A program made the position numbers and the translations under genes. 64,000 bases of DNA, taken from contig NZ_CP009516.1 in NCBI RefSeq assembly GCF_000970285.1, positions 1,901,036-1,965,035 of the forward strand. The letters run 5' to 3'. The notes beneath the pieces were generated by a model. The model made no database searches. It was not told the origin of the DNA and worked only from the letters and a program-made list of their open reading frames with translations. This document shows, piece after piece, positions 1 through 64,000 of the stretch (positions are counted from its first letter, which is position 1; each line of letters begins with the position of its first letter). This stretch comes from Methanosarcina horonobensis HB-1 = JCM 15518 (GTDB lineage Archaea > Halobacteriota > Methanosarcinia > Methanosarcinales > Methanosarcinaceae).

Positions 1-56
1 GTTGGATCGCAGGTAGGGATCCCGAGAATAGGGACTCGGCCCCTACCATCTGTTTC
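1..56. repeat. Direct repeat copy 1, left of the cytochrome c peroxidase gene
   Basis: This segment nearly repeats the one at 2278-2333. Both share GTTGGATCGCAGGTAGG, then GAGAATAGGGACTCG, then CCTACCATCT. Each copy can fold by pairing GGTAGG with CCTACC. The window starts inside or exactly at the repeat, so its true left edge is unknown. I do not recognise the element. The pair brackets the cytochrome c peroxidase gene and about 1 kb of flanks. Confidence 0.6.
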
Positions 57-602
57 TGAGTCAAATTGCCATCTTTTTAACAGCGGGTTATAGTGGCTAA
101 TATATTCGCCTACTCCACAATTCTTCTTTAATTATTTTTTAAAGATTTCCCTACATTTTAAGAATATCTGTAAGAGTGAACAAGCCTATACTGTCCCTAT
201 TTTTATCGGATTAGTAATATAATAAAAATAGTTTTTAAAATATGGAAGAGAAATAGTATGAAAGAATGTGCTGGACACTAAAAACGTTCGGTAACCGCTC
301 TGAATATTGATACTTGCTCAGTATAACAAGCGATATAGATATTGTGAACGCAACTGGTATAACATCTCTTATCCTCTCTGATATTCATTTACTTTTATAC
401 CAGTTTTCTGGATTAAAGAAAAAAACTTATGATTAGACTCGCCAGGATAACTCTTGCCTGGGAGACGATATTACATCCGCATAATTGCTCGAGCCTAATC
501 ATTTTCCTTTAACTTATTTCCTTTAACTTATTTCCTTTAGACTTATTTCCTTTTATTTCCTAAAGGCCCACACATCTGTTATTTAATGCATCTTTTTGCT
601 AA
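57..602. other. Non-coding flank with a short tandem repeat
   Basis: No gene is visible. At 504-560 a 13-14 bp pyrimidine-rich unit built on CTTATTTCCTTTAA is repeated about four times. It lies just past the stop of the minus-strand peroxidase gene, so on the transcribed strand it is purine-rich. The rest is AT-rich sequence without a recognisable signal. Confidence 0.5.
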
Positions 603-1703
603 TCATTCGTCATCTAGCGTTAGCAAGAAAGCTACAATTGCTTTTTCTTCGGTCTCGTTAAGCTCGAGGTCTCCAAGTTCGCCTGTATTAACGTTTGCTG
701 CAACTTCGGGAGCAGGCCATCCCTCTGATTCTATATCCCTTGTATTATAGAAGTGTACAAGATCTTCGAGATTGGTGAAGTAGCCATTGTGTGTATAAGG
801 GGCTGTCTTTCCAATGTTCCGGAGAGTAGGGACTTTCATTTTTCCCTCTTCCTTTTCCGGCTCAACTATTTCAGCGCGGCCGCTGCCTCCCAATCCGAGG
901 TCTATGTATGCACTCTTCAGAGGATTAAACGCTTTTGGCAGGCCATAAAATGGGTTATCCGAATTTTTGGGTACTCCCAGGTTATCATAAGTGAAGTCTG
1001 TAAATACCGGTTTACTTCCACTACTTGGATGGCAGTTTGAACATAGGGCTTTTCCATCAAACAACTCGAGCCCCAGTTGCTCTTCTTCTGATAAGGTGTA
1101 CTCACCTGCAAGGAATTTATCATATCTTGAAGTGAACCTGTTCACTTCTGCAGAACTCTCATAAGCTGCTATCGCTTCAGCTGTATAATCATAAGCTCTG
1201 TCAACATTATCCAGGGTGTCCGGGCCATAGACTTCTTTAAAAAGATTTGCATAGTCCGAAATCCGGATACTCTGGACTACGGTTACTTTATTCGGATTAT
1301 GCATTTCCAGAGGGTTCAGAAATGGGCCTTTTGCCTGCTCGACCAAATTGTCTGCTCTGCCATCCCAGAACTGACCTCCGTGATAGATTATCTGGTCATC
1401 ATAGGTATAGCTAAATTCAGGACTATATGATGCATATGCAACGCTTGGCGAGTTGCGGTTTCCAAACATCTTTGGCAGCACACCCTGAGAAACGGGGAGG
1501 TTTTGATGAGGTTCGGCAAAACCAGAATCAGGATTGTGGCAACTTGCACAGGACTGCCCTTTAGGTGTTGACAGGTTTTCATCAAAATACAGGAACTTTC
1601 CGAGTTCCTCTTTCTGGCTCAGCTGAACTTCTTCTGCTAAGGCAGTTGCAGCTAATGCAGTTAAAAATGAGACTAAAATTAGTGTTGTCATCCCGATACG
1701 CAT
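603..1703 (-). CDS. Secreted di-haem cytochrome c peroxidase (CcpA/MauG family)
   Basis: A 366-aa protein that probably reduces hydrogen peroxide with electrons from c-type cytochromes outside the cytoplasmic membrane. Residues 1-23 form a signal peptide ending ALA. Two haem-c attachment motifs are visible, CASCH at 52-56 and CSNCH at 221-225. The family block around FWDGRADNL (112-120) and the C-terminal PTLRNIGKTAPYTHNG segment are present, and length is normal for the family. An AGGA lies 3 bases before the ATG. The gene stands alone on the minus strand between two direct repeats (1-56, 2278-2333). Di-haem peroxidases are mainly bacterial, so lateral transfer is plausible but only inferred. 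The family call is secure. The substrate could be something other than peroxide, as in MauG. Confidence 0.9.
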   Translation of the reverse strand: MRIGMTTLILVSFLTALAATALAEEVQLSQKEELGKFLYFDENLSTPKGQSCASCHNPDSGFAEPHQNLPVSQGVLPKMFGNRNSPSVAYASYSPEFSYTYDDQIIYHGGQFWDGRADNLVEQAKGPFLNPLEMHNPNKVTVVQSIRISDYANLFKEVYGPDTLDNVDRAYDYTAEAIAAYESSAEVNRFTSRYDKFLAGEYTLSEEEQLGLELFDGKALCSNCHPSSGSKPVFTDFTYDNLGVPKNSDNPFYGLPKAFNPLKSAYIDLGLGGSGRAEIVEPEKEEGKMKVPTLRNIGKTAPYTHNGYFTNLEDLVHFYNTRDIESEGWPAPEVAANVNTGELGDLELNETEEKAIVAFLLTLDDE

Positions 1704-2277
1704 TATCCTAATCAGTATAAATCCCCCTAATTAGTATAAATTTTCCTTTTATTTTCTTAAAAATTCTTCAAAGAATACGCTGAAAATGAGGATTTACGCT
1801 CTAAAATTAAATCCCGAGTTCCGTAAAGTTATACCTGGACCTGCCGGGGCTACTTAACTTTGCTCACCGGCCCAGACTCGTGATAACGTTACACCTGCAA
1901 TTAAAGAGATATCGACAATCTTCAAGCTCCTTCTTTCCCCAAGACAGATCTTGTAGAAATATGAATCCACAAGAAATCTGTACTAAATAACGTATTTTTA
2001 CGTATTTAACAGTATCGAAAATTCTAATATAAGTTGAGATCGGGAACTTTAGTATAAAAAAGAGAATTTTTGAAGACAATATGACGAGACGAAATAATAA
2101 TTCTGTTTTTATATTTATATGTAAATTTTTAATATAATTAAAGATTTAATTGCAATAAAAATATATATCCTGTTTAAAAATTTGAATTTAAAAAATGGTT
2201 TTCTGGGTTTATGATATGTATCCCATGCTCTTATAAAAGGTAGTAGATTGAGAGTAATAGGGTTTCCTCTCAATCCG
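1704..2277. other. AT-rich intergenic region upstream of the peroxidase gene
   Basis: No convincing gene. The stretch 2100-2210 is extremely AT-rich. The peroxidase promoter, read on the minus strand, should lie near 1730-1800, but I cannot pick out a confident TATA box. Confidence 0.4.
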
Positions 2278-2333
2278 GGTTGGATCGCAGGTAGGACCTC
2301 GAGAATAGGGACTCGAACCCTACCATCTACTTC
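2278..2333. repeat. Direct repeat copy 2, right of the peroxidase gene
   Basis: Second copy of the roughly 56-bp element at 1-56, about 2.28 kb away. On the minus strand, TAGGG-TTCGAGT-CCCTA resembles a tRNA T-arm, but no matching acceptor or anticodon arms exist around it. Copy 1 has lost the T-loop match (GGCCGAGT), so neither copy is a tRNA gene. Confidence 0.6.
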
Positions 2334-3155
2334 TAAACTAACAGTTGGGCTTTAAATTCAATTTTGAATTATATTTCTTAAACATAGCTACTTCCAAATT
2401 AATTTTGAGGAAGACTTGCTCTTTTTTATAATGTCTTTATTTTAAATAAACTTTATGACCGTTTCTAAATCTCCAATTTTCTTTAACTAGTGTGCCTGCT
2501 TCTGTTAACCTTTTATTTAACTATGAATTCTTATTGAATTTTGCTCTATGGAAGACGCAAGTAGAGAAATGCCTGTGATGGAAAAAATCAACAAAGGAAA
2601 ACCTGTAAAGAGAAGTCCTTAGAAAAATAAGTTCTCACAAAAGCGGCTAAGAAATATGTAAAGGAAAGTTAAAAGGGTATCCAAACAACGTTGATAAAAG
2701 AACGGCAAAATCAAGCTGGAGAGGTGATGAATTGTGCTTTGCCGTTCTACAGAAATTACGACTTTTCACAACTATTTTAATGTTTCCTTTAGCCTTATTA
2801 TTTGTAAGAAGATTTACGATCAAGTGAAAATATTGGCGATGATCTTTCAAGAAGCTAATTGTTTAAAAGACCGCAAAGCATGTTTTTATAGTCAGGCAAT
2901 AACCCATCTAAAAAATAAGTCTGAAATAACGCTTCAGGACGAAATAAGTCTGAAATAAACATTCACGGATCATAAGGAAGGAAGCCCGGTTGCTTTAGCG
3001 CCGGAAGGAATTCCGTCAACTTAACACAAGGCACAAAGGTATAATTACAGTACAACATGATAGCCTTTGAAGACTATGGAAAAATTCAACGAAGCATGTA
3101 AATTACATCTCTGTTTTTGCTTTAAGAAAAAGCATTTTCTGGAACGAAATGAAAT
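2334..3155. other. Degenerate region with a transposon-end-like hairpin
   Basis: No intact gene. At 2982-3004 the sequence AAGCCCGG-TTGCTTTAGCG-CCGG can fold and resembles the AAGCCC...TTTAGC...GGG hairpin found downstream of the TnpB remnant at 3508-3530. This suggests two IS200/IS605-type ends close together. A 74-codon frame at 2734-2958 has no recognisable product. Confidence 0.35.
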
Positions 3156-3494
3156 CGGTCTATTGCTCTTGAAAATCTTTCAGGTATTAGGCAGAGGACA
3201 ACGGTTAGAAAGGCAGAAAGAGAAAAGCATGAAAAATGGACATTTCTTGAACTTAGAAATTTCATAGAATATAAAGCAAAATTAGCAGGTGTACTAGTTC
3301 TATTAGTTGATCCTAGAAACACATCAAGGCAATGTTCAGTATGTGGATATACAGACAAGGGAAATCGAAAAATACAGGAAACTTTCTCCTGCCTTGCATG
3401 TGAGCATACTGAAAATGCCGATTTCAATGCTTCAAAAAATATTGCTTTTAGGGCTGCCGTCAATCAGCCTATAGTGCTCTGCTTAGGAAACTAA
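3156..3494 (+). pseudogene. TnpB (IS605/OMEGA nuclease) C-terminal remnant
   Basis: An open frame of 112 codons without a start encodes the C-terminal part of an IS200/IS605-family TnpB. It contains RSIALENLSGIR, then a basic region, then FIEYKAKLAGV and VDPRNTSRQCSVCG. The zinc-finger cysteines CSVC and CLAC follow, then the final RuvC block ENADFNASKNIA. The frame is closed by TGA at 3153-3155, and the upstream N-terminal two thirds, including the first RuvC aspartate, are not found. The gene is therefore dead. It would have been an RNA-guided DNA nuclease associated with transposition. Confidence 0.85.
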
Positions 3495-3504
3495 GACGTA
3501 GAAG

Positions 3505-3536
3505 CGCAAGCCCACAGTTTAGCGTGGGGTAATTTA
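3505..3536 (+). mobile_element. IS200/IS605-type right end with hairpin
   Basis: Eleven bases after the TnpB stop, CCCAC (3511-3515) pairs with GTGGG (3524-3528) around a TTTAGC-containing loop. This position and shape match the right end of IS605-type elements, where the guide-RNA scaffold and terminal hairpin lie. The exact cleavage point is not determined. Confidence 0.55.
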
Positions 3537-3612
3537 CAGGCGAACCAGACTTCTTCTCGCCTGCTTCAGCCTGCTTATTATTTAATTTGTTACCTTCGAA
3601 ATCCGCTGTTTT

Positions 3613-5064
3613 TTATACCTTAGCGTTCTCTCTGGCCCACTCTGCACCGGCTTTGAGTACCTGCTGGTTGAACTCAATAACTTTAGGTTTGCCTGCAAAG
3701 TTTTCTGCAAGAGCTTCTTTAAAGGCTTCTTCTTCAAGCCCGGTTGCGTTCAGACCCAGCAAAACACCGAGCATAAAGGAATTTGCAGCTCTTTCATCAC
3801 CTGCTTCTTTGGCTTTTTCGGTCGCCGGAACTACAATAGCTTTTACGCCTGCAGGGGTCTCGGCTTCGCCTATGGTCGAGTCGTAAAGGATAAAGCCTCC
3901 TTCTCTTACTGCGCTTTCGAACCTTTCCAGGGAAGGACGGTTCATGGCTATAAGGATATCAGGGGTATAAACCGTAGGAGAGCCTATAGACTGACCTGAA
4001 ATAACTACCGAGCAATTTGATGTTCCCCCGCGTTGTTCCGGGCCGTAGGACGGGAACCAGGAAGCATTGAGGTTTGCTTTAACGCCTGCCTGTGCAAGGA
4101 CAATGCCCATACTCAGGACTCCCTGCCCTCCGAAGCCTGCAATCTTGGTCTGGATAGGGACGAAATCTGTTCTTACAGGTTTTTCTCCGGAATCCGCTTC
4201 AATTCCATAAAGCTTCTCAAGGGCTTCAGTTGTGAAATCGCTGACTCCGCGGTGGAGAGGTTCGGCTGATTCGGAATTGTCTCTGAAGTTCCTGAGCGGA
4301 AATTCCTTTTCCATCTCTTCGTTAATGAACTGAATAGCCTGCTCTGCATCCATTCTGAGGTTTGTCGGGCAGGCTGCAAGGACTTCTACAAAAGCATAAC
4401 CCTTACCGTCACGCTGGATTTCAAGTGCTTTTCGAACGGCCTTTCTGGCTTTCCTGATGTGGGAGATATCGGAAACAGAGACTCTTTCGATAAACACCGG
4501 AGCCTTCAGATTGTCCAGAAGCTCACACATATGGACTGGATAGCCTGCAAATCTGGGGTCACGGCCTTCAGGGGTTGTGGTTGTCTTTTCCCCAATTAGG
4601 GTTGTAGGAGCCATCTGTCCGCCTGTCATGCCATACACTGTATTGTTTACGAAGAAGACCGCGAGCTTTTCGCCCCTGTTTGCTGCCTGCAAAGTCTCGT
4701 TCAGGCCGATTGAGGCAAGGTCTCCGTCCCCCTGATAGGAAATAACCACAGCATTTTCTTCAGCCCTTGAGACGCCTGTCCCCACTGCAGGGGCACGCCC
4801 GTGAGCTACCTGGATATTGCCTGCGTCAAAGTAATAATAGGCAAAGACTGCACAGCCCACAGGACTGATCATAACTGTCCTGTCCTGGATTCCAAGGTCG
4901 TCAATAGCCTCAGCAATAAGCTTGTGCAAAACCCCGTGCCCGCAACCAGGGCAGTAGTGAGTGGCTGTTGAGGCTGCCCCTCCTTTACGGGGATAATCCG
5001 CGTACAGGGCTTTTGGCCTTCCTATAACCTTTTCTCCATTGATAATTTCTGCTGCCATTTTCAT
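3613..5064 (-). CDS. vorA: 2-oxoacid (ketoisovalerate):ferredoxin oxidoreductase, fused TPP/gamma subunit VorA
   Basis: A 483-aa protein joining the thiamine-diphosphate-binding beta domain (about 1-300) to the gamma domain (about 305-483). CPGCGHG near residue 38 and [12 protein letters not shown] near 115 mark the TPP domain. [11 protein letters not shown] and [11 protein letters not shown] mark the gamma domain. The complex oxidatively decarboxylates branched-chain 2-oxoacids to acyl-CoA and reduces ferredoxin. The start codon overlaps the vorB stop by four bases (ATGA), so translation is coupled. Subunit sizes 483/351/82 match the methanogen VorA/B/C pattern I know from Methanothermobacter. 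Strict substrate preference cannot be read from sequence. Confidence 0.88.
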
Positions 5065-6116
5065 GCCTCTCCTGCAACTTTTCTGATTTTGTCCATAATC
5101 TGATCGAGAGTAATCAGATTTCCTCCCATGCGGTTTACCAGTTCAACGGGCTGCGAACATCTGATTGCAAGCCTGATATCGTCTATCATCTGCCCGTTAC
5201 TCATCTCAACAGAGATGAAAGAGCATTCCTTATCTGCAAGGGCTTTCAACTGTGCCTCAGGGAACGGGAAAAGGGTCTTTGGCCTGAAAAGCCCTACTTT
5301 AATTCCTTCCTGCCTTGCAAGGTCTACGGCTGACCTGCAGATCCTGCTGCTTATGCCGTAAGAAACGAGCACGATTGAAGCATCTTCGGTCATGTACTCT
5401 TCGTAATCCACTTCATTCTGCTTTATCAGCTCATACTTTACCTGCAGCTTCTCGTTAAATGCTCCGAGTTCGTTGAAGTCCAGGAAGATTGAGGTTATAA
5501 GGTTAGGTCTTGTCTCGACTGTACCGTTGACTGCCCAGGTAGTGTCGATTTCCGGTGTAAGGGCTTTCTTAGGGAACTCAAGGGATTCGATCATCTGCCC
5601 GAGAACACCGTCAGCAAGCACGACTGCAGGGTTCCTGTACTTGAAAGCAAGCTCAAAGGCTTTCATGGTAAAGTCGCACATCTCCTGCACAGAATTCGGG
5701 GCAAGTACGATGTTCTTGTAATTTCCGTGCCCTCCGCCTTTTACAACCTGGTTGTAATCTGCCTGCTCGGGCCCTATATTTCCAAGCCCAGGACCTGCCC
5801 TCATAATATCTATAAGCACGCAGGGAAGTTCTGCGCCTGCAAGGTAAGAGACACCTTCCTGCATCAGACTGATTCCGGGACCTGAAGAGGATGTCATTAC
5901 CCTGTGCCCGGCTGAGGCTCCCCCGTAGACCATATTAATTGCAGCCTCCTCGGATTCTGCCTGTACGAACTTCCTTCCTACAATGGGGAAATACTTAGAG
6001 GCATCATGCAGAATTTCACTTGCAGGAGTGATTGGGTATCCGAAGAAGCAGTCGCATCCGGCATAAAGTGCACCAACAACTATTGCGGAGTTGCCTTTTA
6101 CGAGTTGTGTTGCCAT
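5061..6116 (-). CDS. vorB: 2-oxoacid:ferredoxin oxidoreductase alpha subunit VorB
   Basis: 351 aa, the alpha (pyrimidine-binding) subunit of the VOR complex. [16 protein letters not shown] near residues 19-34 is the characteristic N-terminal block. [12 protein letters not shown] follows near 78, and the C-terminal part is a transketolase-like domain ([22 protein letters not shown]). It lies 22 bp after vorC and overlaps vorA by 4 bp in the order vorC-vorB-vorA. It works with VorA and VorC in the cytoplasm. Confidence is high for the family and moderate for ketoisovalerate over other 2-oxoacids. Confidence 0.88.
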
Positions 6117-6138
6117 CTTTTTTCCTCCTTATCCTGCC

Positions 6139-6387
6139 TTATTCGGCTTCCTCCTTTTTCAGGGGGATATGGATTTCCAGTGCCAGGGGTTCAGGGCAGG
6201 TATAATAGCAGCTCGCACAGCCTGAGCAGCCTTCTCCTTTATACTCTATGTAATGGTAACCCCGTGCATTCAGGTTCTCACTCATGAAAAGTACGTCCTT
6301 CGGGCAGGCAAGCAGACAGCGCTCACATGCCTTGCACTCCAGAATGTTGATAACAGGGTACGGTTCTTTTTGATCATTTTTTGCCAT
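6139..6387 (-). CDS. vorC: 2-oxoacid:ferredoxin oxidoreductase ferredoxin-like subunit VorC
   Basis: 82 aa with two [4Fe-4S] motifs, [12 protein letters not shown] near 18-29 and [12 protein letters not shown] near 54-65. This is the delta, electron-transferring subunit that passes electrons from the TPP centre to external ferredoxin. It is the first gene of vorCBA. The 315-bp gap to the upstream acyl-CoA synthetase leaves room for a separate promoter. Confidence 0.87.
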
Positions 6388-6702
6388 ATAGAATCCTCAC
6401 GCTATTCTTCCAGTCCCTGTTTTTCTCCAGCCGGTATTGTATGGCAGACAGGAGAACCTATCATTTTTAAGGGGCTTTCTGAATTCTTATATGCTCTTGA
6501 ATTCTTTTCTTTCTCGAATTTTACTGGTTTCTTAAATTACGGTGATCTTTGAATTACAGCCTACTTGAACTACAGTACTTTGAGAGTAAATCCGAAATAT
6601 CTTTCTTTGAACAAACTTTTGAGAAAAAGTTTCAGGTACTTATTTCTTTCCTTTCTTTTTCCTTTTTCGAATTTAATCGGATATACTCTCTAACAAATCC
6701 TG
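6388..6702. other. Gap between the acyl-CoA synthetase gene and vorC
   Basis: No gene is seen. Read on the minus strand this is the 3' end region of the synthetase transcript and the leader of vorC. It is T-rich on the plus strand. I see no strong hairpin or certain TATA box. Confidence 0.4.
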
Positions 6703-8385
6703 TTATTCAACCTGATCTTTATCCCGGATTTCTACCCTGCGTATTTTTCCGCTGATGGTTTTCGGAAGCTCGGGCACGAATTCCACAATCCTGGGATACT
6801 TATACGGAGCAGTGACGTTCTTTACATGTTCCTGCAGTTCTTTTTTAAGTTCATCACTTGCAGTATAGTCTTTTGTAAGAACTATGGTCGCCTTGATGAC
6901 CTGACCTCTTATAAGGTCGGGAACTCCAGTGATTGCACATTCAAGCACGGCAGGGTGCTGGATAAGTGCACTTTCAACTTCAAAGGGTCCGACTTTGTAT
7001 CCTGAGGTCTTGATTATATCGTCAGCCCTTCCCACAAACCAGAGATAGCCGTCTTCGTCCATCCAGGCCATATCTCCTGTGTGGTAATAGCCGTCGTGCC
7101 AGGTTTCTTCCGTCTTTTCAGGGTCTTTTCCATAGTGGACGAAAAGCCCTACTGGCTTTTCTTCTTTTGTGTTGATTACGATTTCTCCTTCTTCTCCTAC
7201 TTCACAGATCCTGCCGTCCCTGTCCATAAGTTCAATCTTGTATCCTGGGGTTGGCTTTCCGATTGATCCTGGTTTTGGTTCCATCCAGGGGAAGGTAGCA
7301 ATCGTAACAACGGTTTCGGTCTGTCCGAACCCTTCCATGAGTTTTATTCCCGTATACTGAAGGAAGCGGTTAAATACCTCAGGGTTAAGAGGTTCACCTG
7401 CAACAACCGCATATTTCAGAGTACTGAAATTATAATGGGAAAGGTCTTCTTTTATCAGGAAACGGTAGATTGTCGGGGGAGCGCAGAAGGTTGTAACCCC
7501 GTACTTTGAGGCTTTCTCAAGCATGTTTTTGGCTTCAAACCTGTCATAGTCATAAACAAAGACCGCACAGCCGGCTATCCACTGCCCGTAAAGCTTTCCC
7601 CACACGCATTTACCCCAGCCGCTATCCGCAACGGTGTAGTGCAGTCCGTTATCTTCCACATTCTGCCAGTATTTTGCAGTCAGGATATGGCCTAGAGGGT
7701 AGGTATTGTCATGTTCGACCATTTTCGGGAAACCGGCGGTTCCGGAAGAGAAATAGACGAGGCAGATATCTTCGTTCTTTGTTGCAGCCTCGCCTGTTGG
7801 GCGTTCAAAGACAGGGGAAGCTTCCTCAAGTTCCTTTCTGAAATCAATCCAGCCTTCCCTGGCACTTCTGCCTACCAGGACTTTCTTGAGTGGGACGTTT
7901 CCGCACTCGGCATGGGCTTCGTCTACCTGCTCCGGAACGTCGTCTTCGGAAATGCAGACTATCATCTTCAACCCGGCTTTTTCTATCCTGTACACGATAT
8001 CCCGGGTTTTCAGCATGTGAGTCGCAGGCACTGCTATTGCTCCGAGCTTGTGAAGCCCGAGGATGCAATACCAGAATTCGTAACGGCTCTTTAAGGTCAG
8101 CATTACATAGTCGCCTTTTCCGACGCCGTGTTTTACAAAGAAATTTGCAGCCTTATCACTGTAACATTTCAGGTCTTTGAAAGTAAAGGTTTTTTCTTCC
8201 TTATTGTCATTACACCAGACCATGGCAATTTTCTCAGGAGAATCTCTTGCGTAGGCATCGACCACATCATAAGCAAAATTGAAATTTTCAGGGACCAGGA
8301 TTTTGAAGTTTTCCTGGAAATCCTCATAGGATTCAAAATCAGTTCTGGAAACAAATTGGCTCAGCAAGGAAGTCATTCTGGACAC
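6703..8385 (-). CDS. AMP-forming acyl-CoA synthetase (medium/branched-chain acid:CoA ligase)
   Basis: 560 aa, an adenylate-forming enzyme that makes acyl-CoA from a carboxylic acid, ATP and CoA through an acyl-adenylate. The P-loop-like SSGTAGFPK (near 215-223), EGFGQTE (near 347), YHTGDMAW (near 433) and the C-terminal lysine motif SGKIRR (near 547) are visible. A characterised M. acetivorans enzyme of this type prefers 2-methylbutyrate. That is an attractive match here because vorCBA next door produces branched acyl-CoAs, but substrate is inferred from context. An XRE-cupin regulator lies 190 bp upstream on the same strand. Acetate-specific Acs is an alternative but usually longer (about 630-650 aa). 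Confidence 0.85.
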
Positions 8386-8575
8386 CCGTTTTATTTGAAT
8401 TTCTCTAAATCTTCTATAGTTCTTCAGGCTTCAGGAAGCTTAATTTAAATTTCAGAAACTCTGAGAGCTTTTTCCCGTCTCTGAGAGCTCTTCCTTTTTC
8501 CTGTATTTCGGATTTTTTTGCGGATTTTGCGCGAATTATTCAGGTATGGGGTTAATAAGGTCGCACTTGATCCGG

Positions 8576-9130
8576 TCACATAATAACTGCCAGGAACTTA
8601 GCGGGTTCTCCTTCCAGGGCTTCCATGGCATGTTCATAATTGGAATCAAAATAAATGGAATCTCCTTCATTGAGGACAATTTCATTATTGTGAATGTAAA
8701 CCTTCAGGCTTCCTTCAAGCACATAATTGAATTCCTGTCCCGGATGTGAATTGGTATCAGGTTTTGTTTCCTGAGATTTGGGTTCGACCGTAACAATGAA
8801 GAATTCCGCTTTTTTGTGAATGAATTTTTCAGCCAGGTTCTGGTACTTATACTGCTTTCTCCTCTCAACGCTTACTCCTTTTCCACTCCTTGTGAGCGTA
8901 AAAATGTTCATGCGAGGTTCTTCCCCTGTCAGAAGAGTAGCCATATCTACCTGTAACCTGTGTGCAATTTCGAAAAGTATGCTTGCCGGAATGTCTTCTG
9001 TCCCGTTTTCGTATTTCTCATAGGTCTCCTTCGAGACCTGAAGGTACTCTGCCATTTTTTCGACAGAGATCTCTGAGAGTTCCCGCAGCTCACTGACTCG
9101 GGATGCAATTTCCTTTATTTTTTCCTGCAT
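8576..9130 (-). CDS. XRE-family transcriptional regulator with C-terminal cupin domain
   Basis: 184 aa. The N-terminal helix-turn-helix (about 5-60) includes [22 protein letters not shown] cupin domain (about 105-184) has [19 protein letters not shown] and [15 protein letters not shown]. This architecture is common in regulators that sense a small ligand in the cupin barrel. I chose the ATG at 9130 because GGAGAAGG lies upstream of it; a TTG two codons earlier is possible. Its position directly before the acyl-CoA synthetase and vorCBA suggests it controls them, perhaps in response to a branched-chain acid or acyl-CoA. That is inference. Confidence 0.85.
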
Positions 9131-9656
9131 AATCAAACCTTCTCCAGCTGGATTTATTTAAGAAACCTAACTTGAATATTTACTTAAAAATCTTTGTGCT
9201 CCACCCAGGCTTACCTAACCTGTTAGAAAATAAAGTTTTTCAAGAACCATTGCAAATTATAATAAATATACATTACCATTCAAAGACTTTGAGGCAGGTT
9301 AAGATTATAAACTGGAACTGAATGTGTAAAGAGAACAGGCTTCCCCTGAGAACAATGTGAAAGCATTAAACATGCTGGAAGTTTTTATTTGATGAGAATC
9401 AACCCTGCATAACACTGCTGTACAGTCTTGGCTACATAACATTGCACCCTGAAACATGTGTTTTCTTTTTATCAGTTATTTTTGTTATTTTCAGACCGTG
9501 TTAATTTTTTATATTATATGATTTTTTATTCAATCTTATTTTTTATGGATTTTAATTTTAATCTCTTTTTTCTAATATTTTTTTAAACCAACAATTTTAT
9601 ATGCTTTCCTTATAAAAACTTGTTCAGTAAATTCCTGGACCGGCATGAGGATTGAG
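9131..9656. promoter_or_regulatory. Divergent promoter region (regulator/acs operon and surface protein)
   Basis: Intergenic between divergent genes. A TATA-like TTTTATATGC at about 9594-9603 lies roughly 50-60 bp before the plus-strand surface-protein start. On the minus strand, a TATATTTATT-like box around 9260-9275 could serve the regulator gene. The AT-rich middle shows nothing else. Confidence 0.45.
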
Positions 9657-11387
9657 ATGGTACAAACACAAACTTTCGGGCAAATCTGTTTTTTACTGGT
9701 TATTTTAATTTTAATTTCACTCTCCGGGACTGGAATGGCATCAGAATTGCACGTTGGAGCAGGAGAATCCATTCAGAATGCTATAAATGAAGCATCTCCT
9801 GGAGATATTATCCTTGTAGAGTCCGGAAAATTTAATGAAAGTATCTATCTTAACAAGGAAAACTTAACCTTAAAGTCCGCTTCTGGAAATCCTGACAATA
9901 CCATTATTGCGGGAGAAAATGCCGGAAGTTATGTTTTTGAAATAGTTGCCAGCGGTGTAAACGTTAGCGGATTCTCGGTTACTGAAGGTCGATGCGGGAT
10001 CTTTCTCAACAATGTTAGAAACTGCACGATAAGTGATAACAAAATTTCAAACCAGGAAGTAGGAATTTACCTTTTCAAATCCGGCAATAATTTGTTGATC
10101 AACAACATGGTGTATTCAAATCTGGACTGCGGTGTTAAACTGCTTACTTCTCCAGATAACGTAATCTATGGCAATTACTTCAATAATATGGAGAACGCCA
10201 GGGATAATAAGCTCAACACCTGGAACAAAAGCAAAGGCAACTACTGGAGCGATTATGAAGGGACTGACGAAAACGGAGACGGTATAGGGGATACTGCATA
10301 TGCGGTCAATCCTGAAGCCGGTAGTATTGATCACATGCCTTTAATGGAGTATCCTCCGGCTCCCCCGGTACTGCCCAGTGCACGTTTCACTTCAGATGTA
10401 ATAGAAGGATTGACTCCTCTCTCTGTTAGGTTTAAAGATTTTTCCGAAAATGCCACTTCCAGGCTGTGGGAATTCGGAGACGGTAATTCTTCAAGTTATC
10501 CGAGTCCTTTGCATACTTATTTCAGCGAAGGGAACTATGTTGTTTCTCTTACTGTAAGCAATGAGAATGGTAGTGATTCGGCATATGTAACAATAAAAGT
10601 TCTGAACGCTTCCGAACAATCCGGGCCCATACTTCCAGAAGCCGAACTTATTTCCAATAACACAACCGGTCACGTTCCTCTTGTTATAAAGTTTGTCGAC
10701 GTCTCCAAGAATGCAGATTGTGTTACATGGGCCTTTGGGGATGGAAAAACATCCTGCTGTCCGGAGCCTGAGCATACCTTCTGCTGTCCTGGGAATTATA
10801 CAGTATCTCTTACAGCTGAAAACGAAAATGGAAGTTCTTCGACGTGTATAGTCATAACCGTCCAGAAGAATGAAACAGATATGGATGCAGAAGAAAATGC
10901 AGGAGAAGAAAATGCAGGAGAAGAAAATATCGGGAATCCTGAGGTTATTGACAGTACAGAAAAAAAAGGTGGACTGGTAAATCTTATTAAAGAATATGTT
11001 AGCGGTATTTCTGATGAGATAATCGATGACGACAATATAAATACAGAAGCAAATGAGAACTCAGAATCAAATCCTGGCAGTGAAAGCGAGAGTACAAAGA
11101 ATCACAGGATAATTGACAGAGAGGAACTCGAGTCTATAAAAGATTCTGTTGTATCCGGTGCCAGATCAAAGGTTTTTGCAGAAACCGAGATGTCTCTGGA
11201 AAACGAAACTCTCAAGGCTCAGAAAAATATTGAAAGTTTTATGGATAATTCCATACCCGAATCTACAGATAACTCCTTGCCTGAAATAAAGAGAAGAATA
11301 GCCCCCTGGGTTCCCTCATTTCTGGGACTTGCCGGGGCGGTTTTCATAGTTTCCTTGCTGAAAAGAGGCAGAGGAACACGAAAGTAA
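9657..11387 (+). CDS. Secreted beta-helix protein with two PKD domains and C-terminal membrane anchor
   Basis: 576 aa from the ATG at 9657, which has GAGGA five bases upstream (an ATG at 9645 is possible). A signal peptide is followed by a right-handed parallel beta-helix (about 30-200) with NosD-like repeats. Two PKD domains follow: one ending in LWEFGDGNSSSYPSPLHTYF and one in VTWAFGDGKTSCCPEPEHTF. A Glu/Asn/Ser-rich low-complexity stalk contains a tandem EENAGEENAGEEN. A transmembrane segment (PSFLGLAGAVFIVSLL) and basic tail end the protein. This is typical of Methanosarcina surface proteins exposed on the S-layer side. Ligand and function are unknown. The cysteines in the second PKD (SCC, FCC) are unusual. 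Confidence 0.8.
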   Translation: MVQTQTFGQICFLLVILILISLSGTGMASELHVGAGESIQNAINEASPGDIILVESGKFNESIYLNKENLTLKSASGNPDNTIIAGENAGSYVFEIVASGVNVSGFSVTEGRCGIFLNNVRNCTISDNKISNQEVGIYLFKSGNNLLINNMVYSNLDCGVKLLTSPDNVIYGNYFNNMENARDNKLNTWNKSKGNYWSDYEGTDENGDGIGDTAYAVNPEAGSIDHMPLMEYPPAPPVLPSARFTSDVIEGLTPLSVRFKDFSENATSRLWEFGDGNSSSYPSPLHTYFSEGNYVVSLTVSNENGSDSAYVTIKVLNASEQSGPILPEAELISNNTTGHVPLVIKFVDVSKNADCVTWAFGDGKTSCCPEPEHTFCCPGNYTVSLTAENENGSSSTCIVITVQKNETDMDAEENAGEENAGEENIGNPEVIDSTEKKGGLVNLIKEYVSGISDEIIDDDNINTEANENSESNPGSESESTKNHRIIDREELESIKDSVVSGARSKVFAETEMSLENETLKAQKNIESFMDNSIPESTDNSLPEIKRRIAPWVPSFLGLAGAVFIVSLLKRGRGTRK

Positions 11388-11417
11388 CGGATATCCCATC
11401 AGGAAAGGAAGCCAGGA

Positions 11418-12236
11418 TTATAAATTGCAGCCTACAATAAGAGCGACATAATTATTTTCGTGATTTTTTACTTCTTCATGCGTGGCATTTTTTAACCACT
11501 TTTTTCCTCCGTGAACAGCGTGATCTCCACAAATGAAGAAAATGGTTCCTTTCTCTGTACTCTGAAAGATCTCTTCGAGATTCTTATCAATAGCCTTTGC
11601 AGCTTTCTTCATTTCTTTCCAGGATTCTGCCCTGTGGGAATAACGATCAAGAGCTCTGAGGTGTACAGCCAGGATATCGGGCTTTTCCCTGAGAGATTGT
11701 AAAGCATATTCTGTGATCTGACGGTCATAATCAAGTATATCTTCGGAATTCGGAACCCCGTAAAAGTCTTTTATTCTTCCTCTGAAACTCTGAGCTCCTT
11801 CAGTCTCTATCACAGCCGCAGATTTCATGCCTGCCCTGTAAGCCCATTCCATAATGCTCCTCAGTCTTGGATTTTCGGAATTTTTTGCAGTTTCAGTATA
11901 GATATCAGCGGTCGAGTAAATGTTATGCTCTTCAGGGAGATAGCCTGTAAAGATTGAAGCAATTGCTGGAGATGTGATGGTTGCAGGAGACCTGCACTTA
12001 AAAAGAAGCCCGTTTTCAGCAATCTCATGCAGGTTTTTCATTATGGGAGAAAGGTGCCGGTAGAGAGAATAGCCAAGGCTGTCAACAACTATAATTACTG
12101 CACTTTTACAGCCTCTTTCCTTTGCATAATTCTCAACCTCAGGAATTGGCCTCCCCGAAGGCGGAACCATAGGAACTTTCAATAATCTCGAGATCGTAGG
12201 CGCAATGTCGATGGTACTGCATTCCAAAACTTTCAT
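11418..12236 (-). CDS. Alkaline-phosphatase-superfamily hydrolase (type I phosphodiesterase-like)
   Basis: 272 aa without signal peptide, so probably cytoplasmic. The metal-binding core is visible: VIIVVDSLGYSLY near 47-59, the nucleophile-region threonine/serine in SPATITSPAIASIFTG near 82-97, AVHLRALDRYSHRAE near 194-208, and FICGDHAVHGGK near 233-244 (the DH ligands). This set fits the AlkP/phosphoglycerate mutase fold. Substrate is unknown; it could be a nucleotide pyrophosphatase or phosphodiesterase. It is convergent with the preceding surface-protein gene (31 bp between stops). Confidence 0.72.
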   Translation of the reverse strand: MKVLECSTIDIAPTISRLLKVPMVPPSGRPIPEVENYAKERGCKSAVIIVVDSLGYSLYRHLSPIMKNLHEIAENGLLFKCRSPATITSPAIASIFTGYLPEEHNIYSTADIYTETAKNSENPRLRSIMEWAYRAGMKSAAVIETEGAQSFRGRIKDFYGVPNSEDILDYDRQITEYALQSLREKPDILAVHLRALDRYSHRAESWKEMKKAAKAIDKNLEEIFQSTEKGTIFFICGDHAVHGGKKWLKNATHEEVKNHENNYVALIVGCNL

Positions 12237-12748
12237 AACTCTCCCTTATATTATCTGACAGGACAGTTTATATGCGTTTCCCGAATTGCGCCTCGGGAGT
12301 ACGCCGTCCTTTTCGCTTCGCTCAAGAGGACTAATTTATGGGACTAGAAGTGAACTTCACTCAGGCCTACTGAGTCATAAATATTTCTGACCTTTTGACT
12401 CATATAATTATTGTTCATGATACAGGATAATTTCTGTCACGTTCAACGAAGGAGAATGGCTTTGCATACAAAGATGAGAAAAAAGAAAGTAGTGGAAATT
12501 ACCAGAGATAACTGTTAGAAACTCATAAGTAAAAATAACCGGAGACTGAAAAATTAAAAAAATAATTAAACTATATTCTAAAAAATACTTTTTTATTTTT
12601 TTTATTCTTTCTATTCTTGATTATATCTCGTGAGACCAAAATAACGGCTATTGGGACAGAGTTCCGGACATCAGGTAACAATATCAACTAATTAATAAAG
12701 CAGTCCAAAAACATTCTAATTGGAGAAAATGAGTTTGAGGGAGATAAA
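12237..12748. other. Intergenic region between divergent genes
   Basis: No gene. An interrupted inverted repeat TGAGTCA...TGACTCA lies at about 12371-12401. The segment 12550-12620 is very AT-rich and probably carries the promoter of the membrane protein gene at 12749. I see no clear structured RNA. Confidence 0.35.
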
Positions 12749-13438
12749 GTGGATGTGAAAAATGAAGAGTTTTCAGGAGAATTTCCTGAAGAAGGATCTC
12801 CTGAGGAAAAATCTCTTGAAGAGGGATTTCTTGAAGAAGGTGAGGAGTTCTCCGAGCTCATAAAATACACAATCCCAGGATATATTTTAGGGCTACTTGC
12901 AGGGATTTTTCTGGACGTTCAGGGATACCAGCGAAGCCCTGTGGGCCAGTGGCTTGTGAGGACTTTTGCAGGAGAAGGGGAAAGCATTTTTGAGGGGATT
13001 TTCTCAATCCGTCAGCGCCTTCGAAAGGCTGAGGGAAGTATGGCAGAAGCTTACGGCTGGGGGAAGTTCCTCGGGATTGCCTTCCCATGGATTATCGACC
13101 TAGGGAGCCGACTGGCTGGAGTGAACGTTTACGGAGTTGAGGGCTTTTACATTCCGTATTTCTATGCTCTCAGTGACCAGATAGGAGCCAATATCTCAGG
13201 CCTGCTCTTCCTCAAACGTAGAGAGGGGTCATGGAGAGCCGGTTTTTCCGGATATGTACATCATCCGGTCATGCTGGCAAGCTTTTTCGTAATTGTACTT
13301 GTCCCACTCGGATTGCTTGGAGCAAGAATTCTGGGTTTCAGCCCTACAACACAGACCTTCACGGCGCTTGAGACTATTGCTGCAAACCTCTGCTGGGTCC
13401 CGCCGCTTGTTGGATGGTTAAATGAGAAGTACCGCTGA
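12749..13438 (+). CDS. Conserved membrane protein of unknown function
   Basis: 229 aa starting at GTG with GAGGGAG upstream. Residues 1-32 are an acidic Glu/Pro/Ser-rich tract containing [18 protein letters not shown]. About four hydrophobic segments follow (around 42-58, 110-125, 170-190, 205-220). I do not recognise a named family. It resembles uncharacterised Methanosarcina integral membrane proteins. It is followed by the operator region at 13490. Confidence 0.65.
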
Positions 13439-13489
13439 ATTTGGAGAAAATATAGCAGTAGCGGTCGAAAGTTATTTATCTCCTCAGGA

Positions 13490-13534
13490 ACTACATATGT
13501 AGTGTAAACACTACATATAGTGCATGTAGTGTTT
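13490..13534. promoter_or_regulatory. Palindromic operator with four alternating half-sites
   Basis: Four copies of a 7-9 bp half-site alternate in orientation: ACTACAT (13490-13496), ATGTAGTGT (13497-13505), ACACTACAT (13508-13516) and ATGTAGTGT (13524-13532). The first pair forms a perfect 14-bp palindrome. The middle pair forms 9-bp arms around AA. The last pair forms 11-bp arms (AAACACTACAT/ATGTAGTGTTT) around a 7-bp spacer. A TATA-like TTATTTAT at about 13472-13479 would place the transcription start inside the array, as expected of a repressor site. The likely ligand is the ArsR-like protein encoded at 14586-14879. Confidence 0.7.
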
Positions 13535-13585
13535 TAGTAAGGTAAATTGAGAAAAAAATAAAAAAACTTGATGAAGGTGAAAGAA

Positions 13586-14077
13586 ATGAAGAAAACAATA
13601 ACGGCAATTCTTCTGGGCATACTCCTGATAAGCGCTTTCGGGGCGGTTGTTGTCAGTGCAGTTGCTTCGAATGATACCGGAATAAGATATGGCTCAGGGC
13701 CCATGCACAGGTGGGCTGCCAGATATACAGATTCAGGATATGGTGCAGGCAATTTCTCGTACTGCCCTTACTACGATGCAGACGGAACAGTAGAACTTGA
13801 AGTTGAAACCATAGATGTGGCTTTTGAAATTGCAAAGGCTGAAATTGATGATGACGTATCCAAAGACAATATCTATCAAATGGGCCGCTGGTGGATTGTC
13901 AACTATGAGGATGAAGACGGAGTATACACTCAGGCAAGGATCGATGCAGTAACAGGTGAGATATATACCGGATATAACGTTCCTGCAGGAGCTCAGGCAG
14001 GCCGGGCAGGCGGTAGATATGGCTGTGGTTCAGGATACGCTCGTGGCTCCGGATACTGTATGGGGTATGGCAGTTAA
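13586..14077 (+). CDS. Secreted Gly/Tyr-rich protein with PepSY-like domain
   Basis: 163 aa from the ATG at 13586, preceded by AGGTGA at good spacing (an ATG at 13571 is possible). A signal peptide (KKTITAILLGILLISAFGAVVVSAVA) is followed by a PepSY-like segment. In it, VAFEIAKAEIDDDVSKDNIYQMGRWWIVNYEDEDG leads into TQARIDAVTGEIYTG. The tail is Gly/Arg/Tyr-rich with two cysteines (GGRYGCGSGYARGSGYCMGYGS). Probably exported. Its promoter carries the four-half-site operator, so it is likely tightly regulated. Function is unknown; metal or redox stress response is a guess. Confidence 0.7.
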   Translation: MKKTITAILLGILLISAFGAVVVSAVASNDTGIRYGSGPMHRWAARYTDSGYGAGNFSYCPYYDADGTVELEVETIDVAFEIAKAEIDDDVSKDNIYQMGRWWIVNYEDEDGVYTQARIDAVTGEIYTGYNVPAGAQAGRAGGRYGCGSGYARGSGYCMGYGS

Positions 14078-14295
14078 GCTACAACTATAACCCATCCTCT
14101 TTTTACTTGTTTTAATTTATCAGGTTGATTCTTCAGGTTTTTATTGTTATATTAGGCTTCTTTTACCGAGTATTTTTTATATTTAAGGTTAAAATGAGTA
14201 TCTTAAGAGAAATTGATAGAACAAGGAAAAACGGATAAGAAAGGAATAAAAATGAACAAAATAGAAAAAATCTGGTTTTTCACGAGGTGAATGTT
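14078..14295. other. Short spacer inside the operator-controlled locus
   Basis: About 215 bp of AT-rich sequence between the secreted-protein gene and the next small gene. T-rich stretches around 14097-14175 could end the first transcript. No half-site of the 13490 operator recurs here. Confidence 0.4.
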
Positions 14296-14511
14296 TTGAA
14301 CGGTATGGGTTACGGCATGTATGGCTCTTTCTGGGGTTTTTTCCTGAACCTTCTCATTATCCTTCTCATTGTGGGCACGGTTATGGTAATGCTTAATAAG
14401 TCCGGTTACATGGCTTCCAGGGACAACGAGCGGCTTGTTAAGATTGAAAAAGACATCGAAGAAATCAAAAAAACCGTTGAATATATAAAGTCCAAACTGG
14501 AAGAGATCTGA
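14296..14511 (+). CDS. Small membrane protein with coiled coil
   Basis: 71 aa from a TTG at 14296 placed just after GAGGTGA (14284-14290); a GTG at 14287 would overlap that ribosome-binding site. One transmembrane helix (FWGFFLNLLIILLIVGTVMVML) is followed by a charged heptad-like helix, KIEKDIEEIKKTVEYIKSKLEEI, typical of a coiled coil. The N-terminal Gly/Met/Tyr residues echo the composition of the upstream secreted protein. It probably belongs to the same regulated locus and may oligomerise at the membrane. Function unknown. Confidence 0.72.
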   Translation: MNGMGYGMYGSFWGFFLNLLIILLIVGTVMVMLNKSGYMASRDNERLVKIEKDIEEIKKTVEYIKSKLEEI

Positions 14512-14585
14512 AGTTTAATATGATTGAAACGAGTTCAGAGAATGTTTCCAGACCGGAAATTGTATAAATCGTGAGGGTGCACCAG

Positions 14586-14879
14586 GTGGAAAAATCACTT
14601 CAGCAAATAGTTGAAATTGGCGAAGCTCTCTCCCATCCCGTAAGGCTAAAACTACTTTACCTGCTGGCTGAGAGAGAGAGGTATGTGTACGAACTCGCCA
14701 AGGATCTGGACCTCTCAAGACAGGTCGTGAACCTGCATTTGAAACGCCTGGAAAAAGCCGGATTTGTTGAGAGTGACCTCAGGCTCGAAGATGATGATAT
14801 GAGGGCAAAGAAGTTTTATCGGCTAAAAGAGTTTGAGGTTTCCCTTTCCATGAAGGATATAAGAAAGCTTTTTGAATAA
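14586..14879 (+). CDS. ArsR-like winged-helix transcriptional regulator
   Basis: 97 aa from the GTG at 14586, preceded by GAGGGTG; GTG codons at 14571 and 14577 are alternatives. The helix-turn-helix ALSHPVRLKLLYLLAERERYVYELAKDLDLSRQVVNLHLKRLEKAGFV is followed by a beta-wing with YRLKEF. It matches ArsR/DUF-type archaeal winged-helix proteins that bind palindromes as dimers. There is no cysteine pair of the classical metal-sensing kind. It ends the locus whose promoter carries four palindromic half-sites, so autoregulation of the locus is the obvious hypothesis. Confidence 0.82.
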   Translation: MEKSLQQIVEIGEALSHPVRLKLLYLLAERERYVYELAKDLDLSRQVVNLHLKRLEKAGFVESDLRLEDDDMRAKKFYRLKEFEVSLSMKDIRKLFE

Positions 14880-15443
14880 ATTTTCAAAACGTTCGCAGTA
14901 AACTTAGTTGCTTGATCTAGACTAGCTTCTCTTGATATTGACTTGTTTTAATTTTGTATGCTCCATCCGGCGCTTTTTTTTGAAAGGCCGCCAGACAAGC
15001 TGTTGGAGACGCTTATATTTGCATGTGGGTTTAAAACCTGTTCCTGAGTTAAGGAAAGGATACTACAGTAAGGAATGGTAATAAAGGACAGGAAGTTCTT
15101 TTATGGATTTTTCCCCTCTTAACCGCATGCTGATTTGCCGATTTTTTTTCTTAATCTTACAGATCAGTTCTGCTCAAAGTGGCACAGGAACAGGAAACTG
15201 GGAGATTCTTTCCCTAATTAGAACAGATCAACCGGTTAATCACACCGGTTACTGATAAGCCACCGTGTTTTTTACACTGCGTTTTTAGGTCAGCGTTATC
15301 AGCATATTTTTTCAAATCTATTTGTTTTTCGGGCAATGACCTGTTTCAGAGATTCATAAATACACTGCCGGGAGATTGCAAAGCAATAAATACAGGGTGG
15401 CGTTGTGTATACCAGACAGAAAGAACGGAAAAAAGGTGCAATT
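14880..15443. other. Leader region of the asparagine synthetase gene
   Basis: No gene is visible. AACCGGTTAATCACACCGGTTA near 15230-15252 holds two copies of ACCGGTTA. The rest is ordinary intergenic sequence. Confidence 0.4.
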
Positions 15444-16919
15444 ATGTGTGGAATAGCTGGAATGCTCGGAACTCCTGACAGTAATATAAATGTAAAGAGA
15501 ATGCTTGCAGCTCTGGGACACAGGGGACCTGATGCCTGCGGAATCCATACTGAAGGAAACCTGAGCATAGGAAACACTCTGCTAAAAATAACAGGAGACA
15601 TGCCCCAGCCGCTTACAGGAACAGGAGCCCTCGTACTTAACGGAGAGATATACAATTTTCGAGAACTTGCGGCTGAAATAGGGATAAAAACCGATTCTGA
15701 TACCGAACTGCTTTTCACACTGATAGAAGCCGGAGTAAAGAAAGGAATCAAACCAATAGATGCTGTTTTTTCAGCCCTTTCAAAAGTAAACGGAGATTAT
15801 GCTCTTGCATATTCCTGCGGAAAAGAGCTTGTACTTGCCAGAGACTCATCAGGAGTAAAGCCTCTTTTTTACTGTTACGGGAAAAGGATAGAAAAGCCAG
15901 AGTTAGTTTTTGCCTCAGAAAAAAAAGCCCTTCTATGTACCGACAGAGAAATAAAATCTTTTCCTCAGGGAGGAGTTATGGGCTTCAATACTGAAAAAGG
16001 GAAAATCGCAGAAAAAGTTGCGGAGAGATCCCTTAAAATAAAACCGCCTGAAAAGAGAATTCCCGCAGAAAAGGAAGCAGTACTTTACCTGAAGGAGGCT
16101 CTTGAAAGAGCTGTAGAACTCAGGCTTACCCCTACTTCAGGAATCGCATTTTCAGGAGGGATTGACAGTACCTTTTTAGCAGCCCTTGCAAAGAGAATTG
16201 ATCCCGATATTGCCCTTTATGCAGTTGGGCTTCCGGATTCCCATGACATTGCCCAGGCAGAGTATGCAGCCGAAGCCATTGGCGTGAAAAGAAACCTGAA
16301 AGTACATTTTCTTTCCCCTGAAGAAATAGAAGCTGCAGTTCCGCAGGTAATTTACGCGACCGAATCTACTGACCCGATGAAGGTTGCAATAGGGCTTCCT
16401 CTTTACATAGCAGCAAAAACTGCAAGAGAAGGCGGGAAGAGAGTCCTCCTCACAGGGCAGGGTGCAGATGAACTCTTTGGAGGGTACAGCAGACATGAAG
16501 GTTTTTTTGAGCAGGGACCTGATGTGCTTGATAAGGAGATTTATTCTGACCTTGAGAACATCTCAACAATCAACCTTGAAAGAGATGATATGGTTACAAT
16601 GGCCAATTCCGTGGAACTCAGGGTGCCTTTTCTTGATAAAGAAGTAATAAGAATCGGACTTGCAATAAATCCGGAGCTGAAGGTCGTGAAAAAAGACGGC
16701 TTATACGCACGAAAATATATTCTCAGGAAGGCAGCAGAAGGCCTGCTCCCCCTGGAGATTCTCTGGAAAGAGAAAAAAGCAATGCAGTACGGGACCGGGG
16801 TCCAGAAAATACTCGACTCGCTTGCCAGGGATTCTGGTTTTTCCAGAAAGCAGGGGAGCCATATAGAAAAATACCTTAAGAAAATCGCTTCAGAAGAAGG
16901 ATTTGAATTAACGAATTAG
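15444..16919 (+). CDS. asnB: Asparagine synthetase, glutamine-hydrolysing type
   Basis: 491 aa. I chose the ATG at 15444 because AAGGTG lies six bases upstream and because the mature enzyme must begin Met-Cys-Gly (MCGIAGMLG), whose cysteine becomes the N-terminal amidase nucleophile. The glutaminase domain (about 1-180) shows HRGPDACG and LNGEIYNFRELA. The synthetase domain shows the ATP-pyrophosphatase loop SGGIDST near 225 and GQGADELFGGY near 338. It transfers the glutamine amide to aspartate through an adenylate. It is shorter than E. coli AsnB but close to archaeal homologues. It is transcribed alone. Confidence 0.9.
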   Translation: MCGIAGMLGTPDSNINVKRMLAALGHRGPDACGIHTEGNLSIGNTLLKITGDMPQPLTGTGALVLNGEIYNFRELAAEIGIKTDSDTELLFTLIEAGVKKGIKPIDAVFSALSKVNGDYALAYSCGKELVLARDSSGVKPLFYCYGKRIEKPELVFASEKKALLCTDREIKSFPQGGVMGFNTEKGKIAEKVAERSLKIKPPEKRIPAEKEAVLYLKEALERAVELRLTPTSGIAFSGGIDSTFLAALAKRIDPDIALYAVGLPDSHDIAQAEYAAEAIGVKRNLKVHFLSPEEIEAAVPQVIYATESTDPMKVAIGLPLYIAAKTAREGGKRVLLTGQGADELFGGYSRHEGFFEQGPDVLDKEIYSDLENISTINLERDDMVTMANSVELRVPFLDKEVIRIGLAINPELKVVKKDGLYARKYILRKAAEGLLPLEILWKEKKAMQYGTGVQKILDSLARDSGFSRKQGSHIEKYLKKIASEEGFELTN

Positions 16920-17432
16920 AAGCAGAACAGAGATTCACGCACAGTTAACTATTAGATAATAGTTTATTAAGAAATGAGGATATTGCCTTAAATAAAATTG
17001 AAAGTATAAAGGCTTAGTTTGAAATCTTTTTTATATGATAACTGACTTAACTAGAGTAATAAGTATAGAAACATAATTGCTAGTAAAAAGCGAATTATTT
17101 TAACTTCGGTAAGAGAAAATACTTGCATAAACAGAAGTTATATAGTTACACACGAAAGAATTTGGTCTGAATCCTGCTTTTTTTAATTAGATTAAGTAAT
17201 CTTTTGCAGGGAAATCCGCCTGGGCTTATTCTGTAGTTGTGAATCTTAGAAGAGTGGATACTGTCTACGAAAATATTGTTGTTCGTGTCAAAAAGAGGCT
17301 AAAAACCTCGTTAGAACCTCTCTTTCTAAAAGTAGAGATTTCCTTTAAAAAATTGACACATTACAGCACAAACTTTTCTTCAGTATACATAAAATATATT
17401 ATACAATATTATATTTGATCCAGGTGGAAGAG
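16920..17432. other. Intergenic region with a TATA-rich promoter
   Basis: No gene. A very TATA-rich segment, AAAATATATTATAC at about 17391-17404, lies 30-40 bp before the start of the next gene and is the likely promoter, implying a short leader. An AGAGG...CCTCT inverted repeat sits at about 17294-17323. Confidence 0.45.
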
Positions 17433-18671
17433 ATGTTAAAGAAAAAATTGGGAATTCTTTTTTTGGCAGGTTGTATTCTTATCTTTGCAAACGCGCATGT
17501 TGCTTTATGTATAAGCTCAGAGCCAGTCGTTTATGTTGCAGGAGATGGAAGTGGTGACTTTAACTGCGATGGAAAAGACGACCATATACAGATAAATGAG
17601 GCCCTTACTTTCGTGGCAGAAAATTCAGCATATACAACTGTGCACCTTGAAGGACCTTTCACGTATGTCATTGATGATACCCTTTTGATAGGCAGCAATA
17701 CGATTCTCGAAGGAGACTCCAGCGCAGTTATAAAGCTCGTTGACGATGCGGGATGGCCTGCATATAAGGGAATTATACAACCTCGAGAAGAGTCAGCTCA
17801 CGAGATTACAATTCAAGGATTTGAAATTGATGGGAACGATGCGAATCAGCCTGTGTCTAATGGAGAGTGTTATTATACAGTGATGCTTTTAGATGGGTGT
17901 ACAAATGTTACTGTTAGGAACATGTATGTTCATGATAGCAATAATGATGGAGTTCGTGTGCTTAACAGAGTATATACAGAAGGTAGCGGTAACATAGACA
18001 TATATAATAACAGATTTTATTGCTGTTGCCACAACAGTGTTTACCTGGCTAAAGTCTCCAGTGCGAATATCCATAACAACGCATTCATTCCTTTCAGCAA
18101 TGATGGAATTACTATAACAGATTCCAATCATATTTCTATTCACGATAATACAATTGATCCAGGTATTTCAACAGGTGGCTGCGGGATACAAATTCAGAAA
18201 GCGGCGTCAATTCCTGCCATGGATAATATAGAGATTTATGGCAACAACATCAGCAATACTAATTTGGCGGGTGTCCTTGTACATGGCTACAACTCTTACC
18301 CGGTTCCTTCAGGCGCACAGAATGTATATATTCACCACAACATAATTTCCGGATGCGGTCAGCACATGGGCTTATCCACTTATTTTGGGGGAGGTATCAA
18401 TGTACAGGGTTTCAGTAACACTACTATTGAAAATAATTTAATTGATGGCTGTTATCATGACGGAATCTCGATGAAAAATGTTTGGTTAATGCCGCCGAAA
18501 TATATGTACAAAACTATCATACGAGACAATGTTGTAACAAACACATTACCAGGGCGGTTGATTTCCGGATCAGGTCATGGCATAAGTATTTATGATACGT
18601 CAATGTACACTGTGTCTCTCGAAAACAACGATGTTTGGAATAATGGTGCCGGAAACTATCTAAACGTTTAA
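17433..18671 (+). CDS. Secreted right-handed parallel beta-helix protein
   Basis: 412 aa from the ATG at 17433, which has AGGTGGA upstream. A signal peptide (KKKLGILFLAGCILIFANAHVALC) precedes a pectate-lyase-like beta-helix with many Asn-ladder turns, for example IQGFEIDGNDAN, VTVRNMYVHDSNNDG, IDIYNNRFYC, SIHDNTIDPG and TIENNLIDGC. There is no membrane anchor or PKD domain, so the protein may be released or held noncovalently. It could be a polysaccharide lyase or hydrolase, but no catalytic residues can be assigned. The codon usage is less GC-rich than neighbouring housekeeping genes. Confidence 0.78.
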   Translation: MLKKKLGILFLAGCILIFANAHVALCISSEPVVYVAGDGSGDFNCDGKDDHIQINEALTFVAENSAYTTVHLEGPFTYVIDDTLLIGSNTILEGDSSAVIKLVDDAGWPAYKGIIQPREESAHEITIQGFEIDGNDANQPVSNGECYYTVMLLDGCTNVTVRNMYVHDSNNDGVRVLNRVYTEGSGNIDIYNNRFYCCCHNSVYLAKVSSANIHNNAFIPFSNDGITITDSNHISIHDNTIDPGISTGGCGIQIQKAASIPAMDNIEIYGNNISNTNLAGVLVHGYNSYPVPSGAQNVYIHHNIISGCGQHMGLSTYFGGGINVQGFSNTTIENNLIDGCYHDGISMKNVWLMPPKYMYKTIIRDNVVTNTLPGRLISGSGHGISIYDTSMYTVSLENNDVWNNGAGNYLNV

Positions 18672-19114
18672 AATGTTACATGGACACAAGTGCAGTAGCA
18701 GTAAATAATTCACAATTTTTCGGTGATTTTGAATTCCCGGTTCTATTCTCTAACTTTTCTTAAGGATTAAGAACCTGGGAATCTTAATCCTTCTTTTGGT
18801 AGGTAAACATAGATCTCATCCGGAAACTCACAGAGTTTGCTTTTAGAATCTTATATCAGAATAACCGATCAAGTTCCTGATATTTAAAAAATTATGAAAA
18901 CTGTTAATGAGCAGAAGTGAGATAGCTTTTGGGATAAGCTCGCAATCATATTTAGTAGTCTCTACATAGTAATATTTTCTAAAGTAACAAATTTTTGGGT
19001 TTCGGATTTTTTTCGGAGAGATCAGGCATAAATCAATAAGTATAAACAGTTTGATGGTTATATTCGGATAGAAAATATTCCATTTGATATATAATCAGTT
19101 CAGGGGGAATTCGA
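18672..19114. other. Intergenic region with a terminator-like hairpin
   Basis: No gene. A perfect 10-bp inverted repeat is described separately at 18762-18792. The rest is AT-rich. The upstream end of the CooC-like gene lies at 19109-19115. Confidence 0.4.
18762..18792 (+). terminator. Hairpin terminator-like inverted repeat
   Basis: AAGGATTAAG (18762-18771) pairs perfectly with CTTAATCCTT (18783-18792) around an 11-base loop and is followed by CTTTTGG. It lies about 90 bp after the stop of the beta-helix gene. Archaeal terminators need only T-runs, so the hairpin may also stabilise the 3' end. Confidence 0.5.
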
Positions 19115-19897
19115 ATAAAAATAGCAATTACCGGAAAAGGCGGCGTTGGAAAGACTACTCTCTCAGGCACTCTGGCAAGATTGCTTGCAAGGGACGGATA
19201 CGAAGTCCTGGCAATAGATGCAGACCCGGATATGAACCTCGCATCTTCTCTGGGGATAGAAAAACCCCCAAAACCTCTTGCTGATTTCAAGGACCTTATC
19301 CAGGAAAGGGCAGGTGCCGAAGGCGGGGCTTTTATATATAACCCGAAAGTGGACGACATTGCAGGCAAATACGGAGTGATCGGGCCCGATGGAGTAAGGA
19401 TGCTTGTCATGGGCACTGTGGATAAAGGAGGAAGCGGGTGCATGTGCCCGGCTTCAGCCTTCCTCAGGGCTCTTCTCAGACACCTGATGCTTAAGGAAAA
19501 GAGTGCGGTCATTTTGGATATGGAAGCCGGAATAGAACATCTGGGAAGAGGCACCACACGCGGGATGGACCTTATGGTCGTGGTGGTTGAGCCGGGAGCC
19601 AGGTCCCTTGAAACAGCCGAGAGGATAAAAAAACTCTCTTCCGAAATAGGGATAAAACATATTGCTGCCGTAATTAACAAAGGAGGCGCCGGGAAAGTAA
19701 ATGACAGGCTTGAGGAGCTTGGCATTCCCGTGCTTGGAGAAATTCCCTTTGACGAGCAATTGATGCAGGCTGACCTGGAAAAAAGAGCCCCTATTGATGC
19801 AGGCGGCGAGGCTGTTAATGCAATAGTGAAAATTAAAGAAAAACTTATGGAAACCGTTGAAGATATCAGGAAAGAAAACGAGAAGAGTAAGAAGTGA
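19115..19897 (+). CDS. CooC-like nickel-insertion ATPase (deviant Walker P-loop), AUA or AUU start
   Basis: 260 aa if read from ATA at 19115, giving the family-typical start MKIAITGKGGVGKTT. The deviant Walker A GKGGVGKTT, the IDADPDMNLA switch and a CxC motif (GCMCPASAF near 108-116) are typical of CooC, the ATPase that matures the Ni centre of CO dehydrogenase/acetyl-CoA synthase. The first ATG/GTG/TTG in frame is TTG at 19181, after the P-loop, and the frame is closed by TGA at 19085. Translation therefore needs a rare start, ATA 19115 (AGGGGG about 7 bases upstream) or ATT 19109. No CODH genes are in the window. Confidence 0.85.
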   Translation: MKIAITGKGGVGKTTLSGTLARLLARDGYEVLAIDADPDMNLASSLGIEKPPKPLADFKDLIQERAGAEGGAFIYNPKVDDIAGKYGVIGPDGVRMLVMGTVDKGGSGCMCPASAFLRALLRHLMLKEKSAVILDMEAGIEHLGRGTTRGMDLMVVVVEPGARSLETAERIKKLSSEIGIKHIAAVINKGGAGKVNDRLEELGIPVLGEIPFDEQLMQADLEKRAPIDAGGEAVNAIVKIKEKLMETVEDIRKENEKSKK

Positions 19898-20011
19898 GGG
19901 CCGGAAAACAACAGTGAACTCTGGGTTAAAAGTCCAAATTAAACCGCTGCAATTCCATAGCATCTTTTCAAAAAAGGGTTGAAGAAGATCTTCGCGAAGG
20001 CTGCGAAGTGA

Positions 20012-21868
20012 TCACTCCTTCTTCATACTTTTTAGGATAATTCCCATCGTTCCAAGTGTACCGAGTACAAGTCCCATACCCAAAAGAGCATTCTTATTCT
20101 TGTCGGACTCGGGCTCTTTAGACTCATTTCCTTCCTGGTCTTCCGGGATATCTCCAGCAGCTCTACTCTCGGCAGTGATTGTCTCTTCTTCCTGCAGAGA
20201 TGTCCCTGAAATTGCAAAGAAGCTGTATCCGGAGACTTCAGAAGTGTAATAGAGGTATTCGTCATCTTCTCCTGTCAGCTCTGTTTTCAGTGAAGTCCAG
20301 TTTCCATTCTTCTCGTCATGCTCATCCTCATCCACATACCAGTTCAGGGTAATCGAGTCACGGTCTACATTCTTGTCCAGGACCCAGGCCTTTTCAACCT
20401 TGAAGTCCAGAGTAGGGTGATCAATGTTTTTCGGAGTTGCATATCCTACATTTCCGACCCAGACATTGAAGGATTTATAAATTTCTCCTTCCGGGAGTCC
20501 AGGAACAAGGGCAGACTTGTTCTTCAACTGCTCAACAATAGTTGTTATCTTGCCAGCGTTCTTGATTGCGTCAAAGTCCACCGACACAACACAGGTTGCA
20601 TTGTTTTGGAACTCGAACTTTACATCTTTGCCGTTAGGGATGAAGAGCTGGGAAAGTTCCTTTACCTCAACATTTCTGGCAAGTTCTGGAGATCCACCTC
20701 CACCACTGCCTCCGGATGAACTTCCCGAACTCCTGTGAGAGCTTCCTCCTGAGCTGCCGGAGCTTCCCGAGTTTCCTTCATCCGTAACTTCTTCGGTTTC
20801 ATTTCCGGACTCGGAGGTTACATCAGTTGAGTTATCTGCTGGGATAACATCTGCTGTATTATTATCTTCTGAAGCAGTACTGTTATCATCTAGGATCACT
20901 TCATCAGTGCTGTTGTCCTCTGTGGGTTCTTCCGGTTCAGGAGGTGGTGTGACTTCAGGTTCTTCTTCCTGTTTTGCAAGAGGCAGATGGTCGATTGCGA
21001 CATCACTTATCTGATACGGTTCTTCAGCAAACCCGTCTCCGTTAGTATCCAGGTGAGTATCTGAGAAGCCATTTCCCGCAGGTGTGGACCAGTAATTGCC
21101 CCCTATGTATTGACCCCCTATGATATTCTTATCTGCGTTCTTTGCAACATTTAGAGTGCAGAAAGCCTCATCATCTATCTGCAGGTTGATATCGTTGTAA
21201 AAGTAGTTGTTGTAAATCAAAGCAGAGTCATCAATAAGATGGATTCCGATGCTGCAGTTTTTGAATGTGTTTCCAGTAACTACGTGGCTACCGCCTCCCC
21301 ATGAGAATAGAACTCCTACATTACAGTTTAAGAATGTGTTTCCAATGATTGTATTATTATAGCTGTCATAAGTGCTTACACCTGATGGACTTCCCGTAAA
21401 GAGGTTGTTCATTACTATCTGATTTCCATACAGGTAGCTGCTACCCATACTTACGCCACAGCCCTCAAACCGGTTGTTTCTTACTGTACAGGCAGTTCCT
21501 GCCTTTTCAAAATCGACTCCTTTTGTAATCGTAAACCCTTCAACAGTCGAAGGTGCGTATAACCAAAATCCCCCAATAGATGGATAAGATGTACCGGCTC
21601 CTTTTATTGTCACAGATACCTCTACAGGGATCCGTTCATCAGTCGGATAGGTCCCAGGCTGCACTATTATAGTATCCCCGTCAACAGCATCATTCAGGGC
21701 TGCCTGGATTGTCGTGTAGTTTCCAGGTCCGTTATCATCTACTGTAAATGTTGTAGCTGCTGCACTTCCAGTGAGGGCCTGGAGAGCCAGAGTTACCGTA
21801 AATAATACTGATAATATCCTTTTTGTCAGAATAACCACCCTACGTTTTTTAATCCTGTTATTCAACAC
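20012..21868 (-). CDS. Surface beta-helix protein with PGF-pre-PGF domain
   Basis: 618 aa from GTG 21868 (later in-frame starts near residue 11 are possible). A signal peptide is followed by VDDNGPGNYTTIQAALNDAVDGDTIIVQPGTY, the usual opening of a NosD-like beta-helix that runs to about 290. A Pro/Glu/Asp/Thr-rich and then Ser/Gly-rich linker follows (SSGSSGGSSHRSSG). Next comes the PGF-pre-PGF domain common in Methanosarcina surface proteins (VKFEFQNNATCVVSVDFDA through YYTSEVSGYSFFAISG). A transmembrane helix (LLGMGLVLGTLGTMGIIL) and a short basic tail end the protein. It is likely anchored in the membrane and exposed at the cell surface. Convergent with the CooC-like gene. Confidence 0.8.
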   Translation of the reverse strand: MLNNRIKKRRVVILTKRILSVLFTVTLALQALTGSAAATTFTVDDNGPGNYTTIQAALNDAVDGDTIIVQPGTYPTDERIPVEVSVTIKGAGTSYPSIGGFWLYAPSTVEGFTITKGVDFEKAGTACTVRNNRFEGCGVSMGSSYLYGNQIVMNNLFTGSPSGVSTYDSYNNTIIGNTFLNCNVGVLFSWGGGSHVVTGNTFKNCSIGIHLIDDSALIYNNYFYNDINLQIDDEAFCTLNVAKNADKNIIGGQYIGGNYWSTPAGNGFSDTHLDTNGDGFAEEPYQISDVAIDHLPLAKQEEEPEVTPPPEPEEPTEDNSTDEVILDDNSTASEDNNTADVIPADNSTDVTSESGNETEEVTDEGNSGSSGSSGGSSHRSSGSSSGGSGGGGSPELARNVEVKELSQLFIPNGKDVKFEFQNNATCVVSVDFDAIKNAGKITTIVEQLKNKSALVPGLPEGEIYKSFNVWVGNVGYATPKNIDHPTLDFKVEKAWVLDKNVDRDSITLNWYVDEDEHDEKNGNWTSLKTELTGEDDEYLYYTSEVSGYSFFAISGTSLQEEETITAESRAAGDIPEDQEGNESKEPESDKNKNALLGMGLVLGTLGTMGIILKSMKKE

Positions 21869-21946
21869 ATCATATAAGGTTTATTTTTATTTTTTTCCTC
21901 CTGATAAGCAGCTAATCCAATTCTTGGTAACGACACTTCTTGCAGT

Positions 21947-22423
21947 GTGATCCATACATTACCAACCTCAGTTTTTTATGATTCGACTTTCCTTAAAATA
22001 CTGCCTCCTCAAACCCTCAACCGTGGAGCACCCACATTCTCAGACTCCAGAGGAGGACCCTCAATTTTGTCTCGAATCATCAGCGATCTACAAAAGAAAG
22101 AAGTTTTCAAAGCTATTCCTGCCCAGCTGACAATCGGCGAAACGACAGTCACTGCATCGAAGATCTGGTCAAACCAGAAACTTACGTCTTATCCTGCTGT
22201 CACTCTCAACATTTCTCAGGACGGCATCCCTGCCTTGCAGATGTCATGGACGGTGTTCCTGTACTACCAGGCAATCCTGACCCTCACCGAAACTACTCAG
22301 GGCATTCCAGGTGTGATCCTGGCAGAAGCTCTTGCAGGTCAGATCGTTTCTGCAGTTGAGACCTGGATAGATCTTCTGGCAGAAAATGTCCTGATCTTCT
22401 ATTATAGAAGTAGTAACCCATAA
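21947..22423 (+). pseudogene. Uncharacterised gene, probably frameshifted
   Basis: A 158-codon frame whose central part (LSRIISDLQKKEVFKAIPAQLTIGETTVTASKIW, then PAVTLNISQDG) reads like real protein. The end (ALQMSWTVFLYYQAILTLTETTQ) looks disturbed. Just past the stop, another frame gives PIRMFNLSSHELDVHAVHIRK followed by a stop at about 22509. This suggests the original gene continued and was broken by a frameshift. I do not recognise the family. A short alpha/beta protein of viral or plasmid origin is possible. It has no neighbours that explain it. Confidence 0.4.
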
Positions 22424-22874
22424 TCTCGCTTTGTCCACGCAGCCCGATCCGAATGTTCAATCTGAGCAGCCACGAGCTGGACGTCCATGCGGTTCATATT
22501 CGTAAATAATTTCCCGGGTGAAGTCTTCTCGATGACTCTTGCAACCGTGTTCAACTGCATCATATATTTCAGGACACGGGCAATTCTCAAGCCTTCCGCA
22601 AAAAGAAAACTTTTAAAAAATAGTATAAGTTCCGGTTTGTTTCCAGATAGCCTAGTTCGAGAATTCTTGTCTCGACCCGTTTCAAAGCGTGGTCTTCGTG
22701 ATTATGAATGCCCATGTTATCCCGAGTTAAAAGTTAACCTGTGCGAAAGGTTTTAACCTCTCACCAAGTTATGTGAAAGTAATAGCTTTTTAACTAAGGG
22801 TTAGACTCTGAAAAACATCCTGTACTGTTTTTTAGGTCTACTATTTTTTAGATATATTCTCAGGCTCTTGATGT
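22424..22874. other. Decayed flank of the broken gene
   Basis: 22441-22509 carries the likely continuation of the broken upstream gene in a second frame. The remainder has no recognisable feature. T-runs at about 22827-22860 lie near the convergent TPR gene end. Confidence 0.35.
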
Positions 22875-23450
22875 TCAGTTAAATTTGCTGTCCGGAGAAT
22901 CTGTCAGGGTTCCACTTTTGTAAATAAGCCCGAGAAGCCTCAGCCTTTTTTCTCTGATAAGGGCATCAGTAGGGTCTATCTCCAGAGCCCTGTCATAAGC
23001 CTCCATGGCCTCTCCATACCTTCCAAGATTTTCCAGGACCGAGCCTTTCTGATACCAGGAAAAGACATCCTCGGAGTTGACCTTAAGAACCTCATCATAG
23101 CACTCTATAGCTTTTTCATAGTCCTTTAGATTACTGTAGGCAAAACCCTTGAGGCACTTTATTCCCAGATGCTCGGGTTCGATTTCAAGAGCTCTATTAT
23201 AACAGGCAAGAGCTTCTTCAGATCTCCCGAGTCTGTCCAGGACAAAACCCTTCTGGAGCCAGGCATCAAAGTACATTGGATCCAGATTTAAAGCTTCATT
23301 ATAAAGCCTGAGTTTGTCCTCATAATTGTCAGTCTTACCTGCTGCTATAAGGAACTGCCCGGGGTCCTCGGTCTCTTCGGTTTTTCCTGCCGCTTCCAGC
23401 TCCTTTTGCTCTATCTTAGCATTTTCTGTGGTATTACTTTCCTCTGCCAT
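22875..23450 (-). CDS. TPR-repeat protein
   Basis: 192 aa from the ATG at 23450, which has GAGGA upstream; the frame is open to a TTG at 23600, adding 50 residues with a weak hydrophobic segment. After an acidic N-terminus come about four tetratricopeptide repeats, for example YFDAWLQKGFVLDRLGRSEEALACYNRALEIEP and VFSWYQKGSVLENLGRYGEAMEAYDRALEIDP. TPRs scaffold protein-protein contacts. It lies downstream of the PBP4-like gene on the same strand and may share its transcript. Partner unknown. Confidence 0.8.
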   Translation of the reverse strand: MAEESNTTENAKIEQKELEAAGKTEETEDPGQFLIAAGKTDNYEDKLRLYNEALNLDPMYFDAWLQKGFVLDRLGRSEEALACYNRALEIEPEHLGIKCLKGFAYSNLKDYEKAIECYDEVLKVNSEDVFSWYQKGSVLENLGRYGEAMEAYDRALEIDPTDALIREKRLRLLGLIYKSGTLTDSPDSKFN

Positions 23451-23642
23451 TTCGGAATCCTCGGTTTCCAGCTGAAGATATATTCGGACCCCTTTCGGAA
23501 TCATCTTCCATGCCTGATTTCTAAGCATTATGCATGAAATCATGGTCAAAACTGCTATTGTGCACTTTGTTTCCAATGAGATATACTTTTTCTGATTCAA
23601 ATAAGGGCATTTTCCAGAAACGTTTTTTACACTCTTTTATAC

Positions 23643-25289
23643 TTAATTCTCCCTGTATATCGCCTCACAGACGCTTCCCAGGTCATTGCCAACCTGCTCC
23701 AGTTCCTCGATATTCTCGACAGGGACGTTATTCACATATACTGCAAAGGCTAGCCTCCGGCCCTCGGATGTTGTCATGTACCCGGCCAGGGCTTTGGAAG
23801 AAACGATAATCCTGTCATTAACGGCATCGTACTTGGCAGTTGTTCCGGTCTTCGCCTGGACTTTTCCTTTCACAGGGCTTTCAGGACTAATAGAAGTCGC
23901 AAGAGACCCATCAACCCCGAGAATCGGCAGAGCATCCAGATATACCTGTGAGTCATCCCTTGAAGACATATATTTCAGAAGGTTCACTGTATTCCTGGGC
24001 GTCATAAAATCAGCAGGAGAATTACCTCTGCCATCGGATATGGATAAAGAATTGAGGTCAAGCCCGGCTTTCTCAAGGAAGGTACGTTCTATGGTCAAGC
24101 CGTCCCAGAAGCTCCTTTTGCCTTCTTTTACCGCCATCAGAGGCAGAAGTGAATCAGCATGCATGTTCTGGCTGACCTTCAGTATCAGTTTCAGGTTCTC
24201 AGAGAAAGGAGGAGATGTCAGGAGTACTACTCTTTCCATATCCGAGTAGTCCATGCTGGGCGGCAACAAATCTGAAGGGTTATTACCTCTAACCTGGGCA
24301 TTTATTTTTACTCCCTCGCGCTCCAGGGCTTCTATTAAAAGAGAGCGGGCGAAAGAAGAAGGGTTCTCCACCCTGTAGGTCTGGACAACAGGACCATTGC
24401 CTGCAGGTATCTGCCCCGATATTTTAATCACACCCGGACCACCTGTTAATATCTCCAGTTGAGCAGCTTCATCCGGGTCAGCTGTTATAACATTCGCCTC
24501 GACCTTATAAGCTGCAGTTTTGGGACGCCAATCCACTTCTGCTTCTCTTCCCGGCTGAGAAGGTTTGACTGTAATATCGATGAGGTTGTCATTGATGACT
24601 ATCGGTGTAAGGGTGTAATCACTGGCACTATCCGGAGGGTCGATTTTATCGAAAAACCGGTCGTCGATTATAACTTCCCCTGAGACGCTTTTAATTCCTG
24701 CATCCGATACCTGTTGGGCTAGCTGGTTCAGTCCGGATAGAGGGTCAGGAGTTGTTAATACGGCGTTGCCAAGAGAGTTGGCATCTCCATGATCAAGATC
24801 GGTGTAAGCGATCTTTCCGTCCGGGGTGGTCCGGCCTCCCGTTGTGAGGTCTCCACTGGCTACCAGTATCAGGTCTCCATTCAGGTTTCCTGAAGAGTCT
24901 ACATGACCGCGGGCATATACAGGAGTCTCGAACCTATAATCAGCCCCTATCACATCAAGGGCAGCGGCTCCTGTGTAGAGTTTGGTTGTAGAGCCCGGAG
25001 AGAACATTTTTTCCGGATTCACCTGGTAAATGACTTCTCCGGTATCCAGGTCTTCTACAAGGATTCCCCACCAGGCGTGATCATATCTTGTGTTATTCAT
25101 TATTCCTGTTACGGAAGCTGGAAGAGGTTCACCTTCCAACGGGCTATCCCGGCTATTTCCTTCAGCCCCGGCAAATGATTGCGGAACCGAGATAAGGCAT
25201 ATTATTCCCAGTAATAAATAGCATACATACCTTTTAGACCTGTATCCTTTAGACTCATGTCTTTTGGACCTGAAAGCATGGGGCTTCAT
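23643..25289 (-). CDS. D-alanyl-D-alanine carboxypeptidase/endopeptidase, PBP4 (DacB, peptidase S13) family
   Basis: 548 aa from the ATG at 25289, preceded by AAAGGAG. A basic N-terminus and signal peptide (YVCYLLLGIICLISVPQSFAGA) indicate export. All three active-site motifs of penicillin-recognising serine enzymes are present. They are SxxK as S100-T-T-K103 in FSPGSTTKLYTG, SxN in KVSQNMHADS, and KTG in VQAKTGTTAKYD. The large domain inserted between SxxK and SxN, typical of PBP4, is present. In bacteria this enzyme trims peptidoglycan, but Methanosarcina is expected to have no murein. It may cleave another D-amino-acid or wall peptide, or act on foreign peptidoglycan. Probably bacterial in origin. 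TPR and PASTA genes lie on either side. Confidence 0.88.
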   Translation of the reverse strand: MKPHAFRSKRHESKGYRSKRYVCYLLLGIICLISVPQSFAGAEGNSRDSPLEGEPLPASVTGIMNNTRYDHAWWGILVEDLDTGEVIYQVNPEKMFSPGSTTKLYTGAAALDVIGADYRFETPVYARGHVDSSGNLNGDLILVASGDLTTGGRTTPDGKIAYTDLDHGDANSLGNAVLTTPDPLSGLNQLAQQVSDAGIKSVSGEVIIDDRFFDKIDPPDSASDYTLTPIVINDNLIDITVKPSQPGREAEVDWRPKTAAYKVEANVITADPDEAAQLEILTGGPGVIKISGQIPAGNGPVVQTYRVENPSSFARSLLIEALEREGVKINAQVRGNNPSDLLPPSMDYSDMERVVLLTSPPFSENLKLILKVSQNMHADSLLPLMAVKEGKRSFWDGLTIERTFLEKAGLDLNSLSISDGRGNSPADFMTPRNTVNLLKYMSSRDDSQVYLDALPILGVDGSLATSISPESPVKGKVQAKTGTTAKYDAVNDRIIVSSKALAGYMTTSEGRRLAFAVYVNNVPVENIEELEQVGNDLGSVCEAIYREN

Positions 25290-25510
25290 ATATAATCTCC
25301 TTTCGACCTTTCTATACGATACTTCATCAATGAAGCTAATAAACATGTAAGAACCAAAAATCCACAATCGGTTGAACAATTCACTAAATTATGTCAGAAG
25401 GAAAAAGACGCAGGTTCTGGGTAGAAGGGGTAAAAATGGAACAAGATAAATCTAAAGGAATAAAATTAGATGATAATTAATACAGGCAAATTGAAATGAG
25501 TAGTATGAAA

Positions 25511-25586
25511 AAGGTAAAGTGAAAAATAGGTAAATGAAATAAGTAAAGTGAAAATAAGTAAAGTGAAATAAGTAAAATGGAGTAAA
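25511..25586. repeat. Short tandem repeat upstream of the PBP4-like gene
   Basis: Five imperfect 13-17 bp units built on GTAAAGTGAAATAA start at about 25513, 25530, 25543, 25558 and 25572. They fill the gap between the end of the upstream TPR gene (25602) and the PBP4-like leader. The rest of the gap 25290-25601 shows no gene. Confidence 0.6.
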
Positions 25587-25601
25587 TATATTTTAAAGAG
25601 A

Positions 25602-26768
25602 TTATCGAGAAGTTTTCGCCTTTTCTTTACTTATTCTCGAAAGAATTTCGACCTTGATCTCAAGCGCAGGAGGAAAACCTGGTTTTAATTCGAGTGCCCT
25701 GTTACAGCTTTGCAGAGCTTCTTTCTGTCTGTCCAGTTCTGAAAGGACAAGTCCCCTGCCTGCCCAGAGCCCTGGGTCTTCCGGGGCAGCTTTAAGAGCC
25801 GTATCATATGCTGTCAGAGCCTCCTCAAACCTGCCCAACCTGGAAAACAGGTTTCCGGCAGATCTCAGGGCTTCCAGGTAATCAGGCCTAATTTTAAGGG
25901 CTGAAAGATGTGCTTCAAGGGCTTCTTCTTTCCTGTCAAGTGCTAAAAGGACCGAACCCTTTCCTGCCCATGCTTCGGCATATTCGGGATTTTTCAGGAG
26001 TATTTTTTCGTAGACTGCAAGTGATTCTTCAAGCTTTCCAAGCCTGGAAAGCACAACTCCCTTGTTATCCCATACTATTTCAAAAGCCGGTTCAAGCTCA
26101 ATTGCTCTATCGTAGGCATCTACTGCTTCTTCAAGCCGGCCCATTTCCGAGAGTACTACACCCCTGTTATACCAGACCCTGAAATCGTCAGGAACTATTT
26201 CAAGCACCTGCTCTATAAGCTGCAGGGTGGCCTCAAATCTTTTTGCTTTATAAAAAATCACGGCTTTCTGGAAGAGGGCTGTAGCATTCTTCCGGTCTTT
26301 CTCAAGCATCTCAGTACAGGCTTTAAGTTCATCGAAAAAAAGGAGAGAAGCATAAAGGTCCCTGATATCCGTAAAAAGAGGAAGGATTTCATATTTATCT
26401 TCCTGAACTGTTAAAACTGCTGTATCAGAATTATATGAAAAGGCTGCTGGTTTTTGCTGGCAGGTATTCTCCTTCTGGATTTTTTCTATTCTCCTGAGCA
26501 TTATCTCCAGATGGGACATAAGTCTGGGGGATAGAGAGAAATTCTCATCTATAGAAAGGATTGTTCTGAGATTTTTTCGGTATTTTTTGTCACTTTTGTT
26601 CCAGAGAATATCTGAAATTCGGCTGCATGCAGTAAAAAATTCTTTAAGATGAGCATGCAGGTCCACATCTCCGGAATTATTTAAATTGCCGAAACTCCCG
26701 ATTGCAGCACTGCAATGCTTCCGGAGTTCAGGAAGAATTTCACTATATTCGGAATCAAGCCTTTTCAT
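25602..26768 (-). CDS. Large TPR-repeat protein
   Basis: 388 aa. The first ~150 residues are not repeat-like and contain helical segments (LRKHCSAAIGSFGN, MSHLEIMLRRIEKIQKE). From about 155 onward at least six TPRs follow, with units such as FRVWYNRGVVLSEMGRLEEAVDAYDRAIELEP and YAEAWAGKGSVLLALDRKEEALEAHLSALKIRP. No signal peptide, so cytoplasmic. It sits between the PASTA protein and the PBP4-like gene on the same strand. A scaffold role is likely, with specific partners unknown. Confidence 0.82.
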   Translation of the reverse strand: MKRLDSEYSEILPELRKHCSAAIGSFGNLNNSGDVDLHAHLKEFFTACSRISDILWNKSDKKYRKNLRTILSIDENFSLSPRLMSHLEIMLRRIEKIQKENTCQQKPAAFSYNSDTAVLTVQEDKYEILPLFTDIRDLYASLLFFDELKACTEMLEKDRKNATALFQKAVIFYKAKRFEATLQLIEQVLEIVPDDFRVWYNRGVVLSEMGRLEEAVDAYDRAIELEPAFEIVWDNKGVVLSRLGKLEESLAVYEKILLKNPEYAEAWAGKGSVLLALDRKEEALEAHLSALKIRPDYLEALRSAGNLFSRLGRFEEALTAYDTALKAAPEDPGLWAGRGLVLSELDRQKEALQSCNRALELKPGFPPALEIKVEILSRISKEKAKTSR

Positions 26769-26885
26769 CAGTACCAGATCCTCTTATCATTACCCTTTCT
26801 TTTGCTCGTAAAGTTCTCTATCTATCTACTGTCTATGGGCTTTGATCAACCCTGCCAGACTGGAGAACAGCTTCTCTCGATCTTC

Positions 26886-27395
26886 TCAATGCCTTGAATA
26901 TGAACATAGAAGTGAATCCTGGCTCAGATCAGGTTTGAAATTCCCTTTTTTTGCCACTACCAGGTCTACTGTTGATCCTCTTTCTGCAAGCTCTCCGCCC
27001 TTTGGCTCCTGCTGGACAACGTCTCCGAAACGGACACCCCCTACAAAAACACTCTTCTCTCCAATATTACCTGCCTGCAGTCCTGCTTCTTCCAGTTTTT
27101 TAACAGCCTGTTTCAGAGGCAACCTTATAACAAAGGGCACTTCAACTTCTTTCTTCTCAAGTTCGACATCCGGCGATTCTGTATCGAGTACTTCTTGAGT
27201 GATGATCTTACTCTCTTCTCCCAGAACCTCTTCAAGAAGCTCGATAGCTCCGCTGATCCTCAAGAGCGTTTCATTCAGATTTTTTTTTCTGTTTTCAAGT
27301 TCTATAATTTTTGCCTCGATATCTTTGAGGATCTTCTGACCTGACTCGTACTCAGCCCTGAGCTCTACCAAGCGCTGTTCAAGTTGTTCTTTCAT
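26886..27395 (-). CDS. Coiled-coil protein with C-terminal PASTA domain
   Basis: 169 aa from the ATG at 27395; an ATG at 27416 is possible. Residues 1-65 form a long coiled coil (KEQLEQRLVELRAEYESGQ onward). A PASTA domain covers about 85-155: EVPFVIRLPLKQAVKKLEEAGLQ, then GDVVQQEPKGGELAERGSTVDLVVAKKG. PASTA domains in bacteria sit on penicillin-binding proteins and Ser/Thr kinases and sense wall peptides. Here there is no signal peptide or membrane segment, so the domain would be cytoplasmic, which is odd. Its nearness to a PBP4-type peptidase is suggestive but not proof of a link. Confidence 0.82.
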   Translation of the reverse strand: MKEQLEQRLVELRAEYESGQKILKDIEAKIIELENRKKNLNETLLRISGAIELLEEVLGEESKIITQEVLDTESPDVELEKKEVEVPFVIRLPLKQAVKKLEEAGLQAGNIGEKSVFVGGVRFGDVVQQEPKGGELAERGSTVDLVVAKKGNFKPDLSQDSLLCSYSRH

Positions 27396-27776
27396 GTCCT
27401 GTAAACCCCTCTTCATTGTTTATTGATATCAATCAAGCCAAAATAAGGCTATGGATTTATTTTAATTTCCTTTATGTCCAGTACTTCAAAATGAAGTAAT
27501 TTATTTTTCATTTAGCCCTTTTATTTTCCCTTTTATTTTACTCCATCTACATTTCAGTCCAATACATTTTAAGTTTTATATTTTTACTCATCAGTAAAGT
27601 AGCTTAAAAGGAGATTATGAAAGAAATGCAACTTAACGCAGACTAGAAAAAGTTCATAAAAAAGAAGTGAAAGAATTATTGTTTCTGATTTTTATTTAAC
27701 CCTTAAGCCCCCTAAACTATCCTTGAAACGCGAATTTATCGGGACTTTCAGGTAAAGATGATAAGGAGTCACTTTT
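27396..27776. other. Intergenic region between divergent genes
   Basis: No gene. T-rich stretches around 27455-27600 should hold the promoter of the minus-strand PASTA/TPR genes. The plus-strand DUF169 gene follows GATAAGGAG (27758-27766). Confidence 0.4.
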
Positions 27777-28496
27777 ATGGAGACAGCCAGTTCCAGGCAA
27801 ATTGAGGAAATAAACGAGTACGGAAAGGAAATAATTGAACTGCTTAAACTGGAAACCTCCCCAGTAGCAGTAGCTCTGGTTCCGAAAGACGCTGAAATTC
27901 CGGAAAGGATCCACCGGATCGGAAAAGGAATGAAGCACTGCCAGATGATGGACCAGGTACGCAAAACAAAAGAAGAGTTTTATGCCGTGCTTGAGGACCA
28001 GACTTGCAAAGGAGGAGCTGCAGCAATGGGGCTCGGGCACATGCCTCCCAAGCTGGCAAGCGGGGAATTTTACTATGACAAACTAAAGCATTTCAGGACC
28101 CTGGAGGCTTCGAAAAAAACTCTTGAACAAGTTCCCATGCTTGAGGCAGAGTCCACAATTGCAACCCTTTATGCTCCTCTTGAAAGTGCAAGCTTCGTGC
28201 CTGATGTTGTTGTGATAATCTGCTCTCCTGAACAGATGATGCTCCTGACCCAAGCAGCTCTCTATAAAGAAGGAGGCAGAATTGAAGCCGAGTTTGCAGG
28301 CAAACAGAGCCTATGTTCAGATGCAGTTGCCGAGCCCTATCTGACAGGCAAAATGGGAATAACAGTAGGCTGTACAGGCAGCAGGACATATACGGGTATT
28401 CAGTCATCAGAACTGACAGTTGGAATTCCAGCAAAAATGCTGGCAGATCTGGTGGAAGGATTGAGGGCGATTATCGGAAAAGCTCCTGCACATTGA
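27777..28496 (+). CDS. DUF169 family protein
   Basis: 239 aa, preceded by AAGGAG. Conserved features of the family are present: a central CKGGAAAMGLG with cysteine, GEFYYDKLKHF, a CSPEQMMLLTQA block and a C-terminal GCTGSRTYTGIQSSELTVGIP. Cysteines at about 57, 83, 146, 182 and 202 could bind metal or a cluster. The family is widespread in methanogens and anaerobes, and its reaction is unknown to me. It stands alone and is convergent with the permease gene. Confidence 0.8.
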   Translation: METASSRQIEEINEYGKEIIELLKLETSPVAVALVPKDAEIPERIHRIGKGMKHCQMMDQVRKTKEEFYAVLEDQTCKGGAAAMGLGHMPPKLASGEFYYDKLKHFRTLEASKKTLEQVPMLEAESTIATLYAPLESASFVPDVVVIICSPEQMMLLTQAALYKEGGRIEAEFAGKQSLCSDAVAEPYLTGKMGITVGCTGSRTYTGIQSSELTVGIPAKMLADLVEGLRAIIGKAPAH

Positions 28497-28650
28497 TAAA
28501 CAGAACAAGAAGAGAATATAAAAAAGAGATGTCAGAATTAACAGCCAGGTTATATATCTTTCAAAAGGATATGTCTCAAAGAGATTTTAGAAAGCATGCT
28601 CTCAAAAGCTAGTTTTGAGATCTCTGTAATCGCCTTCAAAAATCTCTTTT

Positions 28651-30051
28651 TTACAGGAAATAGAGGATTACAGGCAGCAAAATAACTCCCATTGCATGGG
28701 ACTTCCTGACTTTCATAAAAGACGGGAGCATGCCTATGGGAGTAGAAATAATGAAGATAAAAAGCCCGAAAAGTCCTGTGAAAAGAAAAACCATTATTGT
28801 AAGTCCTGCTAGGACTCCTGTACAGAGTTTTGTGTAGTCAAGTTTTCGGAGTATACTGTGAGCATTATTTCCTATCCAGACTGTGGAGAAGTATGAAAAC
28901 AGGGCAGTCAGGAGAATAGCAGCAAAAAAGAGTAGTACAACCTGAAATCCGAGAGATCCGATCCCCAGGATTTCATTCACGGCAGCCATTGCCCCACTTC
29001 GGGTCTTTCCTATAACAAGGAGAGCAACGAGCCCGAAAATGGCGTTTGAGGTATTTACTCCGGAAACCGAGACAATGAACTCCTTTGAACTCTCAAGAGT
29101 CTGGTGGTCATCTGCATAGGGATCATAAAAAAGAGAGGATTTTCTTCCTCCTAGCACAGGTTCAGAAGCTTCTTTTTCTATAGGTCTCCTATCGAAATCA
29201 GACCTTACAAAGAGTCCTGCCAGAAGGGCAGCAATAGCAGAAGAAACCCCGGGCAGCCAGGCTACAAGGGAACCTGCGGTGCTGCCTGTAAAGACTCCCC
29301 TCAGAATTCTTATTCGGGAAAGCTCAAATTTTGAAACGGACTTTTCAGGGATTTCGGAACTTGTGAGGAGGCTTATAATGAGCTGGGATGCCCCGAAAAG
29401 CCCACTGAGGAGAGGGAGGAGCGCGGATGCTTCTCCGAAACTTATGACAGGAATCAGGAGATTTTCTCTGGAAAAAGCAAAAAGCCCAAGGGCTCCTGTG
29501 ATCAGAAACAGGAAGAGAGCCATAGCCTTATACTTATATCTTACAAGCGAACTCTGCCCCTCCTGCCCTTTTACTTCCTCGCCTTTTTCAGTCGCGAGCA
29601 TGATAAATACAATCGTAAGCAGAACCCACGCCATATAATCCTGCAGGTAAGGATAAAGGGCTCCGAAAAAAAGAGAAAAAGGCAGTACAAAAAGCATGGA
29701 TGCAACCACAGAGCCTGCACTTCCGAGGGCAGAAAGGCGTACTGCTTCCGCACCTGCACCTTCAAGCAAAAGCCTGTGCCCTGGAAGGACTGCAAGGGCT
29801 GTGTCTCCGTCAGGTGCTCCTAAAAACACAGACGGGATAATGTCATGAAACGTGTGAGATACCGCATTTGAGAGGATAATCAGAGCAATGTAAAACGGGG
29901 CAACCCCTTTCTCAGCCAGAAAAGGTGAAAAAGCTACAAGTGCAAGCGCAAAATTGTTTGTATGTATGCCAGGCAATAGCCCCGAAATTATGCCAAGGAG
30001 GTAGCCTGCAAGAACAGAAAAAAAGATTAGGAACAAAGAGACCTCTTCCAT
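28651..30051 (-). CDS. TctA-like membrane permease (DUF112/tripartite tricarboxylate transporter family)
   Basis: 466 aa with about 11-12 transmembrane helices. The N-terminal LLGIISGLLPGIHTNNFALAL and SHTFHDIIPSVFLGAPDGDTALAVLPGHRLL match the TctA permease signature (GxxPGxG-like loop and P-rich first repeat), with a related second motif at LPGVSSAIAALLAG near 260. In bacteria TctA works with a small TctB and a periplasmic binding protein. Neither is encoded nearby, and archaeal members appear to act alone. Substrate is unknown, possibly a carboxylate. Confidence 0.78.
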   Translation of the reverse strand: MEEVSLFLIFFSVLAGYLLGIISGLLPGIHTNNFALALVAFSPFLAEKGVAPFYIALIILSNAVSHTFHDIIPSVFLGAPDGDTALAVLPGHRLLLEGAGAEAVRLSALGSAGSVVASMLFVLPFSLFFGALYPYLQDYMAWVLLTIVFIMLATEKGEEVKGQEGQSSLVRYKYKAMALFLFLITGALGLFAFSRENLLIPVISFGEASALLPLLSGLFGASQLIISLLTSSEIPEKSVSKFELSRIRILRGVFTGSTAGSLVAWLPGVSSAIAALLAGLFVRSDFDRRPIEKEASEPVLGGRKSSLFYDPYADDHQTLESSKEFIVSVSGVNTSNAIFGLVALLVIGKTRSGAMAAVNEILGIGSLGFQVVLLFFAAILLTALFSYFSTVWIGNNAHSILRKLDYTKLCTGVLAGLTIMVFLFTGLFGLFIFIISTPIGMLPSFMKVRKSHAMGVILLPVILYFL

Positions 30052-30221
30052 TCAGCTTCAACACCTTAAAATAAATAATCCATAATCTTTCAAACTTAAC
30101 AAAAAATTAGGATACTTGATATTAATATTTAATCTTGCAAGGAGAATATGGTTCTTCTTTCTTCGATAAAATATAAAATATAAAATATCTAACTGCCTGT
30201 TCAAAGCGAAAAGTACACTAG

Positions 30222-30445
30222 ATCCAGAAGGAAAATAATGAAGAAAAAGAATTAGAGCGAGTAAACAGGTAAAAAACAGGAAGGCAATAGAAAGAATAAC
30301 TGAAACACTACAGAAACAATAAATATAAAGAGAACATAAGTAATAAATACAAAGAGAGTATAAGAGATCAGAAAAGCAAACAAAGATAAGAGAAAAAGAA
30401 CATAATAGAAGAAAGATACAAAAAAGAAAAAAATCAAGTAAATTT
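30222..30445 (+). other. Strand-biased purine-rich stretch
   Basis: About 220 bp on the plus strand are mostly A and G with few C or T, with stop codons in all plus frames. It lies upstream of the minus-strand permease gene. It could affect transcription or chromatin. No repeat unit is evident. Confidence 0.5.
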
Positions 30446-30763
30446 GATCAGAATTAAAATTTAAGACTAAAAGTCTTGAACTTGATAATATAAATAAATT
30501 TCCTTTGAAGCAATGCCCTTTTAATAAGCAAAGGGCTGTCTGGCAGAAAATACATATAGTAAAATTTGCCGGCGCAAACAATTTTAGTTTACCGATCCGA
30601 TAAGCCGCTTGAAAATTTTGAAGGCGCTTTATTACATCAAAGAAAAAGAAAAATCATTTCCATTTATGTTTTATATATAACAGTTATACTATAGAATGTA
30701 GTCCTAAATGCTAATATTGAATGGGGTTCATGAGAGCATTTAGCAAAAAACAGCAGGGCAAAT

Positions 30764-30904
30764 GAGGTTCGCCATTCCTCAGTTCTGCTCTGCACAACCT
30801 GGAACCCCGCCCACATGAGGTGAGATCGAGGTTTTTTGCCATTCCTCGGTCAAGGCTCAGGGAGGGTTTCGCGGAAGGAGGTCGGAAGAGGTTCGCCATT
30901 CCTC
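30764..30904. repeat. Three-copy spaced repeat GAGGTT(CG)CCATTCCTC
   Basis: Copies at 30764-30780, 30828-30847 (with a T-run insertion) and 30888-30904, with 47 and 40 bp between them. Each copy has complementary ends, GAGG and CCTC. The intervening sequences share only fragments. Three imperfect copies of 17-20 bp with no cas genes do not make a CRISPR array. Confidence 0.55.
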
Positions 30905-31318
30905 AACCGGTCTCCCCAGATATCAGAAACAACAGAGAAGTGAGAGGCAAATCCCTCTCTAAAACTATTTTTACCTCTCACTTCCACTCTATTCTCTGAA
31001 ACATCTCATTTTGTCTTCTAAATATTAAAAAAGATGTGATGCATGTGATGCTATCCTCTAAACATCTCATTTTGAGTTTTTTAACTCTCTGAACCGGTTA
31101 TCATAGTCGTAAAGTCAATCTTTTTATTAAGGTCAATCTTTTTTATCCAGGTGTACGGTCTACTCCGTACTCTATCTCGTCCATAGTTCTGTCTTCCATA
31201 GTTCTGTCTTATGGTATTTTCAGGGTGTCTTCTCAATGATTAACTTATTTTTCCAGTTGTTACTTTTTTCTGTCAGCTTTTTTTGTTTCCTTGTCTCTAT
31301 TTTTATCTCAGCTTTTAC

Positions 31319-31809
31319 CTAGTTTTTATCTTGCTCTCTGAACTTCTGCCTCTTCAGATTCTCCCCTGCCTGGTGATCTTCTATTGCATCACTTCCTCGC
31401 CCAGGCTGTCCTTTCTTTCTGTCACTTCCTCTTTCTGGAGGTTTAGCTTCTAACTCACTTTCCTCAGTTACTTCAGCCTTTCCTGAGATCTCCTGTCCGG
31501 AGTGATCCTGCTGTTTTAAGTTTCTCTCTCGGATTACCCCAGCCTCTTCAGATTCGCCTCTGCCTGGCTGATCTTCTATTATATCGCTACCTCTTCCGGG
31601 CTGTTTTTCTTTTTTGTCACTTCCCCTTCCAAGTTGATTATGCCTCTTCTCATCCCCTCTTTTCGGTTTTTTTGCTTTTTTCTAATATTTTTTAGACCTT
31701 TTATCTGATATTTCTCTTATTCAAACGGTTTCTTCGGATTCTTTCTTGCCTCTGTTCTACCGAGCGTTTTTATTGATTTCAGAAAATCTTGTTTTCCAGC
31801 TACATTCAA
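31319..31809 (-). pseudogene. Decayed gene for a charged PGRGSD-repeat protein downstream of pirin
   Basis: Read on the minus strand, 31681-31319 is an open frame of 120 codons with no start codon. It encodes repeats such as LGRGSDKKEKQPGRGSD, DQPGRGESEEAG and PPERGSDRKKGQPGRGSD. A ~95-bp DNA repeat underlies it (31344-31437 and 31536-31628), and a 1-bp deletion in the distal copy shifts its frame. Upstream, a TTG at 31809 overlapping the pirin TGA opens a 30-codon frame (MNVAGKQDFLKSIKTLGRTE...) that ends at 31717. One frameshift near 31723 and a TAG at 31684-31682 separate the two parts. I read this as one broken, highly charged, repetitive protein gene formerly coupled to pirin. Function unknown. 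Confidence 0.5.
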
Positions 31810-32540
31810 CTCTTTCTCTGAGTTTCTGTTTCCTGAGCGGGAATATCAATAAGGATAAATTCCGCAGGTGTGCCGGAAGAGACAGCCTCCATATGAATAG
31901 CCTGCTCCAGATCAATACGAGCCTGGTCTCCCTGTCCAATTCTCTGGCCGTTGACAGAAAGCTCGCCGGCAAACATGTAAACGAAGGTGCGGCGGTTATC
32001 CTGCGTATTAAAATGGATGACATGCCCCTTTTCCAAGCTGGCCCGATAAATTGTTGCATTGGGGTCTATCTTCAGGGCATTCTCAAAATCCCTGCCTGAA
32101 GCAAGCGGAAGCAGCCTATTTTTCCATTCTGATTCCTCAAACCTTTTCTGCGAGTATGAAGGCTCAAGCCCGCTTCTGGAAGGTAAAATCCAGATCTGGT
32201 AGAAATGCAGGGGTTCCTTTCCCCTGTTTAACTCGGAATGAAGTATTCCCGTACCTGCGGTAACGCGCTGTACCTCTCCTTTTCCAAGGGTTCCTCTATT
32301 CCCCATGTTATCTTCATGTGTTATTTCTCCTTCAAGCACAACCGATATAATTTCCATCTCGGAGTGAGGGTGAGTCGAAAAGCCCCTGCCCGGCTGGACA
32401 GTATCATCGTTAAAGACGCGAAGGCTTCCGAACTTGATATTCTCAGGATCGTAATAGTTTGAAAAAGAAAAGAGCATATAGCTCTTCAGCCAGCCTGAAT
32501 CCTCAAGATGCCTGGCTTCTGCCGGAATGATTCTTATCAT
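31806..32540 (-). CDS. Pirin family protein (cupin)
   Basis: 244 aa from the ATG at 32540, preceded by AGAGGGGA; the frame is open 30 codons further upstream but without a better start. The N-terminal cupin contains the metal-binding histidines in GFSTHPHSEMEIISVVLEG and the later HSE in GILHSELN, as in pirins with quercetin 2,3-dioxygenase activity. RRTFVYMFAGELSVNG marks the second cupin. Pirins act as redox sensors or dioxygenases; the role in methanogens is unknown. Its stop is overlapped by the TTG of the decayed downstream gene. Confidence 0.87.
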   Translation of the reverse strand: MIRIIPAEARHLEDSGWLKSYMLFSFSNYYDPENIKFGSLRVFNDDTVQPGRGFSTHPHSEMEIISVVLEGEITHEDNMGNRGTLGKGEVQRVTAGTGILHSELNRGKEPLHFYQIWILPSRSGLEPSYSQKRFEESEWKNRLLPLASGRDFENALKIDPNATIYRASLEKGHVIHFNTQDNRRTFVYMFAGELSVNGQRIGQGDQARIDLEQAIHMEAVSSGTPAEFILIDIPAQETETQRKS

Positions 32541-32812
32541 AGAAGATCCCCTCTCTTCCCCTGTAATTATTTGAACACTTGAATAATAAGTAAGGTTTGA
32601 TTGCTGAAAAGGATATACCTTTGGAAACATAGTTCAGTAATATAGTTAAGAAAGCCTTCCGACAAAGATAAAAAATAATCAGGCTTCTACGAAAGGCATG
32701 TAAAAAACAATATATACGAGCTCTCCCTTTCCTAAAGGAGCCTGTTATAACTAAGATTTCCATTTTTTCAAATCATTCATGCAAAGTAAAAAGGATTTTA
32801 AAGGACTTCAAA

Positions 32813-33721
32813 ATGACAATTAAATGTAAAAAATGTAACCATGAAGCTATTATTTTTCAAAAATACTCAGGGATGCATCTCTGTAAAAGACATTTTATAG
32901 AGGATGTTGAAAGGAAAATCAGGCTGACAGTAAGGAGAGACTACAGCATAAAGAAAAACGATATCATAGCCGTTGCTCTAAGCGGGGGGAAGGATAGCTC
33001 GGTCGCTCTTTATGTGATGCATAAAATCCTGGGAAACAGACCCGATATTCAAATTGTGGCAATTTCAGTTGATGAAGGAATCTATGGATACCGCCCTCAA
33101 TCCCTTGAGCTTGCAAAAAAACTTACGGAAACACTTGGAGTGCGGCATATTATAAGGTCCTTTAAAGATGAACACGGTACAACAATGGACGAACTGGCTG
33201 CAATGGACAGGGAAAAAGGAACATGCAGCTATTGCGGAGTCCTCAGGAAAAGCATCCTTAACAGAATAGCGCTTGAAATAGGAGCAACTAAACTAGTAAC
33301 AGGACACAACCTGGATGATGAAGCCCAGACCATTCTCCTCAACCATTTCAGAGGAGATATGGAACGCATGGTCAGGCTTGCTCCTCCTGCAACAGTAGAA
33401 GGCCTTGTAATGCGGGCAAAACCCCTGAGGAATATCCCTGAAAAGGAAGTCGCACTCTATGCCCTGGTAAACTCCCTGCCAGTAGATTTCAGCGAATGTC
33501 CGTATGCAGGAGAAGCCCTTAGAGGAGAAATAAGAGAACTGTTAAACAGCTTTGAAACAAAGCACCCTGGCACCAAATACTCTCTTCTCCGAGGATTTGA
33601 TAAACTTGTTGGAGCCCTTGCAAAAGAGCTTCCTCCTGCAAAAATTGAAAAATGCAGGATCTGCGGGGACACCTGTACCGAGGATATCTGCCAGGCGTGT
33701 AAACTGCTTGGCAGAACCTGA
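32813..33721 (+). CDS. tRNA 2-thiolation ATP-pyrophosphatase, NcsA/TtuA family (TIGR00269)
   Basis: 302 aa. An N-terminal zinc finger (CKKCNHEAIIF, then C-x3-H near 24-28) and a C-terminal one (CRICGDTCTEDICQAC) flank a PP-loop domain with SGGKDSS near 56-62. CSYC near 138-141 and a conserved cysteine in SECPYAGE near 224 are the cysteines that hold the Fe-S cluster and persulfide in TtuA. The enzyme adenylates a tRNA uridine and inserts sulfur, either s2U34 (NcsA) or s2U54 (TtuA); the target cannot be read with certainty. Transcribed divergently from pirin. Confidence 0.87.
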   Translation: MTIKCKKCNHEAIIFQKYSGMHLCKRHFIEDVERKIRLTVRRDYSIKKNDIIAVALSGGKDSSVALYVMHKILGNRPDIQIVAISVDEGIYGYRPQSLELAKKLTETLGVRHIIRSFKDEHGTTMDELAAMDREKGTCSYCGVLRKSILNRIALEIGATKLVTGHNLDDEAQTILLNHFRGDMERMVRLAPPATVEGLVMRAKPLRNIPEKEVALYALVNSLPVDFSECPYAGEALRGEIRELLNSFETKHPGTKYSLLRGFDKLVGALAKELPPAKIEKCRICGDTCTEDICQACKLLGRT

Positions 33722-33805
33722 AAAAACAGAACTAAGAAGTTATGTAAAAAAGAAAATCAAGCAAAAAAGAGAAAGAAGTGCAGGTTTCAATATATTTCAG
33801 AATCT

Positions 33806-34711
33806 TTAAAACTTTTCAGGATCGGAAAGCAGATCATATGGGTTATAGAGTTCTCTTTCTTCCCCTACCATGTAAAGCCGGGTCCACAGGACAGCAGTAA
33901 GCGGCTGCAGTATGAATATGGGCACGAAATATGTAATGCCTGAAATCAGAATGCTTTGAGAACCCAGAAACTCACCTACAAAGCCGTTAAAGAAAGCGAG
34001 CCCAACAGAAATTATCCAGATAAAGAAAACATCGAGTTTATTGGTCCTGAAAAATCTGTATCCAGATTTAAGAGCATCAAGGGGTTCAAGTTCGTCTATT
34101 ATGAGGGCGTAGGGAGCAAGGGAAAGTGCGATATTTATTGCCAATAAATATATTGCCCAGAGAAGGATTCCTATAGTCAGCACTCCTATGCCCTGTACAG
34201 GAACCTCGGGGTTTTTTATAAGGCTGTTCAGATCTCCGATTGTAACGGCTCCGGGCACTAAAAATGCAATGCCTGCAAGTAATATTAGGGCGACCATCAG
34301 GCTTGTGAGAAAAAGCCTGAAACCGTTTTTCGAGCCTGATCTTAACATGTCCGAGAAAACAGTATCTCCGGTTTCGGAAGCTTTTTTTGCCATCCCGATT
34401 GCTCCTGCGGTAAAAAAGGCCTGCAAGAACATACCAAGCAGGAAGAAAACGAGAATCAAAGCCAGTGAGCCTGGAATGTTATTCGTAAATCCTTCCCAGA
34501 ATACGGAGTAAAGTTCCTCCTCCGAAAGACTAGTAGGGTCAATTACGCTTCCCGAACCCGAAGCGAATAGCAGGGCACCCAATATTCCAATGAAAAAGAC
34601 AGAAAGAATCAAATTAACAAAAAAATTCAGGACAAATGGAATACAAATATTTAGATTTCTAACCCAGGTCTTGAACCCTCTATTTAATATTGTTCCAAAA
34701 TCTTCATACAT
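33806..34711 (-). CDS. Integral membrane protein of unknown function
   Basis: 301 aa with about six transmembrane helices, including FVLNFFVNLILSVFFIGILGALLFA, SLALILVFFLLGMFLQAFFTAGAIGMA, LTSLMVALILLAGIAFLVPGA and VLTIGILLWAIYLLAINIALSLAPYALI. After the fourth helix, DELEPLDALKSGYRFFRTNK resembles the cytoplasmic loop of DUF7847-type or glycerophosphodiester-phosphodiesterase membrane-domain proteins. No catalytic motif is seen. It is convergent with the tRNA-thiolation gene. Confidence 0.7.
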   Translation of the reverse strand: MYEDFGTILNRGFKTWVRNLNICIPFVLNFFVNLILSVFFIGILGALLFASGSGSVIDPTSLSEEELYSVFWEGFTNNIPGSLALILVFFLLGMFLQAFFTAGAIGMAKKASETGDTVFSDMLRSGSKNGFRLFLTSLMVALILLAGIAFLVPGAVTIGDLNSLIKNPEVPVQGIGVLTIGILLWAIYLLAINIALSLAPYALIIDELEPLDALKSGYRFFRTNKLDVFFIWIISVGLAFFNGFVGEFLGSQSILISGITYFVPIFILQPLTAVLWTRLYMVGEERELYNPYDLLSDPEKF

Positions 34712-34841
34712 ATGACACGACCTTCCGATTCTAAAGACAGCGGCTCTGCACTCCCTCCACAGTCATGTCCTGACTGACTGCAAAAACAGGGTTCGTTTGC
34801 AGGCTTACATCTACTATTTTTCGGATACATATGCAGAAGAT

Positions 34842-34852
34842 AAATATATAAT
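34842..34852 (+). promoter_or_regulatory. TATA-box-like promoter of the TudS-like gene
   Basis: AAATATATAAT lies about 65-70 bp before the ATG at 34913, in line with an archaeal TATA box and a leader of roughly 40 bases. It is inferred from position and composition only. Confidence 0.45.
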
Positions 34853-34912
34853 CTCTCCTTTCTGTAAATGTAAAAGCAGTAATGATCAATAATAACAGCA
34901 ACAGGCGATCAC

Positions 34913-35476
34913 ATGAAAAAGCTGGAAAATTACAACTCCTGTACAGTCCCGGATAACTCCACAGAACCCGAAAATCCCGCAAATTCCAGAAAATTCTCGG
35001 TTCCGGACAAATCTGAAATAGATAACACACAGAAAGAAGTACTTGTACTCGGGCACTGCCTCCTTAACCCCCTTGCAAGGGTAAAAGGAGCAAAGCCAGC
35101 TACCCCGGTTGACACAAAAGGCGCAAACGTTATCCAGCTCCCCTGCCCGGAATCAATGTACCTGGGAGTGAGGCGCAGGGAAATCACCAAAGACCAGCTC
35201 GACCACCCAGCCTACAGACGCTTCTGCAGAGAAATCTTCACCCCGCTTGCAGATATGCTTGAAGATCTTGCAGCAAACGGCGTAAGCATCAGGATTGTAG
35301 GCGTCCCGAAAAGCCCCTCCTGCGGAGTCAGAATAACAAGCGTAGGAGGCGAGCCCGGAAAATCAAAGGAGTTCCACCACAGACATGTCCAGGAACCAGG
35401 GGTGTTTATGGAAGAGATAATAAAAGAGCTTAAAAGGCGTGGAGTTAAGTTTGAGATAGAGGATGCTAGAAGGTAA
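34913..35476 (+). CDS. TudS-like putative desulfidase (DUF523-related)
   Basis: 187 aa. After a low-complexity N-terminal extension (1-40, rich in Asn/Pro/Ser) comes the family core. It contains three cysteine motifs, GHCLLNPLARV near 46-56, QLPCPESMYLG near 76-86 and SPSCGVRIT near 136-144. In TudS-type enzymes such cysteines hold a [4Fe-4S] cluster that removes sulfur from 2-thiouracil. Activity here is inferred from motif spacing. The neighbour at 32813 inserts sulfur into tRNA uridines, which would make this a salvage or repair counterpart. Confidence 0.72.
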   Translation: MKKLENYNSCTVPDNSTEPENPANSRKFSVPDKSEIDNTQKEVLVLGHCLLNPLARVKGAKPATPVDTKGANVIQLPCPESMYLGVRRREITKDQLDHPAYRRFCREIFTPLADMLEDLAANGVSIRIVGVPKSPSCGVRITSVGGEPGKSKEFHHRHVQEPGVFMEEIIKELKRRGVKFEIEDARR

Positions 35477-36143
35477 AAGGGAAAACCTTCTGAAAGCTAC
35501 AATTAATAGATAGTCGTGATGATCGCAGTTTACCAATGTAATTTTCTGCAGTTTTTGTAAGCGATCTAAACTAATCTCTCATTGATCAATTCAATATTCA
35601 TTTTTGATGGATCTACATTCATAAGGATCTATATTCGTAATACTGTAGTTTGACTTGTCATTTTCGGCTCTTCGTCATACAATGGTGAGGAAGTATCAAA
35701 TTATTAACCGATGACAAATGAAGTGTAATTATATATTTGTTTAAAAGACACACAAAATTGTTAAGGATACTGATTCATTATATATTCAGGATAAGCCTCA
35801 TGCTATTGAAAGAAGGCTTTTTGTCCTGAATGTCTTCCGGATCCACCGAAGGTCTGGCATCTGCGCAGATTCAGGGAATTGAAGCGAGATATCAAGTTTG
35901 AAATAGAGGATACAGGAAAGCAAAAAGAGGTTTAATGAAATATCAGCATGAAAAATAAAGGTCCATTTTGCTCCAATCTGCCAGATTAACCTTAGTACAT
36001 AGTCTCTAAAAAACCCGGACTCTCACAGGTCGCCTTTGACGACCGGCCTTCTCATAAATACGTGGAGAAAAGTGAAGAACTGATAGTTTCAGCCTTATTC
36101 TCCAGATAATAGATCCTCAATAATAATAAATTACAAATTTTTA
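35477..36143. other. Intergenic region with a decayed gene tail
   Basis: Contains a partial duplicate of the TudS-like 3' end (35876-35935, described separately) and a GGTCG/CGACC hairpin near 36028-36043. The segment 35700-35790 is AT-rich. No intact gene. Confidence 0.4.
35804..35935 (+). pseudogene. Gene-tail remnant resembling the end of the TudS-like gene
   Basis: A start-less frame encodes KKAFCPECLPDPPKVWHLRRFRE followed by ELKRDIKFEIEDTGKQKEV and a stop at 35935. The part from 35876 matches the end of the upstream protein (ELKRRGVKFEIEDARR) in protein and DNA. It suggests an old tandem duplication that was mostly deleted. The upstream part, including CPEC, has no match in the intact gene. 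Confidence 0.4.
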
Positions 36144-36818
36144 TTATAATTTTGTTTTTTCCACCGCTGACCCAATCATACTCTCAAGATCTTCAACCGT
36201 ATTAATATTCACAAAAGTCCTCAGCTCAGGATCAAGTTCCCGAATCTCCGAAACCTCAACAAAAACAACATCCTTCATTTGAAAAACCGGCGCAAGTACG
36301 GAATGTTTTCCTTTCTCGAAGGCTTTTTCGATTTCAGGAAGCATCTTTATGGAATAGACTGCATGCAGAGGCTCAAACATTTTATCATTCCATCTTGGGA
36401 TAGCAGCATCGTGCCCGCTTGCTTTCACAAACAGCAGGTCAACAACCTCGGAGTTTACAAAAGGCATATCTCCGGCGCACACAAAAGAGCACTCAGATCT
36501 TGATTCAAGCAGCCCTGCCCTAATGCCTTCAAGAGGGCCTGCATCTTCCAGAGTGTCAAAACAGAAACGAATTTCCCGGTCCGGAAATTTTTCACGCACA
36601 GGAACGAGTTTTTCTTTCTGCGAATTGTCACGGACCGAAAGGATAACCTCGTCCACAACCCGGAACAGATTTTCAATCAGGCGTTCGAGGATGGTTTTTC
36701 CTTCAAATTCGAGAAGGGCTTTTTCGACCATGCCCATCCTGCGACCTCTTCCGCCTGCCAAGATAATAGCACTTCTAGAACCCTTTTTCTGTTCTTTAAA
36801 TTCCGTTTTTTTATCCAT
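36144..36818 (-). CDS. mobA: Molybdenum cofactor guanylyltransferase
   Basis: 224 aa. The nucleotidyltransferase signature LAGGRGRRMG (near 20-29), followed by EKALLEFEGKTILERLI, and the metal-binding CAGDMPFVNSE near 113-123 define MobA. It attaches GMP from GTP to molybdopterin to give the dinucleotide form of the Mo/W cofactor used by formylmethanofuran dehydrogenase. It lies 125 bp downstream of the mobB-moaE fusion on the same strand, so the two probably share a transcript. Confidence 0.88.
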   Translation of the reverse strand: MDKKTEFKEQKKGSRSAIILAGGRGRRMGMVEKALLEFEGKTILERLIENLFRVVDEVILSVRDNSQKEKLVPVREKFPDREIRFCFDTLEDAGPLEGIRAGLLESRSECSFVCAGDMPFVNSEVVDLLFVKASGHDAAIPRWNDKMFEPLHAVYSIKMLPEIEKAFEKGKHSVLAPVFQMKDVVFVEVSEIRELDPELRTFVNINTVEDLESMIGSAVEKTKL

Positions 36819-36943
36819 TTAATCGCATCCGGAACACCGAGATTTTTTAGCCTGAGTCTGCTTTGTTTGTCCTTTACATCCTGTTTTTTTTGTATCAGAT
36901 TTGTTTCCTTTTTCTTTTCCTTATTTATTTCTTCTTTCCTTTT

Positions 36944-37780
36944 TCAAGCGTGCTCCCTATCGTGGACCCAGAACTCCTCTTTTTCCGTGAACTCCTTTTT
37001 CCATATAGGGGCTTCGGCTTTTACCCTTTCAATAGCTTCGCTGAGGGCGGGGAAGAGTTCGGTTCTGTGGGCGGATGCGATGACAATGTAAACAATGTCC
37101 TCTCCGGCTTCGATTACACCTGCTTTGTGGTGGATGAGGACTTCAAGGATCCCTTCTTTTTGCTTTATTTCGTCCCGGATCCTGTCGAGAACCTTTGAGG
37201 CTTCAGGTTCGTACTTTTCAAACTCAAGCCTGGAAGTTTTTTCCTCTCCTGCGAGTTCGCGGACAATGCCGGAAAAGGTTCCGATTGCCCCTGCTTTCCT
37301 TATATCAGGGTTTTTCCGGGCTTTTTTTATAAGAGCTTCCAGGGTATAGTGATCTGGCTGGACAAGGGATATTCCTACAAGGGAAGCTGTAAGTTCTTCA
37401 TGAGGGTCAATGTTTTCAGGGATCCTGATAACGACGTTGGAAACCCCTTCAACGTCTCCGATTGCTATCTTTGGAAGGTTGCTTCCCTTAAATCCTTCCA
37501 CGACAGCAAAATCAAGTCCCCGATCGCAGAGCATATCAAGGGCATCTTCAAGGTCGGAGTCTCTTGCAAAGCTGACAAGTTCGGTGCCTGTGATCCCTAT
37601 AACCATATCCGCTCCTGCGTCAAAATGTCTGCCTGTATCCGTTTCTCCTGGATTGAGGCGCTGTTCTCCCATATGTTTTACAGTACCCACTGTCCCGAAT
37701 CCGGAAAGCTGCCTGACAAGGGCTGAAACAAGGGCTGTTTTGCCCGATTTTTTATACCCAACAACGGAAATGACTTTCAT
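36944..37780 (-). CDS. MobB-MoaE fusion protein
   Basis: 278 aa from the ATG at 37780 (a TTG precedes it). The first ~145 residues are MobB, with the P-loop GYKKSGKTALVSALV and VEGFKGSNLPKI, a GTP-binding partner of MobA. From about 165 comes MoaE, the large subunit of molybdopterin synthase: GAIGTFSGIVRE, then LEFEKYEPEASKVLDRI, LIHHKAGVIEAGEDIVYIVIASAHR and the lysine-rich PIWKKEFTEKEEFWV. The fusion links sulfur insertion into molybdopterin with the nucleotide-attachment step. The small MoaD-like sulfur carrier is not in the window. Confidence 0.88.
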   Translation of the reverse strand: MKVISVVGYKKSGKTALVSALVRQLSGFGTVGTVKHMGEQRLNPGETDTGRHFDAGADMVIGITGTELVSFARDSDLEDALDMLCDRGLDFAVVEGFKGSNLPKIAIGDVEGVSNVVIRIPENIDPHEELTASLVGISLVQPDHYTLEALIKKARKNPDIRKAGAIGTFSGIVRELAGEEKTSRLEFEKYEPEASKVLDRIRDEIKQKEGILEVLIHHKAGVIEAGEDIVYIVIASAHRTELFPALSEAIERVKAEAPIWKKEFTEKEEFWVHDREHA

Positions 37781-38098
37781 CAAAGAGCCTTATGGATTTC
37801 CCGGTATAAGTAAGGGTTGGCACCTTTTCACCATTCTGTTTTAAATATAACCGTTTGCAGGTCGAGAAATCATTCTTTTTGTTCGAATAAGATCACTTAT
37901 GATTTATTATAGTCTTTATTGAAAATAATAAGGAAAGTTCAAATATGGAGACTTTTAATAGTACTATTTACTGTCAGCCCAAGAAGAATTGCGATCAAGA
38001 GGTAACAAGGGGTAGATCAGTCTGCCCTGCGCACAACAGGTTTGATTGTCGCAAAGTGCCTGTCAGGCTGACGGTCAGGGTGGAAATGGGGATGGAAT
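37781..38098. promoter_or_regulatory. Divergent promoter region between mob genes and radC
   Basis: About 320 bp. TTTAAATATA at about 37840-37849 could be a TATA element for either direction. A 63-codon frame at 37945-38136 runs into radC in another frame and is not supported. Nothing else is seen. Confidence 0.4.
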
Positions 38099-38788
38099 AT
38101 GGAAGTAAGCAAAATAAGAATTCAGGACCTTCCTGAAGAAGAGCGTCCAAGGGAACGGCTCATTAAGAACGGGCCGGAGTCACTTTCAAATGCCGAATTG
38201 CTCGGAATAGTCCTTAGGACAGGCTCAAGGGAAGAGAACGTTATCAGTCTATGCAGCCGGATACTCATAGAATATAATATCAAGCAGCTCAGCCTTGCAA
38301 ACGTTTCAAGGCTTATGCAGGTCCATGGGGTAGGGAAAGCAAAAGCTGCCCAGATAGCTGCGGTCTTTGAACTCGCAAGGCGGCTTGAAACTTTTGTGGA
38401 AGAACCAAAAAGAAAAATCTGTTCCCCAAAAGATGTCTATACCCTGATGTATCCTAAAATGCGTGAACAAAAAAAAGAAAAATTTATAACACTGTATCTT
38501 GACACAAAAAACCAGATTCTTAAAGAAGAAGTGGTATCCATAGGCAGTCTGAACGCCAGCATCGTTCACCCGCGTGAGGTTTTTAAATCTGCCCTTATGG
38601 AGTCTTCAGCGTCCGTAATCATGGTTCACAACCACCCCTCAGGAGACCCGAGCCCCAGCAGGGAAGATATAATGGTTACTGAAAAACTGGTAGAGGGAGG
38701 AAAGCTCCTTGGAATTGATATTCTTGACCACATAATCATAGGGGATGGAAGGTACGTGAGCCTTAAAGATGAAGGGTTTGTAAAATAA
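38099..38788 (+). CDS. radC: RadC family JAB-domain protein (UPF0758)
   Basis: 229 aa. The N-terminal helix-hairpin-helix region includes LPEEERPRERLIKNGPESLSNAELLGIVLRTGS and VHGVGKAKAAQIAAVFELARR. The C-terminal JAMM/MPN metalloprotease fold shows the zinc motif HNHPSGDPSPSRED near 185-198. The RadC name is historical, and the biochemical role (possibly deubiquitinase-like or DNA-associated) is unsettled. A GGGGATGG precedes the start. Confidence 0.87.
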   Translation: MEVSKIRIQDLPEEERPRERLIKNGPESLSNAELLGIVLRTGSREENVISLCSRILIEYNIKQLSLANVSRLMQVHGVGKAKAAQIAAVFELARRLETFVEEPKRKICSPKDVYTLMYPKMREQKKEKFITLYLDTKNQILKEEVVSIGSLNASIVHPREVFKSALMESSASVIMVHNHPSGDPSPSREDIMVTEKLVEGGKLLGIDILDHIIIGDGRYVSLKDEGFVK

Positions 38789-39033
38789 AAAACCTGAATA
38801 GAAGAATCTGTAATAACAAAAAACACTACTCATTCTTTAAACATGTCAGTTGTTTAAACGCCTTCCCGGTGGTTTAAATATTTCTTACCTTTATTTAAAA
38901 CACCTCTTACCTTTACTAGATCATTATACCAGATATGCAAAAGAGAAATTCTATATATTTGTCTGAGGTATATGGCGTCCATAGTCAATTTGAGATGTTA
39001 AAAAGTAGATAAATGAAACACGAGTTGAAATTT

Positions 39034-39392
39034 ATGAAAGTTTTAGGTATTAACGGAAGCCCAAGAAAAGACGGTAATACCGCAACCCTGATTAAAATCG
39101 TGTTTAGTGAGCTCACGAAAGAAGGAATCGAAACCGAACTGTTCAGCTTTCGGAAAACAGAGTAGAAGGCTATAAAGCCTGCAGGGCATGCCATAAAAAC
39201 AGGAACAAGCAGTGTGTGATTACAGATGATTTTTTCAATGAGTGTCTTGCAAAGATGATAGCTTCTGATGGGATTATTATGGTTTACGGAAATGCCATCG
39301 GAGAGGTTGAACAGGACGAGGAAGACATTGAAAACATGAAAAATCTCGGACAAAACATGGCATGGATATTGAAGAAAATTCATAATAGTTGA
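39034..39392 (+). pseudogene. NADPH-dependent FMN reductase / iron-sulfur flavoprotein, broken
   Basis: The start [31 protein letters not shown] is the classic flavodoxin-fold FMN-binding N-terminus. After FRKTE the frame hits TAG at 39163. The next frame continues with [28 protein letters not shown], so one base was lost. Further on, GIIMVYGNAIGEVEQDEED joins the middle to the C-terminus with a block of roughly 70 residues missing. Two independent lesions make this a clear pseudogene of an Isf-like flavoprotein. Confidence 0.85.
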
Positions 39393-39426
39393 GATTAACA
39401 GCCAGATGCTTATACTGTTAATGTCG

Positions 39427-39660
39427 TTAGATGCTTTCCTTGTTTGTTGCTGTGTCAATTACAGTAGTGCTGTCGTAGTTAGTAATGTCTGCAAATGGAG
39501 CTGCATTTGCTATGCTCATCAGTATTAAAATCGCAAGTGTGGTTATTCCAAAAGCTTTTATGAGGATCTCTTCTCTGCGTGCTTTATTAGGCATTGCCAC
39601 AGATAGGAGTGAAATCGAAAAAGTGTCGATCGGTATTATTGATATGGTTTTACTTCTCAT
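39427..39660 (-). CDS. Short secreted or truncated protein, unknown
   Basis: 77 aa from the ATG at 39660, which has GGAG six bases upstream. A hydrophobic segment (LIKAFGITTLAILILMSIANAAP) near residue 31 looks like a signal peptide or anchor, followed by only about 22 residues. It may be the N-terminus of a larger exported protein cut off by decay, consistent with the neighbouring pseudogenes. No family recognised. Confidence 0.35.
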   Translation of the reverse strand: MRSKTISIIPIDTFSISLLSVAMPNKARREEILIKAFGITTLAILILMSIANAAPFADITNYDSTTVIDTATNKESI

Positions 39661-40249
39661 ATTTTTCTCCAGGCAGTATTTGTCTTTCATGCTAATGCTT
39701 CGATTCCTAAATACGCTCGTAACCTGAAATCCTAAACCTATCGATTGATCAATGAATTTTTCCTTCAATTATGGATCAATTTTTGAACCTACGCACTAGG
39801 AAACTGCTTTTGAACTCCATAAACTCCTTTTTATCGGTTTTTTATAAGTTTTCTGTGTAATCTCTCAAGCAATGCAATTTTCGAATTAATTTTGATATGA
39901 GTTTATTATTTGATCATTAACAGTTAGAAAATTTGGCTGGAAGTATTTTATATAAACACATGGCTTGGTTAATATTCAAAAATGTATGTAAAAAATAACT
40001 GTGCAACTAACTTTACAGTCATAAAAATTGATATGCCAGTAAATCTATATCGAATCCAGACTATGTTCTCCAATCTTAATATCTGGGTGAATAAGTTCGC
40101 GCATATATCATGCGCGTGCTTTATGTGCGCGTATAAAAAGAAAAACAAGTCATAGCTAAATTGTCGGAGGGTGTAGAAGCGGGTAATACCACAAGAATTA
40201 CCCTCTCGTCTTACGTCGTTTTATGAAAAGGCAGCTATGTTAATTATAC
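39661..40249. other. Intergenic region with inverted repeats
   Basis: No gene. CGCGCAT (40098-40104) pairs with ATGCGCG (40110-40116), followed by another GTGCGCGT. GGGTAAT (40181-40187) pairs with ATTACCC (40197-40203), about 50 bp past the stop of the minus-strand gene at 40250. The GC-rich patch stands out in an AT-rich setting. Confidence 0.5.
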
Positions 40250-40894
40250 TCATTCTTTAATTGTACTCAATAATTCCTCCTGACTAATAGTTTCATCACT
40301 TCCTATAGCTTGCCCATCATCAGTTAAAGTAAACTTCCCTTGCTTGTATCCTGTAACTGTGAAGTGTTTAGGGCCGATATTCTTGATTTGTGGGTCGGTA
40401 TCTTCGATTAAATAAAGCAAAACTTTTTCGCCAGTTTTGAAGCTAGGTTCATGATCTGCCGACATACTATCGTTTCCAACTGTCCCACCAGTCGCTCTAA
40501 CAGTAAGCTCGTTTGATGATAATGGATTTTTAACATATTTGTCCACATTTATAATAATATCAGTATAGATTACGTTCTCCAAGATGATCTCACTGCGTGA
40601 TTTATTTGGTCGTTTTCCATCGACAGCGTTCCATTTAGGTGGCAATATTTCCTTAACTGTGCCTATAACAACAGTATCTGAAAGATTATTTAAGTCGGTA
40701 TATGTGTACTTTTGTAGTAGTCCGCTCACAGGAATGTTTATTGGTTTATCGAGACTCTCTATTGATTTATCAGCATTACTTGCTAGTTTGGTATTATCAT
40801 GTGAGACATTTGGCAGACCTAAAACAGCTAATGTTAGCAAAGAAAGTACTCCAATTAGAAGAACTCCATATTTTGTATTATTTTTCATTGTCAT
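40250..40894 (-). CDS. Exported protein of unknown function
   Basis: 214 aa. An N-terminal hydrophobic segment (YGVLLIGVLSLLTLAVLGLPNVS) is a signal peptide or anchor. The remainder is a soluble domain with LSDTVVIGTVKEILPPKW, VNVDKYVKNPL-like strands and a GEKVLLYLIED segment, typical of Methanosarcina secreted proteins found next to metalloproteases. The start lies 13 bp after the stop of the upstream matrixin fragment, with its ribosome-binding site in between, so the two were translated together. Confidence 0.65.
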   Translation of the reverse strand: MTMKNNTKYGVLLIGVLSLLTLAVLGLPNVSHDNTKLASNADKSIESLDKPINIPVSGLLQKYTYTDLNNLSDTVVIGTVKEILPPKWNAVDGKRPNKSRSEIILENVIYTDIIINVDKYVKNPLSSNELTVRATGGTVGNDSMSADHEPSFKTGEKVLLYLIEDTDPQIKNIGPKHFTVTGYKQGKFTLTDDGQAIGSDETISQEELLSTIKE

Positions 40895-40907
40895 GAATCA
40901 TCGCCTT

Positions 40908-41168
40908 TTAAGGATAAATAGACCTGATACCTGCGATATCATCCGAAGTGAGAGATCTCTTCTTAGTCTCCCCCAAATTTGCGTACTTGTACATTGTTGC
41001 CTCAGTATTGCTAGTATCACCCAAACTTAACCAGTGCCCAAATTCATGAGTGTCAATATTTTGCACATCATACTTTCCCGATTCTCCTGAGGTTGACCAA
41101 CTATAATCACTGTTGAATCTTAAATAACAAGCTTCCATTCTATCTCCATCGGCGTCTGGATAAGTCAT
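40908..41168 (-). pseudogene. Matrixin-type metalloprotease, truncated
   Basis: 86 codons from the first ATG; the frame is open to TGA at 41215-41217. It contains the zinc motif HEFGHWLSLGD and a downstream Met-turn-like TEATMYKY, followed by SLTSDDIAGIRSIYP, the standard matrixin C-terminus. The motif departs from HExxHxxGxxH: Ser replaces Gly and Asp replaces the third His. The signal peptide and N-terminal half of the domain are missing, so a working secreted protease is unlikely. The missing part is not found upstream. It is coupled to the exported protein at 40250. Confidence 0.6.
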
Positions 41169-41217
41169 GGCAATCGGGCCAACTGGCCCAAGTGAGGAAT
41201 AATACAGATAGTTTCAT

Positions 41218-41611
41218 ACTTTTTTCAAATCATCGATTATTTTTCTAATCTTTGGTTGTTCGATAATCTGGCTAGAAATGCATGTAGGAGCGTTTCCCAT
41301 CAACCATATTCGATTGGTTATATAAAAACTGAAAGTGTTTAATTTAAAGTCATTTAAGTCGATATTTGAATTGAATCTGTTAAGTCTAGACTAATTGAAT
41401 CATGTTAAATTTGGACTGATATACTCCTTGACTGTAACATACTGGTTAATGAGTGCACGTATCAAAGATATTCTTGGACGGTTTACAATCTCAAGGCTGA
41501 AGATCAACTTTAATCCTGCATTACCGACTACATCCAAACAAATAGAAATTAAGAATTTAATAAAGAATTCGTGCAATTTCACATAGAATATTTACTCAGA
41601 AACGTGATAAA
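41218..41611. other. AT-rich region with a start-less open stretch
   Basis: On the minus strand, 41385-41218 is open for 55 codons in the same frame as the matrixin fragment, encoding for example NRIWLMGNAPTCISSQIIEQPKIRKIIDDLKKV before the TGA. It has no start and no recognised family. It may be a fragment of another gene joined to the truncated protease. The rest shows nothing. Confidence 0.3.
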
Positions 41612-42208
41612 TTACTGATCATAAATGTAGTCAATAGATACTGTAAAAATACTTTCATTTCGTTCGAGCTCATTTTTTATTGTGATTGCATCTTCCTCTG
41701 GAATCCAATACTTAGATCCATCTGGCTTTTCAAAGCGAATATAGCACCAGACGAACTTTTTCACTGGAATATCATATTTGTCCAGTATCGCAAGAAAGTT
41801 TTCATCGTGAGCAGCTTGTTCAGATACCGTAAGTATATAGTCGTCTCCTTTCCTAATAACTTGAGCAGGAGAAGATTCAATCCAATCTTTTTTCTCTTCC
41901 TTCATTCCTTTATTCAGTTCACGTCTTATATTCCAATTGTCTTTACCTAACATTATATAGTATTTGTTCACCACAGAATCAACATTGTAATCGATGTTAT
42001 AGTTCATAGTCATATTATAGTTTTCAAGAATAGCTTTAACCTCTGGCTCAGTAGTTCCGTCTTCGAATCGGATTTTCATACCAGCTACCTTCAGTTCATC
42101 GTCAATTGATGTTTTTGTATCAGCTGGAGCGCTTGTAAATAATCCCCAAAGCACTACGAGAATTAGAAAAACAATAAAACCAGTAATTTTCCCGTTGATT
42201 TTACTCAT
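41612..42208 (-). CDS. UPF0228 family protein
   Basis: 198 aa from the ATG at 42208, with GAGTGA just upstream; a GTG at 42217 is possible. An N-terminal transmembrane segment ([17 protein letters not shown]) anchors a soluble domain with [35 protein letters not shown] and [10 protein letters not shown], which I recognise as UPF0228. To my knowledge this family is restricted to Methanosarcina and relatives, often in several copies. Function unknown; topology suggests the domain faces outside. Confidence 0.8.
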
Positions 42209-42266
42209 ATCAATCACTCAAAAAGATAAGGAACTAAAACTCTTCACATATGTGGAGAGCTTCGAC

Positions 42267-42311
42267 ACATCAGATTTCTATACATCAGGTTTCTATACAT
42301 CAGGTTTCTAT
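42267..42311. repeat. 15-bp tandem repeat, three units
   Basis: ACATCAGATTTCTAT (42267-42281) is followed by two copies of ACATCAGGTTTCTAT (42282-42296, 42297-42311). A degenerate fourth unit may follow. It lies in the leader of the UPF0228 gene. Confidence 0.8.
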
Positions 42312-42348
42312 ACTTCACATCAGATCCGACAGTCAATGGACTACTAAG

Positions 42349-42478
42349 AGCCTATCCGAAAAATCAGTTATGCATGTTGAAAAGTTAAAATAGGTTTATA
42401 ATACCCGAGTATCCGCTTCAGTTGTGTATATCACTTATTGTGGAAGTTACAATTGGTCAAACACTTTTCGGATAGGTT
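42349..42478. mobile_element. MITE-like element with 5-bp target-site duplication
   Basis: The left end AGCCTATCCGAAAA matches the right end TTTTCGGATAGGTT as an inverted repeat with one mismatch. Both sides are flanked by CTAAG (42344-42348 and 42479-42483), a probable target-site duplication. The 130-bp interior has no coding capacity. The related GAGCCTATCCCAAAA at the window end (63975) suggests a family of non-autonomous elements moved by an IS transposase encoded elsewhere. Confidence 0.7.
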
Positions 42479-42997
42479 CTAAGCTGTTTCACCGAAATAT
42501 CGCTCGCACATCAGAACAGCAGGACTTTTTCTCTTCGGGACTTTGAATGAAAATCTCCGAACTGACCATTTATCTCGATTTCAACCTCGGAAATAGCTAC
42601 TTCTTCAAGATCGACATAATACAGGTTGAAATTCATCCAATCTGATTCTCAGTCTGGTTGGATGACTTCCAGCCTTGGTAAAAAACTCGCAGTTTCTTTT
42701 TATTTTCCTTGAGACAATTGGGCACGGAAATCGAAAATCAACGTAAAATCAATGTATATTTATACGATTGAAGATAGGCTCTATTCTACTCTGTAACTTC
42801 TGCCCCTGTGGGGGTGTCGCTGAATAGACGTAAGATAGCTGCGCTTTACATTTTGCGAAGCATTTATATTTAGCAGCCATTTTATATCGTATCAATCTAT
42901 TCCAACTCTTCAACTTTCAAAAAATGTCACGCCATGTGAATCAGGCAAAGTAACCTGATATCTTCAAGGATACAATAATATACTTACACTACAGGAA

Positions 42998-44038
42998 ATG
43001 GGCTTTCGACAAACAATTATCCTCCCACTTTCTATCCCCCGTAAAAAGGAGGTCTTCGGCATTACAAAACATATAAACGCCTGTGCACTGGACAACAGAC
43101 AGACTGAGGAAATAAACCTTAATGATCCCTATACCGTGCCTTACAGGGGCATTTATGCGGTCTGTGACGCGAAAAATGAATATGCGGAGATTATCGAACA
43201 CTCCAACTGCTACAGCGGGGCAGCCTGGTCTCTTTACCATTATGCAAAGGCTCCCCTCATCCTGAAAGCCCGTTCAACGGGAAATATGATCCGTTATTTC
43301 ATGAAAACCGGAACCTCAAAGCTCGAACTCAAACCCTCGGTTGCAGCTGCAGGCATAGAATCCGTGATCGTGCAGGGGGACGAAGTGGAGATCACATATG
43401 CAGGGCTGGGAGGCGGAGGCGTTGGTGCAACCCGCTGCAGAGCATTTGCGGACGGAGTCTTACGTTACAGGATTTCCGAATCAGGAGGAGAGCGCTGTGC
43501 AAAAGGCACTATTGTAGTTCCCCGCAGGGACCGTGTCCTTATAGGCATAGATGATACAGACTCAAAGGATGTAGGAGCTACCTGGACCCTGACTCACAAT
43601 ATCGCAAGAGAGCTCGACTGCCAGGAAGCCGTTTACCTCTCCCATGCCCTTGTCCAGCTTTTCCCGGTCCCTGAAAAGACCCAGAACTGCATGTCAACAG
43701 TCCTCGAATTCGGCTGTGTGGACGAAAACGCAAAGTTAAGGTTGGTCAGTTCTTTTAAAAAAGCTCTTGAGAAATACAGCGCATCGAAAGAAACAGGGCT
43801 TGTAGTGTTATCTGATTTTTACGCAAAAGGACTTTATTCTTACAGCAACCGCTGCCGGACTAAAAGAGTCTCAAAGGAAGACACCCTGCGCTGCGCCGAA
43901 GAAAATAATGTGGAAGTTCTGCTCAGCGGTAATGGGGTAATAGGTGCTCTTGCTTCTCTGCCCTGGTTCGGAAGACCCGAAGAATCTATCATTCCCGGGA
44001 CAGAAATAAAGCCCATGAGTATGGAAAAAACCAGCTAA
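42998..44038 (+). CDS. Methanogenesis marker protein 11
   Basis: 346 aa, a protein found in methanogens and of unresolved function. The C-terminal half contains LIGIDDTDSKDVGATW near 184-199, a nucleotide-binding signature shared with TiaS-like tRNA agmatinyltransferases, followed by LSHALVQLFPVPEKTQNCMSTVLEF. The N-terminal half has GLGGGGVGATRCRA near 145-158. The start at 42998 is the first ATG but has only a weak ribosome-binding site, and the first ~45 residues are poorly conserved-looking, so a later start is possible. The IorA-like gene follows 73 bp downstream. Confidence 0.85.
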   Translation: MGFRQTIILPLSIPRKKEVFGITKHINACALDNRQTEEINLNDPYTVPYRGIYAVCDAKNEYAEIIEHSNCYSGAAWSLYHYAKAPLILKARSTGNMIRYFMKTGTSKLELKPSVAAAGIESVIVQGDEVEITYAGLGGGGVGATRCRAFADGVLRYRISESGGERCAKGTIVVPRRDRVLIGIDDTDSKDVGATWTLTHNIARELDCQEAVYLSHALVQLFPVPEKTQNCMSTVLEFGCVDENAKLRLVSSFKKALEKYSASKETGLVVLSDFYAKGLYSYSNRCRTKRVSKEDTLRCAEENNVEVLLSGNGVIGALASLPWFGRPEESIIPGTEIKPMSMEKTS

Positions 44039-44111
44039 ACGTTTTACCAGAATCAGCCTTAACCGTACCATTACCTAATTGAAACTTTAACAATTTCCAG
44101 ATGGTGTCAGC

Positions 44112-45671
44112 TTGAAAGATGAAGCAGCATATGAAACTGTATGCAATGGATTTGAAGCTCTTTGTTTTGCAGCTCTTGATAGCGACGTCGCACTCATAAC
44201 AGGAGTTCCCGGATATCCTGTTACTTCCCTGATGGAACTTTTTTTGAAAACAAACGATCCAACATACAGTGCCAGCTGGCTTACAAATGAGAAAGTAGCT
44301 CTGGAAGTAGCTCTCGGAGTCTCGGTTTCGGGTAGAAGGGCTCTTGTGCTTGTAAAGCACGTTGGCATGAATCTCCTTTCGGACCCGCTTATAACTTCGG
44401 TTACGCACACTATTGGAGCAGGGCTGGTAATCATTGCAGGAGACGATCCCGGTGCAAAAGGCTCTCAGAACGAGCAGGACTCTCGCTGGTACGGCCGGAT
44501 AGCCGAGGTTGCAGTATTTGACCCGAGCAGTCCCGAAGCTGCATACCGAACCCTCAGAAGGGCTTACGAGCTTTCAGAGGAAAGTCGTGTTCCGGTCATC
44601 TTAAGGGTAACCGCAGGCCTGGAGAAAAGTAAAGGAAAAATCCGGCGACTACCCGTGTCTTCAGCTCCCCACCCCGAATTTGACCGCTCTATCTGGAAGC
44701 TCCGTATGACGGAAAAGCACCAGCATTTTCACTCTAAAGTTTATCCGATGCTTGAAGAAGAAGTCGAAACTACTGACTTTAACGAAATAAGGAAAGAAGG
44801 CGAGCTGATCAAAGGAGCTGAAAGGATCGGAGTTATCTCTTCGGGTTTTGCATCTGCGCTTGTCGAAGACATAGTGAAGAAATCAGGCAAACATCAGGGA
44901 ATCTCTCACCTTGTCCTCAATCTTGTAAACCCCCTTCCCATGAAAAAAATAGGGGCTTTTCTGAAAGATAATCAGAAAGTACTCGTTATCGAAGAATCCG
45001 AGCCTTTCATAGAAGAGCAGATCCGTATTGCTGGCAACGTTTGCGGCAAAAAGACCGGGCATCTCCCGTATGGAGAAATAACACCCGAAGATATCGAATT
45101 TGCCTTTGAACACATCGAAGAAGAAAAGGTCTCAAGACTTGCAGATTCCGGTTTTATCGAATCCAGAAAAAAAGGCAGGGCTGCTATCTGCGAGGACTGC
45201 CCCTATCTCCCGCTCTACTATTTTCTTCGCATAACTGATATTCGGGTTGCCGGAGATATGGGCTGCTCTGTCCGGAGCGCTCCTGAGCCTCTTGCTGCAG
45301 TTGATATCAGCTTTGCCCTGGGTTCGGCAATCTCGGTTGCCTGCGGCTTTGAGAAAAAAGGTATAGCTGTAATCGGTGACTTTGCCCTTGCACATTCCGG
45401 CATCCTCGGGCTCTTAAATGCTGCAAACGAAGGTTGCGAAGTGCTTGTTCTCGTACTCCAGAACGAAGTCGCAGCCATGACAGGAGGGCAGAAAGTTCCT
45501 GACCTCAGGAAAGTGGTAGAAGCGATAGTTCCTGATGTTTCGTTCTTTGATATGGATAATGAAGTAAAAAAGCAGTCTTCTGGCTCAGAACTTTCTGACC
45601 TTATCAAAGAAAAACTTGCCTTTCCGGGCATCTCAGTTATTTTTATAAAAGGCATGTGCAGAAAATATTGA
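44112..45671 (+). CDS. IorA-like TPP-superfamily protein without ferredoxin domain
   Basis: 519 aa from TTG 44112, with GGTG upstream; no ATG competes. It follows the layout of the indolepyruvate:ferredoxin oxidoreductase alpha subunit. There is an N-terminal pyrimidine-binding domain (TGVPGYPVTSLMEL, KHVGMNLLSDPL), a middle domain, and a C-terminal TPP domain with GDMGCSVRSAPEPLAAVD, IGDFALAHSGILGLLNAA and LQNEVAAMTGGQ. The C-terminal two-cluster ferredoxin segment of IorA is absent, and the usual DNxTTAMTG reads QNEVAAMTG, so TPP/Mg binding may be changed. A CEDCPY motif near 362 is notable. Probably co-transcribed with marker 11; reaction unknown. Confidence 0.78.
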   Translation: MKDEAAYETVCNGFEALCFAALDSDVALITGVPGYPVTSLMELFLKTNDPTYSASWLTNEKVALEVALGVSVSGRRALVLVKHVGMNLLSDPLITSVTHTIGAGLVIIAGDDPGAKGSQNEQDSRWYGRIAEVAVFDPSSPEAAYRTLRRAYELSEESRVPVILRVTAGLEKSKGKIRRLPVSSAPHPEFDRSIWKLRMTEKHQHFHSKVYPMLEEEVETTDFNEIRKEGELIKGAERIGVISSGFASALVEDIVKKSGKHQGISHLVLNLVNPLPMKKIGAFLKDNQKVLVIEESEPFIEEQIRIAGNVCGKKTGHLPYGEITPEDIEFAFEHIEEEKVSRLADSGFIESRKKGRAAICEDCPYLPLYYFLRITDIRVAGDMGCSVRSAPEPLAAVDISFALGSAISVACGFEKKGIAVIGDFALAHSGILGLLNAANEGCEVLVLVLQNEVAAMTGGQKVPDLRKVVEAIVPDVSFFDMDNEVKKQSSGSELSDLIKEKLAFPGISVIFIKGMCRKY

Positions 45672-46226
45672 GGTATTTATTGAGGTATTGAGCTCTTTCA
45701 TGCGAATTTATTTTAACGTTTGGTGCCCAAAAAATATTATTCAATCCAGATTTTATAGAATACCCCCACTGGCTTGCCTGTTGGCTCTTCTTTTGACATA
45801 TCCGTGTCCAATATCTATAACCAGGATTATTATGCTTTCTCTAGCCGAATATCCTAGAATTTTTAATAATCTCCAAACAATTATAATTCTGCTCCTGGCT
45901 GAAGATAGACAACTTCATTCTTTTGGATAGCTATCTTTTTTCTTAATAATTTGAAAAATATTTATCTTCATATTAGCTATTGGTTTTTTTCTCAAACTTC
46001 CAGTAACTCTGATTTATTTTTATTTTCGTAATCAATAGCCTCCTTTTTGTCAGAGAATAACTTCAAAATGGTTCGAAGTTTAACAAAGAAATAAATGTTT
46101 TGTGGAAAAATAAATAACTAAAGAGGAACAATTAATGATAGGGAATTAGGGTAAATTTCAATGTCTTGAACGAATAATCAGAGTAATTTCAAATACCAAA
46201 AACGGGAAGTAAAGGGGCGAATAAAT
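45672..46226. other. AT-rich intergenic region
   Basis: No convincing gene; an 80-codon frame at 45688 lacks a ribosome-binding site and protein-like composition. Runs of T at 45940-46035 follow the IorA-like gene and may terminate it. Confidence 0.4.
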
Positions 46227-46391
46227 TTGAACAGAAAATTCCAAATCATACTGTTATTAGGATTTTTGCTACTTATTACTGGAATGCTTCTTAATATTAC
46301 AAGAGATCCGCTTATCTTGAGTTCTGGAGCTGTAGCTGCAATATTCATGTTCTTACTTTTCAGGATAGATCCTCTTAGCCCTCGAGAATGA
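46227..46391 (+). CDS. Small two-helix membrane protein
   Basis: 54 aa from TTG 46227, preceded by AAAGGGGCG at good spacing. The sequence has two hydrophobic helices, FQIILLLGFLLLITGMLL and LILSSGAVAAIFMFLLF, separated by a short polar turn, and ends FRIDPLSPRE. It is a plausible short membrane protein 90 bp upstream of the DUF3160 lipoprotein gene and may be expressed with it. No family recognised. Confidence 0.6.
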   Translation: MNRKFQIILLLGFLLLITGMLLNITRDPLILSSGAVAAIFMFLLFRIDPLSPRE

Positions 46392-46483
46392 TAGGGAAAG
46401 AAGGATCTCTTTTTTACGTACGAAAAAATTAATTATTCTAAGTTTGACTTATTTTTTATTAGTTTTGCATGAGGTATGAATTA

Positions 46484-48811
46484 ATGGACCGCAGAATCAG
46501 ATTAGCATCAGTTTACCTAATGCTTTTGATCTTTGTCTTTTTTGCGGGCTGCTCTGACCAGAATACGGAGCAGGACGCGCTCGGCTATGCCGCAAATATA
46601 CTCAAAACAGAAGCCGTAACTTACTCAGGGGTTCTTGGCCAGAGCGCCTCCCTGCCGATAAATTATAACCTGGAAGCCCTGGATGTCGAGTTAAAAGCGC
46701 CTTCTTATGAGTTGCCCTTGCAAAGGGATGAAATCTCCAATTATGAAACCTTTTCTACCAGAATCCCTCTGGACGCCTCAGCTCTTGAGATGCTGGGAAA
46801 GAATGGTTTTGTGGTAATAGAAAACCCTTACAACCCTGAAGAAGAGGATATAACCTCAATGTACGTGACCCTCAAAGAAGAAGAAATTCCTGTTTTTATT
46901 ACTACGGATTCCCTGCTGCATCTTTACCATATCCAGTTTGATGAAACCCTACGCCAGATAGAGGAAAACGAGTTTTACGATACTCTCTGGGAGACCGATC
47001 TTGCCCTTCTGGAAGCTTCGGTCAAAGAATACAATAGTGCCTCAGGGGAGGAAAAGGAAGCTGCAAGGAGAAATGCAGCTTACTTTGCAGTTGCACTGAG
47101 CCTGCTCCAGCCCAAGTTCGCACAGGTACAGGCAGCGGATGATCCCTATGGCTTTGTTGATGAAGCTCTTTTCCCTGTAAATTCGGTAGAAAAATATCAA
47201 TTTGAGGTTCCTTCATATGTAAAAGAAGAGGTTGAAGCCGAGCTCGCTTTGATAGAAGCACATGAAGGGTTTGTTTCCTCTCCTATTTTCCTGTATGAGG
47301 AGGACTATTCCCAGTACATACCAAGAGGCCATTACACCCGTTCCGAGAAGCTGCAAAACTATTTCAAAGCCTTTATGTGGCATGGCAGGGTGAGCATGCT
47401 CCTTAAAGGTGAACTGATCAAATCCGAAGACCCTGCAAAAGACGCCCGCATCCAGACAATCCAAGCAAGTCTTATATCTTCAAAGCTCGAAAACTCGCCT
47501 TCACTTCTTGAAAACTGGGACAAAATCTATGGGATTACGGCTTTTTATGTGGGCTTTTTCGATGATCTCGGACCTTACGAATACATGGAAGTCATGGATC
47601 AGGTCTTTGGCAATGGAGAAAGAGAATTTAACGAAACAGCGATAGAGGAATTGAAAACAGCGCTTGCTGAATACCAGGGCCCAAAAATCTATGGAGGAAC
47701 AGGGAATTGTGTTCTGCAACCACCCTTCACACCAGAGCAGGCTGACCAATGCCTTGAAAATACCACGGGCTTCCGCTTCATGGGGCAGCGCTTTATCCCT
47801 GACTCTTATGTTTTCTCAAACCTTGTAGGAGCTTATACAGGAGAATACCAGGGAGAAAAGGAAGAGCCTTTCACTTTTGTAATCTCAGGAGCAGGAAGAC
47901 CTATCCGTGGCTTCCCTCGTGGGCTTGATATAATGGCTCTCCTGGGCTCGGAAAGGGCTGTCTTCTGGCTTGATGAGCTGAACGATTCCAGTTACGAAAA
48001 TTATAGTGTTCAATATGCAAATATTGAGACGGAGTTTTCGAACTTCAGTGCAGCCGACTGGAACAGAAACCTTTACTGGTCCTGGCTCTATTCTCTTCAG
48101 CCTCTCCTGAAAGATTACGGAGAAGGATACCCGACCTTTATGCAGACCGATGCCTGGCAGGATAAGGAATTGAGCACTTCTCTGGCCTCATGGACAGAAC
48201 TCAGACACGATACTATTCTCTACGCTAAACAGAGCTATACTATAACTGAAACATCCATGCCTATGCCGCCTGAAGAAAAACCGGTTGTGGGATATGTTGA
48301 GCCAGTACCCGACTTTTACGCCAGGCTGCTTGCCTTAACGAAGATGACAAACCATGGCCTGGACGAAATGGATGTACTTGACTCCGGTTCAAAATCGAGA
48401 CTCACAGAGCTTGAGGGCATCCTTTCCAGGCTTCAGGCAATTTCTGAAAAGGAACTTGAAAATGAAGAACTGACAGAAGAAGATTATGAATTCATCAAGA
48501 ATTTCGGAGACCAGCTTGAAGGTGTCATAACCGATGTTGATGAGAAAGCCAGAAAAACCACTGTCGTGGCTGATGTTCATACCGATGGAAACACGGAAGT
48601 CGTTCTCGAAGAGGGAGTCGGATACGTGGACATGCTCGTAGTTGCATACAAGCTTCCGGATGGCAGAATACTTCTTGGTGCCGGACCTGTGATGAGTTAT
48701 TACGAGTTCAAGCAGCCCATGGAAGAACGCCTGACAGATGAAAAATGGAGGGAAATGCTGAAGGAAAACCCGCCGGAAAGACCGGAGTGGTCCTCCTCAT
48801 ACATTTCTTAA
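46484..48811 (+). CDS. DUF3160 lipoprotein, copy 1
   Basis: 775 aa from the ATG at 46484, which has GAGGT upstream (ATG 46469 is possible). The signal segment ends FVFFAGCSDQ, a lipobox-like site for lipid anchoring at the cysteine. The large extracellular DUF3160 domain follows. Characteristic blocks are ITTDSLLHLYHIQFDETL, GHYTRSEKLQNYFKAFMWHGR, FMGQRFIPDSYVF, GFPRGLDIMALLGSERA and GPVMSYYEFKQPMEERLTD. Many Asn-x-Ser/Thr sites suggest glycosylation. Function unknown; a related copy lies at 50071 with long identical blocks. Confidence 0.82.
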   Translation: MDRRIRLASVYLMLLIFVFFAGCSDQNTEQDALGYAANILKTEAVTYSGVLGQSASLPINYNLEALDVELKAPSYELPLQRDEISNYETFSTRIPLDASALEMLGKNGFVVIENPYNPEEEDITSMYVTLKEEEIPVFITTDSLLHLYHIQFDETLRQIEENEFYDTLWETDLALLEASVKEYNSASGEEKEAARRNAAYFAVALSLLQPKFAQVQAADDPYGFVDEALFPVNSVEKYQFEVPSYVKEEVEAELALIEAHEGFVSSPIFLYEEDYSQYIPRGHYTRSEKLQNYFKAFMWHGRVSMLLKGELIKSEDPAKDARIQTIQASLISSKLENSPSLLENWDKIYGITAFYVGFFDDLGPYEYMEVMDQVFGNGEREFNETAIEELKTALAEYQGPKIYGGTGNCVLQPPFTPEQADQCLENTTGFRFMGQRFIPDSYVFSNLVGAYTGEYQGEKEEPFTFVISGAGRPIRGFPRGLDIMALLGSERAVFWLDELNDSSYENYSVQYANIETEFSNFSAADWNRNLYWSWLYSLQPLLKDYGEGYPTFMQTDAWQDKELSTSLASWTELRHDTILYAKQSYTITETSMPMPPEEKPVVGYVEPVPDFYARLLALTKMTNHGLDEMDVLDSGSKSRLTELEGILSRLQAISEKELENEELTEEDYEFIKNFGDQLEGVITDVDEKARKTTVVADVHTDGNTEVVLEEGVGYVDMLVVAYKLPDGRILLGAGPVMSYYEFKQPMEERLTDEKWREMLKENPPERPEWSSSYIS

Positions 48812-49027
48812 TTTTTAAATTTTTTGAAATAAAAAAGACAGATATAACCTGAAAAGTTTCTGGAGAGCGTAAGAAAGCCCATGGAAGGACTCGCCTGAAT
48901 TTGTTTACTGCAACCTGAAACTTACGGAAGCAGATATGGAAAGGTATTAATTAGAGAAGTATGAGTAATAATATGTGGGTTATATTATTATAGAAAGCCC
49001 CCTGATAAAACTATGGAGGTAATAATA

Positions 49028-49180
49028 ATGTGTAGTGTTGGAGACTCGTTTGATATCGATATGGAAGGAAAATTGCCGGTAAAACATTATGTATGCAAAG
49101 ACTGTGGAAACAAATTCAAAGGTATTGGCAAGAACGTGAAGTGTCCTTCCTGCCAGTCCAGCAATGTAGCAGAAGCATGA
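49028..49180 (+). CDS. Small zinc-ribbon protein
   Basis: 50 aa with GGAGGT nine bases upstream of the ATG. Two CxxC pairs, VCKDCGNKF and KCPSCQSSN, form a classic rubredoxin-like zinc ribbon of the kind found in small nucleic-acid-binding or partner proteins. The N-terminal half is acidic (SFDIDMEGKLPV). It lies between the first DUF3160 gene and the gene at 49216, 35 bp before the latter, so the two probably form an operon. Confidence 0.82.
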   Translation: MCSVGDSFDIDMEGKLPVKHYVCKDCGNKFKGIGKNVKCPSCQSSNVAEA

Positions 49181-49215
49181 TAACCAGCTGAGTTTTTTAG
49201 GTATTTATTTTTAAC

Positions 49216-49701
49216 ATGGAAAAATCGACCTCCTCCAAAGATATTTCGCTGAAGGAAAATGAAATGCTTCTCCTGCGCGGCAGGGCAGGAGTAGTGGCTA
49301 TTGTGAAAGCAGGTTCGGATGGACAGTTCTTTCTGGAAACTGAAAATGAAGAGATCGTACTCGGACTGGAACCTCATGACCTGATTGTTGCTTCTGCGTT
49401 TTCTGTGGATGAAAAAACTGAAAAAGGGCTTAAATGCGTTCTTTTCATGATCCGGGAGATCAGGTCACCGTTAATAGTTCTTCCAAAAAACCATCCTGCA
49501 TCACCAAGGCTTCCAATCGTAGTGTCGGCCGGTAAAAAGACCGTTCTAAACTGTAATATTACACCTGGTACGCATCCGAATCAGGACGTACTGTGCGGTT
49601 CAAATGAATTTGATAGTCTGGAAGTAATAGGAACACCCGAGGGTGTACAATTTAAAAATATGCCTCAATGTGAGGTATTAAAGGTTAATTTTGACATTTG
49701 A
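49216..49701 (+). CDS. Conserved protein of unknown function
   Basis: 161 aa, no signal peptide or membrane segment. A beta-rich N-terminal part (NEMLLLRGRAGVVAIVKAG, then GQFFLETENEEIVLGLEPHDLIVA) is followed by IVLPKNHPASPRLPIVVSAGKK. Three cysteines occur (about 75, 114 and 127), with another near the end. It follows the zinc-ribbon gene closely. No named family recognised. Confidence 0.65.
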   Translation: MEKSTSSKDISLKENEMLLLRGRAGVVAIVKAGSDGQFFLETENEEIVLGLEPHDLIVASAFSVDEKTEKGLKCVLFMIREIRSPLIVLPKNHPASPRLPIVVSAGKKTVLNCNITPGTHPNQDVLCGSNEFDSLEVIGTPEGVQFKNMPQCEVLKVNFDI

Positions 49702-50070
49702 CCAGTGTATTTATTTAATCCTATTACTTTAACTCTATTGTTTTAACTCTATTGTTTTAACTCTATTGTTTTAATTCTATTGTTTTAATTCTATTATTTG
49801 CTATATTTTTTCTATTTTTTATTTCTTTCAGCTTTTTGTTTAACGCATTTTTTATCTGAATTCAGCTTAACAGAGTTTTGGATAGTTTGAAATATTTGAT
49901 TAGACAAGCATATTAAAAAGCTAATTTTTGGAAAAGTTTGACTCCAATACAGGTTTTCGGTTGCAAAACAGGATAATCTGAACTTGTAGACTGAGAATTC
50001 AGAAACCCCCACCTCTCTGAGCGAACAAAGCTCGAACCCGTAACTGACCCAAAGTAACCGAGTTGAGAGA
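49702..50070. other. Leader of the second DUF3160 gene
   Basis: Contains the 14-bp tandem repeat at 49727-49796 and T-rich sequence. The start at 50071 is preceded by GAGTTGAGAGA. No gene. Confidence 0.45.
49727..49796. repeat. 14-bp tandem repeat, five units
   Basis: Five consecutive units of TTTTAACTCTATTG begin at 49727 (first base C), 49741, 49755, 49769 and 49783; the last two have AATT in place of AACT. It begins 26 bp after the stop of the gene at 49216 and is T-rich, so it may act in termination or simply vary by slippage. Confidence 0.9.
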
Positions 50071-52431
50071 ATGAAATACGAGACCAGACTAGTTATAACC
50101 TATTTAGTTCTTTTAATCCTTATAGTCTCCCTTGCAGGAGGATGCCTTGAGCAAAGTTCCGGATTAAGCAGGGAGAACGGTACTGAAGCAATAGAAGAAG
50201 TTGACAGTAATAGAAGCTCTTCAACTGGTCATCTGAAAATCGAAGCAGTAAATCTTTCCGGTTTTGAGGCAGGAAATCCGGCTCTTGTGGGGAACTACAG
50301 GCTTGAAGCTCTTGATATAGAGCTGAAAGCTCCCCAGTACGACCTGCCCCTGCAGGAATCAGATATTTCAAATTACGGTGAGTTTTCTCAAAAATTTTTG
50401 ACAGATGATACAGCTCTGGAAAAGCTGAAAGAAAACGGATTTGTGGTAATTTCCAACCCTTACAACCCAAAGGAAGAAGATATAACTGCTATGTATAATA
50501 GGCTTGGAAACGAAGGACAGCTGATTTTCATAACTTCGGATACACTTCTCCACCTTTACCATGTCCAGTTTGATGACAGCATGAGTCGGGTCGAGCAAAA
50601 AGAGTTGTACGACCTTTTATGGGAATTGGATAAAGCTATGCTTGATGCCTCGGTCGAAGAATATAATAGAGCTTCAGGGGAAGAAAAGGAAGCAGCAAGA
50701 AGAAACGCAGCCTACTTTACAGTTGCGCTGAGTCTGCTCCAACCCAAAGAGGAGCAAATCAAGGAAATTAAAGACCCTTATGATCCGGAAGCAGGAACAT
50801 ACTTTGAGCCTGTGGCAGAGGAAAAGTATCAGTTTGAAACACCTGCGTTTGTAAAAGATAATGTCGAAGCCGAGCTAGCTCTTATTGAAGCACATGAAGG
50901 CTTTGAGACTTCTCCAATCTTCAGTTATAGGGAAGACTATTCTCAGTATGTGCCCAGAGGGCATTACACTCACTCGGAAATCCTGAAGAATTACTTCAAA
51001 GCTTTTATGTGGCACGGCAGAATGAGTATGCTACTTAAGGGAAAATTAATCCAGGCAGACGATCCGGAAAAGGAAGCCCGCATCCAGACCATTCAGGCAA
51101 GCCTGATTACCTCCCGGCTTGAAGACAATCCGGATCTTCTTCAGAAATGGGACAGGATCTATGTGATTACGGCTTTTTATGTCGGTGTCTCAGATGACAT
51201 CGGACCTTACGAATATATGGAAGCAATGGAGTCAGTATTCGGAAATGAATCAAGGAACTTTAACGCAACGACAATGGAAGAGCTAAAAATTGAACTTGCC
51301 GGATACAAGAGCCCGGAGATCTATGGAGGCACAGGAAGCGGAACTCACGAGCCTGTAATAATAGCCGAGCAGGCTGATGAACTCCTTGAGGATACGAAAG
51401 GTTTCAGGTTCATGGGGCAGCGTTTTATCCCGGACTCTTACATCTTCTTCAGGCTCACCGGCCCCTATACTAAAGAGTATACGGGAAATCAGGAACAGAT
51501 GCCTTTTACCTATATAGATTCCGAATACGGAAACAACAGGGGTTTCCCGCGAGGGCTTGATGCGATGGCTCTCCTGGGATCGGAGAGGGCTGTTTACTGG
51601 CTTGACGAACTGAACGATTCGAGCTATAAAAATTACAGTCTCAGATACGGAGAACTGGATTCGGAGTTCTCGAACTTCAGTGCAGCCGACTGGAACAGGA
51701 ACCTTTACTGGTCCTGGCTCTATTCCCTCCAGCCTCTCTTAAAAGATTATGGTGCAGGTTACCCAACCTTCATGCAAACCGAAGCCTGGCAGGACAAGGA
51801 ATTGAGCACTTCTCTGGCTTCCTGGACCGAACTCAGACACGATACAATTCTCTATGCTAAGCAAAGCTATGGGATAGATGAGGGACTTCCTGTGTTTGGA
51901 GACAAACCCGTGGGATATGTGGAGCCTGTACCCGAGTTTTATAACAGACTGCTGGCCCTTACCAGAATGACTGAAAGCGGACTCGAAGAACTGGACGCAC
52001 TTGACGAAAATACAAGAGGAGAGTTTGAGAGACTCGAATTTTTCCTTAAAAAGTTTATTGAGATTTCCAAAAAAGAACTTGAAAACAAAGAATTGACAGA
52101 AGAAGACAAATTTTTCATCTTCAGCTTTGGAGAAACTCTCGAAATAACCGGGGGTCTCGACGAAGAGTCCACGAAAACCACCCTTGTTGCAGATGTCCAC
52201 ACCGAACCAAATAATAAACTTGTGCTTGAGGAAGGGACAGGATATGTGGACATGGCAATTGTGGCTTACAAGGTTCCTGACGGCAGGGTTTTCCTGGCTG
52301 CAGGGCCGGTTATGAGCTATTATGAATTCAAACAGCCTATGGAAGAACGCCTGACAGATGAAAAATGGAGGGAGATGCTTGAGGCAAATCCGCCTGAAAG
52401 GCCTGAATGGGTTTCGAGATACAGAGCTTAA
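50071..52431 (+). CDS. DUF3160 lipoprotein, copy 2
   Basis: 786 aa. The N-terminus ends LIVSLAGGCLEQ, a lipobox. A Ser/Asn-rich spacer precedes the DUF3160 domain, which shares near-identical blocks with copy 1. Examples are AADWNRNLYWSWLYSLQPLLKDYG, then FMQTEAWQDKELSTSLASWTELRHDTILYAKQSY, and GPVMSYYEFKQPMEERLTDEKWREML. Divergence is concentrated in the N-terminal third and in the loop before VGYVEPVPEFY. This is a tandem duplication in which the C-terminal halves stayed closely similar, possibly by gene conversion. Confidence 0.82.
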   Translation: MKYETRLVITYLVLLILIVSLAGGCLEQSSGLSRENGTEAIEEVDSNRSSSTGHLKIEAVNLSGFEAGNPALVGNYRLEALDIELKAPQYDLPLQESDISNYGEFSQKFLTDDTALEKLKENGFVVISNPYNPKEEDITAMYNRLGNEGQLIFITSDTLLHLYHVQFDDSMSRVEQKELYDLLWELDKAMLDASVEEYNRASGEEKEAARRNAAYFTVALSLLQPKEEQIKEIKDPYDPEAGTYFEPVAEEKYQFETPAFVKDNVEAELALIEAHEGFETSPIFSYREDYSQYVPRGHYTHSEILKNYFKAFMWHGRMSMLLKGKLIQADDPEKEARIQTIQASLITSRLEDNPDLLQKWDRIYVITAFYVGVSDDIGPYEYMEAMESVFGNESRNFNATTMEELKIELAGYKSPEIYGGTGSGTHEPVIIAEQADELLEDTKGFRFMGQRFIPDSYIFFRLTGPYTKEYTGNQEQMPFTYIDSEYGNNRGFPRGLDAMALLGSERAVYWLDELNDSSYKNYSLRYGELDSEFSNFSAADWNRNLYWSWLYSLQPLLKDYGAGYPTFMQTEAWQDKELSTSLASWTELRHDTILYAKQSYGIDEGLPVFGDKPVGYVEPVPEFYNRLLALTRMTESGLEELDALDENTRGEFERLEFFLKKFIEISKKELENKELTEEDKFFIFSFGETLEITGGLDEESTKTTLVADVHTEPNNKLVLEEGTGYVDMAIVAYKVPDGRVFLAAGPVMSYYEFKQPMEERLTDEKWREMLEANPPERPEWVSRYRA

Positions 52432-52538
52432 AGCCCTGAAAAACATTTTTTAAATTTATTATCTTTCAATCTTAAATTTTAACTTTTATTTTTAAGTTGA
52501 TTTTGAACTGGAATCGGTTTAGAACCGGGGCGTGTAAT

Positions 52539-53459
52539 ATGAGTCCGGGAAGGTACCCCTTGATTGAGAAGAAAGGATTGATATTCTTTCAGATTAATCT
52601 TTTACTGATAGTACTTTTTGCATCGATAAATCCTGCCATGGCAGACGAAGATCCTGAAGAGACAGAAAATCCTCAAAATCCCGTGCAATTCGTTGGGCCA
52701 ATTTCCGATTACGGGCTAGATATGGATGGGGATGGACTGTATGACTATCTGGTGGTTAAATTTAACGCTCAAAGTAATATGCCTTCTACTTATTTTTTCA
52801 CGGGAGATCTGCGTGTAGACCTGGGTTTTCACGAGAGTAAAGACTCAATAGCCCATGAGTTTCGTATGCTTAACTTCGCAAAAAATTCTACCTATCTGAA
52901 TGGAAAAACCAGTACGGTTATCCTCAATTTTGAAGGAGGCAAAATTCGTGAGAATGAATTAAACGGCCCCTATGAAGTGAAAATAAGTTTAAGCAACGGA
53001 AGTTGGGGTTTTGGCAGGGGGATCGAATATACGACAGGAGCATATGAATATGTGAAATTTGAACAGCCGGAGTTACTTATCTCAGGCCCTGTCCGCTCAA
53101 AAGCCCGGGCACTTGAACTGGCCGAGCAAAATGCTGCCGAAGCGGGGATAAATCTTGGAGGACTGAAAGATATAGACATTTCTTCTGGAAGAAATGGAGA
53201 AATCTGGATTTTCCACTTTGAACAAAACGGGACCCAGGAATGTTTTGCGATAGAGGGGAATACTGTTGAGGACATCAGGCACTGGACTCTAAACGAAACG
53301 GTATCGAAGAGGAGTCCAGCTACTCCTTCCCTGCATATGGGTTGCACAGTTACTCTGTTTGCAGCTGCATGTTTATTTACCAGAAAATCTTCTGCCCAAA
53401 TCACAAGTCAAAAAGCTTCCGCCTGCCAGATAAAAAGACCAGATGAGAAAAATGACTGA
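52539..53459 (+). CDS. Exported protein of unknown function
   Basis: 306 aa from the ATG at 52539, preceded by GGGGCG; the frame is open 14 codons upstream from TTG. A signal peptide (LIFFQINLLLIVLFASINPAMA) is followed by GLDMDGDGLYDYLVVKFNAQ, an Asp-rich calcium-binding-like loop common in surface proteins. A beta-rich domain follows, then a C-terminal hydrophobic stretch (MGCTVTLFAAACLF) and a basic tail. Probably membrane-anchored outside the cell. Follows the second DUF3160 gene on the same strand. Confidence 0.65.
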   Translation: MSPGRYPLIEKKGLIFFQINLLLIVLFASINPAMADEDPEETENPQNPVQFVGPISDYGLDMDGDGLYDYLVVKFNAQSNMPSTYFFTGDLRVDLGFHESKDSIAHEFRMLNFAKNSTYLNGKTSTVILNFEGGKIRENELNGPYEVKISLSNGSWGFGRGIEYTTGAYEYVKFEQPELLISGPVRSKARALELAEQNAAEAGINLGGLKDIDISSGRNGEIWIFHFEQNGTQECFAIEGNTVEDIRHWTLNETVSKRSPATPSLHMGCTVTLFAAACLFTRKSSAQITSQKASACQIKRPDEKND

Positions 53460-53534
53460 AAGATAGAAAGATAACTAAAAAAGGTTTTAAATCAGGAAAA
53501 AAGAAGAGATGACTATATAAAAGAAATCAGGTTT

Positions 53535-54752
53535 TTATATAGAAAACTTCTCTTCTCTACTGCCTGAGGTCTCTTGTTCCTGTCTTACCTGAGTAATTAA
53601 CTTTTCAAGCTGCTCCCGGGAGATGCTTTTATGTTTCTCTTCGGTGCAGACCTTGACTTTTTCGATCAGGGCACAGAGTTCTTCCCGCTCAAGGCAGAAG
53701 CCGATGCTGTTGATTATGCCTTTCAGGGCTTTTGTGCCTGTGTGCTTTCCGACAACAAGGTTGCGCTTTCCGCCGACCATTTCAGGGAGGAACAATTCGT
53801 AAGTGCGCGGCTCTTCCAGGATTGCAGCGACATGGATTCCGGACTCGTGCGTGAAGGCATTCTGTCCGACAACGGCTTTGTTTACCGAAGGAGTAATGCC
53901 TGAGTATTCCGAGATCATTCTGGAGAGAGCTGTCAGTCGGGTAGTGTCGTAACGGTCTATTCCGTATTGCACCCTGAGGGCAACCAGAACTTCTTCTAAA
54001 GAGGCATTTCCTGCCCTCTCCCCGATGGCGTTAACTGTCGTATGAAGTTGTTTTGCCCCGGCTTCGGCGGCTGCAAGGGTGTTGGCTGTAGCCATGCCAA
54101 GGTCATCATGGCAGTGAATGCAGATAGATGTGTTTACGGACTTGAAGATCTCGCTTACAAGATAGTGAGTTGTGGCAGGGTTCAGTATGCCCACTGTATC
54201 TGCAAGGCTTACGTACTGCACTTTGTACTCGTTTTCAACTTCCTTGAAAGCCTGCTTAAGACGGTCAATCGGAGTGCGGCTTGCATCTTCGGCTGCAAAA
54301 CGTACTTTTAAACCGTGATCAGTTGCATATTCGATGGCTTCTTTGGCGCAACCGAGCATATCCTCAAAAGACCTGTGGTACTTGTATTTGAGATGCATGT
54401 CGGACATTGCGATGAAAATGCTGACAATATCAACGTCACATTCAAGGGCAGCGTCTACATCCCCCTTTACTGCTCTTGAGAGACAGCAGATCCTTGAATT
54501 AAAGCCCTGGTTTGCAATTTCCTTTACGATTTCTTTTTCGTATGCGGAAACTACCGGAAATCCGGCTTCTATAACCTCAATACCCATGGAATCAAGCTCG
54601 CTGGCTACTGCCAGCTTCTGTTCTTTCGTGAACACAACGCCAGGAGTCTGTTCCCCATCGCGCAGGGTCACGTCACAGATTTCGATATCAAGGGGGCGAT
54701 ATTCGATGAAGTCCATCAGTGTGTTTCTGGAGTACTGCTCGCTCTCTGACAT
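53535..54752 (-). CDS. aksA: Homocitrate synthase family protein (AksA type)
   Basis: 405 aa of the isopropylmalate/homocitrate synthase family. DVTLRDGEQTPGVVFTKEQK near 23-42 and the metal-binding IHCHDDLGMATANTLAA near 211-227 are present. NAIGERAGNASLEEVLVAL and the lyase-type C-terminal HESGIHVAAIL, then VVGKHTG are also present. In methanogens AksA condenses acetyl-CoA with 2-oxoglutarate and longer homologues on the way to 7-mercaptoheptanoate of coenzyme B. Related enzymes make citramalate or isopropylmalate; the AksA call rests on organism and length. Confidence 0.8.
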   Translation of the reverse strand: MSESEQYSRNTLMDFIEYRPLDIEICDVTLRDGEQTPGVVFTKEQKLAVASELDSMGIEVIEAGFPVVSAYEKEIVKEIANQGFNSRICCLSRAVKGDVDAALECDVDIVSIFIAMSDMHLKYKYHRSFEDMLGCAKEAIEYATDHGLKVRFAAEDASRTPIDRLKQAFKEVENEYKVQYVSLADTVGILNPATTHYLVSEIFKSVNTSICIHCHDDLGMATANTLAAAEAGAKQLHTTVNAIGERAGNASLEEVLVALRVQYGIDRYDTTRLTALSRMISEYSGITPSVNKAVVGQNAFTHESGIHVAAILEEPRTYELFLPEMVGGKRNLVVGKHTGTKALKGIINSIGFCLEREELCALIEKVKVCTEEKHKSISREQLEKLITQVRQEQETSGSREEKFSI

Positions 54753-55187
54753 AGTTACTGTTTCCCGTGATTTTTCTCATTTGAGGAATTTTAATTATTT
54801 TTAATGATATTTGTGTAGACTGCCCTGAAAATAACTCAAAGGCTCGAGTAAGAAATTATGAGGCTGAAACGCCATTAAAAGTCAAAAAGTCTTATGTTTA
54901 GCAAGATTAGCATTAGCTTTACCTACATATGTATAAATGTTTTCCTTGGAGGAAAAGAGTTTCCGAGGCAGTATTACTATATTTTTTGATAAAGAAACTC
55001 GCTTCAGGACATCCGATCATTATATAATTGAGCCTTAACTCAGCTTTCCAAAAATATAGAAAATAACATCCTGTATCTAATAAAAAAGCCTTAAGAGATT
55101 AGGGACAAAGCTCCATTATAATAAAAAGGAGATTAATAAAATAAGTAAAGTTAAAGAAGAAAGTTAATAAAGTCAGAGAAGAACTTT
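54753..55187. promoter_or_regulatory. Upstream region of aksA
   Basis: Intergenic. On the minus strand a TATA-like TTTATACATATG lies around 54927-54938, about 180 bp before aksA. The NAD kinase gene ends at 55188. No small gene or structured RNA is evident. Confidence 0.4.
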
Positions 55188-56015
55188 TCAGGAAAGTTTC
55201 CGCTGAACCCTCTCATAAAAGCACATATCCGAAATCCGGACAAAACGTGCAGGATACTTTGATTTCTTTAGTTTGACAATATCATCAGGCCTGATCCTGT
55301 AAGACTTCTGTCCGTCAATTGCAACTACAGCTTCTTTTTTGATATCTGATAGTTTTACTGTAATTTCGCTATCCGAAGGAATTACCCAGGGTCTTGAAGA
55401 GAGTTTGAAAGGAGCAACAGGAACCACAACAATCGCATTTACCCTTGGATTTATGATAGGACCCCCTGCGCTCATCGCATAGGCAGTAGAGCCTGTAGGG
55501 GTTGCAAAAACCACACCGTCTGCACGCATTTTGTCAAGAAGACAGTCGTTGACATGAACCTCGAACTGGATAATCTTCGCAGGTTTTGCAGACATTATAG
55601 CAATCTCATTGGTGGCTGTTTCAATCATTTCCCCATTAAGAAAGACATCCACACGCATCCTTTCTAGATATGAGAACCCATAGAGGACTTCTTCTATAGT
55701 CTCAATCGCATCTTCAGGTTCCACATCTACAAGAAACCCAAGAGTACCCATGTTAATTCCCAGTACAGGGAGAGGGTCTTTCATTTTGGCAATATTCCGC
55801 AGAACTGTCCCGTCGCCTCCCACACTTATAATGAGCTCTACTCCTTCGTCTCTCATCCTTTCTACCGGAGTCCCCTCAATGCCCAGGACTTCAGCTGTGG
55901 CGGTTGAGACGAAAATCTGGACCTTTGAGCTGAAGCTGGAAAGAATATTCCTTACCATTTCAAGGACTTCGGGCCTGTCGCAGCGTGAGGCAAGCCCTAT
56001 CTTTTTTATAGCCAA
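55188..56015 (-). CDS. nadK: NAD kinase
   Basis: 275 aa. The catalytic GGDGT (near 66-70, ISVGGDGTVLRN) and the NAD-binding TPTGSTAYAMSAGGPIINP near 158-176 define the family. It phosphorylates NAD(H) to NADP(H). Its start is one base from the stop of the inositol-phosphatase-family gene, so the two are in one operon. In some archaea kinase and phosphatase domains of this kind are fused, which supports a shared role in NADP balance. Confidence 0.9.
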   Translation of the reverse strand: MAIKKIGLASRCDRPEVLEMVRNILSSFSSKVQIFVSTATAEVLGIEGTPVERMRDEGVELIISVGGDGTVLRNIAKMKDPLPVLGINMGTLGFLVDVEPEDAIETIEEVLYGFSYLERMRVDVFLNGEMIETATNEIAIMSAKPAKIIQFEVHVNDCLLDKMRADGVVFATPTGSTAYAMSAGGPIINPRVNAIVVVPVAPFKLSSRPWVIPSDSEITVKLSDIKKEAVVAIDGQKSYRIRPDDIVKLKKSKYPARFVRISDMCFYERVQRKLS

Positions 56016-56016
56016 A

Positions 56017-56820
56017 TTATCCCCCTGAGAGTAGATTTAAAATTTTTTTGTGTACTTGTCCATTGGACGCGACCATCTCCACCCTGGCAGTAACATTATC
56101 AGGAAGTCTCAGGATATTTCCATGTCCATCCGTAACACGTCCTCCGGCTTCTTCAAGGATAAGTTGACCTGCTGCCACATCGGTTACACGCAGAGCTTTT
56201 CTGACGTCTACAAAAGCATCAAGCCTGCCTGAAGCTACATAACACAGTTCAAGCGCCACACTCCCGAATAGCCTCACGCGCCGGACATTGCTGTAAATTT
56301 TTCGAGTCCTTTCAACATTCTGCCTGTAGCCGTACACACTGACACAGAGATTCTTCAGGTCCGAATTCAGAGAGGGTTTGATTCTTTTCCCATTAAGGTA
56401 TGCTCCCTTTCCGGCTTCTGCATAATATTCCTCTTTTAGTGCAAGGTTGCTTACGTACCCGAACCTCAGGTCTGAGAGGTCATGAGAAGCAAACGCTATT
56501 GAAATGCTGTAAAAAGGAATTCCTGCAGAGGCGTTATATGTCCCGTCAAGCGGATCAAGTACAACAGAAAACTCAGGAGAATTTCCGATAACGAGTTCTC
56601 CAAGCTCCTCACTGAGTATCCTCATGGGCCTGCCATTGGCTTTAAGCACCTCGACTATGGCATCTTCTGCTGCCTGGTCTATACTGCTGGTCGGTGTCCC
56701 GTCAGCTCCCATGCGTACGAAGCTTCTTGATGAATCAGTGCCAACAAGCTCGGAGGTCGCATCGTCTGCAGCCTTAAAAGCTTCCCGACACAGTTTCAAA
56801 AAATCTGAATCTGAAGTCAT
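56017..56820 (-). CDS. Inositol-monophosphatase/fructose-bisphosphatase family phosphatase
   Basis: 267 aa. The metal-binding motifs ILSEELGE (near 68), VVLDPLDGTYNAS (near 82-94) and RVTDVAAGQLILEEAGG (near 210-226) are present. Archaeal members can hydrolyse inositol phosphates, fructose 1,6-bisphosphate or NADP(H). The one-base junction with the NAD kinase gene favours an NADP(H) phosphatase or a role linked to it, but the gluconeogenic role is also possible since GAPDH lies just upstream. Confidence 0.85.
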   Translation of the reverse strand: MTSDSDFLKLCREAFKAADDATSELVGTDSSRSFVRMGADGTPTSSIDQAAEDAIVEVLKANGRPMRILSEELGELVIGNSPEFSVVLDPLDGTYNASAGIPFYSISIAFASHDLSDLRFGYVSNLALKEEYYAEAGKGAYLNGKRIKPSLNSDLKNLCVSVYGYRQNVERTRKIYSNVRRVRLFGSVALELCYVASGRLDAFVDVRKALRVTDVAAGQLILEEAGGRVTDGHGNILRLPDNVTARVEMVASNGQVHKKILNLLSGG

Positions 56821-56967
56821 ATAAGGGTCGGATCCTCCTGTCTCAGGGTTCTGGTTTCCGGAGCCCGGAATTCGAGCTCCGAACAGAGCTTCAAGTATCG
56901 GGACTCAGGCAGCTCGTCTGGAGATGACAGAGTGCCCGAAGTCCTGGAAATGAGCCTCGGAAGATAC

Positions 56968-57975
56968 TCAGAACCCGAGGGCTTTGTTTGTTTTCTGGAT
57001 TGATTTTGCACCGTCGCTCTCAAGCTCCATCATTGCACGGATAGCATCCACATTTTCCGGAACCACGATGGATTCCTGGTGGATTGCCTGGAAGAAATAA
57101 AACTCTCTTTCGTGCACGGTAATGGACTCAGGCCAGATGCAGTTTTCCCACATGTCGTTTCTCGGGCGACCCATATCCCTTGCAAATTCTATAATCTCGG
57201 CTGTTGAACCGATGCCCTGTCCCACGAAACGGATTCTTGACTGGGAACCGAAAATCTTTTTGACGTCCTCAGCAGTACAGTCAGTGTTGACCTCCATATT
57301 TACGGTGTGCAGGTGCATGAGGGTCGTCGGAATTTTCATGGCTGCAGTTGTGATACTGATGTTAGGCAGTACACTCTTTACGTCAGGCCCGTGGTGAGAC
57401 GGGAGTTTTATCGGATCAGGCACGATTGCATTAATGGGTCCTTTCTTAATATCATTGGGATCCACAGCCCTTCTTGCAAGGGTTACCCTTACCTTATTTA
57501 CCCCCAACTCCTTATCAATAGGGTAAATGACCCTGCAAAGCCCTGTTGTGTTACAGGAAACTACCCTCACCAGGTCACGCCCGAGAGCTCCTTCATAGTT
57601 GCTCACAGCATTAAAGGAGAAACCTGCAAGCTCGTGTTCTTCACCGCCCTGCCAGATTGCTTTTACTCCGGCTCTTTCATACATCGGCTTGTTTTCTTCC
57701 CCAACTCCTCCAGGTGTACAGTCAACTACCAGATCAGCTTTTTCTACCATTTCTTCAATGGTTCCGGCTATCGGCATGCCTGCTTTCTCAAAGGCTCCGG
57801 CACTTGAAGCAGGGGCATATATGTCATACCCTTTCTGGTGTGCTACTGCAGCTTCATAATTGGGCTTCGTTTTGGAAATCCCTATGATTTCCATGTCATC
57901 CTGAGCCTGTACGGCGTCTGCAACTCTTTTCCCTATCGTTCCGTAACCGTTTACTGCAATCTTTGCTTTGACCAT
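56968..57975 (-). CDS. gap: Glyceraldehyde-3-phosphate dehydrogenase, archaeal type II
   Basis: 335 aa. An N-terminal Rossmann fold (VNGYGTIGKRVADAVQ) is followed by the catalytic-cysteine block VSCNTTGLCRVIYP near 139-152 and the archaeal-type LARRAVDPNDIKKGPINAI. It interconverts glyceraldehyde 3-phosphate and 1,3-bisphosphoglycerate, mainly in gluconeogenesis here. It lies 147 bp upstream of the phosphatase/NAD kinase pair on the same strand and may share a transcript. Confidence 0.92.
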   Translation of the reverse strand: MVKAKIAVNGYGTIGKRVADAVQAQDDMEIIGISKTKPNYEAAVAHQKGYDIYAPASSAGAFEKAGMPIAGTIEEMVEKADLVVDCTPGGVGEENKPMYERAGVKAIWQGGEEHELAGFSFNAVSNYEGALGRDLVRVVSCNTTGLCRVIYPIDKELGVNKVRVTLARRAVDPNDIKKGPINAIVPDPIKLPSHHGPDVKSVLPNISITTAAMKIPTTLMHLHTVNMEVNTDCTAEDVKKIFGSQSRIRFVGQGIGSTAEIIEFARDMGRPRNDMWENCIWPESITVHEREFYFFQAIHQESIVVPENVDAIRAMMELESDGAKSIQKTNKALGF

Positions 57976-58245
57976 TTATTATCCTGTCCTTTTTAATTCT
58001 CTTCTACTTATTCAGGATATTTAAAATTATAGCTTAATTTATGGTTTAAATCAATAGCCTTAGATGCTGAAAATATGGTTTCTTTCATCATTTGCGATTT
58101 TCCGGGCAGCAGATTATCAATCCAGAGTCCAGATATAAATTAAAAGTGTTTAATAGATTTATAATGTACGTATACATTAAAGGTATATTTAAAGAGACAT
58201 TGCAAACTGCCTTATTTACAATCTAAGATATTAAAGTTGATTGAT

Positions 58246-58372
58246 GAATCTATCCCAAAACCAGTTTTATTTCTCACATTTAAAAATATTAGAACAGATT
58301 TCTTAATCGGAAACTCGGTCATTTATTGAAAATTTGAAATTTGTAGACCAATTTTGAGTTTTGGAATCAGCT
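58246..58372. mobile_element. Possible degenerate MITE
   Basis: ATCTATCCCAAAACCAG at the left resembles the terminus GAGCCTATCCCAAAA seen at 63975. About 127 bp later, TTTTGAGTTTTGGAATCAG is roughly its inverse. The spacing is close to the 130-bp MITE at 42349. No clear target duplication remains, so this is tentative. Confidence 0.3.
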
Positions 58373-58643
58373 TGATATATATCTCAAATATTTTACTTAT
58401 ACTTGGGTATATGCCTTAGATCACAGTCAGGTTATAGATTAAAAACACATAAATGCTTTTCTCGGAAATATATCAATGTTGATGAAAGTAGAAGAGAAGC
58501 TAAGGATGTCTGGAACTTCAAGGCTTCTTTCCGGAAGATAAATCTCCTGAACTTTTAAATTAATGACTTATAACTTGAAAATTTGGAAAGAAATAAAATC
58601 TGGAAAAAATAAACAATACTCTGTTGTAAAAGAGGCTGATTAA

Positions 58644-58683
58644 AGGATCTAGCTTGAGACCTTAGGATCTAGCTTGAGACCTT
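58644..58683. repeat. 20-bp perfect tandem duplication
   Basis: AGGATCTAGCTTGAGACCTT occurs twice without interruption at 58644-58663 and 58664-58683. Probably a recent slippage or duplication event in non-coding DNA. Confidence 0.9.
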
Positions 58684-58947
58684 ATACTTGTTCTGTAACA
58701 TTTAATCCAGATAGCAAATTCAGTACCTTTACCCCGTTTAACTTTAATCTCATCATCCAGCTGGTTTACCAGAATATTTACGAGCTGCAGTCCGAGAAAA
58801 TTGGAGTTTACCGTATCAACTATACCACGCCGGGTCTAAAGCCGGCCTGGCAACAAGATAAAAAACAACTACTTCAAAAAAAAGAAAAATCAGTACCACA
58901 AGTAATCTGCATGGGTTGGGATATGATCGGTAAAATAAAAAAGTAAA

Positions 58948-59136
58948 TCACTTTGATAAAATAATAGCTTCCCCACGTGAGAAATTGACTTCCTTGATCG
59001 AGCCTTCAACTGTCATTCTGTCTCCCAGGATTCCGGTAAGCTGGATTGAATCTCCTTCAACCTGAATCTTTGCTACGGAGTCCATAACCTTTTCACGGTT
59101 TTCTCCACTGAGCATAATTATATTGAGTTCACACAT
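58948..59136 (-). CDS. CooT-family small nickel/RNA-binding-like protein
   Basis: 62 aa starting MCELNII with AAGGAGAG upstream of the ATG. The second-residue cysteine and the beta-rich layout (VMDSVAKIQVEGDSIQLTGILGDRM, then VEGSIKEVNFSRGEAIIL) match the CooT family, first known from CO-dehydrogenase loci. In CooT the N-terminal cysteine of the dimer binds nickel. It lies 180 bp downstream of the C45 hydrolase gene on the same strand. Function in methanogens is inferred from family only. Confidence 0.78.
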   Translation of the reverse strand: MCELNIIMLSGENREKVMDSVAKIQVEGDSIQLTGILGDRMTVEGSIKEVNFSRGEAIILSK

Positions 59137-59318
59137 CTCGTATCTCTCCTTACTTGAGCATTAATCGTTTGTCATCATCCAATATAAAGATGTTTTTTTG
59201 TTTATTTTCAGACATAGTGAAAGGGGCATTGAGAATATTTCTAACCCCCGAGTCCCTTCTAATATATTGCCCGCTTGATAATTTGATACCCCCTGATTGA
59301 CCAAAAGATGAAAGCAAT

Positions 59319-60815
59319 TCAATGTTCGATCTCAAAATTTTGTCCATTTTTACACTGATAACCGGCACTATTTTCTAGACGCAACAGTTCTTTTAAATTT
59401 AAGTGTACGTACCCTCCGTATTGTGCAGGAAAGTCGTTAATTGCAAGCCAGAAGTCTCCGGTTTCAGGATAAGCAACCAGACTCCACATGTTTGCGATAT
59501 GCGCTTTAAACGGACCCACAGGTTCTTTTGCTTCGTAGGAGAAATCAGGATATAATGCGCAAATTGTACAGAGGATATTGTTTGTCCAGGATGGAAAAAA
59601 TTTGTCACGTGTCAGACGGGTATAAGGATCATAGCAGTCGCTCAAGATTTTAATTGCATTCTCAACAGTGATATTTCCATAGTACTCGTGAATCAGCTCT
59701 TGATAACGCTCAAAACGGCTGGGTGCCTGGACATAGAAGTTATAAGGCTCTTTAAGGCTGTTCTGCCAGTTTTCTATTGTGGAAATGTCCTTGAGCTGGT
59801 TTACCGGGACCTGGTCAGCTACCATATTGTAACCGGAGTAGCCCATCCAGCCCGGATAGCAATTGGAATGATTTGTCTGCCACAGGGCTTCAACACCCGG
59901 CATTGGGTAACGGCAACATACATTCCTGGAAGAAGTTTCTACTACTACTGCTTTTTTAGCCTTGGCATCAGCTACATGGTAAGCAATCCCGGCGCAGCGA
60001 GGATAATTCTGGAAAATCCTTATCGCATCTTCCACTGTCCGTGCATGGGTCAACAACAAACGAGTAAATATTGCAATTCCGCAGCCTTTCATGCTTTCAT
60101 ATTGCATGGAGTTTAGCTGGGTCATCATCGCGAAGCCATCCGCATTTATACCTCCGTCAAGTCCGATCATTCCCGGATACGTTAAGAAAGCATGCCCTAT
60201 TCCATCATCTGGACTGGCTACGACCAGTATTCTGTTAGCCAACTGTTTCGGCATATTGAAATTGTCTTCATTTTTTCCGAAGATCAGTTTTCCATCACCT
60301 CCAGCCCATTCTCCCCAGGCACAAAAACTGCTGCAACCTCCCCCAGCTAATGTAATTACATTCTGTTGTGAACCTTCACTGTTTTCAATTTTATTAGTTA
60401 TCTGGTTGTCATTCTGGTTATCACCCTGCCAGTAATCAGGATGGCAGTAAATGCACCACTGGTCATAGTTGGTATTCCAGAGCAAAATCTGCTCAAGGGT
60501 TACTTCTATTCCGGCATCCTTCACACCATCAGCAATTCCTCTCATTTCTTCTTTGAACTCCTGTGGTAAAAAAGGTTCAGCTGCCTTTTGCCCCATCCAC
60601 AAGGTTTTCTCCGCTTTATCGAGGTCCGAGCCGGTCTGTGCAGCAACATAAGCAGCAGTAGCTAAAAGTGTCCTGTTAATCATCAGGTCGGTTTTGTCTG
60701 CCAGCAGATAACCATGTTGATAACCCATTTCATAAGGCTTGCCTTTAAGACGCAGTACCTTGATTCCTTTTATCTCTTCAAAACTTGCTTTTCTCAGGAT
60801 TTCACTTTTATTCAT
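59319..60815 (-). CDS. C45-type autoproteolytic acyltransferase/hydrolase
   Basis: 498 aa. An N-terminal block (KGKPYEMGYQHGYLLADKTD) and ILLWNTNYDQW precede GGGCSSFCAWGEW near 158-170. Its first cysteine would be the N-terminal nucleophile exposed by self-cleavage, as in acyl-CoA:6-aminopenicillanate acyltransferase and related Ntn hydrolases. GKNEDNF near 179-185, TYPGMIGLDGGINADGFAM and NHSNCYPGW support the fold. Phospholipase-B-like members share it. No signal peptide is seen. Substrate unknown; an amide or lipid is likely. Confidence 0.75.
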   Translation of the reverse strand: MNKSEILRKASFEEIKGIKVLRLKGKPYEMGYQHGYLLADKTDLMINRTLLATAAYVAAQTGSDLDKAEKTLWMGQKAAEPFLPQEFKEEMRGIADGVKDAGIEVTLEQILLWNTNYDQWCIYCHPDYWQGDNQNDNQITNKIENSEGSQQNVITLAGGGCSSFCAWGEWAGGDGKLIFGKNEDNFNMPKQLANRILVVASPDDGIGHAFLTYPGMIGLDGGINADGFAMMTQLNSMQYESMKGCGIAIFTRLLLTHARTVEDAIRIFQNYPRCAGIAYHVADAKAKKAVVVETSSRNVCCRYPMPGVEALWQTNHSNCYPGWMGYSGYNMVADQVPVNQLKDISTIENWQNSLKEPYNFYVQAPSRFERYQELIHEYYGNITVENAIKILSDCYDPYTRLTRDKFFPSWTNNILCTICALYPDFSYEAKEPVGPFKAHIANMWSLVAYPETGDFWLAINDFPAQYGGYVHLNLKELLRLENSAGYQCKNGQNFEIEH

Positions 60816-61003
60816 AATAAATACTCCCTTTCACTCTAAAATTATTTATATACAAATAAATTGAACAGAATAGGTTTAAAACCCTTTGGTCATCAGAAAA
60901 AGTAATGTTACCAGAAAAAGCTGTTTTTACCGATGGACTCTCCCTCCTCCATCTCAGAATGAGGGGTATTCCTACTCACCTACAAAGGGAACAGGTAATC
61001 AGT

Positions 61004-61885
61004 TCACGGATAGTTCATCAGTTTTGCAACCGACAGGCCCTGCTCAAGCCCGAGATCTTCAGCCACACACTCGCATTTTGTAAGAAGCATATAAGCAATA
61101 GGTCCGAAGTTGTGCTCTGAGAGGGTTTCGTAGTTTGCCATGCCCTTACTGATTATCAAAGTCGCATCCTTCATGGCTTTGAGAAGTTCGGCAGGAGCTT
61201 CTTCTACGAGGATACCCACAGCATTTGAACCCGTAGTCATCACCCTGTCGACCTTTTTATCTATTTCGAACTCTGTTACTTCTTCCATAGTCACGTCTGT
61301 AAGGATAGGGGCTCCGCGCACAACCAGGGTAATCTTCCCGCCGAGCTTTTTAATCACGTCAAAAACAATCATATCAAAAAGAATCTCTCCGCAGTTGTCA
61401 GCAATATAGACAACATCCTGAAGGAGACAAAGCATTTTCGGAGTGTCATCTACATCAAGCCCCTGCTCGAAAAATTTCAGAAAAGCAGCTTCAAATTTAT
61501 CCTCGCTGGCATCAAACCCCATAATCCCGAAATCAAAGTAATTGGCAACAACCGATGCCAGCACTGCCCGCCTGAAGAGTTCCCGGTCATCAGGAGAATT
61601 TTCGTAAATCTTTTCTTTTGCTACAGGCAGAACTTTCAATGCGGCCTGGTTGATTAGCTTTTTAGTAACTGCATACGGGTCACTGTCTTCCAGGACTTCA
61701 TAGCATTTTCTATGGATCTTTGTGGCCACGCTTGCTGATACTGCCTCAGGGCTGTAATGTTTGTTCATCACTCCAAGGCATTCATGTAGCGTCTTGCTTA
61801 TCAGATCCTCGTCGTCAGTAGAAAGCTTTGATTGAAAATGCACTCGGGAAAGAAGGCAGTAAGTACAGCGTGGGTTCATCTTCAT
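61004..61885 (-). CDS. DUF89 damage-control phosphatase-like protein
   Basis: 293 aa. The N-terminal CTYC (near 8-11) and the metal-site motif YIADNCGEILFD near 163-174 are characteristic of DUF89. The later SKGMANYETL near 257-266 and KCECVAEDLG are also typical. DUF89 enzymes are metal-dependent phosphatases that clear damaged phosphometabolites. The archaeal subfamily substrate is not settled. The start has GGAAG upstream. Confidence 0.82.
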   Translation of the reverse strand: MKMNPRCTYCLLSRVHFQSKLSTDDEDLISKTLHECLGVMNKHYSPEAVSASVATKIHRKCYEVLEDSDPYAVTKKLINQAALKVLPVAKEKIYENSPDDRELFRRAVLASVVANYFDFGIMGFDASEDKFEAAFLKFFEQGLDVDDTPKMLCLLQDVVYIADNCGEILFDMIVFDVIKKLGGKITLVVRGAPILTDVTMEEVTEFEIDKKVDRVMTTGSNAVGILVEEAPAELLKAMKDATLIISKGMANYETLSEHNFGPIAYMLLTKCECVAEDLGLEQGLSVAKLMNYP

Positions 61886-62202
61886 GTGAATTCTTCCTGT
61901 TTTTTGGATTATGATATAGATTTTTCAGGATTTTTCGGAATATTACTGATATGTGCGGCAAATATTATACATTTACTTTTCCAGTATAATAAACCTAAAA
62001 AATGAACCTTTAAAAAGGTAACCTGAAATCCGTGTCTGAAGTAAGAAGTTTAGATTTAAACATTCCATTGCAGATCCATGTATACCTCCCTCCATATCTC
62101 ACAAAACCGATAAAACAATAGCCTTTGAAGCAGGGAACTTTGCCAGCAGGATTCTTAGAAAAGGTAAATTCTTTATAGCTGATATGTGTAAAATAATTTA
62201 CG
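61886..62202. promoter_or_regulatory. Divergent promoter region
   Basis: 317 bp between the minus-strand DUF89 gene and the plus-strand AlkP-like gene. Segments around 61960-62010 (TATTATACATTTAC, TTTAAAAAGG) are AT-rich enough to hold TATA boxes for either direction. A 72-codon minus-strand frame here is not supported. Confidence 0.4.
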
Positions 62203-63723
62203 ATGTTAGTTGGAACCCGAAATCTCAAACCATTCTCAATTCTTTATTTACTTACAATTGCACTGCTAATCTTCTCTGCGGCTTTTTCATTTCCGGCCTG
62301 CGCACTTACCGAAGTAGATGTAAGTCCTGTCAATACACCTGATGGTGCAGTCGTGCTGATCATAGACGGCTTAAGCTCGCCTTTTATCTATTCTGAACTT
62401 ACGCCGCATGCACTTGACGGCGCAACGCTTGAAAAAGCAAGGCTTGAGAATATTCCTGAGATAGGAAAAAATAGTGCCAGGATTCTCGAATTTCGTGCTC
62501 CTCAGACCTTTACCGAAGGAGGGCACTCGGTTCTTGTTACCGGAAACCGGGGTGCAGACAGTGAATTTGTCAGTTTTAAAGACGCAAACATTTTCGATAT
62601 CTTACATAGCAGGGGATATCTCTGCATCGCAGTAATGGAAAAAGGAGATTCCTGGTCAATCTGTGCAGAGCAGGATGCTGTCCTGAGAGATGAAAACAAC
62701 TCCATAAAGAATATGGAAATAGTACTTGACCAGTATGAACATTCTCAGGATCTTTCCGTACCATCCGGGCTTTTGCAGTTAATGCAGGGCAGAGCTGACA
62801 GGGCTCCCGGATATGTTACTTCTAAAGAGACAAGGGACAGGTATAACGGGTATAACAGGTGGGGTATTGAAACCGCCTGCGCTGTTGTGGAGTACATGGC
62901 AAAAAACAGTCCAGAACAGAAGTACCTGCTGACCGTCAACGTGGGGGCAGTCGACATGAGTGGGCATTACAGAGACAATTATGGGTACATAGACTGCATT
63001 GAAAGCCTTGACTCCGAACTTCTGCCTCTCTACAACCTGTGCGAAAAAAACAACCTTGCCTTTGTCCTGACCGCAGACCACGGGATGGCTTTTCCGGCAG
63101 AGGGTTCCAAGGGAGGTCACCAGTCCGAAAAATACTCCGTTTCGGACGAAGCGCAACTGGTTCCACTCATCGTATCTGCGCAGGATGTTGAAATCGGGGT
63201 TATCGAAGGAGAGTTCGGACAGGAGGACTTTGCTCCGACTCTGCTTGGAATCCTTGATATCCCGGACAGGCCCAGGTTTGCCGAAGGAGAACAGATCCTG
63301 CTTACAGGGCACGTAAACCTTGAAGTCATACTCCCGGAAAAAGGAACTGTAGAAATCAGGAAAGATGGAAAAGTTCTCGAATCTTCAGGAAGCGATAACC
63401 AGTTCGTTTTCTACGGACTTGAGCCGGAGAAATCATATACGATCAGGGCTGTGCTTGATTCCGGAAAGGGCCTTGCAGAAAAGGAAAAAGAGGTTTTTCT
63501 TAAAACTGACTCCGTGATCGATTTCGGCAAAAAAGGAACCGGGGAAGGGAAAAGCGCGTACTCGTCGACGGAATCAAAAGCAGGAATAAACTTTGCGGGT
63601 ATTTCAGAAGAAGGAAATTCAATTTTTGGCAGGAACTCAAATCACCTGATAGGATATTTCCTGATAGGAGCAATAAACCTTGCAGGATTTTTTATCATCA
63701 TGAAAATTCTAAAAAAATACTGA
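62203..63723 (+). CDS. Membrane-anchored AlkP/sulfatase-superfamily protein
   Basis: 506 aa. A signal peptide (LTIALLIFSAAFSFPACA) precedes an alkaline-phosphatase-type domain with VVLIIDGLSSPFIYSEL near 50-66, GHSVLVTG near 107-114 (nucleophile region), VNVGAVDMSGHYRDNYG near 246-262 and FVLTADHGMAFPAEGS near 287-302, the metal-binding Asp-His. HQSEKYS carries a further ligand histidine. A short beta domain and a C-terminal transmembrane helix (IGYFLIGAINLAGFFIIMKIL) with a basic end anchor it outside the cell. Substrate unknown; surface glycan phosphate or sulfate is possible. Confidence 0.8.
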   Translation: MLVGTRNLKPFSILYLLTIALLIFSAAFSFPACALTEVDVSPVNTPDGAVVLIIDGLSSPFIYSELTPHALDGATLEKARLENIPEIGKNSARILEFRAPQTFTEGGHSVLVTGNRGADSEFVSFKDANIFDILHSRGYLCIAVMEKGDSWSICAEQDAVLRDENNSIKNMEIVLDQYEHSQDLSVPSGLLQLMQGRADRAPGYVTSKETRDRYNGYNRWGIETACAVVEYMAKNSPEQKYLLTVNVGAVDMSGHYRDNYGYIDCIESLDSELLPLYNLCEKNNLAFVLTADHGMAFPAEGSKGGHQSEKYSVSDEAQLVPLIVSAQDVEIGVIEGEFGQEDFAPTLLGILDIPDRPRFAEGEQILLTGHVNLEVILPEKGTVEIRKDGKVLESSGSDNQFVFYGLEPEKSYTIRAVLDSGKGLAEKEKEVFLKTDSVIDFGKKGTGEGKSAYSSTESKAGINFAGISEEGNSIFGRNSNHLIGYFLIGAINLAGFFIIMKILKKY

Positions 63724-64000
63724 AGAACCACTTAAGACCATTAAAAAACTTCATATCTCTTAAAAAGCCTCAAACCTTAAAAAACTGTTCTGAAAAACGG
63801 AAACATCTGTCTTTCGGTTAAGATTCCTGGATTCCCTGTTAAGATTTCCGAATAAAAGTTCCTGTTCAGTTAATGCTTTCGTTTTTTACAAATGGTAAAG
63901 TTGAAGAAATAGTAAAGCGATCAAAGTGGTTAAAATATATAACATAAATTTTACATTTTTGTTATATAAGATATGAGCCTATCCCAAAACTCTAAATTTC
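63724..64000. mobile_element. Downstream flank ending in a probable IS terminus
   Basis: No gene. At 63975-63989 the sequence GAGCCTATCCCAAAA closely resembles the MITE end AGCCTATCCGAAAA (42349). The window stops 11 bp further on, so an insertion sequence or MITE may begin at about 63974. A TATA-like TTATATAAGAT precedes it. Confidence 0.35.

Follow-up and report, generated by a model that had tools for sequence, protein, structure and literature searches.

A PBP4-type DD-peptidase gene of bacterial kinship inserted between two TPR genes in Methanosarcina

The stretch of DNA analysed here, called the window, comprises 64,000 nucleotides of the genome of Methanosarcina horonobensis HB-1 = JCM 15518 (NZ_CP009516.1, positions 1,901,036 to 1,965,035), and positions below are those of the window unless another contig is named. 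On its minus strand lies a gene for an S13 or PBP4-type DD-peptidase of 548 residues (23643..25289), flanked on the same strand by a gene for a coiled-coil/PASTA protein and by two TPR genes. The protein matches PF02113 with an E value of 2.4e-70 (237.9 bits against a curated cut-off of 22.8) and TIGR00666, the NCBIfam model of PBP4, with an E value of 2.3e-58 (197.8 bits against 107.8), and with both curated family cut-offs exceeded it belongs to MEROPS family S13 (PBP4). The catalytic SxxK, SxN and KTG motifs that mark this family are present in that order, at S100-K103 (SPGSTTK, 24981..24992), S373-N375 (KVSQN, 24165..24173) and K480-G482 (23844..23852), all on the minus strand. Across an alignment of 40 relatives S100, K103, S373, N375 and the K and G of the last motif are invariant, and its T is nearly so. 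The S13 domain is the only domain found by a Pfam search, and there is no fused wall-binding (murein-binding) domain. The gene is present in a single copy in the source genome, which is one contig of 5,018,607 bases.

The S13 start is most likely the ATG at 25289 and not the TTG at 25379, and a GGAG site lies 7 bases 5' of this ATG. The leader (25290..25395, minus strand) is conserved between the two S13-bearing species when the upstream DNA of the window is compared with that of the second carrier (L054). It probably holds the gene's own promoter and the GGAG ribosome site, the promoter role being judged from the letters. Residues 1-40 (25170..25289, minus strand) form a predicted signal peptide that would be cut after SFA, between SFA and GAE. 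Residues 22-40 make up a strong hydrophobic stretch (KD 2.02), and residues 1-21 and 40-49 have a pLDDT below 50 in an AlphaFold2 model with an overall pLDDT of 91.1. The first-pass annotation had described a complete S13 enzyme with intact motifs and a signal peptide; both family models, the motifs and the hydrophobic stretch bear this out, the signal being a prediction.

The PASTA gene (26886..27416, minus strand; PF03793, E value 3.1e-12) and the first TPR gene, TPRa (25602..26768, minus strand; 388 aa; PF00515, 6e-43), lie upstream of S13, and the products of both are predicted to be cytoplasmic. The second TPR gene, TPRb (22875..23450, minus strand), lies downstream and encodes 191 aa from its likely start. 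Both TPR genes are core genes of the genus by synteny. TPRb was first read as 22875-23600 on the minus strand, with 241 aa, and comparison between species moves its start most likely to the ATG at 23450, with the DNA upstream being a leader that contains a conserved promoter-like element. An apparent hydrophobic export segment in the 241-aa reading falls in this leader DNA by the same comparison and was discarded. The element itself is TATA-like and about 30 bases long (23566..23598, minus strand), and blastn of intergenic regions finds it in nine species (86-100% over 22-65 bp). Since S13-less species keep it too and it stands directly behind S13 in the window, the S13 insert would end upstream of it, which gives the insert its 3' limit. 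The earlier observation that two TPR genes and a coiled-coil/PASTA gene flank S13 on one strand therefore stands, with the lower TPR start corrected to 23450. A hydrophobic export segment was sought in the PASTA, TPRa and TPRb proteins and none was found, and they should thus sit across the membrane from S13. Long reading frames, up to 1541 aa and with numerous matches to the PASTA domain, were also seen in Methanosarcinaceae of another genus (G340:C24:36247-43042, G184:C1:3238299-3244479 and G373:C60:2679-9874). PASTA domains are common in Methanosarcinaceae and are therefore no sign of murein there.

Stretches of 16 kb around the PASTA gene were taken from 18 Methanosarcina genomes and the window genes were mapped onto each. 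The order PASTA-TPRa-TPRb on one strand is readable in 15 of these loci, in most of which the block is flanked by a TctA gene and a CooC-like ATPase gene. Only two of the 15, the source genome and G001, have S13 between TPRa and TPRb, and the other 13 keep the three genes together without it. Across the genus S13 is present in 2 of 31 species and the PASTA gene in 29. The second carrier, which we take to be M. acetivorans, carries this gene at the corresponding site, and M. acetivorans, used as a named control, was positive for S13. In species without S13 the distance between the TPRa stop and the first alignable TPRb codon is 51-345 bases, and tblastn at an E value of 1 found no S13 remnants between the TPR genes of these Methanosarcina. 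By this sequence comparison S13 was inserted between the two TPR genes, and its position reflects the insertion site and not a common task with its neighbours; TPRa has no part in S13 function. Further along the window, a gene for a NosD/PGF-pre-PGF surface protein (20012-21868, minus strand) lies between the CooC-like gene and TPRb. These two genes are close together in the other readable loci, so that a second accessory surface gene has seemingly been inserted in the source genome.

A genome scan for S13 recovered 560 relatives, and the best 80 of these come from Planctomycetota, Bacillota, Verrucomicrobiota, Acidobacteriota, Gemmatimonadota, Actinomycetota, Thermodesulfobacteriota, Methanomicrobiales and other groups. 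No S13 relatives were found on viral contigs. Two trees were built, a quick one of 88 rows and a careful one of 42 rows. The Methanomicrobiales rows form one clade (100/98 support in the 42-row tree), and in both trees the Methanosarcina pair lies outside it, among bacterial rows. The pair is placed near a Bacillota MAG (L086) and a Methanothrix MAG (L089), its precise position having only moderate support, and the nearest bacterial rows differ between the two trees. A sister relationship with the Bacillota row is disfavoured (p 0.03); for the Methanothrix row p is 0.45. Shared methanogen ancestry was rejected, as forcing the Methanosarcina and Methanomicrobiales proteins together costs 14.6 log units (AU p 0.0156), a value to be taken with care because the grouping was picked after a tree had been viewed. 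Haloarchaeal S13 proteins form a third, distant group in the 88-row tree. The separation of the three archaeal groups suggests several entries of S13 into archaea. S13 is also patchy among the Methanomicrobiales-type relatives of G208 (15 of 80 genomes), and the only recurrent neighbours of note at Methanomicrobiales S13 loci are sensor-type proteins, at a few loci.

The S13 genes of the two Methanosarcina carriers differ with a dS of 0.68 and a dN/dS of 0.163, and the neighbour genes of the same two species have dS values of 0.34-0.61 and dN/dS values of 0.07-0.47. A recent transfer of S13 between the two carriers was ruled out by this similarity in dS. The carriers are not sisters either, as the source genome pairs with the S13-less G008 with full support in a tree of neighbour proteins. 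Taken together, this fits better with a gain that preceded the split and was followed by several losses than with a recent exchange. Judged by these comparisons, S13 is under constraint and its age is close to that of the species split, and the protein constraint argues for its use in both lineages.

The AlphaFold2 model aligns with B. subtilis PBP4a (1w5d) over 435 residues at 2.1 A with a Z score of 38.8, residues 54-547 of the model lying on residues 5-462 of the chain. Actinomadura R39 (1w79) and E. coli PBP4/DacB (2ex2) follow with Z scores of 38.7 and 35.2, and over the three enzymes 424-438 residues are aligned (Z 34-39). The predicted model thus has the transpeptidase fold with inserted domains II and III that is expected of MEROPS S13. 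Like these class C1 low-molecular-mass PBPs, the Methanosarcina protein shares the fold over all domains, the SxxK/SxN/KTG motifs and a signal peptide, however, it is only 25-28% identical to them, carries the GGRT..PDG..TD.DHG.A stretch conserved in its subfamily, and belongs to an archaeon that has no murein pathway. Members of this GGRT/DHG-type subfamily from Planctomycetota, Verrucomicrobiota, Bacillota, Acidobacteriota, Actinomycetota and Methanomicrobiales are 35-52% identical to it over nearly the full length and have common conserved stretches. The signals differ within the subfamily. The Methanomicrobiales signal is lipoprotein-like and ends in GC(T/S), as seen by eye in 8 of 8 rows of the alignment (a strict lipobox pattern gives few matches), whereas the Methanosarcina signal ends in SFA/GA.

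Two other systems provide points of comparison. PBP4-type enzymes take the last D-Ala off pentapeptides and cleave D-Ala cross-links, and the predatory endopeptidases Bd3459 and Bd0816 of Bdellovibrio have been turned on the murein of other cells (PMC3276566). The Methanosarcina model resembles them with a Z score of about 25 but is predicted to keep domain III, which they lack. Archaeal murein hydrolases of bacterial origin that kill bacteria have also been described already (PMC12352652). S13 is like these in its bacterial origin, its patchy distribution, its predicted export and a host without murein. The survey that identified them required a fused wall-binding domain, which the S13 protein does not have, and S13 is not named in its text. 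No publication on the expression or function of a Methanosarcina S13 was found in the literature searched.

What does a DD-peptidase do in an archaeon without murein? A few murein-related families were searched one by one in the source genome. No Mur ligase is above the Pfam cut-off, the one weak match (L170) reaching 20.7 bits against 24, and no Amidase_3 was found, which supports the earlier expectation that the organism lacks murein. The best D-Ala-D-Ala-ligase match is the ATP-grasp part of a fusion with a SAM methyltransferase (L171:160-2265, around G000:C1:423805-424365). The cell seemingly makes no murein, so foreign murein would be the likeliest substrate of S13.

Intact motifs, predicted fold, bacterial kinship, insertion and purifying selection are established for S13, and the explanation we favour is built on them. 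An ancestor of some of the Methanosarcina would have acquired a bacterial PBP4-type gene, which would have landed between two TPR genes and would later have been lost by most descendants. The protein would be exported by its Sec-type signal, passage through the S-layer being assumed, and with an intact active site and a full PBP4 fold it may act as a serine DD-carboxypeptidase and/or endopeptidase on murein or murein fragments of neighbouring bacteria. The benefit may lie in weakening these bacteria or in freeing D-alanine and peptides. We consider it probable, with a good share of doubt, that S13 is such a horizontally acquired, exported enzyme, used in antagonism or in salvage. Competitor lysis and salvage had been proposed in the first-pass annotation; the enzyme is as described there and these uses are still the best guess, but the grouping with PASTA and TPR proteins fails the adjacency check that the annotation itself had set and has to be given up. 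Against our explanation, DD-carboxypeptidase action alone does not lyse cells. The retained domain III and the missing wall-binding domain also argue against the protein being, like Bd3459, a dedicated broad lysin. Killing, weakening and salvage may each be the benefit.

The other explanations differ in where they place the substrate and in whether there is a function at all. The adjacency of the four genes on one strand in two species would suggest a single module of wall-like assembly made up of S13, the PASTA protein and both TPR proteins, but this is extremely improbable. Only 2 of the 15 readable loci place S13 beside these genes, S13 has its own leader and TPRb its own promoter-like element, the neighbours are predicted to be cytoplasmic, and no PASTA or TPR neighbours were found at Methanomicrobiales S13 loci. 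Purifying selection is also compatible with an exported enzyme whose substrate lies in the archaeon's own envelope, namely an unrecognised peptide with D-amino acids at its end that is linked, for example, to methanochondroitin or an S-layer glycoprotein, and Methanomicrobiales likewise hold S13 by separate acquisition. This is decidedly unlikely, however, because a gene present in 2 of 31 species cannot underlie any core envelope step in the genus, and the absence of a Mur ligase over the cut-off and the nature of the best ligase-like match speak against it as well. It is very unlikely that two methanogen groups independently recruited PBP4-type DD-peptidases for a D-amino-acid-bearing peptide of their own envelopes.

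The absence of S13 from most species could also mean that it is a catalytically idle or drifting import without a selected function and heading for loss. The Methanothrix relative (L089:3269-4924), in which KTG reads KGG and which is possibly inactive or repurposed, points the same way. The frame and motifs are complete in both Methanosarcina carriers, however, dN/dS is low and the divergence is as deep as that of the neighbour genes, so that an idle import is unlikely. An isolated, unexpressed import had been considered in the first-pass annotation; bacterial kinship in the trees agrees with the import, and purifying selection goes against the rest. Finally, the transpeptidase domain of the model aligns with class A beta-lactamases (Z 22-24), and S13 might bind or hydrolyse beta-lactams or another D-amino acid ester or peptide instead of murein. 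The match to full-length PBP4 enzymes is far better, and archaea lack a target that would need protection from beta-lactams, as is generally known and as PMC7697635 indicates, so that such an activity is highly improbable.

Archaeal murein hydrolases from bacteria are already known, and the Methanosarcina S13 is a further member. As an intact and selected DD-peptidase it lengthens the short list of murein enzymes that archaea have kept from bacteria. Methanosarcina is a genus with good genetics, and the action of a methanogen on the walls of its bacterial partners is thus open to test. At the S13 locus gene adjacency was also a misleading guide to function.

M23 peptidases were seen in some of the same genomes. 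The source genome encodes a signal-bearing M23 peptidase of 540 aa (L178:862-2484, around G000:C1:2378748-2379137) with a weak match to a DPBB (double-psi) or lytic-transglycosylase-like domain. M23 is patchy too, with 18 carriers among the 31 Methanosarcina. A back-to-back pair of S13 and a lipoprotein-like M23 gene (L072:7432-10367) occurs in G208, a genome of Methanomicrobiales type. The M23 genes are circumstantial evidence, in keeping with a set of accessory enzymes directed at murein.
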